From Arachis hypogaea (taxonomy: Eukaryota; Streptophyta; Magnoliopsida; Fabales; Fabaceae): a DNA stretch of 64,000 nucleotides. The stretch covers positions 78,190,445 to 78,254,444 of the forward strand of contig NC_092051.1 of the NCBI RefSeq assembly GCF_003086295.3, written 5' to 3'. The translations under genes were made by a program, and so were the position numbers. Below, piece after piece: positions 1 to 64,000 of the stretch (its first letter is position 1; each line of letters starts with the position of its first letter). The notes beneath the pieces are model-generated. The model did not search any database. It saw nothing but the letters and a program-made list of their open reading frames with translations, and was not told where the DNA came from.

Positions 1-1013
1 ACGGCAGCTTCTCCTCGGCAGTGGCAGAACGGGCTTGGTGGGAGGCAGAGCAACGACTGGGCAGCGACGATCGGCGTGGCTTCGACGGCGACGCTCCTCG
101 CGGTTCCACAAACGGCGATGATGACTCTGATGGTGACGGAGGCGCGACAGCACGGACGGTGGCAGTGCGACGGCGCCCTCTTCTTCGCTGGCGCTCCCTC
201 TTCCTGTCTTCTCCATATGTGTGTGTGCGTGTGTATAGTGAGGAAATGAGTGTGTTAGCTGAAGAGGGTGAAAGAGGGGTGGAATGCGGCTGAGGCAAAG
301 GGAAGCTAGGGTTAGGGTTCCTCAATTTGAGAATTAGGGTTTCTGATTCAATTTGGGAATTAGGGTTAGAAATTAGGGATTTTATAAAGTAATATAGATA
401 GATATGAATAGATATTTTGATAAAATACAATAGTAGAGTAATTTTAAAATCAAATATACTTTATCAAAAATATTTAGGAACATTATTTATCAACATATGG
501 CTAAGTGCAATCAATTATTTCTAATTTACATTATAAAATGAACAAGTTAATTATATTTTGTAAAGTACAATTTAAATTCAAATATCAATTTTCTAGATTA
601 AATCATACAAATCTCTATTATTTTTCTATCTCTGAAACTTTAATTTCAATTTATAAAATAATTTATTATAATAAAAGTTGTACACAAATATTAATTGACT
701 TAAACTTAAAGTATTTATAAATATCAATCTAATCATTTTTAATAAAATCATTTTCTAGGAGTTCAAATTAATAACATAATTCATTTAAAAAAATAATTTA
801 TTTAAATTAAATTATACAATTCTTCTTATTTTTCAATTATCAAAATTATAATTTCAATTATACCAAATATCTAATAAAATTTATATAAAAATTCTAATTA
901 ATTTAAACTCCAATTATCATGAAACTCCATTTAATCACCTTTAGCAAAATACTTTTCTTAAAATAAATCACAAATAACTAATTATTTGATTTTTCAAAAA
1001 CTAGGGTTGTTAC
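1..1013 (-). repeat. T1: Tekay-like LTR, inverted, left copy (partial)
   Basis: Read on the minus strand, this begins TGTAACAACCCTAG at 1013, which resembles the start of legume chromovirus (Tekay-like) LTRs. An AT-rich stretch down to about 300 is followed by a GC-rich, gene-like stretch (1-300) such as these LTRs often carry. The part 466-1013 matches 11131-11693 in opposite orientation. The plus-strand ORF over 21-293 is low-complexity and has no recognisable domain. The 5' part of E1 is missing exactly at 1013/1014, so this LTR probably belongs to an element that inserted into E1 and extends left of the window. The family name is from memory. Confidence 0.5.
466..1013 (-). repeat. Inverted-repeat arm A (pairs with 11131-11693)
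   Basis: Reverse complement of 11131-11693 over about 550 bp with scattered substitutions and small indels. Both arms start with (T)GTAACAACCCTAG and run through the same AT-rich sequence to the TTCCTAAATATTTTT block. The match ends there: the right copy lacks the following AT-rich stretch or diverges. Confidence 0.75.
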
Positions 1014-4000
1014 GGATCCCATTTGCAGAGGCACTTGAGCAAATACCCTCTTATGCTAAGTTCATGAAAGAGATCTTAAGTCATAAGAAGGATTGGAGAG
1101 AAACTGAAAAGGTGTTTCTCACTGAAGAATGCAGTGCAGTCATTCTGAAAAGCTTACCAGAGAAGCTTCAAGATCCAGGAAGCTTTATGATACCATGCAC
1201 ATTAGAGGGTACTTGCACAAGACAAATCTATGTGACCTTGGAGCAAGTATCAACCTAATACCTGCATCCACTATCAGAAATCTTGGCTTGACTGAAGAAG
1301 TCAAACCAACCCGGATATGTCTTCAACTTGCTGATGGCTCCATTAAATATCCATCAGGCATAATTGAGGACATGATTGTCAAGGTTGGGCCATTTGCCTT
1401 TCCCACTGACTTTGTAGTGCTGGAAATGGAGGAGCACAAGAGTGCAACTCTCATTCTAGGAAGACCTTTCCTAGCAACTGGACGAACTCTTATTGATGTA
1501 CAAAAGGGGGAAGTGACCCTGAGAGTCAATGAAGATGAGTTCAAGTTAAATGCTGTCAAAGCTATGCAGCATCCAGACATGTCAAATGACTGCATGAGCG
1601 CTGATATTATTGACTCTTTGGTGGAAGAGATCAATATGACTAAAAGTCTCGAATCAGAGCTAGAGGACATTTTTAAAGATGTTCAGCCTTATCTGGAGGA
1701 ATCAGAGGAAATAAAAGAACCTCTGAAAATTCCTCAGGAAGAGGATATGCCTCCTAAACCAGATCTCAAACCACTACCACCATCCCTGAAATATGCATTT
1801 CTGGGAGAAGGTGACACTTTTCCAGTGATCATAAGCTCTGCTTTAAATCCATAGGAAGAGAAAGCACTAATTCAAGTGCTAAGAACACACAAGACAGCTC
1901 TTGGGTGGTCCATAAGTGATCTTAAGGGCATTAGCCCAGCAAGATGCATGTACAAGATCCTATTGGAGGATGATGCTAAGCCAATGGTTCAACCATAGAG
2001 GCGACTAAATCCAGCCATGAAGGACGTGGTGCAGAAAGAGGTCACTAAGTTACTAGAGGCTGGGATTATTTATCCTATTTCTGATAGCCCCTGGGTAAGC
2101 CCTGTCCAAGTTGTACCCAAAAAGGGAGGCATGACAGTGGTTCACAATGAAAAGAATGAACTAGTTCCTACAAGAACAGTTACAGGGTGGTGTATGTGTA
2201 TTGACTACAGAAGGCTCAATACAGCCACCAGAAAGGATCATTTCCCTTTACCATTCATAGACCAGATGCTAGAAAGACTAGCAGGTCATGACTATTACTG
2301 CTTTTTGGATGGCTATTCAGGCTACAACCAAATTACAGTACATCCTCAGGATCAAGAGAAAACAGCATTCACATGTCCTTCTGGAATATTTGCCTACAGA
2401 AGGACACCTTTTGGTCTGTGCAATGCACTTGGAACCTTTCAGAGGTGCATGCTTTCTATTTTCTCTGATATGGTGGAAAATTTTCTGGAATTCTTCATGG
2501 ATGACTTCTCAGTATTTGGAGACTCATTCAGCTCTTGTCTTGACCATTTAGCACTTGTTTTGAAAAGACGCCAAGAGATCAACCTAATTTTATACTGGGA
2601 AAAATGTCACTTTATGGTGACAGAAGGAATTGTCCTTGGGCATAAAATTTCAAACAAGGGAATAGAGGTGGATCAAGCTAAGGTAGAGGTAATTGAAAAA
2701 TTACCACCACCTGCCAATGTAAAAGCAATCAAAAGCTTTCTAGGGCATGCAGGATTCTATAGGAGGTTTATAAAGGATTTTTCGAAAATAGCAAAACCTC
2801 TGAGCAATCTGCTAGCTGCTGACACGCCATTTGTGTTTGACACAGAGTGTCTGCAGGTGTTTGAGACCCTGAAAGCTAAGCTGGTCACAACACCATTCAT
2901 CTCTACACCAAACTAGACATTACTATTCGAACTAATGTATGATGCCAGTGACCATGCCATTGGTGCAGTATTGGGACAGAGGCATAACAAGCTTCTGCAC
3001 GTCATTTACTATGCTAGCCGTGTTTTAAATGATGGACAGAAGAATTACACAACCACAAAAAAAGAGTTACTTGCAGTGGTTTATGCCATTGACAAGTTTA
3101 GATCCTATTTAGTAGGTTCAAAAGTGATTATGTATACTGACCATGCTGCTCTTAAATACCTACTCACAAAGCAGGATTCAAAACCCAGGCTCATAAGATG
3201 GGTGTTGCTTCTGCAAGAGTTTGATATAGAAATAAGAGACAGAAAAGGGACAGAGAACCAGGTAGTTGATCACCTGTCCCGGATAGAACCAGTAGCAGGG
3301 GCATCCCTCCCTCTTACTGAGATCTCTGAAACCTTTCCAGATGAGCAACTTTTCGCCATTCAGGAAGCACCATGGTTTGCAGACATTGTGAATTATAAAG
3401 TTGTGAGGTTCATACCCAAAGAGTACAGTAGGTGCAGACGAAAAAACTAATTTCAGATGCAAAGTACTACTTATGGGATGAACCATATCTCTTTAAGAGA
3501 TGTGCAGACGGAATGATCTGCAGATGCGTACCCAGAGAAGAGGCACAGAAGATCCTATGGCACTGCCATGGATCACAGTATGAGGACATTTCAGAGGTGA
3601 GCGAACAGCCACTAAGCTCCTCCAATGTGGCTTCTACTGGCCTACTCTCTATAGAGATGCCCGAGAGTTTGTGCGTAACTGTGACAGTTGCCAAAGAGCT
3701 GGCAACTTGCCTCATAGTTATGCCATGCCTCAACAAGGGATCTTAGAGATTGAGTTGTTTAATGTATGGGGTATTGACTTCATGGGTCCCTTCCCACCAT
3801 CATACTCAAACACTTACATTCTGGTGGCAGTAGACTATGTATCTAAATGGGTAGAAGCAATTGCCACACCCACTAATGATACTAAGACCGTACTGAAATT
3901 CCTCCAGAAACATATCTTCAACAGATTTGGCGTCCCCAGAGTACTAATCAGTGACGGGGCACTCATTTCTGTAATAAACAGCTATACTCTGCTATGGTAC

Positions 4001-4647
4001 GATATGGAATTAGCCACAAAGTAGCAACTCCATATCACCCACAGACAAATGGGCAGGTTGAAGTCTCTAATAGAGAACTAAAAAAAATTCTAGAACGGAC
4101 TGTAATTGCTTGTAGAAAAGATTGGGCAAAAAGCTTGGATGATTCTCTGAGGGCATACAGAACAGCATTCAAGACTCCTATAGGAACCTCTCTATACCAG
4201 CTTGTGTATGGCAAGGCCTGTCATTTGCCCGTGGAACTGGAACATATGGCCTACTGGGCAACCAGATTCCTAAACTTGGATACTAAGTTAGCTGGAGAGA
4301 AAAGATTGCTCCAACTAAATGAGCTAGAAGAATTCAGGCTCAATGCTTTTGAAAATGCTAAAATTTATAAGGAGAAAGCAAAAAAGTGGCATGATAAGAA
4401 ACTGTCATCTAGAGTCTTTGAACCAGGACAAAAGCTTCTACTCTTCAACTCTAGGCTCAGACTGTTCCCCGGGAAATTGAAATCCTGGTGGAGGGGACCA
4501 TATGTGAACACAAGTGTATCACCGTATGGATATGTTGAGCTTCAGGATATTGATTCTGATAAAAAGTTCATTGTTAATGGACAGAGAATCAAACATTATC
4601 TTGAAAGCAATTTTGAGCAAGAATGCTCAAAACTGAGGCTTGGATAA
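1014..4647 (+). pseudogene. Decayed gag(C-term)-protease-RT-RNaseH-integrase of E1
   Basis: A broken Ty3/gypsy polyprotein. The protease site DLGAS is readable near 1237. The RT shows CIDYRRLN near 2198 and FMDD near 2496. RNase H (2935-3430) shows CDASDH-type and [11 protein letters not shown] motifs. The integrase core shows GIDFMGPF near 3773 and HPQTNG near 4038, and a GPY-type tail is near 4495. Breaks seen: a frameshift near 1225, TAG at 1852-1854, TAG at 1996-1998, TAG at 2914-2916, and several frameshifts between 3430 and 4000 that destroy the zinc-binding HHCC region and part of the catalytic core. Compared with E2, the three TAG codons replace CAG, CAG and TGG, as expected from cytosine deamination. 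The real stop is TAA at 4645-4647. Confidence 0.93.
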
Positions 4648-4688
4648 AGCTCAGTCAAGGTCCAGCTAAAGACAATAAAGAAGCACTT

Positions 4689-4706
4689 GCTGGGAGGCAA
4701 CCCAGC
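4689..4706 (+). other. Post-stop hairpin (AGGCAA loop), E1
   Basis: GCTGGG-AGGCAA-CCCAGC, a perfect 6-bp stem with a 6-nt loop, 41 nt after the pol stop codon. Homologous hairpins with different stems follow the last gag/pol stop at 44524, 31893(-), 25154(-) and 63189(-). Confidence 0.7.
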
Positions 4707-4849
4707 CATTGGCAGGTTATTTGTTTTACTTAATACTTAGAGAAGTTTAATATAAATTCTCTTCAGGATTACTCATCAAAATTGAAAGAATTCACAGAGT
4801 TACAAAAAGATTCAGCACAAAAAGCAGAGAAAAGGAGCTCACTGGCAAG

Positions 4850-5115
4850 AAAACGCCAGTAAGGAGCATTTTGGACGTTAAATGCCAGTAAAGGTACCAT
4901 TTTGGGCATTAAACGCCAGAATGGGTACCATTCTGGGTGTTTAACACCAGAATTGCAGCATCCTGGGCGTTCAGAAAAACGCCCAGTAACAAAAGATTTC
5001 TGGCGTTTAACGCCAGCCAGGATACCTGGCTGGGCGTTAAACGCCCACAATGGCCACCTTATGGGCGTTAAACACCAGAATGGATACCATTTTGGGCGTT
5101 TAACGCCAGAAAGAC
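4850..5115 (+). repeat. GGCGTTTAACGCC palindrome cluster, E1 spacer
   Basis: Roughly ten degenerate copies of a palindromic word of the type GGCGTTTAACGCC, separated by 15-25 nt of variable sequence, lie between the pol stop and the extra ORF. Equivalent clusters are at 44680-44905 (E2) and 31435-31735 (E3). Apparent ORFs on both strands here are by-products of the repeats. Confidence 0.85.
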
Positions 5116-5160
5116 AAGGGGAGAGGATTTTGTTTTCCACTTCAAAATTTTTCAAATTTT

Positions 5161-5985
5161 CATGTTTTGACTCATAATTTTCTGCATAAACATGTTTCAA
5201 ACTTTCATCATTCACCCTCAATTTTCAAAAAAATTCAACACTTTTTTAAGTCTCTTTTCAAATTACCTTCAAATCCTTCCCAAATCTTCTTCAAAAAAAA
5301 AAAACTCAAGTATCTTTTCAATTTCTTTCCAAATCTTTTCAAACTCATCATATCATCTCTTATTTCTTAGATGCATAAACAAATTTTCAGATTTAACCTC
5401 TTTATATCTTTTTCAATTAAAAATCTCATCTTTTTCATATCATGATTTTGTTTTCTTCCACCAATCATATCTCTATGTCATATCTCTTTCAAAATTTTCG
5501 AAATCCCTCCCTTCCTCTTATAACACATTCTGCCATCCCCTCCTCTCCACCATTCAAATTTGCCTCTCCACTCCTCCTCTCATGTTTTGACTCATAATTT
5601 TATGCATCAACATGTTTCAAACTTTCATCATTCACCCTCAATTTTCATAAATTCAACAATTTTCTAAATCTCTTTTCAAATTTCTTTCCCAAATCTTCTT
5701 CAAAAACTCAAGTATCCTTTCAATTTCTTTCCAAATCTTCAAAAATATCATCTTCTAATTCTTAGATGCATAAACAAATTTTTAGATTTAACCTCTTTAT
5801 ATCTTTTTCATTTAAAAATCTCATCTTTTTCATATCATGATTCTATTTTCTTTAACCATTCATATCTTTATGTCATATCTTTTTCAAAATTTTCAAAATC
5901 CCTCCCCTCCACTTATAAATACACTTTCAGCCATTCCCTCCTCTCCACCATTCGAATTTGCCTCTCCTCCTTTCTCTCCTCTTTC
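5161..5985 (+). repeat. Tandem duplication of about 420 bp, pyrimidine-rich leader of the E1 extra ORF
   Basis: The block starting CATGTTTTGACTCATAATTT at 5161 recurs at 5581 with the same downstream order: CACCCTCAATTTTCA, the T/C-rich tract, the TAGATGCATAAACAAATTTT block and the ccattcaaatttgcctctcc end. Copy 1 is 5161-5580 and copy 2 about 5581-5980, with small deletions in copy 2. E2 and E3 have only one copy. Confidence 0.85.
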
Positions 5986-5992
5986 CTTTCTT

Positions 5993-6027
5993 TTGCTTGA
6001 GGGAAAACAAATCTCTAAGTTTGGTGT
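5993..6027 (+). other. Decayed hairpin plus AAGTTTGGTGT box before the E1 extra ORF
   Basis: TTGCTTGAGGGAAAACAA (5993-6010) is the same element as the perfect hairpin at 45506 in E2, but its right arm is mutated. The box AAGTTTGGTGT follows at 6017-6027, and the extra ORF starts at 6066. Confidence 0.6.
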
Positions 6028-6065
6028 GTTTTTCCGTGATCACTGAGCTAATACTCATCAAGATC

Positions 6066-7196
6066 ATGGCTCCTAAGGGAAAACAAACCAATTCAAGAGG
6101 CAAGAAAGAAAATACTCCAAAGAGTCTTTGGAATCAAGAGAGGTTCTTCACCAAAGAACATGCAGACCATTACCATAAATAATGGGTCTAAGATCAGTGA
6201 TCCTGGAAGTTAAATTCAATATGAAAGAAGACGAATATCTGGAGATCCAAGAGCAAATTCGAAACAGAGGATGGGAAATTCTAGCTAATCCTAAAACAAG
6301 GGTTGGAAGAAACATGGTTCAGGAATTCTATTCAAATCTGTGGCTGACAGATAAGCAGAGAATAACTGGAACCGCCTTTCATACCTACAGAACCATGGTC
6401 AGATGAAGGATTATTTACTTCTATCTGGACAAAATAAGAGAGGTCTTCAAATTGCCTCAACTACAAGATGATCCAGAATCCTTTAATAGGAGAATGGTGA
6501 GAGAAGATAAGGGGTTGGACTAAGTTCTAGAGGACATATGCCTCCCTGGAACTAAGTAGATAACCAATTCAAAAGGTGTCCCAAACCAACTCAAGAGAGG
6601 AGATCTCAAACCAGTTGCAAGAGGCTGGTTGGACTTCATTGGGCGTTCCATACTGCCCACTAGCAACCGCTCTGAGGTCACTGTCAAAAGAGCAGTGATG
6701 ATTCATTGCATTATATTGGGAAATGATGTGGAGATTCATCATCTGATTTCTTGTGAGATTTACACAATTGCAAACAAGAACTCCACTGAAGCCAAACTAG
6801 CATACCCAACCTTAATTTCTCTGCTATGTAAAGATGCTGGGGTGAGGATGGGAGTAGATGAATTTATTCCAATCGAACACCCAATCACCAAGAAGTCAAT
6901 GGAAGGACAACAAGTGCAAGACAACTCCATCAAAAGGAGGGCGCAGGAGTTCCTCCCAGAAATCCCTGAAATTGACTACTGGACCCGCCTAGAAGCATCT
7001 GTCACCAAGCTGCAAGAAGCTGTGGATCAACTTAAGGAAGAATAGCAGAATCAAAACTGCATGCTCTGCAAGCTGCTGAAGGAACAGGAGAAGCAGGGGC
7101 GTGAGCTACAAGAGCTGAAGCGCCAGAAGCTCTCCTTTGAAAGACCAAACACCCCACAGACTGAAGGAGCATCCACTGCTCAAAATCAAGGTTGTT
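6066..7196 (+). pseudogene. Decayed extra 3' ORF (putative plant transposon protein domain), E1
   Basis: Collinear with the intact E2 ORF at 45568-46689. It starts MAPKGKQTNSRGKK and is broken by TAA at 6180-6182, by TGA near 6404 and by further stops near 6521 and 6556. It reads again from 6629 (MDFIGRSILPTSNRSEVTV) to TAG at 7043-7045, where E2 continues. Products of this type occupy the env position of Athila-lineage elements and are labelled 'putative plant transposon protein' in databases; their function is unknown. No membrane segment or signal peptide is visible. Confidence 0.85.
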
Positions 7197-7656
7197 GAGT
7201 CCTAACTCTGTGATAACCTCTATTATTAGGAATCAATTTTAAGAGTCATTTATTTTTCTGTTTTTAATTTTCTATCTTCTATTATTATTGGTTTGCTCTT
7301 ATATTTATTTTTGAGTCTTATTTTCATTCCATGATTAATAAAATTTAAGTTTATGTCTTAAAGTTATGAATGTCCTATGAATCCATCACCTTTCTTAAAT
7401 GAAAAATGTTTTTAATTTCAAAAAGAAAAAGAAGTACATGAATTTCGAATTTTAAAATAGATTAATTATGTTGATGTGGTGGCAATACTTTTTATTTTTC
7501 TGAATGAATGCTTGAACAGTGCATATTTTTTAATTTGTTGTTCATGAATGTTAAAATTGTTGGCTCTTGAAAGAATGATGGAAAAGGAAAAACGTTATTT
7601 GACAATCTGAAAAATCATAAAAATTATTCTTGAAGTAAGAAAAAGCAGTGAAAAGC

Positions 7657-7724
<68 letters not shown>

Positions 7725-8361
7725 AAAAAAAAGAGAGAAAAAGAGAAAAAGAAAAAGCAAGCAGAAAAAGCCAATAGCCCTTTAAACCAAAAGCAAGGGT
7801 GAAATAAAAAAAGGGATCCGAGGCTTTGAGCATCAGTGGATAGGAGGGCCCACAGGAATAAAATCCTGGTCTAAGCGGCTAAACCAAGCTATCTCTAACC
7901 ATGTGCTTATGGCGTGAAGGTGTCAAGTGAAAACTTGAGACTGAGCGGTTAAATTCGTGGTCCAAAGCAAAAAGAGTGTGCTTAAGAGCTCTGGACACTA
8001 CTAATTGGAGACTCTAGCAAAGCTGATTCATAATCTGAAAAGGTTCACCCAGTTATGTGTCTGTGGCATTTATGTATCTGGTGGTAATACTGGAAAACAA
8101 AATGCTTTGGGTCACAGCCAAGACTCATAAAGTAGCTGTGTTCAAAAATCAACATACTGAACTAGGAGAATCAATAACACTATCTAAATTCTGAGTTCCT
8201 ATAGATGCCAATCATTCTGAACTTCAAAGGAAAAAGTGAGATGCCAAAACTGTTCAGAAGCAAAAAGCTAATAGCCCCGCTCATCTAATTAAGACTGATC
8301 TTCATAGATATTTTTGGAATTCATTTTATATTCTCTTCTTTTTATCTTATTTGATTTTCAG
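7197..8361 (+). other. 3' untranslated region of E1
   Basis: No coding potential. From about 7460 it is collinear with the E2 3' UTR (46910-47727) and with the reverse complement of 28693-29560 in E3. It contains TCAAGT-GAAA-ACTTGA (7923-7938) and CTGGT-GGTAAT-ACTGG (8078-8093). Both are hairpins that recur with altered stems in E2, E3 and E5. An AT microsatellite interrupts it at 7663-7721. Confidence 0.75.
7663..7721. repeat. (TA)n microsatellite
   Basis: About 29 uninterrupted TA dinucleotides in the E1 3' UTR. The E2 equivalent has a short A-rich tract instead. ORFs across it are artefacts. Confidence 0.97.
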
Positions 8362-8398
8362 TTGCTTGGGGACAAGCAAGAATTTAAGTTTGGTGTCG
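8362..8398 (+). other. Hairpin plus priming box at the E1 3' LTR
   Basis: TTGCTTG-GGGA-CAAGCAA (8362-8379), 6 nt, then AAGTTTGGTGT (8386-8396), directly before the LTR start at 8399. By position this is where plus-strand DNA synthesis is primed, yet the box is not a classical polypurine tract. Confidence 0.7.
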
Positions 8399-9878
8399 TG
8401 ATGAGCGGATAATTTATACGCTTTTTGGCATTGTTTTCAGTATGTTTTTAGTATATTTTAGTTAGTTTTTATTATGTTTTTATTAGTTTTTATTCAAAAA
8501 TCACATTTCTGGACTTTACTATGAGTTTGTGTGTTTTTCTGTGATTTCAGGTATTTTCTAGCTGAAATTGAGGGACCTGAGCAAAAATCTGATTCAGAGG
8601 CTGAAAAAGGACTGCAGATGCTGTTGGATTCTGACCACTCTGCACTCTATGTGGTTTTTCTGGAGCTACAGAAACCCAATTGGCGCGCTCTCAATCGCGT
8701 TGGAAAGTAGGCATTCTGGGCTTTCCTTTAATATATAATAGTATATACTTTGCCTGAGATTTGATGGCTCAAAATGGCGTTCCAAGTCAGCATAGAAATT
8801 CTGGCGTCAAAATGCCAGAACTGGCATGAAAGCTAGAGTTAAGCGCCCAAACTGGCACAAAAGCTGGCGTTTAACTCCAAGAAAGGTCTCTACACGTGAA
8901 AGCTTCAATGCTCAGCTCAAGCACACACCAAGTGAGCCCCGGAAGTGGATTTCTACACTAACTATTCTAGCTTACTCATTTTCTGTAACCCTAGGTCACT
9001 AGTTTATTATAAAAACTACTTTTAGTGATTCATCTTGTACCTCATGACACTCTACACGTTTCATATTGTATCTTCTACGGCATGAGTCTCTAAACCCCAT
9101 TTTTGGGGGTGAGGAGCTCTGCTGTTCTTCATGAATTAATGCAATTACTACTGTGATGATCCGTGACACTCATCATCATTCTCACCTATGAACGCGTGCC
9201 TGACAACCACCTTTGTTCTACATGTAATCAAGCTTGAATGTGTATCTCTTGGGTTTATAATCTAAGATTGGAACCTTCGTGGTATAGGCTAGAATTATTG
9301 GCAGCCATTCCTGAGATTCGGAAAGTCTAAACCTTGTCTGTGGTATTTTGAGTAGGATCTGGGAAGGGATGACTGTGACAAGCTTCAAACTCACGAGTGC
9401 TGGGCATAGTGACAGACGCAAAAGAATCAATGGATCCTATTCCAACATGAGTGAGAACCGACAGATGATTAGCCGTGCGGTGACAGCGCATTTGGACCAT
9501 TTTTACTGAGAGGAGGGATGGTAGCCATTGACAACGGTGATCCACCAACATACAGCTTGGCATGGAAGGAGCCTTGCGTGCATGAAGAAGAAGACAGTAG
9601 GAAAGCAGAAATTTAGAAGACAAAGCATCTCCAAAACCTCAACATGTTCTCCGTTACTGCATAACAAGTATTTATTTCATGTTCTTTTACTTTTTACAAT
9701 CAAATATGAGAATTATTGATATCCTGACTAAGAGTTACAAGATAACCATAGCTTGGTTCATGCCGACAATCTCCGTGGGATCGACCCTTACTCACGTAAG
9801 GTATTACTTGGATGACCCAGTGCACTTGCTGGTTAGTTGTGCGGAGTTGCAAAAGTGTGATTGTAATTTCGTGCACCA
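8399..9878 (+). repeat. 3' LTR of E1 (1,480 bp)
   Basis: Starts TGATGAGCGGATAATTTA and ends GTGCACCA, collinear with the E2 LTRs. U3 carries degenerate GGCGTTTAACGCC-type words (8770-8880). A TATAAAAA box is at 9008-9015. The downstream end holds the CTCCGTGGGATCGACCCTTA and GACCCAGTGCACTTGCTGG blocks common to all family-1 LTRs here. Confidence 0.93.
9008..9015 (+). promoter_or_regulatory. Probable LTR TATA box (E1)
   Basis: TATAAAAA in the middle of the LTR. The same TATAAAAACTAC context occurs on the minus strand in both E3 LTRs (28039-28046 and 49620-49627), so it is conserved between copies. Confidence 0.5.
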
Positions 9879-11130
9879 AGCATAAAGATAAATTGCTAGA
9901 ATGTAAATGACAGAAATGTAAATAATTGAATAGGGAAGATAAGAATGAGGGAAAATTCATTGGGGTTACGAGATGTGGCTTTCTCCAGATTAATTTCAGA
10001 TCATCTCATCTTCAATCATGCAACTCATTGATCTCTTGGCAATCATGATTAATTGAATCCCATTTTCTTGGTAATTCAATCTCTCAAATCTTGATAATAA
10101 GCCAATTCCTTGGTCTAATTGCTCATGAAGAGAGGTAAGCTTGGTCCCTGATTTTACCACATATCCTCATAGATCTAAGTAATTGGGCAGATTTAATGTC
10201 ACCACATCCAATCCCAAAACCTAGATCTACTCAATGTGAGAAGGGATTTCAAGCACGATTTCATGTTTCCTCTTCCAAGGTTCCCATGAAACCCAAATTG
10301 TAGATAATCTCATTCCCAATATAATTGAATGCTAAGCTTGAAGAACGAAATTCCTTCTAGCAAATCAAAAAGAGATGAAGTGAAAAAGAAATTCACTAGC
10401 ATTAATCCATCAAGTACAACAGAGCTCCCTCCCCCAATGAGAGGGAGTTTAGCTACTCATAGCTTAGAGAGAGTACAAGAGATGGAAGAAGATGAAAGTA
10501 AAGTAAAGTGGAGTAAAAGTTCCAAACCCCTTTTCAGTACTCTTCAAGGGGTATTTATACTTTTCCTATTCTAGAAATGAAAAATTACAAAAAGAAAAGA
10601 AAATTACAATTGAAAACTAAAGGGAATAACCATTCATTAGAGGCATGTGAGGGGCGAGTGAGTGGCGTGCCATGCCCAAAAGGTGAAGCTGGCCTGGCGT
10701 GCCACGCCCAAATCTCAAGTGGCACGCCCTATAGTGAAGCTGGCTTGGCGTGCCATGCCTAACTCTCAAGTGGCACGCCCATGATGATGATTGGCCTGGC
10801 GTGCCACGCCCAAAACTCAAGTGGCATGCCCCATGGTGCTGTCTTCCATCTTCTTCTCTGGAAATTTGAATTGGCGTGCCATGCCCAGACCTGGCATGCT
10901 ACGCCCTCAGCAAAATCTTCATTCTTCTTCTCTTGAAGGTTGGCTTGGCGTGCCACGCCTAGGTCTGGTGTGCCACGCCCTTTGTTGGTGCACAAACATT
11001 CCTCTCTGGTCCAGTAAGCTGGCGTGCCATGCCCATGGTGCTAGCAAGGTTAGCGTGCCACACCCAAGTCCTAAGTGGCACGCCCATTGATAGTTATCTT
11101 GTCGTGCCACGCCTAGAGTCTCAAGTGGCA
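9879..11130. repeat. Unclassified retroelement (LTR-like) fragment
   Basis: Lies between the end of E1 and the second T1-type LTR. It has no coding potential. The first part is moderately AT-rich and resembles legume gypsy LTR sequence on the minus strand. The last 480 bp are an array of GGCGTGCCACGCC-type palindromes. It was probably the host into which E1 inserted. The short ORFs at 10577-11131 are made by the palindromes. Confidence 0.5.
10645..11128. repeat. GGCGTGCCACGCC palindrome cluster
   Basis: About twenty degenerate copies of GGCGTGCCACGCC or its half-sites (GTGGCACGCC), spaced 15-40 nt apart. The word differs from the family-1 word but is organised in the same way. Confidence 0.85.
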
Positions 11131-12402
11131 TGTAACAACCCTAGTTTTTGAAAATCAAATAATTAGTTATTTGTGATTTATTTTATTTGTTGATAATTTT
11201 ATTTTAAGAAAATTATTTTACTAAGGGTAATTAAATGGAGTTTCATCATAATTGAAGTTTAAATTAATTAGAATTTTTATATAATCTTTATTAGATATTT
11301 GGTATAATTGAAATTATAATTTTGATAATTGAAAAATAAGAAGAATTGTATAATTTAATTTAAAAAAATTCTATTTTGAATGAATTGTTATTAATTTGAA
11401 CTCCTAGAAATTATTTTATTAGAAATGATTAGATTGATATTTATAAATACTTTAAGTTTAAGTCAATTAATATTTATGTACAATTTATATTATAATATTT
11501 TATAAATTGAAATTAAAGTTTCAGAGATAGAAAAATAATAGAGATTTGTATGATTTAATCTAGAAAATTGATATTTGAATTAAAATTGTACTTCACAAAA
11601 TATAATTAACTTGTTCATTTTATAATTTAAATTAGAAATAATTGATTGAACTTAGCAATATGTTGATAAATAATGTTCCTAAATATTTTTAATAGAGAGC
11701 TTGCTCATCGCAGGAAGCATAGCCACGCCATCGCTGTTGAGCCTAGATACCATCGATGGAAGCCACCGCTGCCGCCTGAGAAGAACCCGCAGAGAGAGAG
11801 GGAGCCCGAGAGAGGAACGCAAACCTCTGTATTGCGCCGTCATTCTGTCGCTGTTCTGCTGGGTTGATGCCGCCTTTGCTGTCCAAGCTGTCACCATTGT
11901 AGAATACACACAGAGGAGAGGGAGAAAGGATCTCCGCCGCTGTCAAGGTCGTTGGTGAGTCTTGTGCCACCATCAGAGTTGCTGTTCTGCCACCATCAAG
12001 TTTGGAGGAGGACGCTGCTACTGTCACCATTGAAGCTTGCCGGGGAAGGAGATATTGACAGAAGAAACTGCTGCTGCTTGGCTGAAGCTGAGACCTTTCA
12101 CCATCGCTGGAGCTGCCCATAATCATCATGGTAGCTGCTAAGAGAGCAGAACGGATGTTAGAACTGCCAATGGTGTGTTGTTATGAGTGGGTTTCTCTAT
12201 GGTGTGTTGCTAGCCCTCCTTACATGCTCCAAGGCCTTCAAAAATGGACCAAAAGCTTCCCAAAATGCGAGCCACGCGACTTTTTAATAAAGTCATGCGC
12301 AAGGACTTGTTCGTACGCACACATGCTGATTTCCTCTTGTTCGTACATACAGAAAGTTGTGCGTACACACAGTTGGCTGTGTGCTTCTCCTTTATTAAAT
12401 GT
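11131..12402 (+). repeat. T1-type Tekay-like LTR, right copy (partial)
   Basis: Starts TGTAACAACCCTAGTTTTTG at 11131. Positions 11131-11693 form the inverted-repeat partner of 466-1013. A GC-rich gene-like stretch (11700-12140) follows, then GTGCGTACGCAC-like words at 12310-12380. The apparent ORFs at 11701-12129 on both strands have no domain and are typical of the GC-rich part of such LTRs. No second LTR or internal region can be assigned. Confidence 0.5.
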
Positions 12403-12594
12403 AACACTCTAATTAGCCTAAGCTTTACCTCACGTCGTAAAGCAAAGGTTAATCAAAGGATACGACAGTTCTAAGCTCGTACATATAATATATACAAGAA
12501 ATAATATAATCTAGAAGCCCGATGAAAGATATAGCTTAAAAATAGGATTTGAAAAGCGCAAAATGTACTAACGGAGCTACCAGATTAAAGCACA

Positions 12595-12652
<58 letters not shown>

Positions 12653-13885
12653 CAAAAGATAAGAGTATAATATCATAAGAATCTAGCCACGGCTTGCGAA
12701 GTTTAAGCCGGCTATCCATACACAAACTATACAGAAACTCGACAGTAAAAATCAGCTTATACAAGTTTTTCTCTCTTAAATACAAGCCTCTAGGCAAAAC
12801 AAAATACAAAATGAGAGATGTATAAACAAAATAAATCAAAAAGATTCCAAGAGTAATAGGAACCTCCGCTTCTGTCACCATCCAAGCAACTCACCGAGGT
12901 GGGTTGCGACCTGCATTTGAAAAATACAACAGAAACATGATATGACAACCCGAGGTTTTCAGAATGGTAACAGTGCCCAGTGATGTAGGATATAAGACCC
13001 TGGGATGCCAAAGGCAATCCTAGACTTCATATCCATCACAAGATCTCATCTTAAGGCATAACTTAAACGATAAGGCATATATATAAACCTTAACATAGCT
13101 CAAAGCCTTAGCAGTACAAAATGGGTATTCTAACTTAAAGGATTCTCTAGTCTAACAATTCTCCGCTGTCCCATAGCCTTCACCAACCTATCCTCCATGC
13201 GATCCCATCACTGCGGCCTTCCGAACCTCCTCAATCCCAGCAGAAAATACAATTATATACAATGCAAGTAAGACACAAGTAGAAGCATATAAAGCAAGTA
13301 GTCAAGTAAGCAAGTAGGCATGTTATTCAAATAGGCATACAATTTCAAGTCGGCAAAGCAAACAAACAGATAGAAAATGCACAAGATGAATGCCTGCATT
13401 ACTGGCTGTGATATCACATTGTCGGTTCAACTACCAACCCAACACATCTCCATGGAAATGTCGCCCTTCGGAATCGTCATTGGGAACCCCCGAGATATAG
13501 TGCTCGGATCACTGTCCAGGGTTTTGTACCTGCACACTCTATTGATCCGAAGGGATGCGAGCGGGATACTCTTGCCTCAGACCTCACATCTCAACGTAAG
13601 TAGGATTTAACCACCGTCCTTACGCCGCCACCGCTACCTCAACAGGCGGGATCCAACCGCCGTCCCTGCCGGACGCATACCGTCTCATAATCTCAATATA
13701 AAATCGTAGTTCAGTGGTTTTTAGAAAATATTTTCAATACATCAATGATTTATCATTGCACATTCGAGTCCTCGACTCATCTCAACCACTGTCACATCAA
13801 CATTTTCATTTTCGAGTCCTCGACTTATCTCAACTACCGTCAATTCACATTTCAGTTCCGAACTCAGCAGTTCATCAGTTCTCAT
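12403..13885. repeat. T2: Tekay-like LTR/noncoding sequence, left segment
   Basis: Begins TGTAACACTCTAATTAGCC, an LTR-start-like sequence. It holds an AT microsatellite, a patch of loose CAAGTA repeats (13270-13330) and a GC-rich stretch with CCGCCGTCC-type words (13610-13680). It has no coding potential. The sequence continues at 19290 once E5 is removed, as the E5 target duplication shows. Confidence 0.45.
12597..12651. repeat. (AT)n microsatellite
   Basis: About 27 uninterrupted AT units. The minus-strand ORF across it is an artefact. Confidence 0.97.
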
Positions 13886-16109
13886 TGATGACATGTCACC
13901 ATGTCATGTTTTTCTATGCTTTTTCATACAAGAAATTGATGATTTGTGCTTAAATATTGAATTCTTTTGTGCTTAAATGTTATATTTCTTTGATCTTTTA
14001 ATTTTATAAATCTTGTAGGAAATAAGAAGAAAAAGAAGCAAAAAGCACAAAATAAGCTAAAAAGGAGAAAAAAAAAAGAGCTTTGGGGCACACTTTGAAA
14101 ATTGGAGCACACTTTGGAGGCTTAGGCCACACTTTTAAAAGCGTGGCCCATGACCAAATTAAAGGAGATTGGCAATCAGCACACAAAGCTCAGCTCTTGC
14201 CAAGAGCAGAGCTTTATCGTGATGCAAAATGAGCTTGGAAGCAAAATTTTCGCTAAGTTAAAACCTGGGCGCTCACAGCATGACTATGCCTCCTTCAAAG
14301 GGCCATAACATGAGCTACAGACGTTCGATTGATGTGCTTCCAGTTGCGTTGGAAAGATGACATTTAGAGCTTTCCAACGATATATGGAAATCAATATTTG
14401 GCATGAAATTGAGGCACGAGTGAAATGCATCTTTAAGGGTAAAAAATAAGCAAAAAAATCAGCCAATGCTTCCACCAAGGTTCGAAGCTGGAGCCTCACT
14501 CCAAAGCAAAGTAGCGCTCACTTGGAGAGCACAACGCTCTCTCGGAGAGCATTGTCGTGCTCTCTCCCAAAGAAAATGCAAGGAAACTAAGCCAATATGG
14601 CTTCACTAGGATTTGAACTTGAGGCCTTCCACTCAAGGCAAGGTGCTACCTCTTTTTGCTTCACAAATAAATTGCTCCCCAAATGCTTTCACCAAGGCTT
14701 GAACCTGGAGCCTCACCAAGGAAGCAAGGATGCTGCACTCTTGGGGAGAGCTGAGCGCTACATTGAAGAGCTGCCCAACAAAAACCTTGTCACGCACCAA
14801 AAGGGCCAAGGAAACAAGCACTAATGCTGCGCTCTCCCCATGAGCCGAGCATTGCCCTGGGAGCAACACCCATATGCAAAAATTCAATAAAAATTCCATT
14901 TTAATTCAATTCTTCACCAATTGAACCAAGGCCATCCAGATCCACTCTTCCTTAAATCCAAAGCAAGCTAAGCCCATTATCATCACTCAAAGGAACAAGG
15001 ATTAGTTAGCTTAGGAATTTATTTTTTAATTGTAATTTGTTTAGAATTTCAATTTCATTTTTTCATTTTCATTTTGTAAAGCCTATATAAGGCATCATTG
15101 TCATTTTAGAGAGGAGGCTAGCTCTACTAGAGAGCACTAGGGGGAATTGGGATTGAGAGCTGAGTTCTCTCCTACTTGTTCTTGCTTTTGCATTTCTTAC
15201 TTTTTGTTTTGAATCTTGGGTAGAGAATTGAAGAAATTATGTTTCAATCTCACATTGAATTCTCTCTTGCTCTCTTACTGCATAATTCAAATTTTCATTG
15301 GCTGTTGTTAATTTTCTTCTTCTGCAACTTATGCTCTTCTGCCTTGGATCTTGAATTGAGATTGAAGAGCTCCATTGATTCAAATTCTGAGAATCATCTT
15401 TCACTCTTCCTCTCAATTGATCTAAGGATTTGATTTTAATCTTCTCTGCTATTTTTAAACCTCATTTTCTTCTGCAATATATTTTCTGACTGAGCAAAGG
15501 AGAATAGAGATCCAGATTTGCTTTCTGAGTTCATTGCTCTTCTTGGATCCTCAAATTCTCTTTTAGATTTTACAATTGAGCTAAGTTTCTTTCTGTCTTG
15601 TTCTTCAAGCAAATTTTCTTTTCTGTTTGAATCTGCTGCACTTACTTCATCTTTTACTTCTCTGCTTGATTGCACTTTACATTTTCTTGTTGAAGTTTTA
15701 ATTCCCAGCACCCAATCCCTTTTACTTTTCATGCAATTTACTTATTCTGCAATTGTTCTAAGTTCTGCTTATTGCTTTCCTTTAAATTTTTTGCACCCAA
15801 TCCCCTTTATATTTGATGCAATTTACATTACTTGTCATTTAAGTTTCTGCAATTTATATTTCTTGCTCTTTAAGTTCCTGCCTATTTACATTCTGCAACT
15901 TTAAATTCACTGCTATTTACTTTCTGTTGGCTACATTACATCCAATTTCACTTCAATGTTAGCTTGACTAAACTAATCACCCACTAAATTTTCTTGATCC
16001 ATCAATTCCTGTGGGATCGACCTCACTCTAAGTGAGTTTTACTACTTGATGCGACCCGGTACACTTGCCGGTGAGTTTTAGGTGTTGGAAATCCATTTCC
16101 AATCCATCA
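13886..16109 (+). repeat. 5' LTR of E5 (2,224 bp)
   Basis: Starts TGATGACATGTCACCATG and ends CCAATCCATCA. A TATATAAG box lies at 15084-15091, followed by AGGCATCATTG. A T/C-rich stretch (15170-15950) probably forms the transcribed R-U5 part. The short ORFs inside (for example 15436-15904) are not supported as genes. Confidence 0.92.
15084..15091 (+). promoter_or_regulatory. Probable LTR TATA box (E5)
   Basis: TATATAAG within CTATATAAGGCATCATTG, about two-thirds of the way into the LTR, followed by purine-rich leader sequence. Confidence 0.5.
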
Positions 16110-16115
16110 AGTTTT

Positions 16116-16133
16116 TGGCGCCGTTGCCGGGGA
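16116..16133 (+). other. Primer-binding site (tRNA-Asp), E5
   Basis: TGGCGCCGTTGCCGGGGA, 6 nt after the LTR end, complementary to the 3' end of plant tRNA-Asp(GUC). It is identical to the site in E2. Confidence 0.93.
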
Positions 16134-16327
16134 TTGATTTAGATCAACAATGATTAAATGGGTGAGAAGTCTAGATCAAGCATTTTCTTTGTTTTTGTTC
16201 TCTGTTTTAAGTTGATAGCAAGGTGTTTGAGCTATTGCCTCACTTAGAAATTCTTTCTCTGTGACATGAATTTCAAATTTCATTGATGTTGCCTTTTACA
16301 AAATTCAAATGTAGTTCAACTCATCTT

Positions 16328-17305
16328 ATGGTCAAACAAAATTTTATGGGATATTACCCACCATCACCAATCTCTAATGGTAGCTAGGAATATCAGCAAG
16401 AAAATACAAATTCTAAGCACTCCAATCCATGGAGATTTGCTTCAGAGACACAAGATGAGCAAGAAAATCATATGAGATATTTCCCTCCACCACAAAATGA
16501 TGCAAGTCATAATTCTAATGGTGGCTGGGAAGGAAATTCTAATTCTCCATATGATATTCATCCAAAGATATCATCACTTGACCATACTTCAACAGAAAGC
16601 CCCTTTCAAAACTTACCACCCACACAAACTTCCAGGAGCCAAAGGCTCTCAAAGCTTGAGTCCATGCTCAAAAGATATGAGCAAAAGACAACGAAAGTCT
16701 GGAAAGAACAAGAGAACTCCCTCAAAAACATGGAAGTGCAGGTAGGCCAATTGTTGAATGCAAGGAAGGAGGAAATGGAAAAACAAGAACACAAGGTCCC
16801 TGTGTCAAGTGAAATTGTAAAAAAGGAAGAGGTGGTGGAAATATTTGAACCTGAAACTGCACTTGAGATGACGAGAGAACCTGAACACTCACAACCTCCT
16901 CAAACTCCCCTGGACCAAAAAGTCTCAACAATTGAATCTGAGATTAAAAGATATGAAGAGGAGATGAAGAAATATTGGGAGGATCAACAAACCTCCTCCA
17001 TGAAAAAGCTATTAATTCAAATGTTGAGTGCAAGGAAGGAAGTGGAAGAGCAAGAAAGTGAGGAAGACAACCAAAGAATTCTAAACTCAAGTGAAGCAGA
17101 GAAGTACATAGAGGAAAAGCTCATGGAACCACCAATTCAAAAGGCTCTGTATGAATATAAAACTCCAATAATCACACAGCAACCATGTCTTGAAATCAAA
17201 GAAGTGAAGGCAACTAGCAAGTGCACCAATTCTGTCCCTAATCCAGCAAGCAAGCTCAATCAACCCATTTGCAAAAGGAAGCTTGCTGAGGAAAGGCCAA
17301 GATAA
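16328..17305 (+). pseudogene. Gag-like ORF of E5, one premature stop
   Basis: An open frame runs from ATG 16328 to TAA 17303-17305 except for TAG near 16384. That codon falls where the parallel repeat further on reads W (GGTGGCTGGG), so a TGG-to-TAG change is likely. The 278-codon part from 16472 is intact. The protein is hydrophilic and rich in E, K and Q, with two related segments: one around SKLESMLKRYEQ and MEVQVGQLLNARKEE, the other around STIESEIKRYEEE and LLIQMLSARKEVEE. This suggests an internal duplication of about 85 residues. The QVGQL segment recalls the NLEAQVGQL segment in E3 gag, so it seems derived from the C-terminal part of gag. No capsid core, zinc knuckle or enzyme domain is visible. 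It could form a coiled coil; its function is unknown. Confidence 0.7.
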
Positions 17306-19112
17306 GGGACAGTAGCTGAATATTCTCCCCCCTTGAGGTCATTCCTCTTAACAAACTGTAAGAAGAGGAAGAAAGTGAAGAATAACATGTCAACAATAGG
17401 TAATATTTCTCTTCTTTCCTTTGTTTTCTTTCTTTGCTTTGTTTAAATTCAATAAATTGGCATATGGTTACATTCTAAGTTTGGTGTTACCCTGCAACAA
17501 TTGTTTTCAATCCCTTTGGATGATTGCATCAATTCTACATGGAAGTGTCACACTAAGATTCTAAGTTTGGTGTGCCACTTATTTTTTCTATGCAAGTCAT
17601 CCAGCAGCACCACTTGTCTGCTTAATCACAATGCCTCTGCAATTTTATCTTTCTTTTGGTTTAACATTTTAGTTTTCTCTTTGTTTTAGTCATTTCCTTG
17701 TTTTAATGCTTTCTTCTATTAACTGTTTTTTAATACATCACCAAGAGATCCTTACTCATGACAGATTCTTGGCTTGGTGATTGTATTTAACATACAACAG
17801 TTTCATTTAGTCCTAGTTCAAATAAAATGGACATATGATTGTATTCTAAGTTTGGTGTTGCTATGCAACAAAAATTTGCTTCCAATCTTTACTGGATACT
17901 TGCATCAATTTCAAGTGTAAGTGTCACACTAAGTTTGGTGTGCCACTTACTTTCTTTATGCAATGTATTGTGCTCACCTTCTTATGTTTGCAATCAAAAT
18001 ATCTCTGTCTCTTATGCCTTGATTGTTATCTTTAAATTTTGCTTACTTAGAACACATGTACTACTAACTTTTCATTATGTAAGACATTCATGATCCATCT
18101 TAGCCCCAGAGCCATTGTTCTAATTGTTGCTTGAGGATAAGCAAACATTCTGAGTTTGGCAAGGGAAAGAGGAAGAATAGAGGAAAAAGGACAACAATAA
18201 TGAAGATGAACTACAAGGTTGTAGAGTTCCTTTTCTTCTCATTTATTTCCAGCACTTAAATTGCATGATTGTCTTCATCTTCTCTGTTTACATGTGTGTA
18301 TGAATAAAGCATAGCTTGAATCTTGATTTGTAACATGTTGCTGTGGCATTATGACTACCAACTTGAGTTTTGTAAGTTCAAAAGCAATAAAGCATCATGA
18401 TCATAAACAAACAAGGAATTAAAGAAGAGTTTAGCATGTGCATACAAGTATTGGAAAGCTAGTATGATTAATTGTTGCTCAATTGCATTGGATTTTATTT
18501 AATTGAAATTTTCATCTAGGACATTTTATGAAATCTTTGGAAATCATGAAAACCTTGAAAAAGCAAATGCAAATTAAGGCAAGAAAAGAAAAAGGGAAAG
18601 AATGAGAAAGCTGAAGGCTCTATGTACCAATGATAATTCCATTGTTAAGTACTTATGGTGTTTATGTATCAAGCAAAAAGCTTGAAAACAAAACACTTAG
18701 AAGTCAAGGTTAGGCTCAAAGTGCAAAAGCACTCCCTCAAAGCTCAAGGCTTTGAGCATCAATGATTAGAGAATCAAGAAAAGAAACAAATGAGCTTAAT
18801 GAAGTCCTCTAATTAAGTGCTTGTGGTGCTTATGTATCAAGTGGTAATACTTGAAAACAAAGCATTTAGAGTCATAGCTTTGTTATCAACTCATGGGGCA
18901 AAGCACCTAAAAGGAGAAGCTAATAAGAAAATCAAAAGCCTGTTTCAAGGAAGAAATATAAGAAAAAGATTTCATAAATTGAGCTAGATAGAAACATCAA
19001 TCATTTACATTTCTTTTGTGATCGTAGCATGCTTAGAAAACTAGCTTAACATGAACATTGAGTTGCTATTCTTCTTACCTTGGATTGTCAATCTTAATTG
19101 CATGATCTTTTC
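17306..19112 (+). other. 3' untranslated region of E5
   Basis: No coding potential. Two direct repeats of about 130 bp (17461-17596 and 17831-17963) each contain two AAGTTTGGTGT boxes. A decayed priming-type hairpin (TTGCTTGAGGATAAGCAA) is at 18127-18144. Two related blocks (about 18640-18715 and 18810-18880) carry hairpins TCAAGC-AAAAA-GCTTGA (18669-18685) and TCAAGT-GGTAAT-ACTTGA (18837-18854), also found in E1-E3. Confidence 0.75.
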
Positions 19113-19148
19113 TTGCTTGGGGACAAGCAAGGTTTAAGTTTGGTGTTG
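19113..19148 (+). other. Hairpin plus priming box at the E5 3' LTR
   Basis: TTGCTTG-GGGA-CAAGCAA (19113-19130), 5 nt, then AAGTTTGGTGT (19136-19146), two bases before the LTR. Same arrangement as in E1 and E2 although the LTR itself is unrelated in most of its length. Confidence 0.75.
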
Positions 19149-19289
19149 TGATGACATGTCACCATGTCATGTTTTTCTATGCTTTTTCATACAAGAAATT
19201 GATGATTTGTAAGTGAATTTTACTACTTGATGCGATCCGGTACACTTGCCGGTGAGTTTAGGTGTTGGAATTTCGGTTTTAACCCATCA
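19149..19289 (+). repeat. 3' LTR of E5, internally deleted (141 bp)
   Basis: The first 63 bp match the 5' LTR start and the last about 78 bp match its end (TTTTACTACTTGATGCGA through CCCATCA). About 2,080 bp between GATGATTTGT and AAGTGA are missing. Both ends and the target duplication are kept, so this is an internal deletion after or during insertion, not a truncation. Confidence 0.92.
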
Positions 19290-19747
19290 CTCATCTCATG
19301 TTCCAATCTACCTTCACATATCATCAAACCCATCCTCAGTACACCAGAAACCAAAGCCTCCATTTTCTAATTTTTCATAATAATATCAACTAAAACTCTT
19401 AAATTATTTTCCATGTTCTCATACTCAAAATTAAGCCCAAAAGTCTTAAAATGGTGTCATAGAAGCTTACAATCTTGTTGGAAAGGTGAAATAGTTGAAA
19501 ACAAAAAAGTTAAATTTGAGAAACATGACATATGCGTACGCACAGGGGTGTGCGTACGCACGCCCAGGAGATTTTTAAAAGTGTGCGTACGCATAAAGGT
19601 GTGCATATGCATAGGTACCAAATTTTACAAGGTCTGTTCGCTCGCACAAGGTGTGTGAGTGCCCTCAACAGACTCCCCCTCCCAACTTGTGCGTGCGCAC
19701 AGGGCTGTGCGTGTGCACAGGCTGCAAATCCTCGTTGGTCTGTGTGC
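19290..19747. repeat. T2: middle segment
   Basis: Continuation of 12403-13885. It carries a cluster of GTGCGTACGCAC-type palindromic words (19530-19720). It ends at the E3 insertion and resumes at 50237 with the same kind of words. The ORFs read from it are repeat by-products. Confidence 0.5.
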
Positions 19748-20594
19748 TGTTGTGGGAAATCGTGATTCACACTTTTCACAACTCCGCACAACTAACCAGC
19801 AAGTGCTCTGGGTCGTCCAAGTAATAAACCTTACGTGAGTAAGGGTCGATCCCACAGAGATTGTCGGCTTGAAGCAAGCTATGGCCATCTTGTAAATCTC
19901 AGTCAGGCGGATTCAAATGGTTATGAGGTTTTGATAATTAAAATATAAATAAAACATAAAATAAAATAAAGTTACTTATGTAATTTATTAGTGGGAATTT
20001 CAGATAAGCGTCTGGAGATGCTTTGTTGCTTCTGAACCTCTGCTTTCCTACTGCCTTCTTCTAGTCATGCGTGCTCCCTTCTATGGCAAGCTGTAAGATC
20101 CTCTCAGTGAAAATGGTCCTCTACGGTTTCTACACGGCTAATCAACTGTCAGATTTCTTGTTTCGGATGAAAAATACTAGGCACAGCTACCGCATGGCTA
20201 ATCATCTGTCGGTTCCCGCTAGCGTCGGAATATAATCCATTGATCCTTTTGCACATTATCACTGCGCCCAACATTCGCAGGTTTGAAGCTCGTCACAGTC
20301 ATCCATTCCCGGATCCTACTCAAAATATCACAGACAAGGTTTAAACTTTCCGGATCCCAAGAATGCTGCCAATGATTCTAGCCTATACCACGAAGATACT
20401 AATCTCATGGACTCGGTCCGTGTATTAGATATCCAAGAGATACACACTCAAGCTGTCGCCCAATGACTACGTTGAGCTCAAATAGAACGGAAGTGGTTGT
20501 CAAGCACGCGTTCATAGAATTGAGAATAATGATGAGTATCACGGATCATATCATTCTCTAAATTTAAGTACGAGTGAGTATCTTAGAATAGAAT
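19748..20594 (-). repeat. E3 3' LTR, first part (distal to E4)
   Basis: Downstream end of a family-1 LTR on the minus strand. It contains the reverse complements of GACCCAGTGCACTTGCTGG-type and CTCCGTGGGATCGACCC-type blocks. It breaks off at CTTAGAATAGAAT, where the E3 5' LTR (about 49405) reads straight on into CAAGCATGATTG. Confidence 0.9.
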
Positions 20595-22165
20595 TTCTCT
20601 TATAAAAATAAGGACTTCCTTGTAAGCATAGCTCCAAACCAACAAACAACTCTCACATCAAATTAAAATATGGTGTTGTCACAAGTACAAACCCCAATAA
20701 GAATTAACCGAAGTATTTGAACTCCGGGTCGTCTCACAAGGAATTGCAATGAAGTGCTCAATTATTGGCTATGAAGAACAATGGGGGTTTGATTTTAAAG
20801 TTTGACAAGAAAAGTAAATGACAAGAAGGTAAAATGACAAGAACTAATAAAATAAAGGAAAAGAGCTCTTGGCTAGACATAGGTAATTGAGATCACCATC
20901 CTTGTCTACAAACCATATATTGATAATTATGAGAGGCCAACCTATTAAGTCTACTTCCAAAGCCTTAAGTACGTAATATCTACTCCTAGGCTTGAGGTAC
21001 GTCAAATAGGCTTGATCACATCAACCCATAAGTCCCAACCTACCTAATAATTAGACTAGTAGTGGGATGGCATCAATGAGTATCAAATTGGTCACCAAGG
21101 GTTCTCAAATCACCAATTCAATAAGACCCAATGACTCAAGGTCACTCAATTCCCTTAGCCTAGGACAAGAGTCAACAAAACTACTCTAAAACTAGAAGAA
21201 ACATTTTAACAAACACTTAGAGTGCAAGAAAAGTAAACATCATAAAATGCTAGAATTAGTGAAACCCATGACTACCACAAACAAGAAATCAACAATAGCA
21301 ATCAAGATCAACATAAAAGATATATGGAAACATAAAATTGCATTAAAAGAAATCAAGATTCAACAATGGTTCATAAACATAAAAATTGAAAAAAAGGGAA
21401 ATTAACAAGAAGAACTAGAAGAACAAAGGTGTAATAACAAGAAATTAAGAGTGAAAGCTTAATCAAAACAAGAATTGAAAATTGGATTTGAGAAAATTAA
21501 ACCTAAACTACCCTAAATTCTAGAGAGAAGGGAGAGCTTCTCTCTCTAGAATTCTACCTACAACATGATAAAAACTAAACTATGACTACTTGGTTCATTC
21601 TCCCCTCAATCCTTGGGTTCAATAGCATCAGAAATGAGTTGGATTGGGCCCAAAATGAGCTAGAAATCGCCCCCAACAAAGTGCAAAAAGTGGACCCACG
21701 CAGCTCCATTGGTGCGTGCGCGCCCCTGAACGTGAAGCAACATATGGCAAATTTCATATCATTTCGAAGCCCCGGATGTTAGCTTTCCAATGCAACTAGA
21801 GCCGCCTCATTTGGACCTCTGTAACTCAAGTTATGGTCGATTGAGTGTGAAGAGGTCGGGCTTGACAGCTTTACGGTTCCTTCATTTCTTCATGAGTTCT
21901 CCCACCTTGCATGCTTTTCTCTTCACTTCTTCCATCCAATACTTGCCTTATGAACATGAAATCACTCAAAAAACATATCAAGGCATCGAATAGAATTAAA
22001 GTGAATTAAATTTAGCTATTTTAAGGCCTAAAAAGCATGTTTTCACATTTAAGCACAAATCAAGGGAGAATTGCAAAACCATGCTATTTCATTGAATAAA
22101 TGTGGGAAAAGGTGATAAAATCCCCCAAAATAAGCACAAGATAAACCACAAATAAGGATTTATCA
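20595..22165 (-). repeat. E4 3' LTR (about 1,570 bp)
   Basis: On the minus strand it starts TGATAAATCC at 22165. It shares long blocks with the foldback at 26999-27824 (for example CCGAAGTATTTGAACTC and CTTGGCTAGACATAGG). The expected TGATGAACTGAC terminus is missing at 20595; the junction instead reads AGAATTTCTCTTAT. Short ORFs at 21575-21993 have no domain. Confidence 0.82.
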
Positions 22166-22202
22166 AATCTCCCTACACTTAAATCAAACATGTCCTCATG
22201 CT
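22166..22202 (-). other. Hairpin plus polypurine tract at the E4 3' LTR
   Basis: Read on the minus strand: AGCATG-AGGA-CATGTT (22187-22202), 6 nt, then a purine-rich tract TAAGTGTAGGGAGATT directly before the LTR start. Its outermost pairs are weaker than in E6. Confidence 0.7.
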
Positions 22203-22900
22203 AAGAATAAAGAAGGACAAGAAGAGGGTATGAACATTTATTCAATGCAAATAAGTTATATGCACCTATCTTCATGAATGCAACTAAATGCAAAATGACT
22301 CTACCTACTTGGTCAAAAGCAAATCAATCTCCAAGAACATGTATGAACAAGTAGGGCTAAGATCATACGATGATTCATGAGTCCAACCAATTCAAATATT
22401 AAAATGAAGTTCAAATAGACTTGCAAGAAGAACGCTCATGAAAGCCGGGAACAAGGAATTGAGCATCGAACCCTCACCGGAAGTGTATCCGCTCTAGTCG
22501 CTCAAGTGTATAGAGTCGATTCACTCAATTCTCTTCTACTCATGCTTTCCAAGATTTGTTTTTCTTCTAACAATCAACAATTATTCAATGCATGCATACA
22601 TTCATCATGAGGACTTATTCATAGGTTGTAATGGGGCTAGGGTGAAGGTAGGGATGTATATGGTCAAGTGAGCTTGAAATTTGAATCTTTGATTAACCTA
22701 AGCTCTCACCAAACACATATGACAACCTATACAATTCTAATACACAACCTAGCTACCCATGATTCCCACTTTTTCACATGCTCATGCATTCTTTTTAATT
22801 CACAATCCATATGCATTGATTTTTATTGAACTTTTCTTTGGGGCATTTTTGTCCCGTCCTTTTTATTTCTTTTTCTCTCTTTTTTTTATATATTTTTTTC

Positions 22901-22942
<42 letters not shown>

Positions 22943-23715
22943 TTTTTATTTTTCTTTATCATTCATTTTTTTAAAGTATATACAAACGTATCAATGCATA
23001 TGGTTTTACATATTTAATGCATAAGCGTGTACCCAATCCCTTATATTTTTAACAAAAATAAAAATTACACTTTTACCTCAACCAATGTCCCAAGTTTCCC
23101 ATACCCAAATGATACACACCCTCACTAGGCTAAGCTAATCAAAGATCCAAATTAAGGACATTTATTATTTTTTCGCTTATGGGTAGTGATGTGCTACAAT
23201 TAAGAACAAAAGGGATTAAATAGGCTCAAAAGTGGCTAACAATGGTTGATGAAAGGTAGGCTATTTGAGTAAGTGAGCTAAATGAAATGATGGCCTCAAT
23301 CATATAAATGCATATATACATTGAATAATGGAATATAGAATTAAACAAATCAAAGATTACAATCATAGAAAGAGAATGCTGCACACAAGAATGAAAATAA
23401 GTGGTTATATGATGTAACCACACAATTGGGCTCAAAACTCACATGCTTGTGTTCTTAGCTCAAAAACCATGTTCCAAAATAAATTCTTCAACCAAGTTCA
23501 TCACAAAAATTTTTTTCAAATTGGTAGGGTGCCCTAAAAACAATTTTTCTTGGAAAAGAAATCATCACCCTAACCAAGTAGTCCTAACATAAAAAGAAGT
23601 GGTAAAATATGTACAAATTCTAACTAACATGCAATGCAACAACTAACTAACAAGGACAAAAATTAAGAATTGGTGTTGAAAAAGGAAGTTGTTACCCATC
23701 AAGGACGGTCGGACG
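22203..23715 (-). other. 3' untranslated region of E4
   Basis: AT-rich noncoding sequence, collinear in part with 52994-54394 of E6 (for example the TGGGGCTAGGGTGAAGGTAGGGAT-like block and the ccaactttt-like blocks). It includes a (TA)n tract at 22905-22939. ORFs over the microsatellite are artefacts. Confidence 0.65.
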
Positions 23716-23753
23716 ACCTCCCCACACTTAGAAATTTGCACCGTCCTCGGTGC
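23716..23753 (-). other. Internal hairpin plus polypurine tract, E4
   Basis: Minus strand: GCACCG-AGGA-CGGTGC (23738-23753), 7 nt, then TAAGTGTGGGGAGGT (23716-23730). It is a second copy of the cassette at the LTR, with an unrelated stem but the same AGGA loop and the same tract. It also spells the end of a vestigial reading frame (...TEDGANF stop), matching the C-terminus of the E6 extra ORF (...TEDGAKP stop). Confidence 0.72.
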
Positions 23754-25136
23754 ATGCAAAGAAGAGCAAGGTGGACGGGTTGCTACAATTGATGAGCTCC
23801 TTCAAAAGGTTGTGCGGGTGAACTTGTTTGTTGCCCCATTTGAAGTTTTTCCATCCCTTTCCTTCTTGGGGGCCAACCTAAACGAAAAGAGAAAGAAAGG
23901 AAATTAAGCCTACAACAAAGATATCAAAGCAATAAAACATAGGCAGGGGCGAATTCCAAATAAGAGTAAGGTTCTCACTACATGGTAGCTACAACATGTG
24001 AGTAATAAAACAATATAAGCTAAGGCATATTATCTAACACTTGATGCAAGAGTAAAGTCAAAGCATAGGCAAATGACATGAAGAGCATGTTGCATCAAGC
24101 TTAATCAATAATTGACACAAACAAGATTAATGATACGCATGAGAGCATTTGGTCCCATCCTAACTCAATGATGATGAGGTATAAAAACAAGGGGTCATGA
24201 GTTAGGAAGGACTAAAGCACTAATCTTGTGTGTAGAGAAAATATCACAATTAATGTCAAACAAGTCACAAAGCACCAAGATTAACCAAGAAATTCTCAAC
24301 AATTGAATATAAGAATCCAACACCATTATTAAAACAACGAACTTAGAAAAGAAAACATGAACAAGCTATAAAAACAAAATTAAAATGCAATGAATGATAA
24401 TATGCAAATGCAACATATAAAAGAAGATGAAAATAAGAAAAATAAAGAGTGAAAATTTTGAAAAGAAAGTAAGAAAGGAAGAAGAAGAAGAAAGAAAGAG
24501 GAAGAAACTAGAAAAAAAGAAGAGAAGAAGGGAAAAAGAAAACAGGGTAGAACAGGGGAAAAATAGGGCACGGAGGGTGATGCGTACGCGCCACGCACGC
24601 GTGCGCGTGGGTGGGCAGGCGAGACAGGCGACGCGGACGCGCATAGCACGCATACGCGTGCATGTGAAGTTGGCGACAGACGCGGACGCGTCATGTACGC
24701 TTGCGCGTGGGTCGCGAACACGGAGTAGGCACAACTTTGGCATAACTCTCTGGTTTTTGTAGCAGGAGTGCGATATGCACCACCGTCGCGCGCGCGCATA
24801 GTGCGCTGGTGCGTGGATGCCCTTTTTTTTTAAGAAGCATAAAAATAGAATTTAACACTCTCCTAACCTATAAACATTCTAAAGCAACCACAAATTAAAT
24901 TTAACAACAAATCTTTTTAGTTTTTGAAAAATTTTCAAACATACTAAAAACAAAACTTATACAACAAACAAAATGCAATCTAACAACAACTATTCTAATC
25001 AAAGCATGAATGCAACAAACAACCTATCAATAAAAGCAAAATGCATAAGAGTATAGAAAATAACAAAAACTACCTACAATGGTAACTCAAATCATTTATT
25101 AACCAAATCTAAAATAGAGTGGAAAGAGTTTACCAT
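23754..25136 (-). other. E4 spacer, vestige of the extra ORF and GC-palindrome cluster
   Basis: No complete gene. The first bases on the 23754 side encode the last few codons of a lost extra ORF. Positions 24573-24815 hold a dense run of CGCGTGCGCGTGG- and GCGGACGCG-type words, the family-2 palindromic motif. Purine-rich sequence at 24420-24550 gives long spurious ORFs on both strands. 24830-25130 is AT-rich with nothing recognised. Confidence 0.65.
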
Positions 25137-25154
25137 GGTGGGGTGTCTCCCACC
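25137..25154 (-). other. Post-stop hairpin (AGACAC loop), E4
   Basis: Minus strand GGTGGG-AGACAC-CCCACC, a perfect 6-bp stem, 50 nt after the stop codon at 25205-25207. Confidence 0.65.
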
Positions 25155-25204
25155 TAGCACTTTTATTTTAAGTCCTTAAGTTGGACATTTAGTGGGGGTC
25201 CTTG

Positions 25205-26870
25205 CTAAGGTGGTTTATGCTTGAATTCATCCTTGAATCCCCACCATTGTTTGCATCTCCAATGTCCACCGGTATCCCAAATTAGGTGCACAAGGCCTTC
25301 AAGTAAGCTCAAGTGAATGATAAGACCCCAAGAGTGTTGAATGTTGAAATGGATTCCGGGGTCCCAAACCTTGTTCTTGCACCCATCTTTTCGTTGACTA
25401 CCATAGTTAAATTTGGGTGATAAGGCTTGTGAATTCTCAATTAAGCATCCAAACATTCTCCTAGACCCGTTCTACACCAACCATTGTACTTAAGCCTTGA
25501 TGACTCAACCATAATGAACCTTGGATTGTAATGCCTACCACCAACCAATTCTCTCCTATTCTTAACTCCACAAAGAGCTCTAAGTTTTCCATCCGTCTCA
25601 ATTAAACCATACTCAAGTGGGAAAGTAAAGATTAGAGATAAAGATTTTACCCACTTGAATGTTATGTTGGATGGTGACTTAGGAAGGGACATCTCCAATG
25701 GTCTTGTAAGTTCCATTCTCTTGTGTTCTTCTTTGACTACCTCCACCTCTTGGCAAGCTTTTTCAACTTCAATTCCTTGCCCACCAACTTCTTTCACACA
25801 TTCTTCATTGGTGGAGCTTGCCTCTTGATCATCCTCTTCCAATCTTTCATCATTCATACTATGCCTTGGAGGTTGCGTATTATCCTCCTCAACACTAAAT
25901 TCAAACTCATTGGAAGAAGGTTCAACAACTTTCACAAAATCATCAACAATGTCACTTAGTGTGGAAGTGCTCTCAAGTTTGAAATCCACCTCTTGCTCAA
26001 CTTCGCCTAGCTCTTCAACCACTTCTTCTTCTTCAACAATCTCTTCCTCCTCCACTTGTTGCAAGACATACCCCATCTCCTTATCCTCATGTTAAGATTC
26101 TAAAATCTCCTTCATGCTCCTTTCTTCGATTGATTTCTCACATTCATTCGTGGAGATGCTTTGCTTGTTGCATGAGTCCCATGAGTCCAAGTTGGCTTTA
26201 ATTTTGGCAAGGTTAGCCTCAATAGCTTCATAATTCTTTTGGGCTTCCTCTTGCTCCTTTTGACGGATTATTGCTTGAAGCTAATCCATTGCTTCATTGA
26301 GACGATCCATTGGCTCTTGGATGGATGGGTATAGGTATTCTTCCATAGAAGGTTGTGGTGGAAAGGAAAATTCATTTTGTGGTTGAAAGTTATCATCCAT
26401 GGGAGGTGATTCATCTTGGTGATAATATGGAGGTGGTGGTTCTTGAGGGTATTAGTGGTGGAATTGGGGTGGTTCTTCATATGGTTCATATGGTTCACAA
26501 GGTGGTTGGTATGGTGGATATGGGTTGGGGTCATATGGGGTGTTTGGTGAAAAGGGGCTTGTGAGTAAGGTGGTGCAAAATTATGTTGAGGAGGTGGTTC
26601 ATAGGCATATGGTGGTGGTTGTTGACAATCACAATAACGGTCACCATATCCATTAGATTGATATGCATTAGGATGAGAGTTATACCCATAAGAATCTGGA
26701 GGTTGTTGTTGCCAAGAAGGTTGATCAATCCCTTGAGGCTCCACCCATCTTTGATTGTTCCATCCTTGATGCATATTGTCATTATAGTTTACATTTCCTA
26801 CAACATAATTTGAGCCAAAGTCATAGCCAAAGGGGTGAGAATTCATAGTAACAAATAAAAGCAAAAGCTA
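25205..26870 (-). pseudogene. Gag-like reading frames of E4 (frameshifted)
   Basis: Three overlapping minus-strand pieces in different frames make one decayed ORF: 26864-26268, 26076-25441 and 25456-25205. The first begins MNSHPFGYDFGSNY (second methionine, 26846). It is rich in P, Q, N and Y (PPPYAYEPPPQ), then slips frame near 26540 into a His/Asn/Met-rich translation. The middle piece is strongly acidic (QVEEEEIVEEEEVVEELGE) and continues into a basic-hydrophobic end with SLSLIFTFPLEYGL. No retroviral capsid core, protease or zinc knuckle is recognisable. Position directly after the primer site is the only reason to call it gag-like; its function is unknown. Confidence 0.6.
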
Positions 26871-26977
26871 ACAAAAATAAGCAACAAAGTCCTAAAGCTA
26901 ACAAAAACTAACAAATAAGCAAAACGCAAACATATTCACAATATTCACAATAGCCAATAATGTAACACCATTGCAAC

Positions 26978-26995
26978 TCCCCGGCAACGGCGCCA
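26978..26995 (-). other. Primer-binding site (tRNA-Asp), E4
   Basis: TCCCCGGCAACGGCGCCA on the plus strand, that is TGGCGCCGTTGCCGGGGA on the minus strand, 3 nt inside the LTR end at 26999. Confidence 0.92.
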
Positions 26996-26998
26996 TTT

Positions 26999-27824
26999 TG
27001 ATGAACTGACTTTTGTGTGGCCTAGAATTCCACTAATGAATTCTCATTGTAAAGTATAGTTTCTAAACCAAACAATAGTCCTTTCATACAAAAATTTGGT
27101 TGTCACAAGACAAACCCCAAATAAGAATTAACCGAAGTATTTAAACTCCGGGTCGTCTCACAAAGAATTGCAATGAATTGTTTAATTATTGGCTATGAAA
27201 GAACATGGGGGTTTGATTTGATAATTGGCAAGAAAATAAATGACAAGAAAGTAAATGATAAGAACTTAATAAAATAAAGGACAAGTACTCTTGGCTAGAC
27301 ATAGGTAATTGAGATCACCATCCTTGTCTACAAACCAAATATTGATAATTATGAGAGGCCAAGCTCATTAAATCTACTTCCAAAAGCCATTTGACGTACT
27401 TCAAGTCTAGGAGTAGCTATTACATACTTAAGACTTTTGGAAGTAGATTTAATGAGCTTGGCCTCTCATAATTATCAATATTTGGTTTGTAGACAAGGAT
27501 GGTGATCTCAATTACATATGTCTAGCCAAGAGTACTTGTCCTTTATTTTATTAAGTTCTTATCATTTACTTTCTTGTCATTTATTTTCTTGCCAATTATC
27601 AAATCAAACCCCCCAGGTTCTTTCATAGCCAATAATTAAACACTTCATTGCAATTCCTTGTGAGACGACCCAGAGTTCAAATACTTCGGTTAATTCTTAT
27701 TTGGGGTTTGTTAATTGTGACAACCAACTTTTTGTATGAAAGGACTATTGTTTGGTTTAGAAACTATACTTTACAATGAGAATTCATTAGTGGAATTCTA
27801 GACCACACAAAAGTCAGTTCATCA
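26999..27824. repeat. Foldback: two inverted copies of an LTR end, 388- and 391-bp arms, 47-nt loop
   Basis: The left arm 26999-27386 (TGATGAACTGAC ... CTTCCAAAAG) is the reverse complement of the right arm 27434-27824 (CTTTTGGAAG ... GTCAGTTCATCA) with roughly a dozen differences seen by eye. The loop 27387-27433 is unique LTR sequence in plus orientation. Both arms are the downstream third of the E4 LTR. Confidence 0.95.
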
Positions 27825-28654
27825 AGAATCAAGTGTGATTGAATAGAAACACAGTAGTAATTGCATTAATTCATGAAGAACAGCAGAGCTCGACACCTTA
27901 ATCTATGGGGTGTAGAAACTCCACCGTAGAAAATATATAAGTGAAAATAGTCTAGGCATGGCCGTGTGGCCAGCCTCCAAGTCCAAGTCTCAGATCTAAA
28001 AATGATCAAAAGATGGTAAAGTCTTTCTCTAAAAGTAGTTTTTATACTAAACTAGTAACCTAGGTTTACAGAAAATGAATAACTAAGTGCAGATGGTGCA
28101 TAAATCCACTTCAGGGGCCCACTTGGTGTGTGCTTGGACTTAGCATTGAGCTTTACACGTGCATAGGCTGTTCTTGGAGTTAAATGCCAGCTTGGGTGCC
28201 AGTTTGGGCGTTTAACTCCAATTCTGGTGCCAGTTTAGGCGTTTTACGCCAGGAAGTTTTAGGCTGGATTGAGCACCAGTTTGGGCCATCAAATCTCGGG
28301 CAAAGTATGGACTATTATATATTGATGGAAAGCCCAAGATGTCTAATTTCCAACGCAATTAAGAACGCGCCAATTGGGCTTCTGTAGCTCTGGAAAATCC
28401 ACTTCGAGTGCAGGAGGGTCAGAATCCAACAGCATCTACAGTCCTTTTTCAGCCTCTAAATCAGATTTTTGCTCAGGTCCCTCAATTTCAACCATAAAAT
28501 ACTTGAAATTATAGAAAAAGACATAAACTCATAGTAAATTCTAGAAATGTAATTTTTGAATAAAAACTAATAAAAATATAATAAAAAGTAACTAAAACAT
28601 ACTAAAAACTATGTAAAAACAATGCCAAAAAGGGTATAAATTATCCGCTCATCA
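27825..28654 (-). repeat. E3 3' LTR, second part (U3 side)
   Basis: Continues the E3 3' LTR beyond E4 to its start TGATGAGCGGATAA at 28654. It contains a TATAAAAA box (28039-28046, minus strand) and three to four GGCGTTTAACGCC-type words (28170-28260). It matches 49399-50236 of the E3 5' LTR. Confidence 0.92.
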
Positions 28655-28692
28655 GAACACGAAACTTAAATTGTTGCTTGGTCCCAAGCAAC
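28655..28692 (-). other. Hairpin plus decayed priming box at the E3 3' LTR
   Basis: Minus strand: GTTGCTTG-GGAC-CAAGCAAC (28673-28692), then AAGTTTCGTGT, one base off the family-1 box, directly before the LTR start. Confidence 0.65.
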
Positions 28693-30186
28693 TAAAAACA
28701 AAATAGGATAAAAAGAAGAGAAAATATAATAAATTCCAAATTTATCAAAGAAGATTAGTTTCAATTAGATGAGCGGGACTAATAGCTTTTTGCTACTGAA
28801 CAGTTTTGGCATCTCACTTTATCCTTTGAAGTTCAGAATGATTGGTATCCATAGGAACTCAGAATTCAGATAGTGTTATTGATTCTCCTAGTTCAGTATG
28901 TTGGTTCTTGAACACGTCTACTTTATGAGTCTTGGCCGTGACCCTAAGCATTTTGTTTTCCAGTATTACCACCGGATACATAAATGCCACAGACACATAA
29001 CTGGGTGAACCTTTTCAGATTGTGACTCAGCTTTGCTAGAGTCCCCAGTTAGAGGTACCCAGAGCTCTTAAGCACACTCTTTTTGCTTTGGACCACGACT
29101 TTAACCGCTCAGTCTCAAGCTTTTCACTTGACACCTTCACGCCACAAGCACATGGTTACGGACAGCTTGATTTAGCCGCTTAGGCCAAGATTTTATTCCT
29201 TTGGGCCCTCCTATCCATTAATGCTCAAAGCCATGGATCCTTTTTACCCTTGCCTTTTAGTTTAAAGGGTTATTGGCTTTTTCTGCTTGCTTTTTCTTTT
29301 TCTTTCTTTATTTTCTTTATTTTTTTTGGCATCTTTTTTTTCACAAGCTTTGTGTTTCACTGCTTTTTCTTGCTTCAAGAATCAATTATATGATTTTTCA
29401 GATTATCAATAACATTTCTCTTTTTTCATTATTCTTTCAAGAGCCAAAAATTTTAACATTCATAAAAAACAAATTCAAAAATATGCACTGTTCAAGCATT
29501 CATTCAGAAAACAAAAAGTATTGCCACCACATCAAAATAATTAAACTAATTTCAAGATAGAATTCGAAATTCATGTACTTCTTCTTCTTTTTCAAAAAAC
29601 ATTTTTTATTTAAGAAAGGTAAAGGATTCATGGAATCATTCATAGCTTTAAGACATAGATACTAGACACTAATGATCATGTAATAAAGACACAAACATAG
29701 ACAAAACATAAAGCATAAGAACCGAAAAACAGAAAAATAAGAACAAGGAAATTAAAGAATGGGTCCACCTTAGTGATGGCGGCTAGTTCTTCCTCTTGAA
29801 GTTCTTATTGAGTGCTTGAGCTCCTCTATGTCTCTTCCTTGCCTTTGTTTCTCCTCCCTCATGGCTCATTGGTCCTCTCTGATTTCATTGAGGAGAATGG
29901 AGTGCTCTTGGTGCTCTATCATTAGTTGCCCCATGTTAGAACTCAGTTCTCCTAAGGAGGTGTTAATTTGCTCCCAGTAGTTGCGTGGAGGAAAGTGCAT
30001 TCCTTGAGGTATCTTAGGGATTTCTTGATGAGGAATTTCCTAATGCTATTGTTGAGGTCCATGAGTGGACTCTCTTGTTTGCTCCATTCTCTTCTTAGTG
30101 ATGGGCTTGTCCTCATCAATGAGGATGTCTTCCTCTATGACAATTTCAGCTGAATTACATAGGTTACAGATGAGATGAGGGAAGGC
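28693..30186 (-). other. 3' untranslated region of E3
   Basis: Noncoding; 28693-29560 is collinear with the E1 and E2 3' UTRs in reverse. It contains the hairpins CCGGT-GGTAAT-ACTGG (28960-28975) and TCAAG-TGAAAAG-CTTGA (29115-29131). The remainder up to 30186 is the decayed C-terminal part of the extra ORF; no continuous frame is seen. Confidence 0.65.
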
Positions 30187-30927
30187 TTACCTTGCCAAAG
30201 TGGAGGGCTTGTCCGCCACCTTGTAGAGTTCTAGAGGTATGATTTCATGAACTTCTACTTCCTCTCCATTCATGATACTATGGATCATGATAGCCCGGTC
30301 TATTGTAACTTCAGACCGGTTGCTAATAGGAATGATAGAGCATTGGATGAACTCCAACCATCCCCTAGCCATGGGTTTGAGGTCAATCCTTCTCAGTTGA
30401 ACCGGCTTGCCTCTTGAGTCTCTCTTCCATTGAGCTCCTTCCACACAAATGTCCCTAAGGACTTGGTCTAACCTTTGATCAAAGTTGACCCTTCTAGTGA
30501 AAGGATGAGGATCTCCTCTCATCATTGGCAAGTTAAATGCCAACCTCACATTTTTTGGACTGAAATCCAAGTAATTCCCACGAACCATTGTGAGCCAATT
30601 CTTTGGGTTCGGGTTCATACTTTGATCATGGTTCTTAGTGATCCATGCATTAGCATAGAACTCTTGAACCATTAAGATTCTTACTTGTTGGATTGGGTTG
30701 GTGAGAGCTTACCAACCTCTTCTTCAAATCTCACATCAAATCTCCAGATATTCACTCTTTTTGAGTATGAAGGGGACCTCGGGGATCACCTTTTTCTTGG
30801 CCACAACTTTATAGAAGTGGTATTGATGGACCTTTGAGATGAATCTCTCCATCTCCCATGACTCAGAGGTGGAAGCAATTGCCTTCCCTTTCCTCTTTCT
30901 AGAGGTTTCTTCGGCCTTTGGTGCCAT
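30187..30927 (-). pseudogene. Extra 3' ORF of E3, broken
   Basis: Minus strand from MAPKAEETSRKRKGKAIAS at 30927 to a stop at 30736, then open again from 30672 (MVQEFYANAWITKNHD) to 30187. It aligns with the intact E2 ORF: NMVQEFYAN, GARW/GAQW, LKP.ARGWL.FI and NRSEVT.DRA.MIH are shared. It has the 'putative plant transposon protein' type of sequence, a basic N-terminus and no membrane segment. The C-terminal half is unreadable beyond 30187. Function unknown. Confidence 0.8.
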
Positions 30928-30967
30928 CGATGGTTATGGAAAAACAAAAAAAAGCAGAGCTTTTTCC

Positions 30968-31004
30968 ACACCAAACTTAAAACGTTTGCTCGTCCTCGAG
31001 CAAA
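30968..31004 (-). other. Internal hairpin plus box before the E3 extra ORF
   Basis: Minus strand TTTGCTCG-AGGA-CGAGCAAA (30985-31004, perfect 8-bp stem), 6 nt, then AAGTTTGGTGT (30968-30978), 40 nt before the ORF start. Compared with E2 the stem differs by a compensating change (CTTG/CAAG to CTCG/CGAG). Confidence 0.75.
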
Positions 31005-31875
31005 AGAAGAAAGAAAGGAGTAGAAGAAGAAGAAATGGAGGAGATGGAGGGGAGTAGTGGTTTCGGCCAAGGGGGGTTAAGTGTGTATGAAGTGTGAAAT
31101 TGAAGGTTGGAAGGAGGGGTATTTATAGGGTAAGAGAGAGAGGGAATTCGGTCATGAAGGGGTGGGTTTGGAAGGAAAATGGTTTGAATTTGAATGGTGA
31201 GGTAGGTGGGGTTTATGATGGATGAATGTGAGTGGTGAAGAGAATATGGGGAAGAGGGTAGGATTTGATAGGTGAATAGTGTTTGGAGAAGGGGTAATGA
31301 TGTGATTGGTCAAGGGTATTTGGGGAAGAGTGTTATGGAACGGTGTGAAGAGGAGAGAAGAAGAGGTGGGGTAGGTGGGGATCCTGTGGGGTCCACAGAT
31401 CCTGATGTGTCAAGGAATTCTACTCCCTACACCATCCTGGCATTTAAACGCCCTCTGTGTGCCATTCCTGGAATTTAACGCCAGCCCTGCTACCTTTCCT
31501 GGCGTTAAACGCCAGTCTGTTGCCTCTTTCTGGCGTTTAACGCCAGCCAGACACCCTTTTCTGGCGTTAAACACCAGTCTGTCTGCCATTTCTGGCGTTT
31601 AACACCAGCCAGACGCCAGACACCCTTTTCTGGTGTTAAACGCCTAGAATGCTGCCCATTTTGGCGTTTAACACCCTGAATGCTGCCAGACTGGGCGTTA
31701 AATGCCCATTCTGCTATCCTTACTAGCCTTTAAGCCTGTCCTCTAGGGTGTGCTATTTTTAATGCTGTTTTTTATTCCGCTTTAATTCTGTAGTTGTTTT
31801 TGTGACTTCACATGATCATCAACCTAAAGAAAATATAAAATAACAATGGAAAATAAATAAATATAATTAAATAGC
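31005..31875 (-). repeat. E3 spacer with GGCGTTTAACGCC palindrome cluster
   Basis: 31435-31735 holds about a dozen degenerate TGGCGTTTAACGCCAG-type words. The rest is purine-rich on the plus strand, the pyrimidine-rich leader of the extra ORF on the minus strand. Nothing coding is seen. The position directly after the protease remnant shows that RT to integrase are missing. Confidence 0.85.
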
Positions 31876-31893
31876 ATTGGGTTGCCTCCCAAT
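31876..31893 (-). other. Post-stop hairpin (AGGCAA loop), E3
   Basis: Minus strand ATTGGG-AGGCAA-CCCAAT, perfect stem, 48 nt after the stop at 31942-31944. Confidence 0.7.
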
Positions 31894-31941
31894 AAGCACT
31901 TTTTTAATGCCAATAGCTTGATAGTGAGCTCTTAGAGAGCT

Positions 31942-34189
31942 TCACAGAAACTCAGAGCTTAATGGTGGCCTCCCAACACCAAACTTAGAAGTTGAGTGTG
32001 GGGGCTCTGTTTTACTCTGCATTGAGAGAATTCTTTCATGCTTCCTCTCCATGGTTACAGAAGAAGATCCTTGAGCCTTAAACACAAGGTAGTCCTCATT
32101 CAATTGAAGGACTAACTCTCCTCTGTCCACATCAATCACAGCTCTTGTTGTGGCTAGGAAGGGTCTTCCAAGGATAATGGATTCATCTTCATCCTTCCCA
32201 GTGTCTAGGATTATGAAATCAGCAGGGATGTAAAAGCCTTCAACCTTCACTAAGACATCCTCTACAAGTCCATAAGCCTATTTCCGTGAATTGTCTTCCA
32301 ACTCTAATGAGATTCTTGCAGCTTGTACCTGAAAGATCCCTAGTTTCTCCATTAGAGAGAGTGGCATGAGGTTTATACTTGAACCAAGGTAAAACAGAGC
32401 CTTCTTAAAGGTCATGGTGCCTATGATGCAAGGTATTAAGAACTTTCCGGGATCCAGGTTCTTCTGAGGTAATTTCTATTGAACCAAGGTATTAAGTTCA
32501 TTGATGAGCAATGGATGTTCATCCTCCCAAGTCTCATTACCAAATAACTTGGCATTTAGCTTCATGATTGCTCCTAGATACTGAGCAACTTGCTCTTCAA
32601 CAATATCTTCATCTTCTTCAGAGGAAGAATACTCATCAGAGCTCATGAATGGCAACAGTAAGTTCAGTGGAATCTCTATGGTCTCTCTATGAGCCTCAGA
32701 TTCCTTTGGTTCCTCAATGGGGAACTCCTTAGGGGTCAGTAGACATCCATTGAGGTCTTCTTCACTGGAAATCACTGCCTCTTCCTCCGCTATAGGTTCG
32801 ACCTCTTTGGTTATATTGATGGCCTTGCACTCTCTTTTTGGATTCTCTTCTGTATTGCTTGGGAGAGTACTAGAAGGAGTTTCAGTCACTCTTTTACTCA
32901 GTTGACCCACTTGTGCTTCTAAATTTCTGATGGAGGACTTTGTTTCAGTCATGAAGCTGAGAGTGATCTTAGATAGATCAGAAACTATGGTTGCTAAGTT
33001 CGAGAGGCTCTGCTTAGAATTCTCTGTCTGTTGTTCAAAAGATGATGAAAAAGGCTTGCTATTGCCAAACCTATTTCTCCCACCATTATTATTAATGAAG
33101 CCTTAATTCGGCTTCTACTGATCCTTCCATGAGAAATTTGGATGATTTCTCCACGAAGGATTATAGGTGTTTCCATATGATTCTCCCATGTAATTCACCT
33201 CTTCTATTGCAGGATTCTCAGGGTCATAAGCTTCTTCTTCAGAGGAGGCTTCTTTAGTACTATCGGATGCAGCTTGCATTCCAGTCAGATTCTGAGAAAT
33301 CATATTGACTTGCTGAGTCAATATTTTATTCTGAGCTAATATAGCATTCAAAGTATCAATCTCAAGAACTCCTTTCTTCTGAGTCATCCCATTATTCACA
33401 GGATTTCTTTCAGAAGTATACTGAACTGGTTATTTGCAACCATCTCAATGAGTTCTTGGGCTTCTGCAGGCGTCTTCTTCAGATGAAGAGATCCAACAAC
33501 AGAGTTGTCCAATGACATCTTGGACAATTCGGATAAACCATCATAGAATATACATAGGATGCTCCATTCTGAAAGCATGTCAGAAGGACACCTTCTGATC
33601 AATTGCTTGTATCTTTCCCAAGATTCATAGAGGGATTCACCTTCCTTCTGTCTGAAGGTTTGGACTTCCACTCTAAGCTTGCTCAACTTTTGAGGTGGAA
33701 AGAATTTGGCCAAGAAAGTGTTGACCAACTTTTCCCAAGAGATCAGGCTTTCTTTAGGTTGTGAGTCCAACCATATCCTAGCTCTGTCTCTTACAGCAAA
33801 GGGGAAAAGCATAAGTCTGTAGACCTCAGGATTAACCCCATTGGCTTAACAGTGTCACAGATTTGCAAGAATTCAGCTAAGAACTTGCAATTCTGTTGCA
33901 TTAGAGAAACTAATTGAGGCTTAAGCTCAAAGTTGTTTGCTCCAATTGTAGGAATTAAGATGCTTCTTCCATAGAAGTCAGAAGTTGGTGCAGTAAAGTC
34001 ACCAAGCACCTTCCTTGCATCTCCATCATTGTTGTTATTTTCGGCTGCCATCTTTACTTCATTTTTGAAAATTTCTGTTAGGTCCTCTCCAGAGTTTTGT
34101 GCTTTAGCTTTTCTTAGTTTCCTCTTCAGAGTCCTTTCAGGTTCAGGATCAGCTTCAACAAGAATGTTCTTATCCTTGTTCCTCCTCAT
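31942..34189 (-). pseudogene. Gag-protease remnant of E3, no pol
   Basis: Minus strand. The gag N-terminus starts MRRNKDKNILVEADPEPER (34189). A frameshift near 33800 leads to the capsid-like core 33812-33396 (WLDSQPKESLISWEKLVNTF, FFPPQKLSKLR, ESLYESWERYKQLIRRCP). Then come 33399-33115 with NTYNPSWRNHPNFSW and 32952-32476 with NLEAQVGQL. The protease region follows. Its active site reads YLGSS (codon at 32389-32391) where E1 and E2 have DLGAS, so the catalytic aspartate is lost. The downstream protease flap region IILGRPFLATTRAVIDV is readable at about 32185-32120. The frame stops at 31942 and noncoding sequence follows. Confidence 0.85.
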
Positions 34190-36010
34190 ATGAAAAAGAA
34201 GAGAACAAAAAAGAAGAGGAATCCTCTATGTCACAGTATAGAGATTCCTTTATGTGAGTAGAAAAATGGAAAAATAAGAAATTCGAACACAGAGAGGGGG
34301 AGATGGTTCGAATTTTTAAGAAGAGGGATGTTTGTGAATAAATAAAATAAATAGAAAGAGATGAGAGAGAAGGGGTATTCGAATATTAATTAAAATAAAA
34401 TAAAAATATTTTTGTTTTTATTTTAATTATTAGTTAGAATTTGAATGTATTAAAAGAAATAAAATAAAATTAGAATTTAAAACAATTAGTTAATAAAAAA
34501 AGAATTTTGAAAAAGTTGTTAGTGGTTTTCAAAAATTAGAGAGAGAAAAGTAGTTAGGTGGTTTTGAAAAAGATAAGAAATAGAAAAACAAACAAAAAGT
34601 CAAGTAGTTAATTGAAAAAGATTTGAAAATAAATTTTGAAAAGATAAGAAGTTAAAAAAAAAGATTTTGAAATTAAGTTTGGAAAAAGATATGATTGAAA
34701 TTTATTTTGAAAAAGATTTGAAGAAGAAATTTAAAAAGATTTGATTTTGAAAATTAAAGTTGAGTACTTGACTAATAAGAATCTAAAAGATATGATTCTA
34801 GAATTTAAAGATTGAACTTTTCTTAATAGGCAAGTAACAACTTGAAAATTTTTGAATCTAAACATTAAATGTTAGTAATGAATTCGAAAATCATGAAATA
34901 AAAGTAAGAAAAAGGTTTTGAAAATCAATTTTAAAATTTTTGAAAATATTAAGAAGAGAAATGAAAAAGATTTGATTTTTGAAAAAGATTTGAAAAGATA
35001 GAATTTTTAAATTGAAATTTTGACTTGACTAACAAGAAACAACTAACTTTTAAAAATTTTTGACTAAGTCAACCCAAAATTTCGAAATTTATGAGTAAAA
35101 TAAGGGAAAGATATTTTTTTATTTTTGAATTTTTAATGAGGAGAGAGAAAAATAACATAATGACACAAAACATAAGAAATTAGATCAAAACAACTAATGC
35201 ATGCAAGAATACTTTGAATGTCAAGATCAACACCAAGAATACTTTGAAGGTCAAGATGAACATCAAGAACATATTTTTTAAAATTTTTAAGAAAAGAAAC
35301 ACATGCAAGACACCAAACTTAAAAATTTTTTATGTTTAGACACTATGAATTCGAAAATGCACATGAAAAACAAGAAAAAACACAAAACAAGAAAATTATA
35401 AGATTAAACAAAGAGAATCATCAAGAACAACTTGAAGATCAAAGAAGAACATAATGCATGAATTTTCGAAAATTAAAGAAAAATTAAAACATGCAATTGA
35501 CACCAAACTTAAAATTTGACACAAGACTCAAACAAGAAACACAAAATTTTTTGTTTTTATGGTTTTATTAATTTTTTCGTTGTATTTTTCGAAAATTATT
35601 TTGGAAAAAGAGAAATAAGAAATTCAAAATTTTTAATAAGAATTCCAAGATTCATGCAATGTTTAGTCTAAAGCTTCGGTCCAAAAGAATTAGACATGGC
35701 CAAATGGCCAGCCAAGCTTCAGCATAACCAGTACAGATATGTCCTTTCTGCAATGGAAAGTGGAATCCTCGGTCCAAAAGATTAGACATGGCTTAACAGC
35801 CAGCCAGACTTCAACATATCTCAAGAAGCTCTAGAATTCATTCTTAAAAACTCTGAAGAACCAATTTTTTTTTGAAAATTTTTATGAATTTTTTGAAAAC
35901 TAGATAAATTTTTTTTTGTTTCGAAAATAAAAAACAAAAAGCTTAAACATAAAATAAAATTACCTAATCCAAGCAACAAGATGAACCATCAGTTGTCCAA
36001 ACTTGAACAA
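34190..36010 (-). other. 5' leader of E3
   Basis: A-rich on the plus strand, T/C-rich on the minus strand. No coding potential. AAGTTTGGTGT boxes occur on the minus strand near 35311-35321 and 35500-35512, as in the E2 leader. Confidence 0.65.
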
Positions 36011-36028
36011 TCCCCGACAACGGCGCCA
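36011..36028 (-). other. Primer-binding site (tRNA-Asp), E3, one mismatch
   Basis: Minus strand TGGCGCCGTTGTCGGGGA; differs at one base from the site in E2, E4 and E5. It lies 6 nt inside the LTR end. Confidence 0.9.
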
Positions 36029-36034
36029 AAAACT

Positions 36035-36794
36035 TGGTGTGGGAAATCGTGATTCACACTTTTCACAACTCCGCACAACTAACCAGCAAGTGCACTGGGT
36101 CGTCCAAGTAATAAACCTTACCTGAGTAAGGCTCGATCCCACGGAGATTGTCGGCTTGAAGCAAGCTATGGTCATCTTGTAAATTCCAGTCAGGCGGATC
36201 CAAATGGTTATGAGGTTTTGATAATTAAAATATAAATAAAACATAAAATAAAATAAAGTTACTTATGTAATTCATTGGTGGGAATTTCAGATAAGCGTCT
36301 GGAGATGCTTTGTTGCTTCTGAACCTCTGCTTTCCTACTGCCTTCTTCCTGTGATACGTGCTCCCTTCCATGGCAAGCTGTAAGATCCTCTCAGTGAAAA
36401 TGGTCCTCTACAATTTCTGCACGGCTAATCAACTGTCGGATTTCTCTTCTCGGATGAAAAATACCAGGCACAGCTACCGCATGGCTAATCATCTGTCGGT
36501 TCCCGCTAGCGTCGAAATAGAATCCATTGATCCTTTTGCACACTATCACTGCGCCCAACATTCGCAGGTTTAAAGCTCGTCACAGTCATCCCTTCCCGGA
36601 TTCTACTCAGAATACCACAGACAAGGTTTAGACTTTCCAGATCCCAGGAATGCTGCCAATGATTCTAGCCTATACCACAAAGATACTAATCTCACGGACT
36701 CGGTTTGTGTATTAGATATCCAAGAGATACACACTCAAGCTGTTGCCCAATGACTACGTTGAGCTTAGATAGAAAGGAAGTGGTTGTCAGGCAC
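36035..36794 (-). repeat. E3 5' LTR, first part (proximal to the primer site)
   Basis: Matches 19748-20550 in the E3 3' LTR closely. It is cut at the E2 insertion; the last 5 bases ggcac are the target duplication. Confidence 0.93.
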
Positions 36795-38355
36795 TGATGA
36801 GCGGATATTTTATACGCTTTTTGGGGATAATTTCATATAGTTTAGAGTATGTTTTAGTTAGTTTTTAGTCTATTTCTAGTAGTTTTTAGGAAAAATTCAT
36901 ATTTCTGGACTTTACTATGAGTTGTGTGTTTTTCTGTAATTTCAGGTATTTTTCTGGCTGAAATTGAAGGAGCTGAGCAAAAATCTGATTCATGCTGAAA
37001 AAGGACTGCTAATGCTGTTGGATTCTGACTTCCCTGCACTCAAATTGGATTTTCTGGAGCTACAGAACTCGAAATGGCATGCTTCCAATTGCATTGGAAA
37101 GTAGACATCCAGGGCTTTCCAGCAATATATAATAGTCCATACTTTGCACAATGATAGATGACGTAAACTGGCGTTCAACGCCAGTCCTCTGCCCAATTCT
37201 GGCGTCCAGCGCCAGAAAAGGATCAAAAACTGGAGTTGAACGCCCAAACTGGCACAAAAACTGGCGTTCAACTCCACAAATGGCCTCTGCACGTGAATTG
37301 CTTAAAGTCTCAGCCCCAGCACACACCAAGTGGGCCCTAGCACACCAAGTGGGCCCCAGAAGTGGATCTCTGCATCATCCATCATAGTCCACTCATATTT
37401 TGTAACCCTAGGCTACTGGTTTAGTATTTAAACAACTTTTAGAGACTTATTTTGTATCTCATGACATTTCAGATCTAAACTTTGTATTCTCTGACGGCAT
37501 GAGTCTCTAAACCCCATTGTTGGGGGTGAGGAGCTCTGCTGTGTCTCGATGAATTAATGCAAGTATTTCTGTTTTCTATTCAAACACGCTTGTTCCTATC
37601 TAAGATGTTCATTCGCGCTTAACTGTGATGAAGGTGATGATCAGTGACATTCATCACCTTCCTCAACCCATGAACGTGTGCCTGACAACCACCTCCGTTC
37701 TATATCCGATTGAATGAGTATCTCTGAGATCTCTTAATCAGAATCTCCGTGGTATAAGCTAGAACTGATGGCAGCATTCATGAGAATCCGGAAAGTCTAA
37801 ACCTTGTCTGTGGTATTCCGAGTAGGATTCAAGGATTGAATGACTGTGACGAGCTTCAAACTCCTGAAGGAGGGGCGTTAGTGACAGACGCAAAAGGATA
37901 GTAAATCCTATTCCAACCGGATCGAGAACCAACCGGTGATTAGCCATGCTGTGACAGAGCGCGTGAGCGTAGTTTTCACTGGAAGGATGGAAGGTAGCCA
38001 TTGACAACGGTGATCCACCAACACACAGCTTGCCATAGGAGGACGTGCGTGCGTGAATCAGAAGACAGAGGAAAGCAGAGATTCAGAAGACAAAGCATCT
38101 CCAAAACTCCAACATATTCTCCATTACTGCATAACAAGTAACCTTTAATTTATGCTCTCTCAGTCATTCACAATTCAACTGATAAACATAATTGACTTCC
38201 TGACTAAGATTTACAAGATAACCATAGATTGCTTCAAACCAACAATCTCCGTGGGATTCGACCCTTACTCACGTAAGGTATTACTTGGACGACCCAGTGC
38301 ACTTGCTGGTTAGTGGTACGCGTTGTGAAAAGTGTGATTCACAATTCGTGCACCA
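36795..38355 (+). repeat. 5' LTR of E2 (1,561 bp)
   Basis: TGATGAGCGGATATTTTA ... GTGCACCA. U3 carries GGCGTTCAACGCC-type words at 37165-37280. The probable TATA position reads AGTATTTAAACAAC (about 37423) rather than the TATAAAAA of E1 and E3. Confidence 0.96.
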
Positions 38356-38361
38356 AGTTTT

Positions 38362-38379
38362 TGGCGCCGTTGCCGGGGA
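38362..38379 (+). other. Primer-binding site (tRNA-Asp), E2
   Basis: TGGCGCCGTTGCCGGGGA, 6 nt after the LTR; full complement of the plant tRNA-Asp(GUC) 3' end. Confidence 0.95.
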
Positions 38380-39401
38380 TTGTTCGTGTTTGAACAACTG
38401 ACGGATTATTCTGTTGCTTAGATTAGGAAAAATCTTTCTTTTTTTTTGGTTTAGAGTCTTTCATTATTTATCCCTTGTTAAAATACTTTAAACTTATAGC
38501 TCAGTTATTTAGAACGTGGTGTTTATGTTCATGATAATTGGCTATCATATTTTTTTAAAAACCTTTTTCAAAAATAATTTTTCTATTAAATCCTGTGCCA
38601 AACTTTAAGTTTGGTGTTTTCAAAAATAATCTTTCTTAAAATTTTTGAAGGTCCCATAACTCATTTGGCTAGAGCGTTAATCTGTGTTCTTGGTAATTGG
38701 GTTAGAATCTTTTATACTCTTTTTGAAACCTTCTTTTTCATAAATAATATTTTCTCTATTAAATTGTGTGCCAAACTTTAAGTTTGGTGTTTTCTTGTTG
38801 AATCCCCCTTGGTTTTCAAAAATTTTGGTGGTTTTCTAAAAAAAAAATTTTAAGTTTGGTGTTCTTTCTTCATGTTCTTGTGTTCTTGTGAGTCTTCAAA
38901 GTGTTCTTGAGTTTTCCTTGTGTCTTGATCTTAAAATTTTTAAGTTTGGTGTTCCTTGGTGTTTTCCCTCCAAATTTTTCGAAAACAAGGAGCATTAGAT
39001 CTAAAAATTTTAAATCTTGTACTATCTTATTGTTTTTCTCTCTCCTCACTAAATTCAAAAATATCTTTTCAAAATATCTCTTCTAACTTCCTAACTTCTT
39101 ATATTTTCAAAATTTGTTTCAACTAACTAACTAACTTTTTGTTTGTTTCTTAACTTTTTCAAAACTACCCAACTAACTCTCCCTCTCTCTAATTTTCGAA
39201 AATATCTTCCCTCTTTTTCAAAAATTTCTTTTTTTTTAACTAATTAATTTCTTTTTTTTTATAAACGAAAAAAAAAATATTTTTTTTTACTTCAAAAATT
39301 CAAATTCTTTTTAGTTATTTTATTTTATTTAAGTATTTACTTCTTATAAAATAAAATAAATAAAAAGGTAAATCAGTCCAAGTTATATCCATAGATCCAT
39401 C
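38380..39401 (+). other. 5' leader of E2 with four AAGTTTGGTGT boxes
   Basis: Noncoding, T-rich. AAGTTTGGTGT occurs at 38607, 38780, 38851 and 38942. Two of these sit in a perfect inverted repeat CCAAACTT-T-AAGTTTGG (38598-38614 and 38771-38787). The end before the gag ATG is A/T homopolymer-rich. Confidence 0.75.
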
Positions 39402-40414
39402 ATGGACATAAGTGGAAATGAACAGTCCAGGAGGACTCTGGGGTCATATTCTAACCCCTCTACTGCTTCATATGGGAGTAGCATCTGCATACCCTCCATT
39501 GGAGTCAGTAGCTTTGAGTTGAATCCTCAGCTCATTATCATGGTGCAGCAAAGTTGCCAGTATTCCGGTCTTCCACAGGAAGAACCTACAGAGTTTCTAG
39601 CACAATTTTTACAAATTGCTGACACAGTACATGATAAGGAAATAGATCAGGATGTCTACAGACTATTACTGTTTCCATTTGCTGTAAAAGATCAAGCTAA
39701 GAGGTGGTTAAATAACCAACCTAAGGCCAGCATAAGAACATGGAAACAGCTGACAGAAAAATTCCTGAATCAATATTTCCCTCCAAAAAGGATGACACAG
39801 CTAAGGCTGGACATCCAAGGCTTTAAACAAGGAGATAATGAATCTCTTTATGATGCCTGGGAGAGATACAGAGAGATGCTACGAAAATGCCCCTCTGAAA
39901 TGTTTTCAGAGTGGGTTCAGTTAGACATCTTCTACTATGGGCTTGCAGAAGGAGCTCAGATGTCTTTAGATTACTCAGCTCGTGGATCTATCCATATGAG
40001 AAAGACAATTGAAGAAGCTCAAGAGCTCATTGATACAGTTTCCAGGAATCAGCATCTGTATCTAAGCAGCAACCCTTCCATGAATGAAGAGGTTAAAACA
40101 GTAACTGCTGAATTCAGTACTGTAAAACAAGCTGCTGAATTCAATCAGCAATTAGATTTTCTAACAAAACAGCTAGCTGAATTCAAAGACAGGTTACAGG
40201 AGACAAGGATAGCTAATATACATATGGAAGAACAGTTTAAGCAAACAAAGCAGCAGCTATCAAAGCAAATAGCAGAAGAATGCCAAGCAGTTCAATTAAG
40301 AAGTGGGAAAACATTAAATACCCCACCTCAAGGCATCAAAAATTCAAAAAATGAGCAACCCACCAAAGATTCCCCTGAGGACAGTAAGAGCCCAGGGAAA
40401 AATAATTCTGGCAC
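39402..40414 (+). CDS. gag: Gag capsid-like region of E2
   Basis: N-terminal part of the polyprotein. It begins MDISGNEQSRRTLGSYSNPS. The Retrotrans_gag-type core covers roughly residues 85-215 (WLNNQPKASIRTWKQLTEKF, YFPPKRMTQLRLDIQGF, ESLYDAWERYREMLRKCP). A predicted helical, Gln/Lys-rich segment follows (QLDFLTKQLAEFKDRLQE, QFKQTKQQLSKQIAEE). The Trp-rich NTYNPSWRNHPNFSW motif present in E3 gag is absent here. There is no CCHC zinc knuckle. Confidence 0.9.
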
Positions 40415-40690
40415 TAAAACGCCAGAAAATGGGTGGAAGGCTGGCGCTGAACGCCCAGACCATGCCCAAAACTGGCGTTCAGCGCCAGAAACAAGGCAGG
40501 ATTGGCATTCAACGCCAGAAATGGGCAAGAATCTGCCGTTGAACGCCCAAATGGGGCAGAATCCAGCGTTGAACGCCCAACAGGGGCACATTTCTGGCGT
40601 TCAGGCGCCAGGAACAGACAGTGAGCTGGCGTCTAACGTCACTCCAGCTTCTGACTCTGGCATTCAATTGCCAGTGAGGGATCAGACACA
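40415..40690 (+). repeat. Palindromic words inside the gag reading frame of E2
   Basis: About ten GGCGTTCAACGCC-type words, the same words as in the E2 LTR and 3' spacer, run through about 90 codons without breaking the frame. They encode a low-complexity segment rich in W, N, A and P (for example NWRSAPETRQDWHSTPE). Confidence 0.9.
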
Positions 40691-40999
40691 CACAAGTGCT
40701 GACAACAACCCCTCTAAAAAGGCTTCTTTAACCACTAAGGTTGAGGAATATAAAGCCAAGATACCTTATCCTCAAAAACTCCGGAAAGAGGAGCAGGATA
40801 AGCAATTTGCTCGCTTTGCAGATTATCTAAGGACTCTTGAAATAAAGATTCCATTTGCAGAGGCACTTGAGCAAATACCTTCTTATGCCAAGTTCATGAA
40901 AGAGATCTTGAGTCATAAAAAGGAGTGGAGAGAAACAGAAAGGGTTCTCCTCACTGAAGAATGCAGTGCAGTCATTCTGAAAAGCTTTCCTGAAAAGCT

Positions 41000-41420
41000 T
41001 AAAGACCCTGGGAGTTTTCTGATACCATGCATATTAGAAGGTGATTGCACCAAGACAGCTTTATGCGATCTTGGGGCAAGCATCAACCTAATACCTGCAT
41101 CAACTATCAGGAAGCTTGGCTTAACTGAAGTAGTTAAACCAACCCGGATATGTCTCCAACTTGCTGATGGTTCCACTAAATAACCATCAGGCGTGATTGA
41201 GGACATGATTGTCAGAGTTGGGCCATTCGCCTTTCCCACTGACTTTGTTGTGCTGGAAATGGAGGAGCACAAGAGTGCCACTCTCATTCTAGGAAGACCC
41301 TTCCTAGCAACTGGACGATCCCTCATTGACGTCCAACAAGGGGAAATAACCCTGAGAGTCAACGATAACGAGTTCAAGTTGAACGCTGTCAAAGCCATGC
41401 AGCATCCAGACACATCAACA
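41000..41420 (+). other. Protease domain of E2
   Basis: Aspartic protease with active-site DLGAS at 41067-41081 and the flap/second-half motif LILGRPFLATGRSLIDV at about 41284-41335. The TAA at 41181-41183 falls within the domain, so full-length enzyme would need readthrough. Confidence 0.88.
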
Positions 41421-41749
41421 GACTGCATGAAAGTTGACCTTATTGACTCTTTGGTAGAAGAGATCAACATGGCTGAGAGTCTCGAATCAGAGTTGGAAGA
41501 CATCTTTAAAGATGTTCAGCTTGATTTGGAGGATTCAGGGGACATGAAAGAGCCTCTGAACTTTCTTCTGAAAGAGGAAAAACCTCCTAAACCAGAGCTC
41601 AAGCCACTGCCACCATCCTTGAAATATGCATTTCTAGGAGAAGGTGACACCTTTCTAGTGATCATAAGCTCTGCTTTAAATTCACAGGAAGAGGAAGCAC
41701 TTATTCAAGTGCTAAGGACACACAAGACAGCTCTTGGGTGGTCCATAGG

Positions 41750-42690
41750 TGACCTTAAGGGCATAAGCCCAGCTAGATGCATGCACAAAATCCTACTGGA
41801 GGATAATGCCAAACCAGTGGTTCAACCACAGAGGCGGCTAAATCCAGCCATGAAGAAAGTGGTGCAGAAAGAGGTCACCAAATTACTAGAGGATGGGATT
41901 ATTTATCCCATTTCTGATAGCCCCTGGGTGAGCCCTGTTAAAGTCGTCCCAAAAAAGGGAGGCATGACAGTGATTCATAATGAAAAAAATGAACTGGTTC
42001 CTACAAGAACAGTTACAGGGTGGCGCATGTGTATTGACTACAGAAGGCTCAATACAGCCACCAGAAAGGATCATTTTCCTTTACCATTCATAGACCAGAT
42101 GCTAGAGAGACTAGCAGGTCATGATTATTACTGCTTTTGGATGGCTACTCAGGCTATAACCAGATTGCAGTAGATCCCCAGGATCAAGAGAAAACAGCAT
42201 TCACATGTCCATCCGGAGTGTTTGCTTATAGAAGGATGCCCTTTGGGCTATGCAATGCACCTGCAACCTTCCAGAGATGCATGCTCTCTATTTTCTCTGA
42301 TATGGTGGAAAAATTTCTGGAAGTCTTCATGGATGACTTCTCAGTATATGGAGACTCATTCAGCTCCTGTCTTGATCACCTGAAACTTGTTCTGAAAAGA
42401 TGCCAAGAAACCAACCTAGTTTTAAACTGGGAAAAGTGTCACTTCATGGTGACTGAAGGAATTGTTCTTGGGCATAAAATTTCAAACAAGGGAATAGAGG
42501 TGGATCAAGCAAAAATAGAGGTAATTGAAAAATTACCACCACCTGCCAATGTTAAGGCAATCAGAAGCTTTCTGGGGCATGCAGGATTCTATAGGAGGTT
42601 TATAAAGGATTTTTCAAAAATCGCAAAACCTCTAAGCAATCTGCTAGCTGCTGACACGCCATTTGTGTTTGACACAGCATGCCTGCAGGC
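41750..42690 (+). other. Reverse transcriptase domain of E2
   Basis: Shows LEDGIIYPISDSPWVSPV, CIDYRRLNTATRKDHFPLPF (near 42028) and the catalytic FMDD at 42326-42337, the usual Phe/Tyr-x-Asp-Asp box. The 1-base deletion near 42133 separates the first and second halves into different frames. Confidence 0.92.
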
Positions 42691-42739
42691 GTTTGAAATG
42701 CTGAAAGCTAAGCTGGTCACAGCACCAGTCATTTCTACA

Positions 42740-43130
42740 CCAGACTGGACATTGCCATTTGAGTTAATGTGCGATGCCAGTGATCATGCCATTGGTGCAG
42801 TATTGGGACAGAGGCATGACAAGCTTCTGCATATCATTTATTATGCTAGTCGCGTTCTAAATGATGCCCAGAAAAATTACACAATCACAGAAAAAGAACT
42901 ACTTGCAGTGGTTTACGCCATTGACAAGTTCAGATCATACTTAGTAGGATCAAAAGTGATTGTGTATACTGACCATGCTGCTCTTAAATATCTACTCACA
43001 AAGCAGGATTCAAAACCCAGGCTCATCAGATGGGTATTGCTTCTGCAAGAGTTTGATATAGAAATAAGAGACAGAAAAGGGACAGAGAACCAAGTAGCTG
43101 ATCATCTGTCCCGGATAGAGCCAGTGAAAG
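42740..43130 (+). other. RNase H domain of E2
   Basis: [18 protein letters not shown] (first catalytic Asp), [19 protein letters not shown] (Glu) and [12 protein letters not shown] (Asp) are all present. It degrades the RNA strand during reverse transcription. The frame is intact. Confidence 0.92.
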
Positions 43131-43369
43131 GGACGTCCCTCCCCTTTCTTGAGATCTCTGAGACGTTCCCTGATGAACATCTATTTGCCATTCAGGAAGC
43201 ACCATGGTTTGCCGATATTGCAAACTATAAAGCTGCAAGGTTCATACCCAAGGAGTACAATAGAATACAAAAGAAGAAATTAGTTACTAATGCAAAGTAC
43301 TACTTGTGGGATGAACCCTATCTCTTTAAGAGATGTGCAGACGGAATTATCCGTAGGTGTGTCCCCAGA

Positions 43370-44482
43370 GAGGAAGCACAGAGAATCCTATGGCATTGCC
43401 ACGGATCTCAATATGGAGGCCATTTCGGAGGTGAACGAACAGCCACCAAGGTCCTCCAATGTGGCTTCTATTGGCCCACACTCTATAAAGATTCCCGAGA
43501 GTTTGTACGTAATTGTGACAGTTGCCAAAGAGCTGGTAACCTGCCTCATGGTTACGCCATGCCTCAACAAGGGATCTTGGAAATAGAGTTGTTTGATGTA
43601 TGGGGAATTGACTTCATGGGACCTTTTCCACCATCATACTCAAACACTTATATTCTGGTGGCAGTTGACTATGTATCAAAATGGGTTGAGGCTATCGCCA
43701 CACCCTCCAATGATACTAAAACAGTGCTGAAATTTCTCCAGGAACATATCTTTAGCAGGTTTGGTGTCCCTAGAGTGTTAATCAGCGATGGGGGCACTCA
43801 CTTCTGCAATAAACAGCTTTACTCTGCCATGGTTCGGTATGGAATTCGCCACAAAGTAGCCACTCCATATCATCCACAAACCAACGGGCAAGCTGAAGTC
43901 TCTAACAGAGAATTAAAGAGAATCCTGGAACGGACAGTAAATACCCGTAGAAAGGATTGGGCAAGGAGCTTGGATGATGCTCTGTGGGCTTACAGAACAG
44001 CATTCAAGACCCCTATAGGGACCTCTCCATACCAACTCGTGTATGGTAAGGCATGCCACTTGCCCGTGGAACTGGAACATAAGGCCTACTGGGCAGCCAG
44101 ATTCCTAAACTTAGATGCCAAATTAGCAGAAGAAAAACGATTGCTCCAGCTAAATGAGCTAGAGGAATTTAGATTCACAGCTTTCGAAAATGCCAAGCTT
44201 TATAAAGAAAAATAAAAAAAATGGCATGACAGAAAGCTGTCATCTAGAATCTTTGAACCAGGACAAAAAGTCCTGTTGTTTAACTCTAGACTCAGGCTAT
44301 TCCTCGGGAAACTGAAATCCCGGTGGAGGGGACCATACGTGATTACAAGTGTGTCCCCATATGGTTATGTGGAGCTTCAAGATATTGATTCTGATAAGAA
44401 GTTCATTGTCAATGGACAGAGAATCAAGCATTATCTTGAAGGCAACACTGAGCAAGAATGCTCAAGGCTGAAGCTAGATTAA
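43370..44482 (+). other. Integrase domain of E2
   Basis: Zinc-binding HHCC ([16 protein letters not shown] ... NCDSCQRAG, 43390-43540). The DDE core comprises Asp in GIDFMGPF (about 43606), Asp in [11 protein letters not shown] (about 43786) and Glu in [10 protein letters not shown] (about 43895). The GPY-type C-terminus RWRGPYVITSVSPYGYVEL is near 44320, with no chromodomain. TAA at 44213-44215 cuts off the GPY module. Confidence 0.92.
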
Positions 44483-44523
44483 AAGCTCAGCAAGGTCCAG
44501 CTAAAGACAATAAAGAAGCGCTT

Positions 44524-44541
44524 GTTGGGAGGCAACCCAGC
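44524..44541 (+). other. Post-stop hairpin (AGGCAA loop), E2
   Basis: GTTGGG-AGGCAA-CCCAGC, 6-bp stem with one G-U pair, 41 nt after the pol stop; same distance as in E1. Confidence 0.72.
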
Positions 44542-44679
44542 CATGGGGCAACAATCCTCTAAGCATTTTGCCCTATTTCTATCTTTATTTTTTATATAGA
44601 GTTTATTGACAACAAGGTAAATAATCATTTACAGAAGACCTCGGCACACAAAATAGAGTAAAAGAGCTCAATGGCAAGA

Positions 44680-44905
44680 AAACGCCAGTAAAGGGGCATT
44701 TTGGGCGTTCAGCGCCCAAAATGGGCATCCACTGGGCGCTGAACGCCAGTAATGGCAGCATTTGGGCGTTCAACGCCAGAAATGGCCACCCACTGGGCGT
44801 TGAACGCCAGGAATGGCAGTAACTGGGCGCTGAACGCCCAGGAGATCAGCATTTGGGCGCTGAACGCCCAAAACAGGCAGTGTTTGGGCGTTCAAACGCC
44901 AGGAG
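44680..44905 (+). repeat. GGCGTTCAACGCC/GGGCGCTGAACGCCC palindrome cluster, E2 spacer
   Basis: About ten words within 225 bp. The central bases match the E2 LTR version (TTCAA, CTGAA) rather than the E1/E3 version (TTTAA), as if words evolve together within an element. The ORF at 44752-44994 is a by-product. Confidence 0.88.
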
Positions 44906-45120
44906 GACAGGGAGGAGCCAAATCCAGTAATCCCACACGTATTTCCATTCTAATTTATAATTTTATGATTCAATACATGATTTTATTTACATAAACATGT
45001 CAAGAACCCTGATTTCTAAAAATCCTACCCTCAAAATATCAAATGTATCTTAATTCATAAGCACACACCCTCTTTGCAAAATCAATCCAACTCTTTTCAA
45101 ATCTTTTCCAAAAACAAATC

Positions 45121-45360
45121 TATCTTTTTCACCCTAAAATCTTTTCAATATCTTTTTCATATTATCTTTTTCAAAAACCCAGATTTATCTTTTTCAAAAA
45201 TCTATCCTATCTTTTCAAAATCTAACTATATCTTCTATCTTATCTTTTTCACTCTAAAATCTTTTCAATATCTTTTTCATATTATCTTTTTCAAAAACCC
45301 AGATTTATCTTTTTCAAAAATCTATCCTATCTTTTCAAAATCAAACTATATCTTCTATCT
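45121..45360 (+). repeat. Two tandem 120-bp repeats, pyrimidine-rich leader of the E2 extra ORF
   Basis: 45121-45240 and 45241-45360 are identical except for about two bases (ACCC/ACTC; TCTAAC/TCAAAC). The sequence is T/C-rich (CTTTTTCAAAA units). The ORF 45074-45514 across it is spurious. Confidence 0.95.
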
Positions 45361-45505
45361 TATCTTTTTCAACTCAATCTTTTTATCTTATCTCTTCCAA
45401 TTTTTCGAAAATCCACCCCCCACCCCTTTAAATTGGGTTCGGCCTCCCCCCTCCTCCATCAACAAGTGCACCTCAATCTCCTTCTATCCCTCTCCTTTCT
45501 TTTCT

Positions 45506-45541
45506 TTTGCTTGAGGACAAGCAAACCTCTAAGTTTGGTGT
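45506..45541 (+). other. Internal hairpin plus box before the E2 extra ORF
   Basis: TTTGCTTG-AGGA-CAAGCAAA (45506-45525, perfect 8-bp stem), 5 nt, AAGTTTGGTGT (45531-45541), 26 nt before the ORF start. A long polypyrimidine tract precedes it, so a splice acceptor for a subgenomic mRNA is also conceivable. Confidence 0.78.
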
Positions 45542-45567
45542 GTTTATCCGAGATCACTACTAAGATT

Positions 45568-46689
45568 ATGGCTCTCAAAGGGAAACAACACACTCCAAGA
45601 GGCAAGAAAGAGAGCGTTCCAAAACCACTTTGGAATCAAGGGAAGTTCTTATCTAAAGAACATTCAGACCATTATCTTAAAGTAATGGGTCTGAGATCAG
45701 TGATCCCGGAAGTTAGATTCGATCTGAAAGAAGACGAATATCCGGAGATCCAGGAGCAAATTCGAATCAGGAACTGGGAAGTCCTAGCTAATCCTGAAAC
45801 GAAAGTAGGAAGGAACATGGTCCAGGAGTTCTATGCTAATATGTGGCAGACTGACAAGCAAAGACTATCTGGAACTGCCTGCTACGAATTTCGGACCATG
45901 GTCAGGGGAAAAATTGTTCATACCACCCCTGATAAGATCAGAGAGATACTAAAGCTACCTCAGCTAAAGGATGATCCAGACTCCTTCAACAGAAGGATGA
46001 TGAGAGCAGACATTGGCCTGGATAAGATTCTAGAGGACATCTGTATCCCTGGAGCCAGGTGGACCACCAACACAAAGGGCGTCCCAAATCAACTCAAGAG
46101 GGAGGATCTCAAACCAGTTGCCAGAGGATGGCTGGACTTCATTGGGCGTTCTCTGTTGCCCACCAGCAACCGTTCTGAAGTCACAGTTAAAAGAGCAGTG
46201 ATGATTCATTGCATCATGATGGGAAAGGAAATGGAGGTTCATCAGCTGATTTCAACAGAGCTCTATAAGATTGCTAACAAAAATTCAAGAGAGGCCAGGT
46301 TGGCTTATCCAAGCGTGATTTCTCTGCTCTGCAAGGACGCTGGAGTCAAGATGGGAATAACTGAATATATCCTAATTGAAAAGTCAATCACCAAAGCATC
46401 AATGGAGAGACAACAAGCACAGGAGGAACATATCAAGAAGAGAGCACAGGAATTCCTCCCAGAGATTCCTCAAGCGGAATATTGGGAATATCTTGAGACG
46501 TCTGTCACCAAGATACAGGAAGCTATGGAGCAAATAATAAAACAACAGAAGGAACACAGTCAAATGCTGACCCATATGCTTAAAGAACAAGAGGAGCAGG
46601 GACGTGACTTAAGGGAACTGAAGCGCCAAAAATCTTCTGTGATACCAAGCCTCCCAAGGATCAGAGGAACCCCCATACCCCCAGAATAA
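45568..46689 (+). CDS. Extra 3' ORF of E2, intact (373 aa, putative plant transposon protein type)
   Basis: Sits between integrase and the 3' LTR, the env position of Athila-lineage elements. The start MALKGKQHTPRGKKESVPK is chosen because E1 (MAPKGKQ) and E3 (MAPKAEE) begin at the same place; the frame is open further upstream only by chance. The N-terminus is basic. Residues about 30-230 hold the conserved part (NMVQEFYANMWQTDKQ, DKIREILKLPQ, GARWTTNTKG, LKPVARGWLDFIGRSLLP, NRSEVTVKRAVMIHCIM). Residues about 280-360 look like a coiled coil (ETSVTKIQEAMEQIIKQQKE, QEEQGRDLRELKRQK). It has no signal peptide, membrane helix or catalytic motif I recognise, so it is not an envelope protein by sequence. 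Nuclear or RNA-binding roles are only guesses. It is the only undamaged long ORF of the element. Confidence 0.88.
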   Translation: MALKGKQHTPRGKKESVPKPLWNQGKFLSKEHSDHYLKVMGLRSVIPEVRFDLKEDEYPEIQEQIRIRNWEVLANPETKVGRNMVQEFYANMWQTDKQRLSGTACYEFRTMVRGKIVHTTPDKIREILKLPQLKDDPDSFNRRMMRADIGLDKILEDICIPGARWTTNTKGVPNQLKREDLKPVARGWLDFIGRSLLPTSNRSEVTVKRAVMIHCIMMGKEMEVHQLISTELYKIANKNSREARLAYPSVISLLCKDAGVKMGITEYILIEKSITKASMERQQAQEEHIKKRAQEFLPEIPQAEYWEYLETSVTKIQEAMEQIIKQQKEHSQMLTHMLKEQEEQGRDLRELKRQKSSVIPSLPRIRGTPIPPE

Positions 46690-47727
46690 AGGTTGTTAAT
46701 TTCCAATTTCTGCCTTAACTCTGTGACAGTGTCCTTATAAAAGTACCTTAGAAGTCATATAGTAGTAATTAGTATCTATTTTGATTTTATCTCCAATTAA
46801 GCTATAGTTTATTTTTCTCATCATCATTAAACATGAATAAAATAGTAGATCTTTTGAATAAGAAGCAATAAAATTTCGAGTTTAAATAAAACAAATTCTA
46901 ATTGGTTAAATGTGGTGGCAATGCTTTCTGTCTTCTGAATGAATGCTTGAACAGTGCATATGTCTTTTGAATTTGTTGTTTAAGACTGTTAAATATGTTG
47001 GCTCTTGAAAGAATAATGAACATGAGACATGTTATTGATAATCTGAAAAATCATAAAAATGATTCTTGAAGCAAGAAAAAGCAGCAAAGAATAAAGCTTG
47101 CAGAAAAAAAAAAAAAAGCAAGCAGAAAAAGCCAATAACCCTTAAAACCAAAAGGCAAGGGCAATTAAAAAGGATCCCAAGGCTTTGAGCATCAGTGGAT
47201 AGGAGGGCCTAAAGGACTGAAATCCTGGTCTAAGCGGCTAAACCAAGCTGTCCCTAACCATGTGCTTGTGGCGTGCAGGTGTCAAGTGAAAACTTGAGAC
47301 TGAGCGGTTAAAGTCAAGGTCCAAAGCAAAAAGAAGAGTGTGCTTAAGAACTCTGGACACCTCTAATTGGGGACTTTAGCAAAGCTGAGTCACAATCTGA
47401 AAAGGTTCACCCAGTTATGTGTCTGTGGCATTTATGTATCCGGTAGTAATACTGGAAAACAAAGTGCTTAGGGCCACGGCCAAGACTCATAAAGAAGCTG
47501 TGTTCAAGAATCATCACACTGAACTAAGAGAATCAATAACACTATCTGAATTCTGAGTTCCTATAGATGCCAATCACTCTGAGCTTCAATGGATAAAGTG
47601 AGATGCCAAAACTGTTCAGAAGCAAAAAGCTACTAGTCCCGCTCATCTAATTAGAATCTGAGCTTCAATCAAAAACTCTGAGATATTATTGCTTCTCAAC
47701 CTATTAGTCTTCTATTTTATTTGTCTA
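46690..47727 (+). other. 3' untranslated region of E2
   Basis: Noncoding. 46910-47727 is collinear with E1 and, in reverse, with E3. Hairpins TCAAGT-GAAA-ACTTGA (47282-47297, GAAA tetraloop) and CCGGT-AGTAAT-ACTGG (47440-47455) are conserved with stem changes. Confidence 0.78.
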
Positions 47728-47765
47728 GTTGCTTGAGGACAAGCAACAGTTTAAGTTTGGTGTTG
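47728..47765 (+). other. Hairpin plus priming box at the E2 3' LTR
   Basis: GTTGCTTG-AGGA-CAAGCAAC (47728-47747), 5 nt, AAGTTTGGTGT (47753-47763), then the LTR at 47766. The outer stem pair differs from the internal copy (G-C against T-A), again compensated. Confidence 0.78.
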
Positions 47766-49318
47766 TGATGAGCGGATATTTTATACGCTTTTTGGGGATA
47801 ATTTCATATAGTTTAGAGTATGTTTTAGTTAGTTTTTAGTCTATTTCTAGTAGTTTTTAGGAAAAATTCATATTTCTGGACTTTACTATGAGTTGTGTGT
47901 TTTTCTGTAATTTCAGGTATTTTTCTGGCTGAAATTGAAGGAGCTGAGCAAAAATCTGATTCAGGCTGAAAAAGGACTGCTAATGCTGTTGGATTCTGAC
48001 TTCCCTGCACTCAAATTGGATTTTATGGAGCTACAGAACTCGAAATGGCATGCTTTTAATTGCATTGGAAAGTAGACATCCAGGGCTTTCCAGCAATATA
48101 TAATAGTCCATACTTTGCACAAGGATAGATGACGTAAACTGGCGTTCAACGCCAGTCCTCTGCCCAATTCTGGCGTCCAGCGCCAGAAAAGGATAAAAAA
48201 CTGGAGTTGAACGCCCAAACTGGCACAAAAACTTGCGTTCAACTCCACAAATGGCATTTGCACGTGAATTGCTTAAAGTCTCAGCCCCAGCACACACCAA
48301 GTGGGCCCCAGCACACCAAGTGGGCCCCAGAAGTGGATCTCTGCATCATCCATCATAGTCCACTCATATTTTGTAACCCTAGGCTACTGGTTTAGTATTT
48401 AAACAACTTTTAGAGACTTATTTTGTATCTCATGACATTTCAGATCTAAACTTTGTATTCTCTGACGGCATGACTCTCTAAACCCCATTGTTGGGGGTGA
48501 GGAGCTCTGCTGTGTCTCGATGAATTAATGCAAGTATTTCTGTTTTCTATTCAAACACACTTGTTCCTATCTAAGATGTTCATTCGCGCTTAACTGTGAT
48601 GAAGGTGATGATCAGTGACATTCATCACCTTCCTCAACCCATGAACGTGTGCCTGACAACCACCTCCGTTCTATATCCGATTGAATGAGTATCTCTGAGA
48701 TCTCTTAATCAGAATCTCCGTGGTATAAGATAGAACTGATGGTAGCATTCATGAGAATCCGGAAAGTCTAAACCTTGTCTGTGGTATTCCGAGTAGGATT
48801 CAAGGATTGAATGACTGTGATGAGCTTCAAACTCCTGAAGGAGGGGCGTTAGTGACAGACGCAAAAGGATAGTAAATCCTATTCCAACCGGATCGAGAAC
48901 CAACCGGTGATTAGCCGTGCTGTGACAGAGCGCGTGAGCGTAGTTTTCACTGGAAGGTAGCCATTGACAACGGTGATCCACCAACACACAGCTTGCCATA
49001 GGAGGACATGCGTGCGTGAATCAGAAGACAGAGGAAAGCAGAGATTCAGAAGACAAAGCATCTCCAAAACTCCAACATATTCTCCATTACTGCATAACAA
49101 GTAACCTTTAATTTATGCTCTCTCAGTCATTCACAATTCAACTAATAAACATAATTGACTTCCTGACTAAGATTTACAAGATAACCATAGATTGCTTCAA
49201 ACCAACAATCTCCGTGGGATTCGACCCTTACTCACGTAAGGTATTACTTGGACGACCCAGTGCACTTGCTGGTTAGTGGTACGCGTTGTGAAAAGTGTGA
49301 TTCACAATTCGTGCACCA
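47766..49318 (+). repeat. 3' LTR of E2 (1,553 bp)
   Basis: Same as 36795-38355 except about 18 substitutions and an 8-bp deletion of one ATGGAAGG unit near 48958. Palindromic words at 48140-48250. Confidence 0.96.
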
Positions 49319-50236
49319 GGCACGCGTTCATAGAATTGAGAATAATGATGAGTGTCACGGATCATATCATTCTCCAGATTTAAGTACGAGTGAGTATCTT
49401 AGAATAGAATCAAGCATGATTGAATAGAAACACAGTAGTAATTGCATTAATTCATGAAGAACAGTAGAGCTCCACACCTTAATCTATGGGGTGTAGAAAC
49501 TCCACCGTAGAAAATACATAAGTGAAAATAGTCTAGGCATGGCCATGTGGCCAGCCTCTAAGTCCAAGTCTCATATCTAAAAATGATCAAAAGATGGTAA
49601 AGTCTATCTCTAAAAGTAGTTTTTATACTAAACTAGTAACCTAGGTTTACAGAAAATGAATAACTAAGTGCAGATAGTGCAGAAATCCACTTCAAGGGCC
49701 CACTTGGTATGTGCTTGGGCTGAGCATTGAGCTTTACACGTGCATAGGCTGTTCTTGGAGTTAAATGCCAGCTTGGGTGCCAGTTTGGGCGTTTAACTCC
49801 AATTCTGGTGCCAGTTTGGGCGTTTTATGCCAGGAAGTTTTAGGCTGGCTTTGAGCGCTAGTTTGGGCAATCAAATCTCGGGCAAAGCATGGACTATTAT
49901 ATATTGCTGGAAAGGCCAGGATGTCTACCTTCCAACGCAATTTAGAAAGCGGTAATTGGGCCTCTGTAGCTCAAGAAAATTCACTTCGAGTGCAGGAGGG
50001 TCAGAATCTAACAGCATCTGCAGTCCTTTTTCAACCTCTGAATCAGATTTTTGCTCAGGTCCCTCAATTTCAGCCAAGAAAATACCTGAAATTATAGAAA
50101 AATACACAAACTCACAGTAAAGTCCAGAAATGTGATTTTTGAATAAAAATTAATAAAAATATAATAAAAAGTAACTAAAACATCTAAAAACTATGTAAAA
50201 ACAATGCCAAAAAGGGTATAAATTATCTGCTCATCA
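49319..50236 (-). repeat. E3 5' LTR, second part (U3 side)
   Basis: After the second copy of the ggcac duplication (49319-49323) the E3 LTR resumes with GCGTTCATAGAATTGAG and runs to its start at 50236. It gives the unoccupied version of the E4 target (CTTAGAATAGAATCAAGCA near 49396). TATAAAAA box on the minus strand at 49620-49627; palindromic words 49760-49860. Confidence 0.93.
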
Positions 50237-50338
50237 TGCACGCACAAGCTGTGCTAGCACTGCAAACAGAAAGCCCTTCCCTTCCTGTGCGTGCACACAG
50301 GTTAAAATTTTCACAGGGTTGTGCGTGCGCACTAACGT
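50237..50338. repeat. T2: right segment
   Basis: Short stretch with GTGCGTGCGCAC-type words, resuming the T2 sequence broken at 19747. It ends where a family-2 LTR begins. Confidence 0.5.
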
Positions 50339-51470
50339 TGCGGAAATTGGCGGATTAAGAAATTAATATAAGAGATACGTTGCAGGTACAGTTCTTAACC
50401 AACAAAAATCCGCTTATCAATTTAGAAGGTTTGTCACAAAATTAAAATTAAAATACTGAGAGTATGAATCCCAGGTCGTCTCCCAACGAGTTGCAGAAAG
50501 ATGTGCTATTTTATTAATCAGATGTTTTCCAAAATGGTTTTGAGTTTGATAAACAGGAAATTAAATCAGAGAATTTATGTAATTTAAATAAGAATCTTGA
50601 CCAGGAGTAGATTAATCGGAAGTTCTATCCTTGTTGGAGTTCTCCCAAGATTAATTGATAATTGAAGGTTGTTCTGTTCAGTTATCCTTTACTAGGTAGA
50701 GGAAAGTCAAGTAAGTTGGAAGTCTACTTCTATTCACAAGTTCTAATCCTCTCCCTTGGGAAGGATTAGTGTCAGTGACTAGAGAGCCATCCAACAATAA
50801 ACCCAATTACAATTTCACTCTTGAGCATTCCAACTCAAGGTTCTCCTTTCAATCAACTCCCAATCAAGTTAGAAAACTACTCGCTCATTATGAATGTAAA
50901 CTTCACAAAATAAGAAAGGGAAATAAAGGAAGACATGATAAATAATAATCAAAAAGACCAATAAAAAAATAAAAATAGTTCTTGAATTATTAAATTCAAA
51001 AAATAATCCAATAGTAATTCTGAACAAATTAAGGATATGAAAGAGTAAGTGACAAGTAAGGAAAACAAACTAGAATGATGAAGTCTTGGTGGAGGTAATA
51101 ACTCTTCTCAATATCCCAATCCAAAAAGCAATAAAAACAAAATCCTAAGAACTATGAATGTGTAGAGAGAAAACCTAGAGGAGGAGTAAAGTCAGATCTA
51201 AAACAAAAAATTATGCTAAATGAATGTCTCCCCTGGTCTCTGCATGTTCCCTGGCTCTAATCTGCTTTTCTGGGCTGATAACTGGGTCAAAACATGGCCC
51301 AAAATTGCCCCCAGCGAATTCTGCAAATTCTGCAGATCGCACACGTCACGCGATCGTGTCATCCACGCGTTCGCGTCATCCAGCGTTTTGCCTTGCCACG
51401 CGTGCGCGTCGTCCACGCATTCGCGTCACTCATGCAGTTTCCAATCCATGCGTTCGCGTCAGGCGCTGAT
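50339..51470 (-). repeat. Truncated family-2 LTR (copy A)
   Basis: Shares with 51471-52956, in the same orientation, the block CAGGTCGTCTCCCAACGAGTTGCAG, TTATCCTTTACTAGGTAG-like sequence and the GCGATCGCGTC-type words (51340-51470). The U3 side is missing: the sequence stops at GCGCTGA where copy B starts. Most likely E6 inserted into this LTR and the remainder lies right of the window. Confidence 0.75.
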
Positions 51471-52956
51471 GCGAGCAGAAATTGGTGAATTAAAAATTAT
51501 TAGAATATATGTGTTGCAAGTATAGTTCTTAACTCGCCAGAAATCCACCGCTCAATTTAGAAAGGTGTCACAAAAAATTGAAATTTAAAATACTGGGAGT
51601 ATGAATCCCAGGTCGTCTCCCAACGAGTTGCAGGAAGGGATGCTAATTTATTAGTCAGATGTTTTCGAAAAGGTTTGAGTTGAGTAAACAGGAAATTAAA
51701 TTGATGAAATTGAATAATGTAAATAAAATCCTTGACTGGGAGTTGACTACATGGAAGCCCTATTCTTGATGGAACACTCTTAAGATTAATTGACAATTGA
51801 GAGTTATTTCGTTTAGTTATCCTTTACTAAGTAAGGGAAGGTAAAACAAGTTGGAATACTATTTTATCCACAAGTCCCAATCCACTCTTGGGAGGATTGG
51901 TGTCAGGAACTAGAGAGCAAACCAACAATAACCCAATTACAATCTTTCTCTTGAATCTTCCAACTCAAGGGTTCCTTTCAATCAACTCCCAATCAAGTTA
52001 GGAAACTACTCACTCATTGTAAAGGTAAAATTCATAGCATATGAAAAGGAATTAAAGAAAGACATTGTAAATAAAAATTAAAATAGTCAATTAAAAGTAA
52101 AAATGATCCTTGTATTATATAATCCTAAAAATATTCCAATGGTAAAATTAGGCAAAGCAAAGAACATGGAAGAGTAAGCCAAGTAAAGAAAACGAACTAG
52201 AATGACGAAGTCTTGATGAGGTAATAATTCTTCTCAATATCCCAATGCAAAAAGCTAGAGAAACTAAAATCCTAAGAACTATCAATGTCTACAGAGAAAA
52301 ACCTAGGGGAGGAGTAAAACTAGATCTGAAAACTAAAACTTGAGTAGAATGAATGTTGTCCCTAGTTTCTGCATGTTCTCTGGCTCTAGTCTGCTGTTCT
52401 GGGCCAAGAACTGGGTCAAAATAGGGTCCAAAATTGCCCCCAGTGAATCCTGCAGATTATGCAGATCGCGCATGTCACGCGATCGCGTCATCCATGCAGA
52501 CGCATCATTCGCGCTTTTCCTTGCCATGAGTTCGCGTTGTCCACGCCTCCGCGTCGCTCGTGCTTTTCCAGTCCGCGCAGTTGCGTGAGCCATACGGCCG
52601 CGTCGCTGCGATTTCTCCTCTTTCGCGCGGTCGCATGAGCCATGCGGCCGCGTCATTTCTCGCTGGCTATCTCCTCAATTTCTTGTGTTCCTTCCATTTT
52701 TGCTAGCTTCCTTTCTAATCTCCAACTCATCCATACCCTATAAAGCCTGAAACGCTTAACACACAGATCACGGCATCGAATGGAATAAAGGAGAATTAAA
52801 ATGCATAATTAAAAGTCTCTAGGAAGCAGTTTTCAATCATGTAATAATTTCAGGAAGGAAATATAAATGCATGCTAAATTAATGAATAAGTGGGTAAAGA
52901 TCATGATAAAACCACACAATTAAACACAATATAAACCATAAAATAGTGGTTTATCA
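51471..52956 (-). repeat. 3' LTR of E6 (1,486 bp)
   Basis: On the minus strand it starts TGATAAACCACTA at 52956 and ends ...TTTCTGCTCGCA at 51471. U3/R has a dense set of GCGATCGCG and GCGGCCGCG words (52460-52660). The ORFs at 52333-52656 are made by these words. Confidence 0.85.
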
Positions 52957-52993
52957 ACCTCCCCACACTTAAACATTAGCATGTCCTCATGCT
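52957..52993 (-). other. Hairpin plus polypurine tract at the E6 3' LTR
   Basis: Minus strand AGCATG-AGGA-CATGCT (52978-52993, perfect 6-bp stem), 6 nt, TAAGTGTGGGGAGGT (52957-52971), then the LTR start TGATAAACC. The tract is a proper polypurine tract. Confidence 0.8.
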
Positions 52994-54394
52994 TAATTGA
53001 AGGAGATAAAGTAAATAAGTATGAACATGCAGAAACTCATGCAATGCAATGCAATCCTATATATATGAATTCAAATATATGATTCCTGTCCACTTGATCA
53101 AAAGTAAATAAGCTCTTCAAAACAATTACAAATCAAATTCCACTAATTCTATTATTATACAGTAAGACAGATAAAAGTGCAAAAAGATAGCTCATGAAAG
53201 CAGGGAACATGGAAATTCAAGCATTGAACCCTCACTGATGATGTATGTATGCTCTAACCTCTCTAGTGTATAGCGTAATCACTCTATCCTTCTCTAATCT
53301 TGCTCTCTAACTTTTATTCTTCTCCTAACCAATCAACAACAGTTAATATACCAATGCAAACATCATAAGGTCTTTTCAAGGTTGTAATGGGGCCATGGTA
53401 GGTAGGGATACATGTATGGTCAAGTGAGCTTATAAATTGAATCTTTAATTAACCCAAGCTTCAACCCAACCTATATAACTTGCATAACCTTAGAATTCAT
53501 ACCTAGCTACCCAGAATTCCCCTTTTACATTCCATACTCATGTATCAACTTTTTATTTTAATTTTTATCATATGTGCATTGATCTTTGAATTCTCAATTC
53601 AGCATTGGGGTAATTTTTGTCCCCTTATTTATTTATTGATTTTTTTTAGACATAAAAATAAACATAGCTTATCAATGCACATAGATTTTTAATTCTTATA
53701 GTTTCACATGAGTAGGTATCCAAATTCCCATTAAATTATCATGACACATTCCCTTAATAACTTTTGTTCCCATAATTTCCCATATTTAACTAGCACACAC
53801 AATTCTATCTTAAGCTAACCAAAGATTCAATTTGGGATATACAATTGTTTTTCCGCTTAAGGCTAGTAATGTGGTGAAATATAGAACAAATGGGATTTAA
53901 AGGCTCAAAGTGGTTAACAAAGGTAATTGAAAAGGGTAGGCTTAATTTGGATAAGTGAGTTTAAACAAATAATGGCCTCAATCATATGCAAGCATATAAA
54001 TATAATAAATATTGGACATATAAGATAAAACAAAATATAGATTACAATCATAGAGAAGTAAACATACAAGAAAAAAATAATTATGGTTAAATAATGTAAC
54101 CATGCATAAAGGCTCAAATCTTCACAGGTTGTGTGTTCTTTGGCTCAAACATCATGTTCCAAATACAACTTCAAGCAAATTTATCATAAAAATGTGAAAA
54201 ATTAGTGAAATTTTGTTCCAAAGATAGAGTCTTAGAAGAAACTTATTGTCTTTTCAATCAAGTGGAGCATGCATGCAACTAACCTATTACTATGCAATTT
54301 ATCCTATTCTATAAAAGAAAGAAAATCTAACTAAATATCCTAATTTATTGGTGCTAGGGAAGAGAAATTACCTGCGGAAGTCAGGTACTGACCG
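52994..54394 (-). other. 3' untranslated region of E6
   Basis: AT-rich, noncoding, collinear in places with 22203-23715 of E4. No hairpin of the family-1 3' UTR type was found by eye. Confidence 0.65.
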
Positions 54395-54432
54395 ACCTCC
54401 CCATACTTAAGGCTTTGCACCGTCCTCGGTGC
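54395..54432 (-). other. Internal hairpin plus polypurine tract overlapping the stop of the E6 extra ORF
   Basis: Minus strand GCACCG-AGGA-CGGTGC (54417-54432, perfect 6-bp stem), 7 nt, TAAGTATGGGGAGGT (54395-54409). The hairpin encodes GTEDGA and the TAA of the tract is the ORF stop. Confidence 0.78.
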
Positions 54433-55282
54433 CATCTGTCAGGAACAGGGGTGGGCTGGTAGCAGTATCTCCACAGTCGGGACCATCATGGCTCCCTGTG
54501 TTGGTAAAAGAAGTGGAGTCCGGGGTGTCTGAGTCCTTGAAGTGTCCCTTGAGTAGCTCCTTGAGGTGTTTGAATTGGCGCTCGTTACGGCGCTCTCTTA
54601 ACTTCGCTTTCTGTTCTTGCCGATCCAACCTTTTGATTATCTGCTGGAGCAGTTCATCTATTGTAGGTGCTTGTGGTGCTGAAGAAGGAATATCTTCAAC
54701 CGGTACAGTAGGAAGGCTTGTAGTGGCTGCTGAAAGTCGGAGGTATTTCCCATTAGGGACATACTGATCATCCCGTGGAAGCATGGCTTTGGTGTCTCCA
54801 TCTCTGTAGAAAACTCCGGCTGCTGAGACAAGATCTGAGACCAAGGCGGGAAAAGGTAAGTTGCCTGCAATTTGTACGTGTCCCATGGCATTCTGGATAT
54901 GTCTTGGTAGATTCAGAGGCTGGTTTGTAAGGATGCACCATAGTTGAACGGCCATGTCTGCAGTGAAGGAGGACTTGTGAGTGCTCAGAAAGACGTAATG
55001 GGACATGATCTGTGCCCATACGCGAGCCTCTAAGTTGAGTGCTGAAGCTGATATTCCCTTAGGGCGGGTACGATGGTATCCGTAGATCCAACGGCTGCCA
55101 GGTAGTGTGATAACTCTGAGAACAGCTTCCCAGTCAAATTGGTACATCTGGCGCTTGAGTGCGGCTTCTTGAAAGGCATCCAATCCTTCTGGAATAGGGG
55201 GAAGACTCAAAGCTTGTTGAATAGCCTCTTCTGTAATGGGGACTTGCTTCTGACGGACAAAGACAGACCGCAAGGTAGGCAG

Positions 55283-55860
55283 CACTACAAGAAAACACGT
55301 CTTTTGCCACGCTTTTAAAGCGTAGCGAAAAGCTGAAAAAAACGTGGCGATAGCTTTTCGCCACGCTTTTTGAGCTATCGCCACGCTTTCGAAAGGGTCG
55401 CCTATCAAAGGGTGGCGGTTGCTCTATCGCCACGCTTTTTGCAGTCTATTGCCACGCTTTTTGTTTGCCACGCTTTTTTACAAACGGCCACTTGTAAAAG
55501 CGTGGCTATAGGTGGGAAATACGGCAACGCTTTTAAAGCGTGGCGATAGGCAGAGATATGGCCACGCTGTAAAAGCGTGGCGATAGGGTAGATCTGGCCA
55601 CGCTTTTCAAGCGTGACAGTAGACCAGATATGGCCACGCTGTAAAAGCGTGGCGATAGGGTAGATCTGGCCACGCTTTTTAAGCGTGACAGTAGACCAAA
55701 TATGGCCACGCTTTTAAAGCGTGGCGAAAGCGTGGTAGAGGAGATTTGGCCACGCTTGAAAAACGTGGCGAAAAAGCTTAGATACAGCCACGCTTTCTAA
55801 GCGTGGCAATAGACAGAGATATGGCCATATGGCCACGTTTTTAAAGCGTGGCGAAAAAGA
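55283..55860. repeat. CACTA left subterminal palindrome array
   Basis: About 20 half-sites (GCCACGCTTTT) or full GCCACGCTTTTAAAGCGTGGC words in 580 bp, in both orientations. In En/Spm such subterminal repeats bind the element-encoded TNPA-type protein (family knowledge). The first part of the minus-strand ORF entering at 55408 is transposon-derived. Confidence 0.92.
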
Positions 55861-57770
55861 TGGTCAGTAACCTAATTCCCTTTTTAATCTTCATAAATAT
55901 ATAAAACCTAATATGAATTCATAGATAATTTTATAATTTAGTCAATAACCAATTATCAAGTAATCCAACTTTCATAAAATTGGCACCAAAATAAGTGTGT
56001 GATCACATAACAACATACACTAACAAAATACCAAAAGTGAAAATCATAACTACTCATGAATTCCTAATACATGAATTAGAATTCCTAATCAAAGTCATCT
56101 TCAAAATACCAAAAGTGTGAAATTCCTAATACATGAATTAGAATTCCTAATCAAAGTCTTCTTGTACTTCATGCATCATCATTGCAAGGTAAATTGTTTT
56201 AACCTGTGCCCTGCAAAATAAAACACACAAATGAACAACTACAAATTGTTTTAACCTGTGCAGTAGTAGTGGATTGATAACTATCGAAAGCCTGAACAAA
56301 AATAGACTAAGACTTAAGTAAATATTAAAATATAAATATGTTTAATATTTTTTAGTATAAATAAATCATTTTATGTTCAGTGTGGATGAAGCTACTACTT
56401 TGGTCCAGGCTCCACACCTTAAAACTAAGCAATAAACTGCAAAATCTGTGACTAATGGCAGAGAAGACTGAGTAGGGAATGACAGAGACGAAGGCACCAG
56501 CAGGGAGGAAGGACCAAAGCCAAAACAGTGGAACCTCTTCAAACTTGTTCTTCTTCTCTCTCAATAGCTTCAGTGTTGTTATTGGTTGTTACTGCAAAAA
56601 TAATACTTCCAATGTTATTCTATATATTTTCAGGCTTTTTTTTTGCTAAAAGAAAAGAAAAGGACGTGTGTACTATACTTGAATTAACAATAGACAATAT
56701 AATAATAGTGCATGATTGAGAAATGCAAATACAAATTCAAATGGCTGTTCAGAATTTCAGATTATATTAGATAATGGCAACACAATGCAAGCATCAGAAA
56801 CCACATCAAAGTAGGGACACAATGTTTTCTATCACAAACAAATGAATAACCTCAATCTCTCAGAATTAGCAGAAATCCTTCTCACTGAAAACATCAATTT
56901 AATTTCTATTTACTTTCAGATATCCAATGTTTTAGGCCACAGACCCATGTGCTTTTGTACAATGTGAAATTAATTTAATTATTTACTTAATAGTGAAAAG
57001 AAAATGAAAAATAAGATCCATGAATAATTGTTGCAAAAGAATCCAAGTGCAATTGCATGATCACACAACAATTTCCCAATGCCAAGCAAATTTAGGCAAA
57101 CCCCCCCCCCAAAAAGAATCCAAGAATGAACATCATATATGCATGCATAGAAAGTGAGCAGAAGAGGAAATGCAAATTGAGAAATCAGCAGCAGCCAATG
57201 ATTAAGGATGTAATGAGCATGAATGCATAATAAGCACAAAGAATCTCAACAAGGAAACGAGTTGCTAACACATGGCACAAAGCAGCAACACTTAATAAAC
57301 AGCAGCAGTAAATAGCATGTTTCCCAAGTTCAAGCAAGCACCAAACAGAATTCATATGACTTAACCAGTTCCACAAACTGAAATCATTGCAGTTCATATA
57401 ATATGGACCAAGCAACAAGCAGAGCAGAACTCAGCAACAACAAACCAAGAAAAATTAATGAAACAGTAACACTTCCACAGCATCTATTTTGGACAATGAA
57501 ATAAAATACAACAAACAGCAATCACAGGTCCAGAATTCAACACCAAAACAGCACAATAAACAAGTTCATCCAGGACAACTTTCAGATGAAAGACAAATTT
57601 ATTCCGAACAGCAGCAGTAAACAAAACAAAACCTACATCCACTAACCAGTCCAGATTCTCTAACCACCTAATTCAACTAAACTAAATTAGTTGAACTAAA
57701 CAAGCTAAACATAATGAGCTAAACCAGATTAATCAAACAGAAATAAAATCAAATGACATCAAAGGGAAAC
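55861..57770. other. CACTA interior, left part
   Basis: AT-rich, no long ORF, intron- or UTR-like composition. A run of eleven C occurs near 57101. Short ORFs at 56352-56719 and 56979-57418 have no supporting features. Confidence 0.5.
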
Positions 57771-57876
57771 CTGGAAAGCAGAGAATTGGAGCAGGGGAAG
57801 GGAAGGGAAAACAGTAAAACAGGGTCTCGTAGTGGCTCTTAACAGAATCTTGGACAAGTGCCCCGAGAGTGCCATG
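57771..57876 (-). other. Candidate captured exon in CACTA (weak)
   Basis: Minus strand: acceptor TATTCTTTTTCAG before 57876 and a possible donor CAG/GTTTCC after 57771. The acceptor is good and the donor poor. Phase and product unknown. Confidence 0.3.
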
Positions 57877-59146
57877 CTGAAAAAGAATAAAGGTAACTAA
57901 TTAGTTCAAATAAACGACATCATATCAAGTATTGATAAGTAAGACGATTGTATGAATATCTTAAAATTCATTCACAAAGTCACAATCCACCAATAGAAAT
58001 GACATCATATAAAGTCAGTAACTTAAAATCTCTTTAGGGGAAAGCTAATAATAAATAAGGCCATTAGAGGTGAAAATACTGTTTAGGCAAAAGGCAACAA
58101 ACAGTGAGAATTAATGGAATACCAAAACCAGCAAGAAAACACACTTTTTATGTGACTTCAGCATCTTTCATCAGAAGCGAGTTTTTATGCAAAGTGGAGA
58201 GAAGAATCCAAAACAAAATACAATTGACGCTAATAAGTAACGTTAAATAGTCCTTAAAACAGGACAGAAAGTTTGAACCATGTTAGATAACATTTATATT
58301 TAATAGAAATGAGTGATGTTAGTCCCTTTAAATGAGCACGGGAGTTTCAACCATATCATCTCACAGACGCACACACACACTGGCACATATAATCACTTAA
58401 CAAGCATCAAGCGGAGAATTAAAAAGAAATTAAAAAAAATGCTAAGATGCTGGTCTTAACAATGCAACTGTTTTAGGCTCCCAGGCCACCATTGTATTAT
58501 TCAAGACACACAAACAAAGTGATGATGAAATAATGCTCATTCATCATCGTCCATACAAATTAAGTAATACTCTTAACTTAAAAAACACCGATCCACCAAA
58601 TAAAATTAAAATAAAAAAAAACTAGTATAAAATTAATGTTTGGTTCTAGTCAACTTCTATAATTCGATTTATCAGCATAAAACATGGTTTTGACTTCAAT
58701 CATTCACAACTGCACAAGGAAGAAGATAGATTTCACTCTTTCTGACACCAACACGAGTAAATTACAGAAACCTTGTGTCTCACGTGGCTGAGACATTTCA
58801 TTCATCATCATCAGCATTCATCATAGTAGGAAAAAGTCCATGGAATCCATTATTACCCGCGAACAACATATATTAACAGTCAACATAAGATATCGAAAAA
58901 AACCAAGAAGTAATTATAACGTCGAACTAATTATTTTACTGGTAGAGAGAGTACTTGATCCTTTTTCGTGGTCAAGAATACGGAGAACAAGATGGTGAAC
59001 AACTGCTAATGATCGTATTGTAGGATAGAAAATCTTCTAACAATTTGAAAAACATCTCTCAAACAAATTTTAGATAGAACTTATATACTCAAACTTTAAC
59101 CTTAGAAAATGGATTTATTAGAATATGTTTCGGTATGGGCTTCTAC

Positions 59147-59264
59147 CTGAGACAACTGAATCTTTCAGAGTTGTGTTTAAGGCATCCGGCAGAGGAGGGC
59201 TGCCATCTCTGAAACATATTATTGGCAGTGAGCTTTTTGGAATTCGATCGACCCTTGAAAGATC
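59147..59264 (-). other. Captured exon in CACTA (118 bp)
   Basis: Minus strand: acceptor ATTATTTTTTCAG/GATC and donor CTCAG/GTAGAAG. One frame is open throughout and reads RVDRIPKSSLPIICFRDG and then SPPLPDALNTTLKDS. Together with the 59-bp exon upstream it makes 177 nt, exactly 59 codons, in one frame. It may derive from a membrane/secretory-pathway gene (I am reminded of the plant TMEM8/DUF3522 family), but I cannot confirm this. The frame is intact, so capture was recent or the sequence is constrained. Confidence 0.55.
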
Positions 59265-59505
59265 CTGAAAAAATAATTAAGAACATCTGAGTTTCATCAG
59301 AACTAAACCATTAGCATCTCCGGATCATGCCATATGAGGCAGAATAAGACTAAAATCAATGTCAAAATAGAAGCAAATGACATTAATTTAATCTAAAAGA
59401 AATGGCTTCCCAGCAAGATCCACCAACACTGAATATCAATGCTAGTGTTCTAAGGTGCTCCTATGTAAAACATTTAAAAAAAAAAAAAGTTACAGATATA
59501 CTTAC

Positions 59506-59564
59506 AAGATCTACATCTGAGTTCAATGCTATGGACACAGCAGAAAACGATGGCGGTATATCAA
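59506..59564 (-). other. Captured exon in CACTA (59 bp)
   Basis: Minus strand: acceptor TTATGTTGCAG and donor CTT/GTAAGTAT, both near consensus. It reads DIPPSFSAVSIALNSDVDL and joins in frame with the exon at 59264-59147. Confidence 0.55.
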
Positions 59565-60422
59565 CTGCAACATAAGAAACCATCAAGAGACAAGTCAGTA
59601 AGATCATCGATAAGTCTAACAAAGATTTTATTCCTCCAAATTAACAGTGCTTAGTAACTTATACCAAATTGAATCACTCAAACATTAGAAAAGAAAAATG
59701 TTACAGAAGTTAGATATAAATTATAAACACAACATTATAAGAAGTGCCAGTGGTTTTAAACCTATCCATACATACATTTGATTCTTGAATAACTAAGCAA
59801 TGGTAGGTAGGTAAAGAGAAAGAGGCACAAAAATGAGGCAGCACAATGATCACAAATCAACTATCACAAACTTACAATCAGAACTATATCAACAAGTCAT
59901 CAAGGCAAAAATTAATTCAATGGCCCCACAATAATAGGCTATGCCATCAAAATATTCATCTACTTCTTCAATGTCAACTTACACAAAAGTTACCAGAAAA
60001 CCAAAACACTCATATGATCAAAAGGGTTTAACTTTGACCTTAAACCCTTGTCATAGAAAGATCAAACATGAAAATTGCATAATTAAACAACTACCCAATT
60101 CCTCAGAGTTCAAACCAACAACAATTTGAAGACTAGGAACTATATACCACTATAAAACATCAACAGAAAATCAAAGGAGAATATAGTGAATAGAGTGCAC
60201 CTTTGTGGCTTTCTCATTCCAGAAAAAAACCACGTACGTCCACAGCATCGCAAGCAACGCGTCTTCAGCATTATCATTTAACCAGGGACATGAAAATGAA
60301 AATGAAAAGGAACATGCAATCAGAGAGAACGAATCAGGGGAAAATGAAAATGAAAAGGGAAAGCCCTAAACGTAAAAACAACGGAAAACTCGAGAAAATA
60401 AAAAGAGGAAAATCGATCATAC

Positions 60423-60478
60423 CTATGGAATTCGAGGGCTTGGAGGAGAAGAAGAGGGAGGAGCTTGCCGTCGCCCAT
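60423..60478 (-). other. Candidate first exon of the captured gene in CACTA
   Basis: Minus strand ATG at 60478 followed by GGCGACGGCAAGCTCC, reading MGDGKLLPLLLLQALEFH, and a donor CATAG/GTATGATC at 60422. The hydrophobic leucine run could be a signal-peptide core. Its link to the exons at 59564 and 59264 is inferred from order and strand only. Confidence 0.4.
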
Positions 60479-60594
60479 GTTTGCTGGAGCTTGAAGGTGA
60501 ACAGAGAGATCCTCACTGATTCGAAGAAGAACAAGAAAGAGAAGAAGGGTATGAAGATTACCAAGATGAAGAAGAAGTGGTTTCCATCAGTGAC

Positions 60595-60800
60595 GAAGGC
60601 GAAGGCGAAGGGCGACGGGCGAAGGGCAACAGGCGAAGGGCGAAGGGCGAAGGGCGAAGGGCGAAGGGCGAAGGGCGAAGGGCGAAGGGAGGAGCTCGGA
60701 CGGCGAAGGGCGAACGGCGAAGGGCGAACGGCGAAGGGCGAAGGGAGGAGCTCGGATGGCGAAGGGCGACGGGCGAAGGGAGAAGGGCGAAGGGAGGAGC
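60595..60800. repeat. GGGCGAA minisatellite in CACTA
   Basis: About 20 tandem or near-tandem 7-bp GGGCGAA units with variants (GGGCGACG, GGGAGGAGCTC). All long ORFs over 60203-61132 on both strands are products of this repeat and the neighbouring GGGTTGGGGG-type sequence. Confidence 0.93.
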
Positions 60801-60944
60801 TCTTCGATACAGGCGAGTAGGGTTAGTGGCTTCGAAGGGGAAAGAGAGATTAGGGTTGGGGACCGGGTTGGGGGCCGGGTTTGGGTCGGGTTGGGAGCCG
60901 GGTTTGGGAGCCGGGTTTGGGTCAACCGGTTTGGCCCATCTCGC

Positions 60945-61367
60945 CACGCTTTTAAAACGTTATTCTTGCTCTCTACGGCCACGCTTTTGAAGCGTGGAAA
61001 AAAAGAAACTTTTGGCCACGCTTTTAAAGCGTGGCAAAAGTGTACCAGCATATAGCCACGTTTTGTAAGCGTGGCCATAATGAAACCCTGTGGCCACGCT
61101 TTTAAAACGTCCTTGTTTCTATCTACGGCCACGCTTTTGAAGCGTGGCAGAAAAAAAACGTAGCCTTTTCTCTAATCAATTGCCACCCTCACAAAAGCGT
61201 GGCCGTTGATCCTTTTCGCCACGCTTTTGAAGCGTGGCAAAAAAAAATGTGGCCAAATCTCTAATCTATCGCCACCCTCATAAAAGCGTGGCCATAGACC
61301 ACTTTTGGCCACGCTTTTGAAGCGTGGCAAGAAAAAAGCGTGGCCATAGGCCTTTTTTCTTGTAGTG
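60945..61367. repeat. CACTA right subterminal palindrome array
   Basis: About 14 GCCACGCTTTT half-sites or full palindromes up to the terminus, matching the left array. Confidence 0.92.
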
Positions 61368-61748
61368 CAGGTAGAAGTTAGAGTAGAACTCGACTACCCA
61401 AGAAAGATTGACCTGCTTCTATTGTCTCTGTAGGAAACCCCATTGTCTTCGTTCAATTTGTGGCTCAACAAAAGTAGCAATATTGGGCGGGAGGATAAGA
61501 AGGTGTTCGTTGTTGTAACTCCTTTCAGCCAGGATGGGGAACATATGCTCACAGTAGCGATTGGAAAATCGCGCAGTGTCCTTTGCTTGAAAGGCTTTCT
61601 CCTTTTCATCGACCTTTATGATCCTCTTAACTCTTTTTGTTGAGGGCTTGACTGCAGTTGAAGAAGGCTCTGCCACTAGTGCTCTTTTAGTTCCTCTTCT
61701 TGCTGGAGGTTTGGGAGTAGCTTTCTCTTTTCCTTTCTTGGTGGCCAT

Positions 61749-63171
61749 CCTGAAAAGGGAAGAGAGAGTAAATTAAATTCAAAGAGATATATAGCAATGA
61801 AGAGAACAAAAAAGGATGGTTATAAATGCACATTAAAAGGTAAATGATGTTAACACACGCTCATGAGTACATGTGAAAGATCATTAATGGAAAATAGTTA
61901 GTGCATATGATGACAAGTGAATGCAAGGTGTTTATTGGCATGCCGGCAAAGGGCATGAGTAGCATAGATCAAGCATCACTTTGTAGCAAACCATCACGTT
62001 TGTATTGACAATTAAATTCAATTAATATAATAGTAAAGGGAATTTGTGAAAAGCAAGCATTGAATAGTAGAATAACATAGAGAAGTGCATAATGCCATAC
62101 GGGATTTTTCACAAACACATAGCATGCATGGTGAAGAAGGTATAGAAAGTATTAAAATGAACATGCAAGCAACCCTTTAAAGAAAATAATATATAATTTC
62201 CAAACAATTTGCAACAATCCACAAGCATATAATGAAGAATAATGACTCAAATAAAATTCCAACACCATGTAAAAAGGAAAGAAGAAGAAAGAAAATATGA
62301 ATAATGAAAAGAAAAAGAAAAAAAAGAAAATAACATATAAAATAAGAAGAATGATAGAAAAGAAAAGGGTGAAGAAGAAAATAAAACCTTGTTAATGGAG
62401 GTGAGGGAGAGAGAGTGAAAGGTGAGATAGAAGGAAGAAGGGAGGAGGAAGAAATAAGGAGGGAAAAGAAAAACTAGGATTTGGAGAAGAGAAAGATAAG
62501 ATATTTGGCAATTTAGGTTGAGCTGTGCGGCGCAAGCGACGCGATCGCATGGGGCACGCGGTCGCGCGACTTGCGCTTAAGGTGATGGACGCGGTCACGT
62601 GACCCAGTTTGTGCCAGTGGCGCGAGGGTTGCCTCGCACTCGCACAACTCTCTGTTCAAAATCATTAAATTCCAAATTTGAGGTGACGCGATCGCATGGG
62701 GCATGCGATCGTGTGAGTGGGTAGTTTATGGGGTACGACGCGGCCGCGTGGGGCACGCGGTCGCGTGAGGGGGATTGCGCGTCCAGTGCCAGTCCAGCAC
62801 CGCTCTAGCACAACTTTCAGCTGTGCATCCTTTCTACGTCAAAAATCAGGGCACGTGGTCACGTAGGGCACGTGGTCGCGTGGGAGGTCATTATGCCCAT
62901 ACGACGCGGACGCGTCACTGACGTGGTCGCGTGGGCTGATTTGTGCCACTGGCACTCCTCCAGCCACGCTTCAGCGTGACTCTCTGTTCGTTTTTATTTT
63001 TCTCCCCTGTCCTTGTGATGCGGACGCGTCGCTGATGCGGTCGCGTCGCGTGGCATTTTTCTTTTTTTTTTTAAATAAAAATATGTAGATGCAGATGCAC
63101 GAAATCTACTAATAAAGAGAAGAGTTATTGGATAAGAAAACTAGAAATAGAGAAAAGAACAATCATACCAT
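61749..63171 (-). other. E6 spacer with GCGATCGCGT-type palindrome cluster
   Basis: 61749-62510 is AT- and purine-rich with nothing recognised. 62520-63050 holds about 20 words such as GCGATCGCAT, GCGGCCGCGTG and GCGGACGCGTC, the family-2 motif also present in the E6 LTR and in E4. The minus-strand ORFs here are artefacts. Confidence 0.8.
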
Positions 63172-63189
63172 GGTGGGTTGTCTCCCACC
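63172..63189 (-). other. Post-stop hairpin (AGACAA loop), E6
   Basis: Minus strand GGTGGG-AGACAA-CCCACC, perfect 6-bp stem, 43 nt after the pol stop at 63233-63235. Confidence 0.7.
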
Positions 63190-63232
63190 TAGCACTTTGC
63201 TTTAACGTCCGTAAGTTGGACGCTCCACTAGC

Positions 63233-64000
63233 TCAGTCTTTGGCTATGTGGGGATCTTCCAAGAGGAAGATCTCGAGTTCCTTGTCTTTCTTCCGTTTTT
63301 CTCCATGGTACAGCTTTAAACGATGTCCGTTAACTTTGATAAGCTCCGAGCTCGAAGGATGGCTAAGGTGATAAACTCCGTACGGTTTGGCCTTCTCTAC
63401 TTTGTATGGACCTTCCCATCTTGATCTCAACTTGCCTGGCATGAGCCTCAGTCGAGATTTGTAAAGGAGGACCAAGTCCCCAGGTTGGAACTCTTTCCTC
63501 TTGATGTTCTGGTCATGTACAGCCTTCATCTTCTCCTTGTGTAGTCTTGAGTTCTCATAAGCTTCTAGGCGAAGGCTCTCCAGTTCTTGCAGTTGCAACT
63601 TTCTTTCAGCTCTGGCTTTCTCAATTCCCATGTTGCACTCCTTGACTGCCCAAAAGGCTTTGTGCTCTATTTCCACCGGGAGATGACAAGCTTTTCCATA
63701 AACTAAGCGAAAAGGACTCATCCCAATGGGTGTTTTGTATGCTGTTCTGTATGCCCAGAGTGTATCTTGTAGCCTGGTGCTCCAGTCTCTTCTATGAGGC
63801 TTTACTATCTTCTGCAAGATACGCTTTATCTCTCTATTTGATACCTCGGCTTGCCCATTGGTCTGAGGATGGTATGCTGTCGCAACTTTATGAATTATCC
63901 CATGCTTCTTCATTAGTCCTGTTAGTATCCTGTTACAAAAATGGGTGCCTTGATCGCTCACGATTGCTCGTGGGGATCCAAAGTGACAGATAATATGGTT
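63233..64000 (-). CDS. Integrase C-terminal half of E6 pol (partial at window edge)
   Basis: Runs in from the right edge without a stop. It shows the second catalytic Asp region ([10 protein letters not shown]), the Glu region ([19 protein letters not shown]), [19 protein letters not shown] and the GPY module ([19 protein letters not shown]), ending with TAG. The first catalytic Asp and the zinc-binding part lie outside. The sequence is Athila/Tat-type, without chromodomain. It inserts the cDNA into the chromosome. No damage is visible, in contrast to E1 and E2. Confidence 0.92.

Follow-up and report, generated by a model that had tools for sequence, protein, structure and literature searches.

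A hairpin-and-box cassette repeated within putative Athila/Tat-type retrotransposons of peanut: a candidate module for plus-strand priming

How reverse transcriptase chooses the exact end of the plus-strand primer is an old open question, and primer recognition is usually ascribed to tract sequence and geometry alone. The locus studied here, a 64,000-nucleotide stretch of Arachis hypogaea DNA (the window), bears on this question. In its retrotransposons E1 to E6 a short hairpin with a near-constant loop stands ahead of a box at the position of the polypurine tract (PPT), and a second such cassette lies further upstream in the element. The initial annotation read the hairpin as a selected RNA structure with a role in plus-strand priming or in expression of an extra open reading frame (ORF). 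Which of these roles does the cassette serve, if either?

In E2, both cassettes lie where they had been annotated, each an 8-bp hairpin with the loop AGGA followed by the box. The hairpin preceding the 3′ LTR (GTTGCTTG-AGGA-CAAGCAAC; 47728–47747, plus strand) leads to the box AAGTTTGGTGT at the PPT position (47753–47763, plus strand). This box abuts the 3′ LTR as expected of a PPT, ending two bases before the LTR starts with TGATGAG at 47766. The internal hairpin (TTTGCTTG-AGGA-CAAGCAAA; 45506–45525) and its box, again AAGTTTGGTGT (45531–45541), are also on the plus strand and lie ahead of the extra ORF, which encodes 373 amino acids (45568–46689, plus strand; Pfam PF20167 Transposase_32, E 6.9e-42) between pol and the LTR. 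E2 further contains Pfam matches to gag, reverse transcriptase, RNase H and integrase. Its plus-strand LTRs (5′, 36795–38355; 3′, 47766–49318) share 98.3% identity and are flanked by the target duplication GGCAC (36790–36794 and 49319–49323). A stretch beginning TGGCGCC follows the 5′ LTR, which we take to be a tRNA match. Six of the eight published primers for the Arachis element FIDEL match E1, E2 or E3 with 0–3 mismatches, and two match nowhere in the window. The TGGCGCC stretch, the extra ORF and these primer matches point to the Athila/Tat lineage as the probable affiliation of the elements. The box AAGTTTGGTGT also occurs four times without a hairpin in the E2 leader, between the 5′ LTR and gag (38607–38952, plus strand).

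The cassette recurs in all six elements at the annotated sites, with further perfect stems of 6–8 bp in E1 (8362), E5 (19112) and E4 (minus strand, 23754) and at both sites of E3 and E6 (minus strand). The E1 hairpin preceding the 3′ LTR (8362–8379, plus strand) has 7 bp, the loop GGGA and a box at 8386–8396. The internal E1 cassette (5993–6012, plus strand; loop AGGG) has an intact box (6017–6027) and a decayed stem, pairing being lost at two positions of its 3′ arm; only the internal E5 cassette had been described as decayed. That E5 cassette (18126–18145, plus strand) has a G·T closing pair and a changed box, and the E5 hairpin preceding the 3′ LTR (CTTGCTTG-GGGA-CAAGCAAG; 19112–19131, plus strand) is followed by a box at 19136–19146. 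On the minus strand, E3 carries an internal hairpin (TTTGCTCG-AGGA-CGAGCAAA; 30985–31004; box 30978–30968) and one with the loop GGAC before its 3′ LTR (28673–28692; box AAGTTTCGTGT at 28667–28657). In E4, likewise on the minus strand, the internal hairpin is TGCACCG-AGGA-CGGTGCA (23737–23754; box AAGTGTGGGGAGGT from 23729), and the hairpin before the 3′ LTR is AGCATG-AGGA-CATGTT (22187–22202; box AAGTGTAGGGAGAT from 22180), whose stem includes one G·U and has a perfect part of just 4 bp. The minus-strand hairpins of E6 are GCACCG-AGGA-CGGTGC at the internal site (54417–54432; box AAGTATGGGGAGGT from 54408) and AGCATG-AGGA-CATGCT before the 3′ LTR (52978–52993; box AAGTGTGGGGAGGT from 52970).

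The spacing had been given as always 5–7 nt; the distance from stem to AAGT is in fact 4–8 nt in the window. Of 22 box sites, 9 have a perfect stem (at least 6 bp, 4-nt loop), as do 426 of 40,000 random positions in the window (1.1%), a comparison between related copies that is no test on independent sites. Eleven occurrences of the box in the window, absent from the initial annotation, have no hairpin. An Rfam search of the window at the gathering threshold gave no match, hence no known Rfam family.

The arrangement extends well beyond the window. The genome surveyed (peanut-type, 2.56 Gb) holds 53,118 A-type and 14,877 B-type box/LTR junctions, against 0 for a reversed-pattern control. Sampling by box and LTR start alone, ignoring the hairpin, gave 30 family-A and 20 family-B sites upstream of the 3′ LTR, of which 27 and 18, respectively, have a hairpin. 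Loci found by a pattern containing part of the hairpin (L004–L011, L042–L051) enter none of the counts. A recognisable internal cassette, decayed in some elements, is carried by 19 of 20 family-A elements (14 in the fetched windows, which form the internal A set of the stem comparison, and 5 outside them, which count for presence only) and by 18 of 20 family-B elements. This second cassette lies about 1.0–2.4 kb upstream of the one abutting the 3′ LTR. Among the 52 sites whose stem is perfect over 6 bp or more, the stem base lies 17–21 nt from the LTR start.

Elements of families A and B carry their family's own 3′ box at the internal site as well, including where the two stems differ; the same tract is thus repeated inside the element, as in an internal or central PPT. 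The family-A internal box is AAGTTTGGTGTG at 13 of 14 sites, and the family-B internal box is exactly AAGTGTGGGGAGGT at 14 of 18 sites, with one mismatch at the remaining four. The boxes of family B (AAGTGTGGGGAGGT) and family C (AAGTGTGGGGGAAT) are purine-rich. The 20 family-C places divide into 9 before an LTR, 4 internal, 6 mid boxes and 1 other, classes assigned after sequence inspection, with 14 of the 20 places picked for lying in close pairs. A single box pattern retrieved all 20, and their common box is therefore no evidence. A further box, TTTAAGTTTGGGGG, is not enriched (37 matches against 143 for its reversed control). Searching viral contigs by exact pattern and by protein yielded no plant relatives; three pattern matches there (L001–L003) show by eye no hairpin upstream of the box and look like chance.

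Is the pairing itself maintained? Of the 665 stem cells in 95 cassettes, 623 (94%) are Watson–Crick. Two or three Watson–Crick types occur at six of the seven stem pairs, and paired double changes separate the stem types at six of the seven, the loop being retained, mostly as RGGA. In seven stem types all 49 cells are paired, whereas per-column shuffles average 26.7, reach at most 44 and never attain 49 in 100,000 trials. When the 3′ arms of the seven stems are exchanged as wholes, 15 of 100,000 trials match the observed pairing, approximately the rate of restoring the original order, and slipping the register of the arms leaves 4–7 paired of 35–42. Paired double changes therefore exceed the controls, for hand-picked stem types and a test that is not tree-aware. 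Similarity to GAGGAC/GGGGAC served to place the loop, which partly conditions pair 1.

An old palindrome simply copied along, with CpG decay mimicking compensation, would offer a rival explanation. The copies are relatives, and family stems were chosen by frequency, rare types being seen once or twice. Genome-wide counts for three forms of pair 2, the best-counted pair, give 11,505 and 10,355 for the Watson–Crick forms and 533 for the C·A mismatch; because the two Watson–Crick forms differ by two CpG transitions, pair 2 alone is weak evidence. Other pairs, however, differ by transversions (C-G to G-C, T-A to A-T), for which decay gives no account, and the 94% Watson–Crick proportion holds over all cells, chosen or not. 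We consider this explanation very improbable and have set it aside.

The pairing is kept across families with differing stems, in samples that were not chosen by the hairpin, and to this extent the claim of a selected structure stands. Its action in RNA is the more conditional part. Because G·U (10) and A·C (9) cells are equally rare, the mismatches do not tell the strand. Inverted repeats are recognisable as DNA, and Sireviruses have one around the PPT and LTR according to the part of PMC2829016 that treats them, so a cruciform, a protein site or integrase end recognition might be envisaged. Stem letters that vary while pairing is kept would be unusual for a DNA site, and the internal copy adjoins no LTR end; a DNA-level element is accordingly very unlikely, and the structure probably acts in RNA. 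Nine 54-nt cassette stretches give modest folding z-scores (−0.8 to −2.8), and three of 11 boxes lacking the hairpin score −2.4 to −2.9, each with its own structure. Boxes within cassettes (0.25–0.95 unpaired) are not more open than boxes elsewhere (0.23–0.78).

A role in expressing the extra ORF, as a splice acceptor, ribosome-entry or promoter element ahead of it, draws on family A, where the 12 of 20 windows that are similar to the extra ORF have its start shortly past the cassette, and on a pyrimidine-rich stretch upstream of the E2 hairpin. The placement just before the extra ORF, as initially annotated, indeed holds for E1, E2 and E3. In E6, by contrast, the ORF (54407–55408, minus strand, TTG start as listed; PF20167 Transposase_32) reads through the internal cassette to its end, so that the cassette encodes the last residues (...DGTEDGAKP). 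The protein ends in DGTEDGAKP or close variants in 13 of 20 relatives as well, and four Stylosanthes proteins appear, from inferred codons, to read through a cassette-like stretch; a further match, P0082, was left out because it lies inside an ordinary ORF start and has no box-like stretch. In family B, 16 of 20 windows (800 nt around the site) have no similarity to the extra ORF beside the cassette. The same kind of cassette, moreover, precedes the 3′ LTR. Since the position of the cassette relative to the ORF differs between families, we set ORF control aside as unlikely.

The distance of 17–21 nt from the LTR and the identity of internal and 3′ boxes in families A and B favour the other role initially suggested, that in priming. 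Starting from the observed position and duplication of the cassette, its conservation in hairpin-blind samples, its pairing across families and its matching boxes (A, B), we put at about an even chance that hairpin and PPT together form a module for plus-strand priming, extended in Athila/Tat-type Ty3/gypsy elements, in which the hairpin is perhaps a brake on reverse transcriptase. In the genomic RNA, such a module would consist of the short hairpin, a spacer of 4–8 nt and then the PPT equivalent, one copy standing against the 3′ LTR and the other forming an internal site resembling a central PPT. Reverse transcriptase copying the RNA would meet the stem right after copying the box and stall there, which would place its RNase H centre close to the box/LTR junction and so fix the 3′ end of the primer, the box presumably being RNase H-resistant. 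From the internal module a second plus strand would begin, leaving a discontinuity like those produced by the central PPT of HIV and by PPT2 of Ty1.

The box starts 13–14 nt from the LTR, and the spacer is 4–8 nt; these distances would suit several models. In HIV, a ruler of 17–18 nt applies. The Ty3 and CaMV enzymes make their RNase H cut 10–14 nt behind the polymerase site, according to the relevant parts of PMC11363490 and PMC5371799. Because Ty3-type enzymes cut at this distance, a pure HIV-like ruler of 17–18 nt was dropped, and the version with a 4–8 nt stand-off alone is proposed. For yeast Ty3, the part of PMC11381356 concerned describes a PPT that is itself paired in the RNA, and no separate hairpin. 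A fuller and more doubtful version is two-site initiation, in which the RNA hairpin would be both brake and ruler, RNase H would cut a set distance away, at the PPT 3′ end, and the hairpin would mark true boxes against hairpin-less copies and let a purine-poor tract prime.

The family-A box, AAGTTTGGTGT(TG), has 7 purines in 13 positions and is not purine-rich, which is unusual for a PPT and counts against a priming module. Hairpin-less boxes in leaders, arrays and mid-regions are a real complication for it; either the box has some task besides priming, or primers are selected by the hairpin.

A near-constant purine loop on varying stems is typical of a protein-bound loop, and each element has two copies. 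The cassette might thus serve packaging, dimerisation, export or 3′ processing as a cis-acting RNA signal whose RGGA loop Gag or a host protein would bind, and it might be near the PPT because both belong at the 3′ end. Such a signal would not predict that hairpin and box are coupled by 4–8 nt at each of the two sites, or an internal box equal to the element's own 3′ box (A, B), and we regard it as rather unlikely.

Hairpin letters that differ between families while pairing is kept suggest a working part of the copying machinery. A hairpin linked to the tract at a near-set distance, as most of the sites drawn from tens of thousands of junctions retain it, would bring a structural signal into primer recognition and turn the choice of primer end into a testable question. 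It would also explain how a non-purine tract can serve, aid annotation of plant 3′ LTR junctions and define the anatomy of the extra PPT in env-like plant elements.

The HIV central PPT is located in pol. It and PPT2 of Ty1 resemble the internal cassette in providing a second plus-strand start inside the genome, as outlined in PMC2829016, for which the peanut site is a candidate by its sequence; the HIV and Ty1 tracts lie in coding regions, whereas the peanut site lies after pol, 1–2.4 kb before the LTR. The initial annotation knew of no description of the cassette. For the hairpin this stands, targeted searches of an open-access collection of papers having found none, but a duplicated PPT is in print, in the part of PMC2829016 on such tracts. 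FIDEL has been described without the structure in the relevant text of PMC3496627, which does report that it is transcribed and induced by stress. The beet chromovirus Bongo3 likewise has a duplicated PPT (PPTa) at the pol end, which according to the relevant part of PMC3605345 overlaps the gag-pol stop codon and belongs to one family; the words 'hairpin' and 'stem-loop' are absent from the main text of that paper. According to Wright and Voytas (2002), cited in PMC2829016, a single extra PPT lies between pol and the 3′ LTR of Athila4 and Calypso, env-like Ty3/gypsy elements that share the broad lineage; the citing text makes no mention of a hairpin on each copy. Sireviruses share repeated PPTs upstream of the 3′ LTR and an inverted repeat tied to the terminal PPT, as far as PMC2829016 sets them out; they are Ty1/copia elements, whose repeat arms stand on either side of the PPT/LTR junction so that the loop contains the PPT, and whose upstream PPTs have no repeat. 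The peanut hairpin, in contrast, is a compact structure that ends before the box begins and accompanies the box at both sites.

Nested Ty3/gypsy retrotransposons lie in the 64-kb window. Among them E2 is a nearly complete element, with LTRs at 36795-38355 and 47766-49318 (+ strand; 98.3% identity), the duplication GGCAC on both flanks and recognisable Pfam domains for gag, RT, RNase H and integrase. Its extra ORF, between pol and the 3′ LTR (45568-46689, +), belongs to Pfam PF20167 (Transposase_32), and the named relatives of this ORF are from Arachis and Stylosanthes among the matches listed (one listing giving 120 of 600). Six of the eight published FIDEL primers, as given in PMC3496627, match E1, E2 or E3 with 0-3 mismatches; for the other two the window contains no match. 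The 1-1.4 kb before the final cassette (54400-53000, −; 46690-47727, +) holds no ORF of at least 200 aa, and E4 and E6 can be aligned over parts of it. Beside the E6 ORF, 55486-55859 (−) consists of repeated short GCCACGCTTT/AAAGCGTGGC units resembling 60938-61153.

The initial annotation described a cassette, a short hairpin (mostly with an RGGA loop) followed by a spacer and a presumed polypurine tract (PPT) equivalent, here called the box, once before the 3′ LTR and once internally in each element. All of the listed cassettes were found in the window, with some details corrected. A perfect stem of at least 6 bp with a 4-nt loop is present at 9 of the 22 box sites in the window and absent from 11, the remaining two being decayed or partial; at random positions the same hairpin occurs 426 times in 40,000.

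The association is also seen elsewhere in the genome, in three element families. For family A, junctions were selected with TAAGTTTGGTGTNNTGATGA (box plus LTR start), a query that contains no part of the hairpin; it occurs 53,118 times in the 2.56-Gb assembly (reversed control, 0), and 27 of the first 30 junctions listed on one contig carry the hairpin. The family B query, TTAAGTGTGGGGAGNTTGATAAA, likewise independent of the hairpin, occurs 14,877 times (control, 0), with a hairpin at 18 of 20 junctions picked from 100 listed on the same contig. The family C box, TTTAAGTGTGGGGG, occurs 1,483 times vs 16 for its control, in the same layout as A and B; a perfect stem of at least 6 bp is found at 7/9 sites before the LTR and 1/4 internal sites, as classed after inspection of the sequences.

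For the internal cassettes, 20 family A junctions out of the 30 were followed ~2.2 kb upstream in windows of 800 nt: 14 contain a cassette (11 fully paired over 7 bp), five contain hairpin-less boxes only and one is empty. In the five elements with hairpin-less boxes the internal cassette lies closer to the LTR, 1.4-1.6 kb upstream, three as exact matches in a genome-wide 20-mer search and two in the 3-kb loci L062 (loop AGGG) and L065 (loop AGGG, one T.G pair), giving 19 of 20 elements. For family B, 800 nt upstream of the 20 junctions yielded a box with cassette in 18, with stems fully Watson-Crick over 7 bp in 10, or 13 if G.U is counted.

The stems differ between sites and families while remaining paired. 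The 7-bp 5′ arms are TTGCTTG (A before the LTR and E2-type internal), TTGCTCG (E3-type internal), TAGCATG (B and C before the LTR), TGCACCG, AGCATCG and GGCACCG (B internal) and TGCACGG (C internal). In each of these seven types the two arms are fully complementary, and six of the seven stem pairs occur as two or three Watson-Crick types. Shuffling the 3′ letters within columns leaves a mean of 26.7 of 49 cells paired (maximum 44 over 100,000 trials); when whole arms are permuted instead, all 49 are paired in 15 of 100,000 trials, and a shifted register keeps 4-7 of 35-42 cells paired. The seven types were chosen by the analyst rather than sampled; AGCATCG was seen fully paired in two copies, GGCACCG and TGCACGG in a single copy apiece, and E6 in the window has the same inner 6 bp as GGCACCG. 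In an unchosen set of 95 sampled cassettes, the 665 cells comprise 623 Watson-Crick, 10 G.U, 9 A.C and 23 other, and neither this count nor that for the stem types takes account of kinship among copies. Within families, most stem changes resemble post-insertion decay. For one base pair in the internal stem of family A, exact 20-mers number 11,505 for C-G, 10,355 for T-A (including some before-LTR sites, as in L006) and 533 for C.A genome-wide, and both differences between the C-G and T-A forms are CpG transitions.

The box matches between the two sites of a family. In family B, where position alone determined which internal windows were taken, the box inside the element equals the 3′ box AAGTGTGGGGAGGT exactly in 14/18 and with one mismatch in 4/18, despite different stems at the two sites; the internal box of family A reads AAGTTTGGTGTG in 13/14. 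Both family C sites were retrieved with one box pattern, which makes their match uninformative, and the argument draws on families A and B. Copying of cassette over cassette would have carried the stem along, so the simpler reading is that the box is held by a shared requirement, such as the primer preference of one RT.

Boxes also occur without a hairpin, in 5′ leaders, E3-type tandem arrays, E5-type pairs and the middle of family C elements. The E2 leader (38607-38952, +) has four, two forming a perfect CCAAACTTTAAGTTTGG-type palindrome, and that of L163, another E2-type element, has three, one being TTTGGTGC; a second leader window, from L162, turned out to be LTR sequence. E3-type elements (31986, −; L105, L106, L111, L114, L118) have, ahead of their internal cassette, a tandem array whose ~33-nt unit is built around CAAACTCTAAGTTTGGTGTT; the box of most units is able to base-pair with the sequence immediately preceding it. 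Additional boxes also lie upstream of the cassette inside several E5-type elements (17477-17940, +; L004-L011), some of them flanked by short inverted repeats. The further family C box lies in identical sequence context in 6/6 copies (L142, L144, L146, L148, L160, L161), with a second box 0.73-0.85 kb away in four. Away from the LTR junction, 8 of 26 boxes make their own palindrome of at least 6 bp. Folded as single sequences, the cassette stretches show only modest stability, and equally low scores are reached by three hairpin-less boxes.

A role as the extra ORF's own control element, raised initially, is rejected for the families examined because the placement of the ORF varies. In family A it starts after the cassette in 12/20 windows, with no similarity to the ORF in 8/20. 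In E6 the cassette forms the end of the ORF, and 13/20 relatives end in the E6 cassette-encoded peptide or a close variant. In family B, 16/20 windows (~400 nt each side) show no similarity to it; of the other four, L131 and L135 have the ORF running as far as the cassette site and ending there, and no box was found in the L135 internal window. Among 182 proteins compared, two of them the window's own, four from Stylosanthes (P0022, P0035, P0144, P0146) contain CLRTS or CFRTS leading into a box-like stretch; in P0022, P0035 and P0146 it lies a short way ahead of the ORF start. With codons inferred from the protein, this is what the cassette would encode in that frame, and CFRTS in P0022 would imply an altered closing pair.

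Spacing suggests a possible link to priming. In family A (27 sites) the stem base lies 17-19 nt from the LTR start; the distance is 19-21 nt for family B (18 sites) and 20 nt for family C (7 sites), and the box starts 13-14 nt from the LTR. RNA cleavage by the Ty3 and CaMV RTs falls 10-14 nt behind their polymerase site (PMC11363490), and ~13 bp separate the polymerase and RNase H sites in Ty3 (PMC5371799). We infer that an RT halted 4-8 nt short of the stem would place RNase H near the box/LTR junction, with slack in the distances.

In the available text of the open-access literature searched, no description was found of a hairpin preceding the PPT in elements of this kind; 'hairpin' does not occur in the main text of PMC11963269, PMC6317226, PMC1142308, PMC2410132 or PMC7264820. 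Such a search does not establish absence from print. An extra PPT is already described for Athila4/Calypso (PMC2829016) and Bongo3 (PMC3605345). According to the former paper, the terminal PPT outcompetes plus strands that start at extra PPTs within coding regions, whereas such competition is unlikely in Sireviruses with their closely spaced PPTs; the internal site of the present elements may be dispensable. In yeast Ty3, PMC11381356 places the PPT itself within a paired region.
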